Source of the DNA: a virus
IMG/VR virus record: IMGVR_UViG_3300046000_008411
Coordinates: 1 to 20,905 of that record
Strand: one strand, 5' to 3'
Length of the DNA: 20,905 bases
The notes beneath the pieces are model-generated. The model made no database searches, was not told the DNA's origin, and saw only the letters and a list, made by a program, of their open reading frames with translations. The translations under genes were made by a program, and so were the position numbers. How positions within the stretch are numbered: the first letter of the stretch is position 1; each line of letters starts with the position of its first letter. Shown here one piece after another: positions 1 to 20,905 of the stretch.

Positions 1-765
1 ACTAACCTTGCTTATTGGCATGCAAGAAGGGGGATTAAATATGGCGACAAAGATGCATTGGCAGAAGTTAAAACATGGATGGAGCATCAGGCCTTTTACC
101 TTACAGAAGCCACGGTCGAGCTGGCGAAAGAAAGAGGAAAGTGTAAAGACTCAGACAGAACAAGATACGGACAAGGAGAATTCCCCTGGGAAAGACGAGC
201 AGCAGGAGTCAACGAACTTGCCGACTTTACCCCGGAACTCGACTGGGAATCACTGAGAAAGGAGATGACCCAACATGGCGTACGAAATGCTACTCTTATG
301 GCTATTGCTCCTGTGGAGTCAAGCAGTGTTGTTATTAACAGTACTAACGGTATTGAAATGCCTATGAGTTTGATCAGCACTAAAGAATCTAAAGCAGGAT
401 CATTCACACAGGTAGTTCCGGAATATAATCGATTGAAACACAAGTACCAGTTAATGTGGGAACAGAAAGACTGCGACGGTTACATTAAAACAGCAGCAGT
501 ACTAGCAGCTTATGTGGATCAAAGTATCAGTACCAATACATTCTATAATCCAGCACATTGGGCAGACCGTAAAGTTCCAACTACATTAATCGCCAAGAAT
601 TTGATGCAGGCACATGTGTGGGGATTAAAAACATTCTACTACAGTTTGATCAACAAGGCCGGCAGCAAGCAACAGGCGGAACTAACACCAGAAGTGCATT
701 ACAACGGATTCCACAATGAACGAGAGTTGATCGAGGATGAAGATTGTGAGGCCTGCAAACTATGA
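1..765 (+). CDS. nrdA: Ribonucleotide reductase class I alpha subunit, C-terminal part
   Basis: The reading frame is open from base 1, so the gene starts upstream of the window and about 254 C-terminal residues are present. Class Ia NrdA reduces ribonucleoside diphosphates to deoxy forms in a complex with NrdB. Visible family marks are NGIE followed by a QVVPEY segment, the DQSIS(T)NTFYNP segment, the KTFYY tyrosine pair matching the radical-transfer Tyr730/Tyr731 of E. coli (KTLYY), and a C-terminal tail ending EDCEACKL, where the two cysteines correspond to the redox shuttle pair that glutaredoxin or thioredoxin recharges. The Cys spacing (CxxC) is shorter than the CxxxxC of E. coli. The stop codon overlaps the next gene by ATGA. 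Phages use this enzyme to feed genome replication; a glutaredoxin is encoded nearby. Confidence 0.95.
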   Translation, partial: TNLAYWHARRGIKYGDKDALAEVKTWMEHQAFYLTEATVELAKERGKCKDSDRTRYGQGEFPWERRAAGVNELADFTPELDWESLRKEMTQHGVRNATLMAIAPVESSSVVINSTNGIEMPMSLISTKESKAGSFTQVVPEYNRLKHKYQLMWEQKDCDGYIKTAAVLAAYVDQSISTNTFYNPAHWADRKVPTTLIAKNLMQAHVWGLKTFYYSLINKAGSKQQAELTPEVHYNGFHNERELIEDEDCEACKL

Positions 766-1211
766 AAACACTTAGAGAATATATTGATTTGATTTCAGAA
801 TCTACCAAAATAGATGATGAGTGGTTTAAAGACGGAGCTTTCAACACTTTTAAAAAGCCAGCCGAAGAAAAGTATGAAATTGCCAAAGAACCCGGAACAG
901 TTGATACACTCGAAGGACCAGTTCGATATGAAGCAGGACATTATATCATGACAGGACCTAAGGGCGAGAAATATCCTATCACTCCAGAGAAATTTAAAAA
1001 TCTCAAAGACGATCAAGGAGATGGAGTTGCTACACCTAAGAAGATTCCAAAGGTAGCGAAGCTTGCAGATCACGATGGCGTATTACACACATCGTGGGGC
1101 GATCTCAAATATACCAAAGGCAACGACTACATTGTGCGTCATAGCGAAGGCGACTATGGCGCAGTAAAGACAGATATATTTCAACAAACATACGACACAA
1201 CAAATGAGTAA
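762..1211 (+). CDS. Unknown phage protein with capsid-targeting-like N-terminus
   Basis: A 149-residue protein inserted between nrdA and nrdB, overlapping the first by 4 bases and the second by 8. I do not recognise a named family. Two similar stretches of about 15 residues are visible: one around residues 66-82 (HYIMTGPKGEKYPI, then a Phe) and one around 126-143 (DYIVRHSEGDYGAV, then DIFQQTY), suggesting a duplicated small beta domain. The N-terminus MKTLREYIDLISES resembles the short capsid targeting sequence of T4 internal proteins (a MKTYQEFI-type start) and has an I-x-E site like those cut by the T4 prohead protease gp21. It is therefore a candidate internal head protein, but the location inside the nrd operon argues equally for a role with ribonucleotide reductase. 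Function not established. Confidence 0.8.
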   Translation: MKTLREYIDLISESTKIDDEWFKDGAFNTFKKPAEEKYEIAKEPGTVDTLEGPVRYEAGHYIMTGPKGEKYPITPEKFKNLKDDQGDGVATPKKIPKVAKLADHDGVLHTSWGDLKYTKGNDYIVRHSEGDYGAVKTDIFQQTYDTTNE

Positions 1212-2304
1212 AGCACAATACAACCTACATACAAAGACAGACTATCTTAATCGCAAGATGTTCTTGGACCCAGCAGGGCCAGTTACTATCCAACGTTTTG
1301 AAGAAGTCAAGTACAAGAAGATCGCAGACTTCGAAGCCACAGCACGTGGATTTTTTTGGCAACCAGAAGAGATCAGTCTCACTAAAGATTCAAATGACTT
1401 TAAAGATTCCAGTGACGCGGTCAAACATATCTTTACCAGCAATCTATTACGTCAAACAGCATTGGATAGTTTGCAAGGCCGCGGCCCAACACAGGTATTC
1501 ACTCCTGTGTGCAGTCTACCAGAAGTAGAGGCGCTGATGTACAACTGGGGATTCTTTGAAACTAATATTCACAGCAAGAGTTACAGTCACATCATTCGTA
1601 ATATCTACAACGTGCCTAAGGATGTTTTCAACACAATTCACGATACCAAAGAAATCGTAGAAATGGCCAGTTCAGTAGGCAACTACTATGACAAGTTGCA
1701 TGTTATTAACTGTCGTAAAGAATTAGGTGAAACGATTCCGGAAATGGAGTATGTCAAAGCTGTTTGGATGGCACTGCATGCCAGCTATGCGTTGGAGGCA
1801 TTTCGTTTCATGGTGTCATTTGCTACGAGTCTAGCAATGGTAGAGAACAAAATCTTTATCGGTAATGGCAATATTATCAGCCTAATCTTGCAGGACGAAC
1901 TCTTACACAAAGGTTGGACTGCTTACTTAATCAATCAAGTAATCAAAGATGATCCTAGATTCTTAGTAGCCAAAGCAGAATGTGAAGCAGAAGTATACGC
2001 ATTATATATGGATGTGATTCGTGAAGAAAAGGACTGGGCCACGTACCTGTTCAAAATGGGTCCAGTGATTGGGTTGAACGCCAACATTCTGCGCGACTTT
2101 GTAGACTTTACCGCAGTCGGCGCATTGAAAGATATTGGCATTAAGTATCAAGCCAGTGCCCCTAAGTCAACTCCGATTCCTTGGTTCAACAAACATGTCG
2201 ATACCAGCAAAAAGCAAACAGCTCTACAAGAAAGTGAAAGCACTAACTACGTAATAGGAGTCATGGGAGAAAATCTTGACTACGATGCTCTTCCGGCTAT
2301 ATAA
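1204..2304 (+). CDS. nrdB: Ribonucleotide reductase class I beta subunit
   Basis: A full-length 366-residue radical-bearing subunit that works with NrdA. By alignment to E. coli NrdB the metal ligands are Asp88, Glu119, His123, Glu198, Glu232 and His235, and Tyr127 in the SKSYSHI segment matches the radical Tyr122. One oddity: Glu119 and His123 are separated by three residues (ETNIH) where E. coli and mammalian enzymes have two (ETIH, ENIH). The C-terminus is an acidic tail (NLDYDALPAI) of the type that docks into NrdA. There is no clear ribosome binding site; the ATG lies inside the end of the preceding gene, so translational coupling is likely. A single-residue insertion next to a metal ligand deserves checking but may be a lineage trait. 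Confidence 0.96.
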   Translation: MSKAQYNLHTKTDYLNRKMFLDPAGPVTIQRFEEVKYKKIADFEATARGFFWQPEEISLTKDSNDFKDSSDAVKHIFTSNLLRQTALDSLQGRGPTQVFTPVCSLPEVEALMYNWGFFETNIHSKSYSHIIRNIYNVPKDVFNTIHDTKEIVEMASSVGNYYDKLHVINCRKELGETIPEMEYVKAVWMALHASYALEAFRFMVSFATSLAMVENKIFIGNGNIISLILQDELLHKGWTAYLINQVIKDDPRFLVAKAECEAEVYALYMDVIREEKDWATYLFKMGPVIGLNANILRDFVDFTAVGALKDIGIKYQASAPKSTPIPWFNKHVDTSKKQTALQESESTNYVIGVMGENLDYDALPAI

Positions 2305-2310
2305 TAAACC

Positions 2311-2478
2311 ATGTATAAAGCACAATTCAAAAGAAATAACCCTTACGAATCTTGGACCACAATAGGACACTATGGCAGTGAACAAGCTGCCATCGCAGCA
2401 GCACTGAGTTATAAAAACAAAGGCATGCTGCTGGTCAGAGTCACAGACAAGAATGGCGGCATTGTGTACACAGGTTAA
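2311..2478 (+). CDS. Small unknown phage protein (55 aa)
   Basis: The frame starts at an ATG seven bases after nrdB and encodes 55 residues beginning MYKAQFKRNNPYESW, with an alanine-rich helix in the middle (EQAAIAAALSYK) and a short beta-like tail (MLLVRVTDKNGG). It is tightly packed between nrdB and the next gene, in the same direction, and its codon use resembles its neighbours. Small proteins of this general form are common in T4-like phages of aquatic bacteria, but I cannot name a family or function. There is no strong ribosome binding site, so it probably depends on coupling to nrdB. Confidence 0.65.
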   Translation: MYKAQFKRNNPYESWTTIGHYGSEQAAIAAALSYKNKGMLLVRVTDKNGGIVYTG

Positions 2479-2491
2479 TAAAGGAAACAAT

Positions 2492-2719
2492 ATGTATACC
2501 CCTAATACCAAAATACGAGAATCCGAAGATTTCCGTGCCATTTATAATGTTATGGACAAATTCCAAAAAATTGAAGAAAAGAATCGCTGTCTGAGAGTGC
2601 AATTTTTAGATTGGTTGTCAGCTAAAATGCACTCATGGGCTGTCAGCATCAAAGCTACGTCAGACCGCATCGACTCACCGTGTATTATCAAAGTAGATAC
2701 TGTAAGGAAATCAAAATGA
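2492..2719 (+). CDS. Unknown small protein (75 aa)
   Basis: The frame could open earlier (2453), but the ATG at 2492 follows an AAAGGA ribosome binding site and clears the upstream gene, so it is the likely start. The product is 75 residues, starting MYTPNTKIRESEDF, with a probable amphipathic helix (FRAIYNVMDKFQKIEEKNRCL) and a basic C-terminus (DTVRKSK). No recognised domain. Its stop overlaps the glutaredoxin start in an ATGA arrangement, so the two are probably translated together from the nrd operon mRNA. Confidence 0.65.
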   Translation: MYTPNTKIRESEDFRAIYNVMDKFQKIEEKNRCLRVQFLDWLSAKMHSWAVSIKATSDRIDSPCIIKVDTVRKSK

Positions 2720-2970
2720 CCGCAGTGGTATGGAGTAAGTATAATTGTCCCTATTGTGATCAGGCCAAGGCATTACTCACACAGAGGAACATAGCATATG
2801 AAGAACGCAAGATCGGTGACGGCTACACTAGAGAAGAGCTTTTAGAAGCTGTGCCAACAGCTCGCACAGTTCCACAGATCTTCATTAACAATCAATTAGT
2901 CGGTGGCTTTACAGAACTTAGAACTTATTTAGAACAAACAGCCGGCGGATTCGGCGAAGGGAAAATATGA
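2716..2970 (+). CDS. grxC: Glutaredoxin
   Basis: An 84-residue glutaredoxin with the redox motif CPYC at residues 11-14, the cis-proline segment TVPQIFIN, and the glutathione-binding GG(F) turn that follows. These are standard for dithiol glutaredoxins, which use glutathione to reduce ribonucleotide reductase and other disulfides. An in-frame ATG exists 81 bases upstream (2635), but it would add an unrelated basic stretch; the ATG at 2716 has an AAGGAAA ribosome binding site and places the first beta strand correctly. It lies in the same run of overlapping genes as nrdA and nrdB, and the obvious partner is the NrdA C-terminal cysteine pair. The gene symbol is by family only; phages often call it nrdC or grx. 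Confidence 0.93.
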   Translation: MTAVVWSKYNCPYCDQAKALLTQRNIAYEERKIGDGYTREELLEAVPTARTVPQIFINNQLVGGFTELRTYLEQTAGGFGEGKI

Positions 2971-3260
2971 TGTTGATAGACAAAGGTGTTGCAGTAGGAG
3001 AAGTGGTTACATTAAAACTTACCAGCGGTGAAGAACTAGTAGCAAAATTAGCAGATGATCAGGTCATGCACTATAAACTGTCTCATCCTATGGTGATTGC
3101 CATGAGTCCAAAAGGACCTGCACTGATGCCCTACCTATTCACAGTGGATCCTAGCAAAGAAGTAAGAATAGCCAAAGGTGTAGTAGCTGTGGTAGAAGCC
3201 ACAGATAAGTCTTTTGCTGATCAATTCGTAGAAACTACAACAGGAATTAAGTTAGTTTAA
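2967..3260 (+). CDS. Small beta-rich phage protein, possibly Sm/Lsm-like
   Basis: 97 residues, overlapping the glutaredoxin stop (ATGA) and the next start (TAATG). The sequence has an opening strand GEVVTLKLTSGEELVAKL that looks like the first strands of an Sm/Lsm-type small barrel, followed by HPMVIAMSPKGPALMPYLF and a C-terminal segment with a FADQFVE motif. I recognise this as the kind of small conserved protein often found in T4-like marine phages, but I cannot assign a biochemical function. The Sm-like reading rests only on the strand pattern and could be wrong; a chain-end or tail-associated barrel is an alternative. Confidence 0.75.
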   Translation: MMLIDKGVAVGEVVTLKLTSGEELVAKLADDQVMHYKLSHPMVIAMSPKGPALMPYLFTVDPSKEVRIAKGVVAVVEATDKSFADQFVETTTGIKLV

Positions 3261-3466
3261 TGCATAAATTTGTCATTATGGTCGACGGAGAACTTGTAAC
3301 TTATACAAAGTACGAGGATATTCCTGACAATTTTGACCACGTAATAGAATTTGTACCTGAAATACCAAACGAGCCGCATACTGAGAACCAACACGAAGAA
3401 ATTGATCAATGGAATAACAGACTTCAACTGTTAATTCAAAAAGAAAACAGCCATAGGGGGAGTTAA
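3260..3466 (+). CDS. Unknown acidic small protein (68 aa)
   Basis: 68 residues, one-base overlap with the preceding stop (TAATG). It begins MHKFVIMVDGELVTYTKYEDI and is acidic in the middle (EFVPEIPNEPHTENQHEEI), ending with a probable short helix. No recognised domain, signal peptide or membrane segment. A T4-like ribosome binding site (AGGGGGA) for the next gene overlaps its last codons. Its close packing between two phage genes supports it being real; function unknown. Confidence 0.6.
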   Translation: MHKFVIMVDGELVTYTKYEDIPDNFDHVIEFVPEIPNEPHTENQHEEIDQWNNRLQLLIQKENSHRGS

Positions 3467-3468
3467 AT

Positions 3469-3756
3469 ATGCCAGCAGTAACTAGAATCGGAGATGCAGA
3501 TGTTGCCCATTGTTCAGGCATGGTGAGAGCAGTTGGCTCCGGTGATGTCTTTGTTAACAACATAGCAGTTAGCAGACAGAGCGACATAAACACTTCACAT
3601 TTGTTACCTGGTAGTCCATGTCCTTCGCATACTGCACCGATAGCATCTGGTAGCAGTACTGTCTTTGTAAATAATTTAGGTTGTGGACGAATCGGTGATG
3701 CTCTTTCTGGGTGTACATCAGTCGCCGCCGGAAGTCCAAATGTGTTTGCAGGGTAA
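3469..3756 (+). CDS. PAAR-motif tail spike tip protein
   Basis: A 95-residue protein made of short glycine-rich repeats typical of PAAR domains: it opens PAVTRIGDADVAHC and repeats the pattern of Gly/Val strands with NNI and NNLGCGRIGD turns. Several His and Cys residues (H14, C15, H44, C51, H54) could form the zinc site that sharpens the tip. PAAR proteins cap the gp5 spike of T4-like baseplates (gp5.4) and the VgrG spike of type VI secretion, and pierce the outer membrane. The ribosome binding site AGGGGGAG sits just upstream. In this phage setting, gp5.4-like use is the simplest reading. Confidence 0.9.
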   Translation: MPAVTRIGDADVAHCSGMVRAVGSGDVFVNNIAVSRQSDINTSHLLPGSPCPSHTAPIASGSSTVFVNNLGCGRIGDALSGCTSVAAGSPNVFAG

Positions 3757-3759
3757 TTA

Positions 3760-4170
3760 ATGAAAAAATTATTTTGGAACGTATTAGGATTCCTAAGTTT
3801 GGGAATGGCCTACATAGGGTTGATAACTCCAGGCATACCATACTCACCATTTATCGTATTTTCGGCGTATTGCTTTTCCAAAGGTTCAGAACGCATGCAC
3901 CGTTGGATCTATAATCATAAAATATTTGGACCATTCCTTACAAATTGGAATGAAAAGAGAGTATTTCCACAGAAAATGCGCTATTTGATGTTGACAATGA
4001 TGTCAATAAGCCTTATAATGATGTATGTGAGCGGAGTAAAACCCGTGGGCATATTGAGCACAGCAGGATTTATGATGATTGTGGCAATTTGGGCTTGGAG
4101 ATTTCCTAATACCCCAGAAGAACACGATCGCCGCAAAGCAGCTGGCGAAAACATAGGTTGGCTTAAATAA
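3760..4170 (+). CDS. DUF454 (YbaN-like) inner membrane protein
   Basis: 136 residues with an N-terminal hydrophobic segment (LGFLSLGMAYIGLITPGIPYSPF split by the conserved GLITPGIP turn), a cytosolic middle containing the family pattern FxKGSERMHRWIYNH...FGPFLTNW, and two further membrane helices near residues 68-100. This is the DUF454/YbaN family, an inner membrane protein of unknown role in bacteria, usually near 120-135 residues. It begins four bases after the PAAR stop. A complete membrane protein of bacterial type in a phage suggests capture from a host. What it does during infection is not known. Confidence 0.85.
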   Translation: MKKLFWNVLGFLSLGMAYIGLITPGIPYSPFIVFSAYCFSKGSERMHRWIYNHKIFGPFLTNWNEKRVFPQKMRYLMLTMMSISLIMMYVSGVKPVGILSTAGFMMIVAIWAWRFPNTPEEHDRRKAAGENIGWLK

Positions 4171-4220
4171 CAACACACAGACAGTATACAATTAATTTTT
4201 AACAAAGGTAAAACAGTAAT

Positions 4221-4424
4221 ATGGCAACAGGTAAAGTAAAATGGTTTAACGACGCCAAGGGTTTTGGTTTCATTACTCCCGATAATGGTGGCGCAGATTT
4301 ATTTGCACACTTTTCACAGATTAATTCAAGTGGCTTCAAAAGCTTACAAGAAGGACAGAGTGTAAGGTTTGAAGTAACTCAGGGTCAAAAAGGCGAGCAG
4401 GCTAGCAACATTCAGCCAGCTTAA
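4221..4424 (+). CDS. cspA: Cold shock domain protein
   Basis: 67 residues, one complete cold shock domain. The RNA-binding motifs RNP1 (KGFGFI, residues 13-18) and RNP2 (DLFAHF, 26-31) are intact, and the start [14 protein letters not shown] is typical. Csp proteins bind single-stranded RNA and melt secondary structure, helping translation. The upstream 50 bases hold an AAAGG ribosome binding site and a weak -10-like TATACA (4185) without a convincing -35. The stop codon is immediately followed by an 8-bp hairpin and then the tmRNA acceptor piece, so csp and the tmRNA may share a transcript. Symbol by family only. Confidence 0.94.
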
Positions 4425-4443
4425 GGAATTGTTGTAATTCCTT
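4423..4443 (+). other. Hairpin between csp and tmRNA acceptor piece
   Basis: A perfect 8-bp stem (AAGGAATT / AATTCCTT, loop GTTGT) overlaps the csp stop codon and ends just before the tmRNA. It has no U tract, so it is not a standard terminator; it may stop decay, mark an RNA processing site, or insulate csp from the tmRNA precursor. Its 3' arm could instead pair with GAAGG at 4450-4454 (CCTTC AAAGT GAAGG), so the two folds are mutually exclusive. Confidence 0.6.
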
Positions 4444-4449
4444 CAAAGT

Positions 4450-4492
4450 GAAGGCATTCTGGACGCGGGTTCGACTCCCGCCAGGTCCACCA
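4450..4492 (+). ncRNA. ssrA: tmRNA acceptor piece (T arm and CCA end)
   Basis: Contains the helix-2 3' strand (4455-4461), linker GAC, T stem GCGGG/CCCGC (4465-4469 with 4477-4481), T loop TTCGACT, acceptor 3' strand (4482-4488), discriminator A4489 and CCA. The GGACGCGGGTTCGACTCCCG block is nearly the same as the 3' end of E. coli tmRNA. There is no D arm or anticodon arm upstream, so it is not a tRNA. The 5' end of the mature piece is a guess. Confidence 0.92.
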
Positions 4493-4503
4493 AAAGGATT
4501 GTT

Positions 4504-4617
4504 ATGTTTGAAAACTGGCATTGGAGTTATATGTGGGGCATATTGGCAACACTAAATCTTTGGTTCTGGTTAATTAAAAGTCTTTTTGATGGGCCTGATT
4601 TGGATTCGACAGGGTGA
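4504..4617 (+). CDS. Possible membrane micro-ORF in tmRNA intervening segment
   Basis: A 37-residue frame opens at ATG 4504, twelve bases after the tmRNA CCA, with an AAAGGA ribosome binding site at suitable spacing. It starts MFENWHWSYMWGILATLN, is rich in Trp and hydrophobic residues (one membrane helix: WGILATLNLWFWLIKSLF) and ends inside the tmRNA coding piece at TGA 4615-4617, where the last residues are forced by the conserved tmRNA 5' end. It could only be translated from the unprocessed precursor. The good ribosome binding site and coherent membrane helix favour a real gene; the overlap with a structured RNA argues against. Left as a candidate. Confidence 0.4.
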   Translation: MFENWHWSYMWGILATLNLWFWLIKSLFDGPDLDSTG

Positions 4618-4817
4618 GATAATAGAGACGGCAACACGGTAGGCGATGACCGTTAATCAAGCAAATAAACGTAAATGCAAAAGCAGATACATTCGACTTC
4701 AGCGCAATGAGCTTCACTGGTAACACCGTTCGTGGTGCTGCTAATGCAAGCAGATTTGCCCTAGCTGCCTAAAAAACAGCGGTCCGAGGCAGTTATGCCT
4801 TGTAATCAAAAATAGCA
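4591..4817 (+). ncRNA. ssrA: tmRNA coding piece with tag frame
   Basis: Begins with GGGCCTGATTTGGATTCGAC, the hallmark 5' end of tmRNA. ACGG (4628-4631) with CCGT (4650-4653) is a candidate for pseudoknot 1. The resume codon is most likely GCA at 4677, preceded by AAACGTAAAT, a typical context. The tag frame then runs to TAA at 4770-4772: 31 residues beginning AKADTFDFSAM and ending NASRFALAA. The ALAA end is the usual ClpXP/ClpAP-recognised signal. The tag is about three times the common length of 8-12 residues. Downstream bases to 4817 probably hold further pseudoknot structure before the terminator. Confidence 0.9.
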
Positions 4818-4843
4818 GAGCCCGCTTCGGCGGGTTTCTTTTT
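4818..4843 (+). terminator. Terminator of the tmRNA unit
   Basis: Stem CCCGC/GCGGG with a TTCG loop (4821-4834), extended by G-U and A-U pairs and followed by TTTCTTTTT. A canonical Rho-independent terminator. Confidence 0.9.
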
Positions 4844-4867
4844 GGGCTTAATTCAAGAAATAAAAGG

Positions 4868-4896
4868 TTGACTTTGCAAAGTCATAAGTATAACAT
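4868..4896 (+). promoter_or_regulatory. Sigma70-like promoter with palindromic -35 region
   Basis: TTGACT at 4868-4873, then TAACAT at 4891-4896 (17-bp spacer) or TATAAC at 4889-4894 (15 bp). The -35 lies in a perfect 16-bp palindrome, TGACTTTGCAAAGTCA (4869-4884), which looks like an operator. It drives the outer-membrane protein gene at 4933. Confidence 0.65.
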
Positions 4897-4932
4897 TATA
4901 GATTAACACAGTAAATTAACAAAGGAGAAACT

Positions 4933-5487
4933 ATGAAATTTACAAAACAACTGACACTCGCAATGGCCTCATTATTGGTCACCGGTTCAGCATTGGCCGC
5001 CGGCTATGCCACCTATGAGTACAGCGAAGAAGAAAACCGTGCAACCAGCGCCAACAACATTGCCAACGCAGTGGTAGTTGGTGTTAAGGCTGCTGAAGGT
5101 TGGGACTACAGCCTCAAAGCCAACACCAGCCAAACTGCACTGGGCTCAGGTTCAATCAGTTCAGGTCTAGAAGTTCGTGCTAGAAAATCCATGGGCATGT
5201 TCTACTTGGGTGGACGTCTAGGTGAGCGCATCACCAGCAGCACACACTTCAGCACCTATGCCATCGACGCAGGTGTTAAGTTTCCATTGGCAGCTGGCTT
5301 CACTGGTGATGTAGGCGGTCGTTATCGCAATGCATTCGAAAGCGGCAAAGCCTACGAAACCCAACGTGTGCATGCCACAGTGGGCTATGCATTGACCAAG
5401 CAAGACTCTGTTGCCGTACGTTTTTCACGTTCATACGGTGACGAAGAAAAAGATGCATGGCGTTTAAGCTACACACGTAGTTTCTAA
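4933..5487 (+). CDS. Small outer-membrane beta-barrel protein
   Basis: 184 residues with a clear Sec signal peptide (MKFTKQLTLAMASLLVTGS, then ALA before AGYATYEY) and a mature part of alternating polar/hydrophobic strands with glycine-rich turns (VVVGVKAAEGWDYSLKAN, SGLEVRARK, FYLGGRLGER, YAIDAGVKFPL, VGGRYRNAF, HATVGYALT, VAVRFSRSY, WRLSYTRSF), about eight strands. The last residue is Phe in a WRLSYTRSF strand, the signal read by the BAM complex. No enzyme residues are evident. It has its own promoter, an AAAGGAGA ribosome binding site and its own terminator, so it is a stand-alone cargo-like unit. Phage-encoded barrel proteins are known to alter receptors or block other phages (for example Lom-type proteins); here that role is inference. 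Confidence 0.85.
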   Translation: MKFTKQLTLAMASLLVTGSALAAGYATYEYSEEENRATSANNIANAVVVGVKAAEGWDYSLKANTSQTALGSGSISSGLEVRARKSMGMFYLGGRLGERITSSTHFSTYAIDAGVKFPLAAGFTGDVGGRYRNAFESGKAYETQRVHATVGYALTKQDSVAVRFSRSYGDEEKDAWRLSYTRSF

Positions 5488-5503
5488 TCGCTATATGCTC
5501 AAT

Positions 5504-5529
5504 AAAGGACCTTCGGGTCCTTTTATTTT
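5504..5529 (+). terminator. Terminator after outer-membrane protein gene
   Basis: AAAGGACC (5504-5511), TTCG loop, GGTCCTTT (5516-5523), then a run of T with one A. Canonical Rho-independent terminator. Confidence 0.92.
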
Positions 5530-5560
5530 TTCTATTACAGCAATAGAAATAATTATTGTA

Positions 5561-5598
5561 AAAACCTATTGATTTTAGGTTTTAATAGGATATATAAT
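5561..5598 (+). promoter_or_regulatory. Sigma70-like promoter with inverted repeat around -35
   Basis: TTGATT (5569-5574) and TATAAT (5593-5598), 18-bp spacer. The -35 is the centre of an inverted repeat with 8-bp arms, AAAACCTA (5561-5568) and TAGGTTTT (5576-5583). Upstream, CAATA/TATTG form another small dyad. It serves the rubrerythrin gene at 5630. Confidence 0.7.
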
Positions 5599-5629
5599 AT
5601 ACACATACAACACAAACAAGGAGAAATGT

Positions 5630-6067
5630 ATGACTGAAAAAATCAAAGGTACACGTACTGAAGAAAACCTGAAAGCCGCTTTCGCAGGCGAGTCACAGGC
5701 CAACCGCCGTTATTTGTATTTCGCGAACATGGCTGACGTAGCAGGAGATAATGATATTGCTGCTCTGTTCCGTAGCACGGCTGAAGGTGAAACCGGACAT
5801 GCACATGGTCACATGGAATATCTTATTGAAGGTGGTGCCGGCGATCCAGGTACAGGCATGAGTGCCAAAACTACCACAGAAGCTTTGGAATCAGCTATCC
5901 ACGGTGAAACACACGAGTACACCGACATGTATCCAGGTATGGCTAAGACTGCTCGTGATGAAGGCTTTGAAGAAGTAGCTGATTGGTTTGAAACACTGGC
6001 CAAAGCTGAACGCAGCCATGCCAACCGTTTTGCTAAGGCTCTAGCTGCTCACAAAGAAACACAGTAA
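5630..6067 (+). CDS. rbr: Rubrerythrin, diiron domain only
   Basis: 145 residues forming one four-helix ferritin-like domain. Diiron ligands line up with Desulfovibrio rubrerythrin: Glu21 ([10 protein letters not shown]), Glu54 and His57 (EGETGH), Glu93 and Glu96 (GETHE), Glu127 and His130 (ERSH). Rubrerythrins reduce hydrogen peroxide to water using electrons from a rubredoxin centre. The C-terminal rubredoxin domain present in classical rubrerythrin is absent here and is supplied by the separate gene that starts ten bases downstream. It has a GGAGAAA ribosome binding site and its own promoter. Length and spacing show an intact protein, not a truncation. In the infected cell it would protect against peroxide. 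Confidence 0.95.
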
Positions 6068-6077
6068 GGAGATCTTA

Positions 6078-6212
6078 ATGCAACAATACATGTGCTCAGT
6101 GTGTGGTCATATTCATGACGAGGCCGTAGACGGCGTGTTCGAAGACTTGGACAAATATCACATCTGTCCAGAATGTGGTTGTGGCAAGGAAGAATACCAG
6201 TTAGTGGCTTGA
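6078..6212 (+). CDS. Rubredoxin-like electron carrier
   Basis: A 44-residue protein with two metal-binding pairs, YMCSVCGHIHD (Cys6, Cys9) and HICPECGCGKEEY (Cys30, Cys33), the Fe(Cys)4 pattern of rubredoxin. The second knuckle CPECGCGKEEY closely resembles the rubredoxin form CPxCGxxKxxF. It has an AAGGAG ribosome binding site and begins ten bases after the rubrerythrin stop, so the pair looks like a rubrerythrin split into two polypeptides: the peroxidase core and its electron donor. The domain is shorter than the usual 52-54 residues. Which reductase feeds it is unknown; a host NADH:rubredoxin reductase would be needed. Confidence 0.88.
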   Translation: MQQYMCSVCGHIHDEAVDGVFEDLDKYHICPECGCGKEEYQLVA

Positions 6213-6218
6213 ATACAT

Positions 6219-6266
6219 AAAATCACTAGCCTCTTTTAATGCTTTTCGCTATGCGATTGTGATTTT
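6219..6266 (+). terminator. Possible weak terminator after rubredoxin
   Basis: AAAATCAC (6219-6226) can pair with GTGATTTT (6259-6266) across a long loop that holds a small CGC/GCG hairpin. The T run is short. It may end the rubrerythrin operon, but the long loop makes this uncertain. Confidence 0.35.
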
Positions 6267-6273
6267 TCTATAG

Positions 6274-6310
6274 TATAATAATGATACATACATTAGACAT
6301 TGTATGTGTC
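6274..6310 (+). promoter_or_regulatory. -10 element and leader hairpin of pqqA
   Basis: TATAAT at 6274-6279 without a clear -35 box (a suitably spaced region reads ATGCGA). Just downstream GATACATACA (6283-6292) pairs with TGTATGTGTC (6301-6310), a 10-bp stem with one G-U and an 8-base loop, at or near the transcript start. It may be an operator or a 5' stabilising hairpin. Confidence 0.5.
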
Positions 6311-6331
6311 AACTTAACAAGGAGAAATAAC

Positions 6332-6406
6332 ATGGCATGGACTACACCAGCAGCGACTGATATGCGTTTTGGTTTTGAAATCACGATGTATATTGCCAGT
6401 CGTTAA
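6332..6406 (+). CDS. pqqA: PqqA-like PQQ precursor peptide
   Basis: A 24-residue peptide beginning [14 protein letters not shown] and carrying GFEITMY, then IASR and stop. In PqqA the Glu and Tyr of the E-x-x-x-Y motif (Glu16 and Tyr20 here) are cross-linked by the radical SAM enzyme PqqE with PqqD and become the skeleton of pyrroloquinoline quinone, the cofactor of methanol and glucose dehydrogenases. The whole peptide resembles proteobacterial PqqA (WxKPAxxDLRxGFEVTMY-type). It has a strong AAGGAGAAA ribosome binding site, an upstream -10 element and a strong terminator immediately after, so it is a self-contained gene. No pqqB-E is seen in the window, so processing would use host enzymes. 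The small size leaves a little doubt, but the match covers the full length. Confidence 0.9.
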
Positions 6407-6414
6407 TAAGAACT

Positions 6415-6446
6415 AAGAAAAAGCTCACTTCGGTGGGCTTTTTCTT
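6415..6446 (+). terminator. Strong terminator of pqqA
   Basis: A 14-bp stem (6415-6428 with 6433-6446) with a TTCG loop and one G-U pair; its 3' arm supplies the T run. Its end overlaps the -35 box of the next promoter. Confidence 0.93.
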
Positions 6447-6473
6447 GACTTGTCTAAACTCCTATGTTATAGT
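6445..6473 (+). promoter_or_regulatory. Sigma70-like promoter for SGNH hydrolase operon
   Basis: TTGACT (6445-6450), 17-bp spacer, TATAGT (6468-6473). The -35 overlaps the pqqA terminator, and GAC/GTC arms surround its end. Confidence 0.75.
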
Positions 6474-6504
6474 GAAAGTTAAGTACATAATCAGAGAGGA
6501 TAAT

Positions 6505-6918
6505 ATGTTAGAATGTTTAATTGTAGGTGATAGTATTGCCGTAGGAACAGCAACAGCCCGTCCAGAATGTGTGAGTTTTGCCAAAAGCGGTTGGAATTCG
6601 TGGCAATGGAACAAAGATTATCTGCTCAAAGCATCTGAAAAGTCAGCTAAGACAATTATCATTAGTCTAGGTGCCAATGACCACAAGGGTATCAAAACTG
6701 AGCAGGAACTGCGTCAAATGAGATCCATCATCAAAGGTGATAGAGTATTTTGGATTGATCCCGGTCAAGATCGCAAACCTGTACCTCACGATGCCATAGT
6801 CCGCATTGCCAAAGAATATGGCGATACTATCATTTCAAGACCTAAAAATCACATGAGCGCTGACGGAGTTCATCCCACAGGTCGAGGATATAAAATTCTA
6901 GGAGAACAAACACGATGA
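6505..6918 (+). CDS. SGNH/GDSL-family hydrolase
   Basis: 137 residues from ATG 6505, which follows an AGAGGA ribosome binding site; an upstream in-frame start at 6433 would lie within the terminator and promoter and is rejected. The four SGNH blocks are present: GDSIAVG with the nucleophile Ser10, Gly29, LGANDH (Gly56, Asn58), and ADGVHPTGRGY with Asp120 and His123. The family removes acetyl or acyl groups from glycans, lipids or peptidoglycan; substrate cannot be read from sequence. There is no signal peptide, so it acts in the cytosol or as part of the virion. It overlaps the epimerase gene by ATGA, suggesting a shared carbohydrate task such as glycan modification or receptor deacetylation. 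Confidence 0.88.
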   Translation: MLECLIVGDSIAVGTATARPECVSFAKSGWNSWQWNKDYLLKASEKSAKTIIISLGANDHKGIKTEQELRQMRSIIKGDRVFWIDPGQDRKPVPHDAIVRIAKEYGDTIISRPKNHMSADGVHPTGRGYKILGEQTR

Positions 6919-7883
6919 ATGTTTTAGTAACAGGTGGCCTGGGGCTTATCGGTCATAACATCGTACGTAAATTAGAAGCTCAAGGACACACTGTAGTTGT
7001 CTATGATAACATGACCAACTATGGTATTATCCCTAGAGCAGAGCTTGATCACTTAATGATAGAACGCAAGAAATTAATCAAAACCTCTCACATTTACGAA
7101 AACGATATTCTTCAAGGCAGTATGTTTGATTGGCTGTTACCTAAATTTGAAATCGAAGCTATAATACATCTTGCCAGCTTTCCTAGACAGAAAGTAGTTA
7201 ATGCTGACCCGTGTTGGGGCAGCACTGTGATGAGCACAGGACTGTTGATGCTGTTAGAGAAAGCTGTGCAACACAAGGTCAAGAGATTTACCTATGCCAG
7301 TTCCAGTATGGTCTATGGCGATTTCAAAGACGATGTCACAGAAAATGCAGAGTGCCGCCCTCACGGTCAATATGGTATCCTTAAACTTGCGGGCGAGTGG
7401 TTGGTCAAGGACTATACTCGCAAGTACAGTATCGAACATACCATTCTAAGACCTAGTGCTGTATATGGTCCATTGGATGTAGAAGATCGTGTGATTTCAA
7501 AATTCTTGCTCACGGCTATGCGGGGAGAAACTCTTAAGGTCAACGGCCGAAACGAAACTTTAGATTTTACCTTTGTTGACGATGCAGCTGACGGATTCGT
7601 AGCTGCTACACTTTCGGATCAAGCAGCCAACGGTACCTATAACATCACAAAAAGTCATAGCAAGACACTGTTCAGTGCAGCCGAACTGGCAGTGAAATTG
7701 GCAGGCAATGGCAGCATCGAAGTTCGCGATAAAGACGCAGATTTTCCCAGCAGAGGAGCACTGAATATAGATGCTGCTCGCAGAGATTTTGGATTTGATC
7801 CAAAAGTGGATGTTGACGAAGGGTTTCAAATTTACTACGATTGGTTACGAAACGATCCATATTTTGGCATTGACAAACACTGA
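6915..7883 (+). CDS. NAD-dependent sugar-nucleotide epimerase/dehydratase
   Basis: 322 residues of the extended short-chain dehydrogenase family. The NAD-binding GGLGLIG motif is at residues 7-13, Asp31 follows strand 2, the catalytic Ser region is YASSSMVYG (127-135) and the YxxxK pair is Tyr153/Lys157 (QYGILK). The C-terminal half (RPSAVYGP, then DFTFVDDAADGF) is the substrate-binding form of UDP-glucose 4-epimerase and dTDP-glucose dehydratase relatives. The exact sugar cannot be told. It is co-translated with the SGNH hydrolase (ATGA overlap). Likely uses are making a modified sugar for the phage or altering host surface glycans. Confidence 0.92.
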   Translation: MNVLVTGGLGLIGHNIVRKLEAQGHTVVVYDNMTNYGIIPRAELDHLMIERKKLIKTSHIYENDILQGSMFDWLLPKFEIEAIIHLASFPRQKVVNADPCWGSTVMSTGLLMLLEKAVQHKVKRFTYASSSMVYGDFKDDVTENAECRPHGQYGILKLAGEWLVKDYTRKYSIEHTILRPSAVYGPLDVEDRVISKFLLTAMRGETLKVNGRNETLDFTFVDDAADGFVAATLSDQAANGTYNITKSHSKTLFSAAELAVKLAGNGSIEVRDKDADFPSRGALNIDAARRDFGFDPKVDVDEGFQIYYDWLRNDPYFGIDKH

Positions 7884-7898
7884 CAAAGACGTTATACT
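7870..7898 (+). promoter_or_regulatory. Near-consensus sigma70 promoter
   Basis: TTGACA (7870-7875), 17-bp spacer, TATACT (7893-7898). It overlaps the end of the epimerase gene and drives the gene at 7930. TGACA is repeated within the spacer (7881-7885). Confidence 0.85.
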
Positions 7899-7929
7899 AA
7901 CAGTACAGTAAATTTTTAGGAGTTCTATT

Positions 7930-8325
7930 TTGAGTATGCATTTAGAAGGTCCGTGGCTTTCAACCACTGGCAAGAAAAAAGGTAAAAAGAAATTTGCTTC
8001 TGCAGAACATGCTAGAAAGGCTAGAGAATTGGACGAATCTTGGAAAGATCTGCTGAGACGTCAGGGCATAGAGCAAGAGGAAAAGAAACGCGGTCGTGCT
8101 ATGAGCGCACCTAGTCTATCCAGTTCCTACAGTCTTAAGATTCCGGAAGGAAGAAATACCACTGCACATATTAAGAGTGTGGACACTGGTGGTAATGCTG
8201 TTTTGAAACCTAGTCCAGTGTATACAGGAACAATGGTCAAGGGAATTGCTACCATGCACAAGAGCAATGCAGTACCGGTATTCAGCGACGAACAAGCCGT
8301 TGATATATCCAAAATGCGTCGATAA
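7930..8325 (+). CDS. Conserved basic phage-type protein (131 aa)
   Basis: Starts at TTG 7930, seven bases after an AGGAG ribosome binding site; the in-frame ATG at 7936 would put that site too far away. The N-terminal part is very basic (STTGKKKGKKKFASAEH) with a predicted helix (ARKARELDESWKDLLRRQGI), followed by a low-complexity Ser stretch and a C-terminal part ending VFSDEQAVDISKMRR. I recall similar short proteins in T4-like and other aquatic phages, without a known function. The basic N-terminus suggests nucleic acid contact, but that is inference. It is expressed from a near-consensus host-type promoter, so probably early. Confidence 0.8.
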   Translation: MSMHLEGPWLSTTGKKKGKKKFASAEHARKARELDESWKDLLRRQGIEQEEKKRGRAMSAPSLSSSYSLKIPEGRNTTAHIKSVDTGGNAVLKPSPVYTGTMVKGIATMHKSNAVPVFSDEQAVDISKMRR

Positions 8326-8620
8326 TCACCGGTTTTCGTCTATGAATCCAAAATATCGACTATATATTAAACGTTTCGCAAAGAAACTGAGATAGTAGAA
8401 CCAAAGTATGTCACAAGCTGAAACGGTTCCGCGGGTCTTGGCCAATGAGAAACCCGTATTTTCGGGAAGCCAAGGGTCGCCAAAGGCACATGAGTTATGA
8501 GATCATGCGTCCAATGGAGACAACTACACGAAAGTAGGGTTCTTTCAGAGCCTCGTGAAGTTATACTCCCTTTATGTAATGTGATTTGATTTTGAATCAC
8601 ACCAAGTCAAAGGAGGACTT
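8326..8620 (+). ncRNA. Structured intergenic RNA, possibly IscB omega-RNA (HEARO)-like
   Basis: This 295-base gap has no convincing gene but dense potential structure between about 8400 and 8573. Stems seen: CTTGGC (8437-8442) with GCCAAG (8469-8474), enclosing CCCG/CGGG (8453-8456 with 8463-8466); CATGA/TCATG (8489-8493 with 8503-8507); GGAG (8516-8519) with CTCC (8566-8569), enclosing CTAC/GTAG (8524-8527 with 8534-8537) and GGTTCT/AGAGCC (8538-8543 with 8547-8552). After it, GTGATT/AATCAC (8581-8600) forms another hairpin before the ribosome binding site. The 3' three-way junction and overall order remind me of HEARO (omega-RNA), which lies just upstream of iscB, but no iscB follows: the ATG at 8574 meets a stop at once. 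Other structured RNA classes are possible. Confidence 0.5.
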
Positions 8621-9175
8621 ATGGAAAAATCAATAAAAGTAGTTTCCTATGTAATAGGATTGTTTGCAGTAGTGTTTTTGATTACACAGTTAACCTCAAT
8701 GAAGTTTGAAAATCTCAAACAGAAAAACGGGTTAAGCCACAAAGACGTTGTGTCTATTCATACCAGAGAAAAACAGCTGGACTGTTTGGCTATCAACATC
8801 TATCGTGAAGCAGGCTACGAACCCTTTGAAGGCAAAGTAGCCGTGGCTCAAGTCACTCTTAACAGAGTTGCCGCGGGTAAGTTCGGAAACGATGTGTGTG
8901 GAGTGGTATATCAAAAGAATGTGTTTATGGACAAAGTCATTTGCCAATTCTCATGGGCCTGTGATCAAGTACATAGAAATAGACCAATTAACAAGGAAGC
9001 CTATAATGAAAGCTACGAAGTCGCAAAAAAAGTTCTGTTGGAAGGGTTTAGATTATCTATTCTCAAGGATGCTCTGTATTATCATGCCACCTACGTTAAT
9101 CCCAGATGGCCGCTAGATAAGATAGGACAGATTGGACAACATATTTTTTATAAGCAGAAAGGAATCAGAACATAA
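8621..9175 (+). CDS. SleB-type cell wall hydrolase, membrane-anchored
   Basis: 184 residues with an N-terminal membrane segment (about residues 7-26) followed by a Hydrolase_2 (SleB) domain. Conserved marks are CLAINIYREAGYEPFEGK with the probable catalytic Glu63, QVTLNRV, the CQFSWAC motif (108-114), YYHATYVNP with His155, and IGQHIFY with His174. The family cleaves the glycan strands of peptidoglycan (lytic transglycosylase or amidase type; assignments vary). The N-terminal segment could be a signal-anchor, so it may act like a SAR endolysin held at the inner membrane until release. It has an AAAGGAGGA ribosome binding site and overlaps the putative holin by one base, which suggests a lysis cassette. 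Confidence 0.88.
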   Translation: MEKSIKVVSYVIGLFAVVFLITQLTSMKFENLKQKNGLSHKDVVSIHTREKQLDCLAINIYREAGYEPFEGKVAVAQVTLNRVAAGKFGNDVCGVVYQKNVFMDKVICQFSWACDQVHRNRPINKEAYNESYEVAKKVLLEGFRLSILKDALYYHATYVNPRWPLDKIGQIGQHIFYKQKGIRT

Positions 9176-9471
9176 TGGATCTCACACAAATCAAAGAATT
9201 CGTACAAACTAAAATTTCTGTAATCTCAGCAGAAACTTTTGGATGGATGGCTGCTATAGTGCTACATGCATCAACTGTGCCTAGTCTGTTGGCAGTGATG
9301 GCAGGACTCACCGACAGACTACCTGGAGTTGATCTAGTGCTGTTGGTTTGGACAGGCTTGACTCTGTTGTTTGTCAAAGCCGCCATCCAAAAAGACATGT
9401 TGAATATTGTTACAATTGGATTTGGATTCATCATCCAGGCAACATTAATGGCTTTGATCTTCTTTAAGTAA
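9175..9471 (+). CDS. Candidate holin (small three-helix membrane protein)
   Basis: 98 residues, mostly hydrophobic. Three membrane segments can be drawn at about residues 22-44 (FGWMAAIVLHASTVPSLL), 53-68 (DLVLLVWTGLTLLFV) and 76-97 (NIVTIGFGFIIQATLMALI), with a short charged N-terminus and a lysine end. The start overlaps the SleB stop (TAATG), giving tight coupling to a cell-wall hydrolase. Size, topology and position fit a class I holin, but holins are not recognised by sequence and no test is possible here. Small membrane proteins of this kind are widespread in T4-like aquatic phages. Confidence 0.7.
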   Translation: MDLTQIKEFVQTKISVISAETFGWMAAIVLHASTVPSLLAVMAGLTDRLPGVDLVLLVWTGLTLLFVKAAIQKDMLNIVTIGFGFIIQATLMALIFFK

Positions 9472-9480
9472 ATTGGTAAG

Positions 9481-9517
9481 GCACCTAGTTGACTTCGGTC
9501 AGCTATGGTGCTATAAT
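9481..9517 (+). promoter_or_regulatory. Overlapping hairpin and sigma70 promoter
   Basis: TTGACT (9489-9494), 17-bp spacer, TATAAT (9512-9517): near-consensus. The -35 sits inside a long hairpin from GCACC (9481) to GGTGC (9511), with TGAC/GTCA around a TTCG tetraloop and one bulged T. The hairpin may also act as the 3' end of the lysis transcript, though a T tract is lacking. Confidence 0.8.
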
Positions 9518-9551
9518 ATCGTTATTGTTAACACACACAGAAAGGCAAACG

Positions 9552-10037
9552 ATGAAAAAGACAATTTTAGTAGGCATGTTGGCAGCGGTTATTACTGGCT
9601 GCTCTTCAATGAAGGAAATTCCGGAAAGCAAAGTTTATATGCAACCTGGCTGGTATCAAGATTGCGCACAGGCTGGCACTGAAGGATGGTTCTGGAAAGA
9701 AAAAGAAATGGCCTATGCCTGTGGCGCTGGAGAATCAATCCATGCTCAGGCCGCAGAAGAACAGATGTATGCTATCGCTATGAATAACTTTGCCAAACGT
9801 ATCAATTCAGAGGTAAACTCTGAGACACGCATCGAATTCAAAGATGATAAAAAGAGCACGTATACCAAAATCTCCTATATGGTACGAGAAACTACTATCC
9901 GCGAGCATTTGCAACGTGAAGTTGGACATTTTACCATGCAGGGTAGACACTATACCTTTGTGAAACTGAAAATGCCAAAGCCAGTGTTTGATCAACTGAT
10001 TGCTGAAAGCAAAGCGCAGAAAGCCGCCCGCCAATGA
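9552..10037 (+). CDS. Exported lipoprotein
   Basis: 161 residues from ATG 9552 (AAAGG ribosome binding site); an earlier in-frame start at 9489 lies within the promoter and is rejected. Signal peptide MKKTILVGMLAAVITGC with lipobox ITGC, so Cys17 would be lipidated, and Ser residues follow, compatible with outer-membrane sorting. The mature part begins MKEIPESKVYMQPGWYQDC and includes an Ala-rich helix (AQAAEEQMYAIAMNNFAKRI) and a beta segment (ISYMVRETTIREHLQREVG). It faintly resembles LPP20-type lipoproteins, but I do not claim the family. First of three adjacent envelope proteins driven by a host-type promoter. Possible roles are surface exclusion or envelope stabilisation. Confidence 0.82.
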   Translation: MKKTILVGMLAAVITGCSSMKEIPESKVYMQPGWYQDCAQAGTEGWFWKEKEMAYACGAGESIHAQAAEEQMYAIAMNNFAKRINSEVNSETRIEFKDDKKSTYTKISYMVRETTIREHLQREVGHFTMQGRHYTFVKLKMPKPVFDQLIAESKAQKAARQ

Positions 10038-10384
10038 GCCGAGATCAATGGCGATTGTTTATGCTTCTTGTAGTATTTGCAGCCACCCTATTACTGTTGT
10101 CAGGTTGTGGATCAACCAAAGTGGCAGCTGAGAAACCACAGTACTGTTATACCAATCAAACTATTCAGTCTCAGGATGGAGAAACGGTAACCAGTAGAAC
10201 TGTGGTTGAATGCACCGATGATCAATTCAAACGGCTGACTGCTGTGAGAATGGGCATGGCCGACCACTGCGGTATCGCAAATAGAACTGTTCGATCTGGA
10301 GATAAACTTGTCAACGTACAAATCAAAAGCTGTCAAATTCTTGACCACAACGGCGCTGTTGTTGGTTATGAATATGTCCAGTAA
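10034..10384 (+). CDS. Small exported lipoprotein
   Basis: 116 residues overlapping the previous stop by ATGA. N-terminal basic residues, a hydrophobic stretch and lipobox LLSGC give a lipidated Cys at about residue 25. The mature part has four further cysteines (Cys38, 60, 79, 99) that could make two periplasmic disulfides. The sequence contains QTIQSQDGETVTSRTVVEC and a C-terminal NGAVVGYEYVQ strand. No family recognised. It is probably an outer-membrane-attached periplasmic protein made together with its neighbours. Confidence 0.8.
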   Translation: MSRDQWRLFMLLVVFAATLLLLSGCGSTKVAAEKPQYCYTNQTIQSQDGETVTSRTVVECTDDQFKRLTAVRMGMADHCGIANRTVRSGDKLVNVQIKSCQILDHNGAVVGYEYVQ

Positions 10385-10736
10385 TGCTCAGACCATAAAC
10401 ATAGAAAATCCCAAATTCTATGAAAGCACAAACGGTCCATTGCTGAGTGAGATAATCGATGTGTCGTTTGGGTGGTTCAAAGGACTAGACTCCGAACAAA
10501 AAACAGCCTATTATAGTTCTCTAATCCTAGCATTAGAGGAAGTGCAGCCTGGACAGTTTGCTCGTTGGTACAAGAACAATGCCAGCGGCACCGTACGGGT
10601 TGCTTGGCAATATCCAAAAAATGGTGTCATGTGTAAACGTCTACATATTCATTTGATAGCTCACGACACAGAAAAGAATATGCAGACCACGGCCTGCTTT
10701 AACGAAGTAGATAATAGATGGCATTGGTACAACTAA
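10308..10736 (+). CDS. Exported protein resembling 17-kDa surface antigen domain
   Basis: 142 residues from a TTG at 10308, which has a GGAGA ribosome binding site five bases upstream and gives a good signal peptide (STYKSKAVKFLTTTALLLV, cleavage after SNAQ). This start makes a 77-base out-of-frame overlap with the previous gene; a later ATG at 10368 would remove the signal peptide. The mature region contains SGTVRVAWQYPKNGVMCK, then TTACFNEVDNRWHWY, similar in layout to the C-terminal domain of rickettsial-type 17-kDa surface antigens (a conserved Cys pair separated by strands and a final W-x-W). The similarity is by eye and weak. Third member of the envelope cluster. Confidence 0.72.
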   Translation: MSTYKSKAVKFLTTTALLLVMNMSSNAQTINIENPKFYESTNGPLLSEIIDVSFGWFKGLDSEQKTAYYSSLILALEEVQPGQFARWYKNNASGTVRVAWQYPKNGVMCKRLHIHLIAHDTEKNMQTTACFNEVDNRWHWYN

Positions 10737-10743
10737 ATATTAG
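10733..10743 (+). promoter_or_regulatory. Late-promoter-like box CTAAATATTAG
   Basis: CTAAATATTAG includes the stop codon (TAA 10734-10736) of the upstream gene and ends three bases before the next ATG. It resembles the T4 late box TATAAATA and is repeated exactly at 17835-17845. Confidence 0.45.
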
Positions 10744-10746
10744 TTC

Positions 10747-12267
10747 ATGAGAATTCATACAAGCGACAAATTCATTGCCTGGTCTGCCCTACTTAGCGGA
10801 CTAACTGTATCCGCAGTGGCCATTTACTACAGTGTAGCTGGATTAGTGGCCATATTCTCTGCGGCAGTTATTCCTATCATAGTAATGGGAGTGGCCCTAG
10901 AGATCAGCAAACTGGCAGGCACTGTTTGGCTCAAGCAGAATTGGACTAGAGCACCTAACTTTATCAAAGGATATCTGTTAGCTGCCATTGCTATACTAAT
11001 GCTGATTACCAGCATGGGTATTTTTGGATTCCTAAGCAAAGCACACAGTGATCAAAGTTTAGTCAGTGGTGATGTTCAGAGCAGAATAGCCATATACGAT
11101 GAAAAGATTCGAACAGCAAAGGACAATATTGATGCGAACCGCAAGGCGCTTAAACAGATGGATGAAGCTGTGGACCAAGTTATGGGTCGAAGCAGTGATG
11201 AAAAAGGTGCGGATAAGGCTGTTGCGATCCGAAGAGCACAACAAAAAGAACGCATCCGCCTTCAATCTGAGATTGCGTCCGAACAGAAAACTATTGCCAC
11301 CCTTAGCGAAGAACGTGCGCCCATCGCGGCTGAAGTCAGAAAAGTTGAAGCAGAGGTTGGGCCTATAAAGTATATTGCTTCGTTCATCTATGGCAGCAAT
11401 CCCGATGCCAATGTACTAGAAAAAGCAGTTACTTGGGTAATCATTATTATTGTTGTAGTATTTGATCCGTTGGCTGTTATTTTGCTATTGGCCAGTCAAT
11501 ACAGTTTTCAATGGTTTCGAAAACAGGAAGAAGACACCCTAGAGATTACTGTTGCAAAACCAGTTCCTGAAGAAACAGAGATGGAGCCTGAAGAAGAACC
11601 TACAGAGAATCAGTCATGGCCTGCAGCCTCGGCATTGTGGCCATTTCCATCAACAGCATATAGTCCAGCAGGTACCGGCTTGATGACCACAACACTCATA
11701 CACACAGAAGAAGTTCCAGGCGAAACACAGTCGACCGCACTAGGAGGTGATATAACGGCGCCTGAGGAAAAGCCAGCAGAGGTGGTAGAGGAACTACCAT
11801 TAGAGCAATGGAACAAGATGATTGAAGAAGCTGAGAAAGCTGTGGAACAAGAGCGTGAAGTTGAAGACTCAGAAATTTTAGCTTCCGCTCTTGAAACAGA
11901 AAAGCAAGCAATGACCGCATGGAAACATGACAATCCCCATTCTAGTCTAAAATTTCAACGGCAGCTGTTAGATAGAGGAATCATAGATCATCTACCTTGG
12001 CAAAATTATCTCAAGCCAAAGGCAGACTTTATGGATGACGCAGCCATAGAAGCCAAGAAGTGGGCAGATGAAAATCCTGACACAGAAGAATCAGAAAAAG
12101 CCAAAGAGTGGGCTAAAGAACAAGGCATAGACGCAGATCTATCTTGGATGGAAAAGGATACTCAGGGCAACCAAATCAAAAAGGTCAAAGAAGCATATCA
12201 GCAGAACGCTGAACAAAATGAAAAGACTTTGTGGCAACGCATTCAAGGCGTGAAAAGTGACAAATAA
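10747..12267 (+). CDS. Large membrane coiled-coil protein
   Basis: 506 residues. Three membrane helices lie within residues 10-98 (SALLSGLTVSAVAIYY, LVAIFSAAVIPIIVMGVAL, GYLLAAIAILMLITSMGIF), followed by a charged coiled-coil of roughly 110 residues (about 105-210), a strong membrane segment around 225-250 (WVIIIIVVVFDPLAVILLL) and a long acidic tail rich in Glu/Pro, then a Lys/Glu helix region. The FDPLAV element after a hydrophobic run is a pattern I associate with uncharacterised phage and prophage membrane proteins. No ribosome binding site precedes the ATG, only a late-promoter-like box. It may organise the infected cell membrane, but the role is unknown. Confidence 0.85.
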   Translation: MRIHTSDKFIAWSALLSGLTVSAVAIYYSVAGLVAIFSAAVIPIIVMGVALEISKLAGTVWLKQNWTRAPNFIKGYLLAAIAILMLITSMGIFGFLSKAHSDQSLVSGDVQSRIAIYDEKIRTAKDNIDANRKALKQMDEAVDQVMGRSSDEKGADKAVAIRRAQQKERIRLQSEIASEQKTIATLSEERAPIAAEVRKVEAEVGPIKYIASFIYGSNPDANVLEKAVTWVIIIIVVVFDPLAVILLLASQYSFQWFRKQEEDTLEITVAKPVPEETEMEPEEEPTENQSWPAASALWPFPSTAYSPAGTGLMTTTLIHTEEVPGETQSTALGGDITAPEEKPAEVVEELPLEQWNKMIEEAEKAVEQEREVEDSEILASALETEKQAMTAWKHDNPHSSLKFQRQLLDRGIIDHLPWQNYLKPKADFMDDAAIEAKKWADENPDTEESEKAKEWAKEQGIDADLSWMEKDTQGNQIKKVKEAYQQNAEQNEKTLWQRIQGVKSDK

Positions 12268-12646
12268 AATTTTGGTTATAACACCCCCCGATGACACAGT
12301 GTTACAAGGTCTAAGACTTATTCATGTAAATCTCACCAACGAACAAACTGCTGTAGTGTCCCAGGCAATTCTACAAAATAAATTACCACATAATGTCATC
12401 AATTATGTCTGGCACGTCGGTAATCCTGTATCTTGGTTACTGCAAATGAAATCTAAGAGTAATCTTATTATATTCAACGCAGACTCTAGTCCAGACAGTG
12501 ACATAATCAATGGTTACATAGCAGCAGATCCAAGATCGTATTATTTTGGTACACTGCGAGATTTACATGTGGCCAACGATCGTGTTATACTTAACTGTGA
12601 TGAAATTTTAAACCTATTGGAGACTATCTCAAAATATCATGATTAA
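12257..12646 (+). CDS. Unknown phage protein (129 aa)
   Basis: 129 residues from GTG 12257, overlapping the end of the membrane protein and overlapped by the S21 gene. It opens [17 protein letters not shown] and has a Rossmann-like alternation of strands and helices ([27 protein letters not shown]). No catalytic motif is visible. It resembles uncharacterised proteins seen in T4-like aquatic phages, with [12 protein letters not shown] and IIFNADS as its most distinctive parts. The start codon is not certain because the ribosome binding site is weak. Function unknown. Confidence 0.75.
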
Positions 12647-12875
12647 AACTAATAAACTTTCAGGAACCGGTGTTATAGTCAAAGAAAACGAAAACATCAA
12701 TCAAGCATTACGTAGATTAAAGAAAAAGGTAGAAGACGCAGGAACTTTAGATACGCTTAGATCTAAAGAGTTCTACGAAAAACCAACTACCGAGCGCAAA
12801 CGCAAGAAAGGTGCTGCCAAAGCCCGCTGGCGTAAAAAACTCCGCGATCAACAACTCCCTCCTAAACTGTTTTAA
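12639..12875 (+). CDS. rpsU: Ribosomal protein bS21
   Basis: 78 residues with the clear bS21 signature: a [18 protein letters not shown] helix, then [20 protein letters not shown] and a basic C-terminal helix ([12 protein letters not shown]). The [11 protein letters not shown] block is nearly the same as bacterial S21. This small protein sits at the 30S platform near the anti-Shine-Dalgarno sequence and affects initiation, so a phage copy could bias ribosomes toward phage mRNA; phage-encoded bS21 has been reported in several aquatic phages. The start overlaps the previous gene by 8 bases. The N-terminus (about 12 residues) is longer than in host proteins and an internal start cannot be excluded. 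Confidence 0.95.
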
Positions 12876-12879
12876 TTAT

Positions 12880-12908
12880 TGACCATTGGTCAGAAAGGTA
12901 GTATAATA
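12880..12908 (+). promoter_or_regulatory. Sigma70 promoter with palindromic -35 region
   Basis: TTGACC (12880-12885), 17-bp spacer, perfect TATAAT (12903-12908). TGACCATTGGTCA (12881-12893) is an inverted repeat with 5-bp arms over the -35. Drives the exonuclease at 12914; the short leader has no clear ribosome binding site, and the start lies only a few bases after the expected transcript start. Confidence 0.88.
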
Positions 12909-12913
12909 ACTGT

Positions 12914-13495
12914 ATGAACACAGATATTATGATCGACTTAGAAACGCTTGACGTTCTCCCTACAGCAACTATTTTGTCAATCGGAGCAGTTAAATTTGAT
13001 CCCTTTGGTGATGAAGTCAATGAACCCTCTGCTATTAAATTCTATACTCGTGTAGATGTCGATAGCTGTGACCAATTAGGGGCAACTGTTAGCCAAAGCA
13101 CATTAGATTGGTGGGCAAGCCAAAGCAAAGAAGCACAAGACGAAGCATTTAATCCTAATGACAGGATTGATGTTCGCATTGCTCTTGACCAACTGTACAA
13201 ATTCTGTTGGGGTGCTAAACGTGTTTGGAGTCACGGTGCTGGGTTTGACGTTACTATCTTAGAGTGGTACTTCCGTAAAATTGGAAAATCTATTCCTTGG
13301 CAGTTTTGGGAAGTTCGCGATACACGCACTATTTTTGACGTAGGTATTAATCCTAATCGTCCTCCTGTGCTAAAACATCATGCTCTAGAAGATTCATGGA
13401 ATCAAGCAGTAGGCGTACAAAATGTCTACAAAGCTCTACGTACTAGTACTATGAGCAACGGTAATTATATCGCACCATTCGCAAATCAAAGGTAA
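12914..13495 (+). CDS. dexA: DEDDh 3'-5' exonuclease, DexA-like
   Basis: 193 residues with the DnaQ-like exonuclease motifs: Asp8 and Glu10 in MIDLETL, Asp112 in SHGAGFDVTIL, and a final HHALEDS segment with His155 and Asp160. These bind two metal ions and remove nucleotides from 3' ends. The spacing and short size fit T4 DexA and related phage exonucleases more than the proofreading subunit. It probably recycles host DNA or trims ends during replication. The MazG-like gene begins three bases downstream, consistent with an early nucleotide-metabolism unit. Symbol assigned by similarity of layout. Confidence 0.88.
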   Translation: MNTDIMIDLETLDVLPTATILSIGAVKFDPFGDEVNEPSAIKFYTRVDVDSCDQLGATVSQSTLDWWASQSKEAQDEAFNPNDRIDVRIALDQLYKFCWGAKRVWSHGAGFDVTILEWYFRKIGKSIPWQFWEVRDTRTIFDVGINPNRPPVLKHHALEDSWNQAVGVQNVYKALRTSTMSNGNYIAPFANQR

Positions 13496-13498
13496 TAT

Positions 13499-13783
13499 AT
13501 GGACAGTCAGACAAAAGAAGTTATGGATATTCTGCAAGAAGAATGTGCAGAAGTAATTCAGGCAGTAAGTAAAATCAGCAGATTTGGACTAGATAATTTT
13601 AAACCAGGAAAGCCAAAAACTAACCGCGAGCATTTAGAAGAAGAGCTAGGCGATATGATGGCAATGATCGATATTCTGCACAGTATGGATATTGTATCAT
13701 ATACCAATATTGAGCGAGCCCAGGCTGCTAAAATTGAAAAACTAAAAAAGTGGTCAAATATTAAGAATTTAGAGAATATCTGA
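13499..13783 (+). CDS. MazG-like nucleotide pyrophosphohydrolase
   Basis: 94 residues, a single all-alpha NTP pyrophosphohydrolase-like domain. The metal-binding pattern is visible as EECAEVIQAVSKI (EExxE-type) and EEELGDMMAMIDI (ExxxD-type), which coordinate magnesium. MazG-type enzymes hydrolyse nucleoside triphosphates to monophosphates; phage versions are thought to alter nucleotide pools or degrade ppGpp, though the latter is disputed. It follows an AAAGGTAA ribosome binding site three bases after the exonuclease. The stop codon is directly followed by a T4-type late promoter. Confidence 0.85.
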   Translation: MDSQTKEVMDILQEECAEVIQAVSKISRFGLDNFKPGKPKTNREHLEEELGDMMAMIDILHSMDIVSYTNIERAQAAKIEKLKKWSNIKNLENI

Positions 13784-13791
13784 TATAAATA
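13784..13791 (+). promoter_or_regulatory. T4-like late promoter TATAAATA
   Basis: Exact TATAAATA directly after the MazG-like stop codon, about 77 bases upstream of dnaK. This is the -10 box read by the phage sigma factor gp55 in T4 relatives. No host -35 is present. Confidence 0.75.
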
Positions 13792-13801
13792 AATTTGTAG
13801 A

Positions 13802-13837
13802 CTGTACCAACTGGGCGGTTTACAGGGCATAGTGCCC
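13802..13837 (+). other. Two hairpins in the dnaK leader
   Basis: CTGTA and AAC (13802-13806, 13809-13811) pair with GTT and TACAG (13818-13825) around a TGGGCG loop; next, GGGCA (13825-13829) pairs with TGCCC (13833-13837). They share one base, so stack closely. They may stabilise or regulate the message; the ribosome binding site (AAGGAG) is outside them. Confidence 0.5.
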
Positions 13838-13868
13838 ATAATAGATCTTACTTTATAAGGAGATAGAA

Positions 13869-15770
13869 ATGTCTAAGATCATCGGTATTGACCTCGGCAC
13901 CACCAACTCATGCGTGGCTGTTATCGAGAATGGAAAATCCAAAGTTATTGAAAATTCAGAAGGTGCAAGAACCACACCCTCAGTTGTGGCGTACACTCCA
14001 GATGAGATCATTGTCGGCGCTTCAGCTAAACGGCAAGCAGTTACAAATCCCAAGAATACAATCTATGCCAGCAAGCGACTAATTGGTCGAAAGTTTAAAG
14101 AACAAGCTGTGCAGAAAGATCTCGATCTCATGCCATATGAGATCTACGAAAACAGCAACGGTGATGCTTGGGTTCGAGCTCAAGGCAAAGAATTCGCACC
14201 GCCACAGATTTCAGCAGAAGTTCTGCGTAAGATGAAGTCGACCGCAGAGGATTACCTAGGACATGAAGTCACACAGGCTGTGATTACTGTGCCTGCCTAC
14301 TTCAACGATAGCCAAAGACAGGCGACTAAAGATGCTGGCAAGATCGCAGGCCTAGAAGTTCTGCGTATTATCAACGAACCCACGGCGGCTGCTCTGGCCT
14401 ATGGTGTAGACAAAGAAGATAAAAAAGATCGCAAGATTGCTGTTTACGATCTAGGTGGTGGTACGTTCGACGTATCGATTATTGAGATAGCGAATGTAGA
14501 CGGAGACAAGCAAATCGAAGTACTCAGCACCAATGGTGACACATTCCTGGGCGGTGAAGACTTTGACCAACGTATCATGGATCATCTCTGCGATGAATTC
14601 AAGAAAGATCAAGGAGTTGACCTTACCAAAGACATGTTGGCACTCCAGCGACTGAAAGATGCTGCTGAAAAAGCCAAGATCGAATTGTCCAGCAGCACCA
14701 GCACAGATGTTAACCTACCTTACATCACTGCAGACGCTTCCGGTCCACGTCACATGAACATCAAGATCAGTCGTGCCAAGTTAGAATCATTGGTAGAGGA
14801 ACTGGTTAACAGAAGTTTAGAGCCATGCCGCACAGCACTCAAAGATGCTGGTGTTACTGCTGCTGACATTGACGAAGTTATCCTTGTTGGTGGACAGACA
14901 CGCATGCCTAAGGTGCAGGAAGAAGTTGAGAAGTTGTTTGGTAAAGCACCACGTAAAGATGTTAACCCAGACGAAGCAGTGGCAGTTGGTGCTGCTATCC
15001 AGGGTGCTGTGTTAGGTGGTGATCGCACAGACGTGCTGCTGTTAGATGTAACACCACTCTCCTTGGGCATCGAGACCATGGGCGGTGTAATGTCAAAGAT
15101 CATCCAAAAGAACACAACAATCCCTACCAAGGGACAGCAGACATTCTCCACAGCAGAAGACAATCAACCAGCTGTAGACATCAAAGTGTTCCAAGGTGAG
15201 CGTGAGCTTGTTAAGTTCAACAAACTGCTAGGCGAATTTAAATTAGATGGCATTGCCCCTGCACGTAGAGGACAGCCACAGGTCGAAGTGACCTTTGACA
15301 TTGATGCTAACGGCATCATGCATATCTCTGCCAAAGACAAATCAACCGGCAAAGAAAACAAGATCACTATTAAATCAAATAGCGGATTATCAGAAGCTGA
15401 AATTGAAGCCATGATCAAAGATGCAGAGCTGAATGCAGAAGCAGACAAAAAAGCTCGTGAGTTGATTGACGCAAGAAATTCAGCGGAAGCACAGGTGCAT
15501 GAAGTCAAGAAAGATCTTGAAGAATTCCGTGCAGAACTCACAGAAGCAGAGGTCACAGAAATCGAAACTGTGATCACTGAAGTAGAATCTGCGATGACCG
15601 GTGATGACAAAGACAAGATCAACGAAGCATTGACTAAGGTATTTCCAGCAATGAAAACACTGTTAGATAAAAAGCAGGCCAAAGAACAGGCAGCACAAGC
15701 CCAGCCTACTCAGCCTGAAGCAGATGATGTAGTTGATGCCAGCTTCACAGAGAAGAAGAAGGCAGACTAA
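13869..15770 (+). CDS. dnaK: Chaperone DnaK (Hsp70)
   Basis: 633 residues, close to the E. coli length of 638, with all parts intact: ATPase motifs [10 protein letters not shown] (5-14), [22 protein letters not shown] and [10 protein letters not shown]; the interdomain linker [12 protein letters not shown]; the substrate-binding beta domain ([16 protein letters not shown] onward); and the helical lid with a Gln/Ala-rich tail ending [13 protein letters not shown]. DnaK folds proteins with DnaJ and GrpE, neither of which is encoded here, so it would need host partners. It is preceded by a late-type promoter and a structured leader with a strong AAGGAG site, and followed by hsp20. A complete DnaK is rare in phage genomes; the bacterial-type sequence implies capture from a host. 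Confidence 0.98.
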
Positions 15771-15826
15771 TCATAACCGAGGTACTTTCGAGGCCTCAAT
15801 TGTTCTTACTTTAAAAGGAGACTATT

Positions 15827-16270
15827 ATGAACAATCAATTAGCTAGAATAGATGCTCTTAGCAGAGCATTGGTGGGATTCGACACCATGTTTGATCAGAT
15901 GGAACGCAGATTTGCCAACAGCGTACCTAATAACTATCCTCCACACAATATACTCAAGACTGGTGAGAATCAGTATGAGATTCAAATTGCTGTGACCGGA
16001 TTTGAAAAATCGGAAATCGCCGTGACTGTGGAATCTAATGTTCTCACTGTCACTGGCGAAGGAGCGGAATCTATTCGCCACGAGAATCCGGAGGTTGTTT
16101 ACTTGCATAGAGGGCTGGCTACTCGTGATTTTGCCAAGGAATTTCCTCTGGCCGAACACATTGAAGTCACTGGTGCGGAGATTAAGAATGGTATGCTGAT
16201 CGTTAAATTGATTCGCAACGTTCCAGAATCTGAAAAACCACGTGTCATTGACATCGTTGACGTTAAATAG
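15827..16270 (+). CDS. Small heat shock protein Hsp20 (IbpA-like)
   Basis: 147 residues. The N-terminal arm (FDTMFDQMERRFAN) is followed by an alpha-crystallin domain (about 36-135) with YEIQIAVTGFEKSEIAVTVE, LTVTGEG, HRGLATRDFAKEFPLAEHIEV and the conserved A-x-x-x-N-G-M-L sequence (AEIKNGMLIVKL); the C-terminal IDI matches the I-x-I motif used for oligomer assembly. These proteins hold unfolding clients for DnaK, which is encoded just upstream, so the pair may work together in virion protein folding. Hsp20 is a common gene of T4-like aquatic phages. AAAAGGAG ribosome binding site; the 56 bases before it hold nothing else convincing. Confidence 0.95.
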   Translation: MNNQLARIDALSRALVGFDTMFDQMERRFANSVPNNYPPHNILKTGENQYEIQIAVTGFEKSEIAVTVESNVLTVTGEGAESIRHENPEVVYLHRGLATRDFAKEFPLAEHIEVTGAEIKNGMLIVKLIRNVPESEKPRVIDIVDVK

Positions 16271-16276
16271 TACAAT

Positions 16277-16303
16277 ATAAGGGAGGGAAACCTCCCTTAT
16301 TAA
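16277..16303 (+). terminator. Hairpin terminator after hsp20
   Basis: Ten-bp stem ATAAGGGAGG (16277-16286) with CCTCCCTTAT (16291-16300) and a GAAA tetraloop. The T tract is weak (TTATTAAAT), so termination may be partial. TTAAATACTC just after it could be a degenerate late-promoter box for clpS. Confidence 0.75.
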
Positions 16304-16323
16304 ATACTCAACATAGGAAACAT

Positions 16324-16623
16324 ATGTCAACAGATACCGCAGTAGAAGAATCAGTAATTACAGCACTTCAACCCCCTAGCCTATGGAAGGTGGTATTTCT
16401 CAATGATGATTCTACTCCAATGGAACTTGTAATCGATATTCTCACAGACGTTTTCAAACATACTGAATCGTCTGCTAAACAGGTAACATTGGAAATACAC
16501 GAAACAGGCAGTGGTATAGCAGGCGTGTACAGTTTTGAAATCGCTGAACAAAAAGGAATCGAAGCCACAACAATGGCTAGACAACAAGGTTCTCCATTAC
16601 GTATACAAGTGGATCCAGAATGA
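16324..16623 (+). CDS. clpS: ClpS-like N-degron adaptor
   Basis: 99 residues with the ClpS core from about residue 20: WKVVFLNDDSTPMELVIDIL, containing the NDD (27-29) and TPM (31-33) elements that form the N-degron pocket, plus His59 in LEIHETGSG, the other pocket residue. The end carries the helix-strand QQGSPLRIQVD like bacterial ClpS. ClpS delivers proteins with bulky N-terminal residues to ClpAP and blocks ClpA from degrading ssrA-tagged proteins. In a phage that also encodes a tmRNA this is notable, since it could change how tagged proteins are destroyed. It overlaps the heme oxygenase start (ATGA), forming a three-gene unit. AGGAAA ribosome binding site. Confidence 0.93.
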   Translation: MSTDTAVEESVITALQPPSLWKVVFLNDDSTPMELVIDILTDVFKHTESSAKQVTLEIHETGSGIAGVYSFEIAEQKGIEATTMARQQGSPLRIQVDPE

Positions 16624-17165
16624 GTCTAAGAGAGATTACTAAAGATCTGCATCACGAAGCAGAAACCACTGTATTCGCTAAGATGTTGCTGAGCGGCAAG
16701 ATTGAACGAGAAGACTACAGAAATTATCTCTATAACCTTTTGGCCATATATGATCCAATCGAATGGTATTGCCAGCGTCAGGGTTTCCTTGTCACTATGC
16801 CAGACCTACCTCGCTTGAAAGGCATTCACGCTGACTTTCAAGAATTAGACGACGGATCGTATTGTTATCTTACTCCAGCAACACTTGAGTATCAAGCCTA
16901 CTTACACAAACTAGGAAATGATGCGGAACGTAAACATCTCGTTAAGGCACATTTATACTGCCGGCACATGGGAGACCTATTCGGCGGCCAAATCATTAAG
17001 AAACAGGTAGCACATATTTCGAGCGGCAAGTTCTATGACTTTGAAAATGGTGATGCTATGAAGATGTCTATTCGAGAAATGTTAACAGACGATCTAGGTG
17101 ATGAAGCTAGAGTGGCATTTGAATATGCTATCAAAATGATGCGAGATCTGTATCGTGGACAGTAA
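16620..17165 (+). CDS. ho1: Heme oxygenase
   Basis: 181 residues, all-helical. The N-terminal TKDLHHEAE matches TKEVHTQAE of known enzymes and provides the axial His11; the distal helix reads HLYCRHMGDLFGGQII with Gly118, catalytic Asp119 and Gly122/Gly123, matching GDLSGGQ. Heme oxygenase opens heme to biliverdin, iron and CO using ferredoxin or another reductant. Length is shorter than cyanobacterial enzymes (about 240) but similar to phage forms. It lies between clpS and a ferredoxin-dependent bilin reductase, with overlaps on both sides, so biliverdin is likely passed directly to the next enzyme. Confidence 0.93.
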   Translation: MSLREITKDLHHEAETTVFAKMLLSGKIEREDYRNYLYNLLAIYDPIEWYCQRQGFLVTMPDLPRLKGIHADFQELDDGSYCYLTPATLEYQAYLHKLGNDAERKHLVKAHLYCRHMGDLFGGQIIKKQVAHISSGKFYDFENGDAMKMSIREMLTDDLGDEARVAFEYAIKMMRDLYRGQ

Positions 17166-17838
17166 GGTCTGGGATACTTTAATAGACGTACAACATCTAT
17201 TAGAGGATAACTTCAACAACACTGGCAAAGAAATCTTTGAGCCGGGGATGGATCGGTTTAATCAACCGGGGTGGGTTAATAGAGTTTGGACCAGTGATGA
17301 TTATCGTAGAGCTCATATCGATGTAGTCGATGCCCGATCCACAAAGGGACTCTGGATGATGCATTGCTGTATTTTCCCACATATCCATAACCCGGCACCT
17401 ATTTACGGATTTGATGTTATTGCAGGTAAAAATAAGATAACTGGTTGTTTTCATGATTTCAGTCCAGCTGGCGACATTGAACATTCTCTCATCGATTGGT
17501 TCGCTGCCGAAACTCAAAAATTACAGTGGAATAAAACACGGAAACTACCTGAGTGGGCCGAGCGTATTTTCACAGGATCTATGATTGCTGCGGGCAATGT
17601 CAGCGATCCGGAAGAACTAGAACAGATCATGGATCTTGTAAAACTTACCACAGAAGTATATCTCAAGCATGTGGGCGATACCAACGGCACGGCTAGGAAT
17701 ACCACTGACAATCAAAATTACTATGCTCAAAATCAGAAGCAAAACCCACATACACCGCGTGTAATGGTGAGTTTAGGGCTTTCAGAGGATGATGTCCAGC
17801 ATTTTATTCAAGAATGCCTGTTCCCAGAAATACGCTAA
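17155..17838 (+). CDS. Ferredoxin-dependent bilin reductase (PcyX/PebS-like)
   Basis: 227 residues from GTG 17155, overlapping the heme oxygenase end by 11 bases. Family marks: LWMMHCCIFPHIHNPAPI, YGFDVIAGKNKITGCFHDFSP with Asp87 matching the catalytic Asp105 of PebS, and a C-terminal YYAQNQKQNPHTPRVM motif ending in LFPEIR. FDBRs reduce biliverdin to phycobilins such as phycoerythrobilin or phycocyanobilin. The neighbour heme oxygenase and the non-cyanobacterial look of this phage recall the ho1-pcyX cassette described from marine metagenomic phages; whether this protein is PcyX rather than PebS or PcyA cannot be settled by eye. No phycobiliprotein or phytochrome is encoded here. Confidence 0.9.
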   Translation: MDSKVWDTLIDVQHLLEDNFNNTGKEIFEPGMDRFNQPGWVNRVWTSDDYRRAHIDVVDARSTKGLWMMHCCIFPHIHNPAPIYGFDVIAGKNKITGCFHDFSPAGDIEHSLIDWFAAETQKLQWNKTRKLPEWAERIFTGSMIAAGNVSDPEELEQIMDLVKLTTEVYLKHVGDTNGTARNTTDNQNYYAQNQKQNPHTPRVMVSLGLSEDDVQHFIQECLFPEIR

Positions 17839-17845
17839 ATATTAG
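17835..17845 (+). promoter_or_regulatory. Late-promoter-like box CTAAATATTAG
   Basis: Second exact copy of CTAAATATTAG, again spanning the stop codon of the upstream gene (TAA 17836-17838) and ending two bases before the next ATG (17848). Confidence 0.45.
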
Positions 17846-17847
17846 CT

Positions 17848-19275
17848 ATGAGAGCATTTGAATTCCTATCTGAAGCGAGTATTTTTTCTCGCGGTACTTA
17901 TACCTTTGGACATAAAGTTAAAGTTGCTGCCGAAAATAAAGAAGGCAAAATTGCCATTGAAAAAATACAAAACGTATTTCCCGACTTTGTTCCTAGCGAA
18001 ACATTAGAATGGGTTGAAAATGCACCTGCAGATGCTCCGAGAATATTAATATCTAAATCAAAAACCGAAAAATACTTTAAAAGAGAAAACGACGATATAT
18101 TTGCTTTTGTTGGTGGTCCATCCACGATTGAAAGCATTCTCAACCATGCAGAACGTATTAATCGAGGAGATATTGCCGAAGCAATTTTAGGTGCTGCACT
18201 TTCAGCAAAACTCATTAAACGTGGAAGTGATAGGATTGGAACTGTTGATAACAATGATATTCAAACGGTACTAGTAAAAGCCATTGCCACAACTAGCGGT
18301 ACTTTGATATATACCGTAGAAGATAAAAACAGCAGTATTGCTGATAAAATATCTTTTAGATTAAGATTACCTAGCGGTAGTATGGATATTATTAAAAATA
18401 AAAAAACTTGGTCTAAATTTGAAGATCTATTTTCATCCGCATTAAGTTATGCAAATAGCACCGATGCTGAAAAATACAGCAATCATTTTTATAGAAACGG
18501 AAAGGTCGACGAAGTCTTAATTACTAGTGATGGAGTAAGTGAACAAAAAGGCCGTAAGACTGATATTGATGTAGTTGTTAGAGATCCCGAAACAGGAAAG
18601 GTTAGAAATCTAAAAAGCCTCGATTTGAGTCTTAAAGCAGATAGTGTAAAATATGGTCAAAGTACATCAGGCGGTCTTACTAAAGATTACAACGAATGGT
18701 ATATCAAGGCTAAGAATGTATTTGAACCGTTCGGTATTACTATAGATATGCCAACTGATGGAAAAGACAATATTCTATCATTTTACATCGAAGTTTACAA
18801 ACAGGCTGCTGAAAAACTAAATTCAGCACTTACAGGCAACAGCGCCGACAAAGAAACAAATTTTGTTGAAAAAGTAGCAGATGTTATTAATACTCACGGA
18901 TCTGGTGCAAATCCAAATTTAAAAATAGTCAGTTTTGAAAAAGGCAATCACACCGTACATAGTTTTGCTACGGTTAAGCAACGGATGATTAAAAACAATA
19001 TTAATCTTGCTGCAAGATACAAACTAGGTGGAAGAAGTGGAAAACCGTCTGTAGAAATTTTTGATTCAACTACTAATGAGATGTTAACGTCAATTAGATT
19101 TTATCTGACCAGTAAGGCATCGACAAACTACTTTGAAAAAGGTCCATTGCTTCATAAACTTACTATGGTAATGAAGACCAAGCCGCCTGCACCGGTGGAG
19201 CCTACACCAATAAGTGATAAAAATGTTAACAATTTAAAAAGCACAGAAATGGGTTCTGACAGCGGTCTAGTTTAA
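17848..19275 (+). CDS. Large unknown protein with capsid-targeting-like N-terminus
   Basis: 475 residues starting MRAFEFLSEASIF. The first ten residues match the form of T4 capsid targeting sequences and contain L-x-E before Ala, a gp21-type cleavage site, so the protein may be packaged in the head and injected with DNA. In the middle, GRKTDIDVVVRDPETG and KSLDLSLKADSVKYGQSTS resemble the core of PD-(D/E)XK nucleases (acidic residue, beta strand, then S-L-K), although the usual Glu before x-Lys is Ser. Codons are visibly AT-richer than in neighbouring genes, suggesting a different origin. No ribosome binding site is present; only a late-type box just before the ATG. Function is otherwise unknown. 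Confidence 0.78.
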   Translation: MRAFEFLSEASIFSRGTYTFGHKVKVAAENKEGKIAIEKIQNVFPDFVPSETLEWVENAPADAPRILISKSKTEKYFKRENDDIFAFVGGPSTIESILNHAERINRGDIAEAILGAALSAKLIKRGSDRIGTVDNNDIQTVLVKAIATTSGTLIYTVEDKNSSIADKISFRLRLPSGSMDIIKNKKTWSKFEDLFSSALSYANSTDAEKYSNHFYRNGKVDEVLITSDGVSEQKGRKTDIDVVVRDPETGKVRNLKSLDLSLKADSVKYGQSTSGGLTKDYNEWYIKAKNVFEPFGITIDMPTDGKDNILSFYIEVYKQAAEKLNSALTGNSADKETNFVEKVADVINTHGSGANPNLKIVSFEKGNHTVHSFATVKQRMIKNNINLAARYKLGGRSGKPSVEIFDSTTNEMLTSIRFYLTSKASTNYFEKGPLLHKLTMVMKTKPPAPVEPTPISDKNVNNLKSTEMGSDSGLV

Positions 19276-19304
19276 ACCAACTAGTTAATTCTGCCCTATT
19301 GCTT

Positions 19305-19312
19305 TATAAATA
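19305..19312 (+). promoter_or_regulatory. T4-like late promoter TATAAATA
   Basis: Exact TATAAATA, ending five bases before the ATG of the next gene. If used as in T4, the transcript would start at or next to the ATG, giving a nearly leaderless mRNA. Confidence 0.6.
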
Positions 19313-19317
19313 TCTTT

Positions 19318-19467
19318 ATGAGTTGGTTTAACAGAAGTCCTCGAATTAAAGAACCCGCTAAACATCTACCCCATCATCGTACCAGTCCTGCTTCGGAAAA
19401 AATGTTAGACGAAGCAAAGAAAACAGGACCTGAGAAAAAACCTTCCAAGAAAAAAGACAAGCAATAA
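19318..19467 (+). CDS. Small basic phage protein (49 aa)
   Basis: 49 residues opening MSWFNRSPRIKEP, with a His-rich patch (KHLPHHRTSP) and a Lys-rich C-terminus (EKKPSKKKDKQ). It is mostly polar with no membrane part. Short proteins of the form MSWF-x-R-SPR are familiar to me from T4-like aquatic phages and lie among structural or late genes, but no function is known. It is controlled by the late-type box just upstream and has no ribosome binding site. The high charge would suit nucleic acid binding, which is only a guess. Confidence 0.7.
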   Translation: MSWFNRSPRIKEPAKHLPHHRTSPASEKMLDEAKKTGPEKKPSKKKDKQ

Positions 19468-19496
19468 TCTCATCATATAACTCGCTGCCATTTTAC

Positions 19497-19512
19497 TGTA
19501 AATAATTTTACA
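19497..19512 (+). promoter_or_regulatory. Inverted repeat upstream of secreted protein gene
   Basis: TGTAAA (19497-19502) and TTTACA (19507-19512) flank TAAT. A possible operator or weak hairpin; no convincing promoter boxes are adjacent. The AAGGAG ribosome binding site follows at 19515-19520. Confidence 0.35.
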
Positions 19513-19528
19513 TTAAGGAGCGAACCTA

Positions 19529-20905
19529 ATGAAATTATTAAAATCAGCCATTGTGGCGCTGACTTTCCTGTTCACCTCAGTAACACATGCAAATATCACA
19601 GATGGCGCATTCAGCGTTAATCAAATTTTTGATGTACAGTATTGGTGGAATGGCAACACACTAAATGCTTCAAACTTTATTGCACCTTATGACAGTAACT
19701 TTAATACCGTTACGGTTACCAGCGGTCAATATTTTAAATTTATTGATAACGGCAACGGCGATGTTGGTCTAGGACTATACGATGCAAATAACACATTAAA
19801 CAGAGTCATTCACTCTACAGGTACCGTTACTGCCCTAGGTAGCGGCGCTATTTTTTATATAGGCAGTGGATTCTTTGGTAACGTTATTTCAACCTCGCAA
19901 GGATACAGTTACGGACAAAGTGCTACATTTACTAACATGGATCAATCAGTATCAACATCTGATTTAACCACTTATGCCTGGGCAAGCACAACTCCGTTAG
20001 CAGCTGGACAAACTGCATCTAACACTACTACAACTCCAACCTATGTAGCAATCACATCTGCTAATGTTGTGTCAGTTACGCCTACCAGTACTAATAGTCC
20101 AAGTGGCGAAGGTGCTAGTAATGTTATCGATGGAAGTTCTGCTACCAAATACCTAAACTTTGACCGCGCAAGTGCAGGCTTTACTATCAAACTAAGTCAA
20201 GGTCGTGTTGTTGAAAAATTCACTATCACAACTGCCAATGATTATTCACCACGTGATCCAAGTAAGTTTAGTTTATTTGGATCCAATGACGGTGTAACAT
20301 GGACTACTATTGCTGACAATCAAAGTATTACACTAAGCGATAGTCGGTATACAACATCCAGCGACATTGTGGTAACAAACACAAATGCTTATGTCTATTA
20401 CTTTATTACCTTTGATAGTACCAAAGCTCTAGACTTATATCCTAATATGACAAATTGTATGTCAGCCTACGGTGGCGGATGGTTAGGTACTGAAAACTGC
20501 AACAGCGTTCAAGTATCTGAAGTCAAATACTATTACGACAGTGCTAGTACAGTGACCAGTTCAGACACAGGCAATGGTACCATTGCCAATCCTGGAACCA
20601 GTGGAGCAGTTTCAAGTCTTAATACTACACCAACTGTGGTCAGCACAGCAGCAGGCGCAGACATTGTGTCAACCAGCATCAATAACGGTACTACAACTAC
20701 CGCAACTACAACAACCAGAGGAACTACTGCAAGTGTAACAGTAGTAACTGACACACGTGAACGTCAGACCAAAGTGTTAAACATTAATAGAAATATCACT
20801 GTAACCGATACAACACCTGTGACTACCACAGTGACTCAAACTACTCCAGTAACTACCACAACTACCACAACCCCGACAACTGTTACAACTTGGAGTGACG
20901 GTACT
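19529..20905 (+). CDS. Secreted protein with discoidin (F5/8 type C) domain and Thr-rich region, partial
   Basis: The frame runs from ATG 19529 to the window end without a stop (459 codons so far). It begins with a Sec signal peptide (MKLLKSAIVALTFLFTSVTHA, shown in two parts: basic start, then LFTSVTHA cleavage site). Residues about 25-140 form a beta-rich region (FKFIDNGNGDVGLGLYDANN). Residues about 185-330 look like an F5/8 type C carbohydrate-binding domain: GEGASNVIDGSSATKYLNF, FTITTANDYSPRDP, FSLFGSNDGVTWTTI. After about residue 345 it becomes rich in Thr, Ser and Val, ending in Thr repeats. Such proteins bind surface glycans. A signal peptide on a phage protein means it acts in the envelope of the infected cell or is assembled outside, rather than being an ordinary tail fibre. 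Confidence 0.85.
   Translation, partial: MKLLKSAIVALTFLFTSVTHANITDGAFSVNQIFDVQYWWNGNTLNASNFIAPYDSNFNTVTVTSGQYFKFIDNGNGDVGLGLYDANNTLNRVIHSTGTVTALGSGAIFYIGSGFFGNVISTSQGYSYGQSATFTNMDQSVSTSDLTTYAWASTTPLAAGQTASNTTTTPTYVAITSANVVSVTPTSTNSPSGEGASNVIDGSSATKYLNFDRASAGFTIKLSQGRVVEKFTITTANDYSPRDPSKFSLFGSNDGVTWTTIADNQSITLSDSRYTTSSDIVVTNTNAYVYYFITFDSTKALDLYPNMTNCMSAYGGGWLGTENCNSVQVSEVKYYYDSASTVTSSDTGNGTIANPGTSGAVSSLNTTPTVVSTAAGADIVSTSINNGTTTTATTTTRGTTASVTVVTDTRERQTKVLNINRNITVTDTTPVTTTVTQTTPVTTTTTTTPTTVTTWSDGT
20683..20895 (+). repeat. Thr-codon low-complexity region
   Basis: Many ACT/ACA/ACC codons in a row, encoding Thr-rich segments such as TTTTATTTT-like runs and VTTTVTQTTPVTTTTTTT. It is a flexible linker in the secreted protein, and likely prone to length change between strains. 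Confidence 0.75.

Follow-up and report, generated by a model that had tools for sequence, protein, structure and literature searches.

The 20,905-base virus record analysed here (the whole stretch is hereafter called the window) encodes the PQQ precursor peptide PqqA and, according to its open reading frame list and Pfam searches, no other pqq gene. Phage pqqA itself is already known, and the window gene adds another case. The initial annotation knew of no described phage pqqA, which is incorrect; two reports precede it, i.e., the Lake Baikal phage population VP_266 (2020), presented with pqqA plus a methanol dehydrogenase (PMC7678222), and a reservoir study of 2026 that lists viral pqqA (PMC13188868). 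VP_266 is a T4-like contig with a predicted Methylophilaceae host and with the same PQQ-supply role as proposed here, and the passages on it describe neither the cassette layout nor the breadth of phage pqqA. In the open-access literature, no description was found of how widely pqqA is carried, of its occurrence in cultured methylophages, of the lack of partner genes, of the parallel with host copy number, or of the cassette layout. For the general pattern, we give one broader reading, taken as a whole, an even chance: phages of PQQ-using aquatic bacteria would repeatedly have taken up only the gene of the precursor peptide, in the form of an autonomous cassette for high expression, peptide dosage and not enzyme level would then be the viral handle on methanol (or other quinoprotein) oxidation, and pqqA would be near-universal in Methylophilales phages. 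Supply of PqqA by a phage, if true, would clearly exemplify a virus giving a host peptide-maturation pathway its substrate and not an enzyme. Methylophilales are important aquatic methanol oxidisers.

Identification of pqqA in the window

The ATG-to-TAA frame at 6332–6406 (+) encodes 24 residues, and its identity as full-length PqqA, proposed in the initial annotation, was confirmed at the sequence level. Both family profiles were matched over their entire length, i.e., PF08042 (40.6 bits, E-value 2.3e-10, profile positions 1–19 of 19; Pfam profile search) and the equivalog TIGR02107 (40.2 bits, E-value 2e-10, positions 1–21 of 21; NCBIfam profile search). A chance match is excluded because these scores are far above the curated cutoffs (21.1 bits for PF08042, 20 bits for TIGR02107); across the whole window record, PF08042 had one match (38.6 bits). 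A stronger match to an unrelated peptide was looked for, and no competing family was found in Pfam, NCBIfam, or PHROGs, the latter containing no family corresponding to the window pqqA. The two residues of the E-x3-Y core that become PQQ, pointed out earlier as the crosslinked Glu and Tyr of GFEITMY, are in place as E16 and Y20. The pqqA genes of pqqABCDE operons (e.g., Pseudomonas, Acinetobacter) encode the same precursor peptide family with the same core, but head the enzyme genes, whereas the window pqqA is without any enzyme gene, as had been claimed before. The features of the pqqA unit are listed below with window coordinates and strand; motifs and codons were read from the sequence, and hairpins were assessed by folding.

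6274–6279 (+): TATAAT, -10 element belonging to pqqA (no consensus -35 found)
6282–6311 (+): 5′ untranslated stem-loop, 11-bp stem and 8-nt loop (fold -13.9 kcal/mol, z -2.7)
6319–6324 (+): ribosome-binding site AAGGAG (Shine-Dalgarno-like site in 138/138 distinct cassettes)
6332–6406 (+): pqqA, PQQ precursor peptide, 24 aa (profile scores as above)
6377–6391 (+): codons E16 to Y20 (E-I-T-M-Y), with the Glu and Tyr that are crosslinked to yield PQQ (both invariant in 138/138 distinct cassettes)
6414–6447 (+): terminator-like hairpin, 15 bp, UUCG loop (fold -20.2 kcal/mol, z -6.6)

Layout of the pqqA cassette

In the order TATAAT, 5′ stem-loop, strong ribosome-binding site, pqqA, and terminator-like hairpin, the window pqqA looks like an independent transcription unit; this reading follows from the flanking elements together with a separate promoter-like site (TTGACT-17-TATAGT at 6445–6473) of the downstream gene, a GDSL/SGNH-like hydrolase (Pfam Lipase_GDSL_2, slightly below the cutoff). 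The gene's own -10 element and strong ribosome-binding site, both named in the initial annotation, were recovered, although no -35 consensus was found for the former and a promoter scan did not list it either. The 14-bp terminator was recovered as a hairpin, but its stem comprises 15 bp, and it was absent from the list of a simple terminator scan of the window, probably because the stem absorbs its T-run. The 11-bp stem-loop that separates the ribosome-binding site from the -10 element had gone unmentioned. Directly 5′ of pqqA, a rubrerythrin and then a small rubredoxin-like protein are encoded (window 5630–6212, +); rubrerythrin is also present in Pelagibacter phage Mosig and near pqqA in several related loci.

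The cassettes share descent, their counts are non-independent events, and the following layout statistics overstate independence: hairpins below -10 kcal/mol lie 3′ of pqqA in 84% of phage cassettes vs 35% among the remaining genes of these loci, TATAAT lies upstream in 45/134 cassettes vs 26/389 other genes, and TATAAT closely followed by a stem-loop of at least 7 bp was found in 21/134 cassettes vs 3.1 expected on shuffling (5/389 among other genes). Only this combination is enriched, whereas upstream RNA structure in general is not (median -12.3 vs -11.9 kcal/mol). Based on an alignment of upstream regions (n = 17), related cassettes appear to carry stem-loops of a similar kind, with the sequence varying by lineage and the pairing kept. 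One hairpin near the 5′ end and another at the 3′ end would presumably shield the short mRNA. Solitary host copies resemble the phage copies in standing alone away from pqqBCDE and in the terminator-like hairpin that follows most of them; they differ in that TATAAT, often present with a 5′ stem-loop in phages, was found in 0/46 host pqqA copies examined.

Distribution and selection of pqqA among viruses

PqqA is encoded on at least 588 IMG/VR contigs, this being the number confirmed among 600 candidate stretches listed in a profile search (profile built from phage PqqAs and one Acinetobacter sequence). For conservation analysis, 138 distinct cassettes were drawn from the loci in hand, in all of which the core residues W, P, R, G, F, E, T, and Y are invariant; the initial annotation had tied its reading to conservation of Glu, Tyr, and frame in related phages, and this conservation was observed. 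The 133 distinct pqqA genes encode only 74 peptides, and a pN/pS of 0.21 over 130 aligned core genes indicates purifying selection on the peptide. Identity of the window gene is 89.4% to the nearest phage gene and 84.8% to the closest of the host genes sampled, and some phage PqqA peptides are identical to the host peptide. With respect to the definition of an auxiliary metabolic gene, pqqA is hence a homologue of a host metabolic gene under selection, and it resides on genuine phage genomes, as seen from isolate genomes and from the co-occurrence of Gp23 and terminase (see below).

Exactly one pqqA was found in each of 38 pqqA records searched. Among 81 loci with both neighbours visible, 64 different pairs of neighbour families were counted, and because neighbourhoods mostly differ, pqqA was gained or moved many times. 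In close relatives of the window (L040, L042, L049, and L052), pqqA precedes the same downstream gene family, i.e., the suggested check for pqqA at the same place in related phages came out positive; eleven nearby gene families are shared between the window and L070, and eight between the window and L049.

A solitary gene on phage genomes

Among 50 whole pqqA records of up to 172 kb, none contained PqqE above the family cutoff. Weak PqqE-profile matches in three records were far under the cutoff and were read as other radical SAM proteins. A PQQ alcohol dehydrogenase was likewise found in none of the 50, in contrast to VP_266, for which a methanol dehydrogenase is reported on the same contig (PMC7678222). 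By tblastn, pqqB, C, D, or E were detected in 0/156 viral loci and in most of 80 bacterial loci.

INPHARED (50,697 phage records) was searched by tblastn at an E-value of up to 10, yielding nine Methylophilales phages (four Melnitz, P19250A, Venkman, MEP301, MEP401, and MEP402), the spring podovirus ctXG6705, and Acinetobacter phage MD-2021a (a bacterial contig). A Pseudomonas-type PqqA query returned the same records and no Pseudomonas phage. The Methylophilales phages MEP431–434, HIM624-A, phiMB624-A, and Venkman EXVC038S are in the taxonomy and not among the matches, and no claim on pqqA is made for them. In the nine cultured Methylophilales phages, the gene is never annotated as pqqA: P19250A, Venkman, MEP301, MEP401, and MEP402 have no feature at its position, and the four Melnitz genomes have a hypothetical protein annotated over it. 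In Melnitz-1 (L002), this is gp151 (QZI94433.1; 3967–4062), a hypothetical open reading frame on the strand opposite pqqA and probably a false gene call; in ctXG6705, an open reading frame is called on the opposite strand as well. The papers on these cultured phages that were searched do not mention phage pqqA. With its 23–25 residues, pqqA is missed by annotation pipelines and may rank among the commonest metabolic genes of Methylophilales viruses; PqqA may also point to the host when a phage of PQQ-using bacteria is uncultured. Melnitz groups with Mosig and HTVC008M, which are phages of SAR11, and the authors of its description favour a recent switch from SAR11 to OM43 (PMC9004378). No pqqA was found in the related SAR11 myophages Mosig and HTVC008M, whereas Melnitz has it; this pattern, a single comparison, is what would be expected of a gene that meets a need specific to OM43.

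That such records are host DNA mis-sorted into a virus collection, i.e., stray bacterial contigs with a solitary chromosomal pqqA, is extremely unlikely. Solitary pqqA genes do exist in hosts, and the GenBank entry “Acinetobacter phage MD-2021a”, which has pqqABCDE, is clearly of bacterial origin; yet complete genomes of cultured phages hold pqqA, which refutes host contamination for the pqqA family, and the lack of pqqBCDE in viral loci, the T4-type capsid protein Gp23 in 9/50 whole pqqA records, and terminase matches in 9/28 records tested also speak against it. The window itself has phage-type ribonucleotide reductase genes and further PHROG matches; a terminase search left the window and its two closest large relatives without a match, and tail matches in PHROG were only weak in these two relatives. 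The MD-2021a record (L005, CAKLQF020000010.1) additionally encodes a polyphosphate kinase and a dipeptidase; it was deposited as a phage.

pqqA copies of hosts and the host of the window virus

Three genomes of 1.3 Mb each contain three identical pqqA peptides and one PqqE over the cutoff, located more than 100 kb from every pqqA; for six pqqA copies inspected in two of these genomes, no pqqBCDE was found nearby. The size and the peptide of these genomes, probable hosts of such phages, suggest the OM43/LD28 group. Another host genome has seven pqqA copies, one of which adjoins pqqBCDE, and PqqE was present in 10/10 PQQ-type bacterial genomes searched. As host pqqA also occurs away from the operon, linkage to pqqBCDE is not defining for PqqA. 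Methylophilaceae have been reported to carry 3–12 pqqA genes and, in all but one case, just one set of the remaining pqq genes (PMC4109929). In a methylotroph with five copies, the separate pqqA3 and the operon copy pqqA1 followed similar expression trends and were expressed far more strongly than the others (PMC9851590). Hosts multiply pqqA themselves, and the phage pqqA is thus one more copy. The solitary Methylophilaceae genes (PMC4109929; G219, G286, G316, G346, and G255, probably of this family) encode the same peptide, to which some phage copies are identical.

The window virus may not be a Methylophilales phage because its tmRNA is betaproteobacterial, the host genes nearest to its pqqA are in Oxalobacteraceae MAGs, and for its DnaK, identity to the full-length matches among the genomes tried does not exceed ~73%. 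The tmRNA lies at 4389–4772 (+) (Rfam RF01850, 130 bits; RF04321, 134 bits); tmRNA in phages is of a known kind (PMC9004378).

Proposed role and alternative explanations

PqqA is a substrate, one peptide being consumed per PQQ, and is therefore the part of the pathway most usefully multiplied; hosts show the same logic with several solitary pqqA copies and one enzyme set. We think it quite likely that phage PqqA feeds the host PqqD/E/B/C/F and thereby increases PQQ, or keeps it up, for quinoprotein dehydrogenases in infected cells; we infer that pqqA is expressed in infection, that host enzymes mature the peptide, that PQQ is increased or sustained, and that the phage benefits. In brief, PqqA would be translated from a short phage transcript that has a hairpin close to each end, Glu16 and Tyr20 of the phage peptide would be crosslinked by PqqD and PqqE of the host, and host PqqF/G, PqqB, and PqqC would complete PQQ. 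With PqqA added to that of the host, or still being produced once host transcription drops, periplasmic PQQ dehydrogenases would stay charged and continue feeding electrons during infection (methanol dehydrogenase in Methylophilales). Viruses with pqqA probably sustain one of the host's energy pathways by giving raw material and none of its enzymes. Crosslinking of Glu and Tyr of PqqA by PqqE with PqqD is documented (PMC12997753), and a Gluconobacter extract turned added PqqA peptide into PQQ, as summarized in PMC9851590 from another study. In Acetobacter, pqqAB increased PQQ by 29% vs eightfold for pqqABCDE (PMC7936290), hence PqqA is not the bottleneck in every case; where PqqE sets the flux instead, additional PqqA would have little effect.

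Supply of PqqA could also take a narrower form, in which host transcription or DNA is shut down and phage pqqA only holds PqqA at its normal level. The autonomous cassette layout fits such continued supply, and from established pathway knowledge, PqqA is consumed, so that a lost supply would be felt quickly; we give this version of the preferred explanation somewhat less than an even chance. It is very unlikely that pqqA is a hitch-hiking cassette from which the phage gains nothing: the many different neighbourhoods (64 pairs in 81 loci) would suit this, whereas purifying selection, the maintained expression layout, and the absence of pqqA from related phages of SAR11 hosts argue against it. 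Phage PqqA might instead act as a decoy that occupies host PqqD/PqqE and blocks PQQ synthesis, and PqqA does bind PqqD (PMC10906245); a decoy would have no need of the reactive residues, but Glu and Tyr are kept in every one of the distinct cassettes and some phage peptides equal the host peptide, leaving this reading most improbable. Feeding of the host pathway can be tested directly with existing phage–host pairs (Venkman or Melnitz on strain H5P1), for which the published medium includes 1 nM PQQ.

Other genes in the window

A heme oxygenase gene (PF01126) overlaps a gene for a ferredoxin-dependent bilin reductase (PF05996, phrog_7278) at 16620–17838 (+), forming a bilin-making pair in a phage of non-cyanobacterial appearance. 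Full-length DnaK followed by Hsp20 and ClpS at 13869–16623 (+) represents a phage-borne chaperone and proteolysis cluster, and a DnaK-like open reading frame was also found in the relative L344. A gene for ribosomal protein S21 (PF01165) is located at 12639–12875 (+); PMC9004378 describes this protein for Melnitz, Venkman, and Pelagibacter phages as well.
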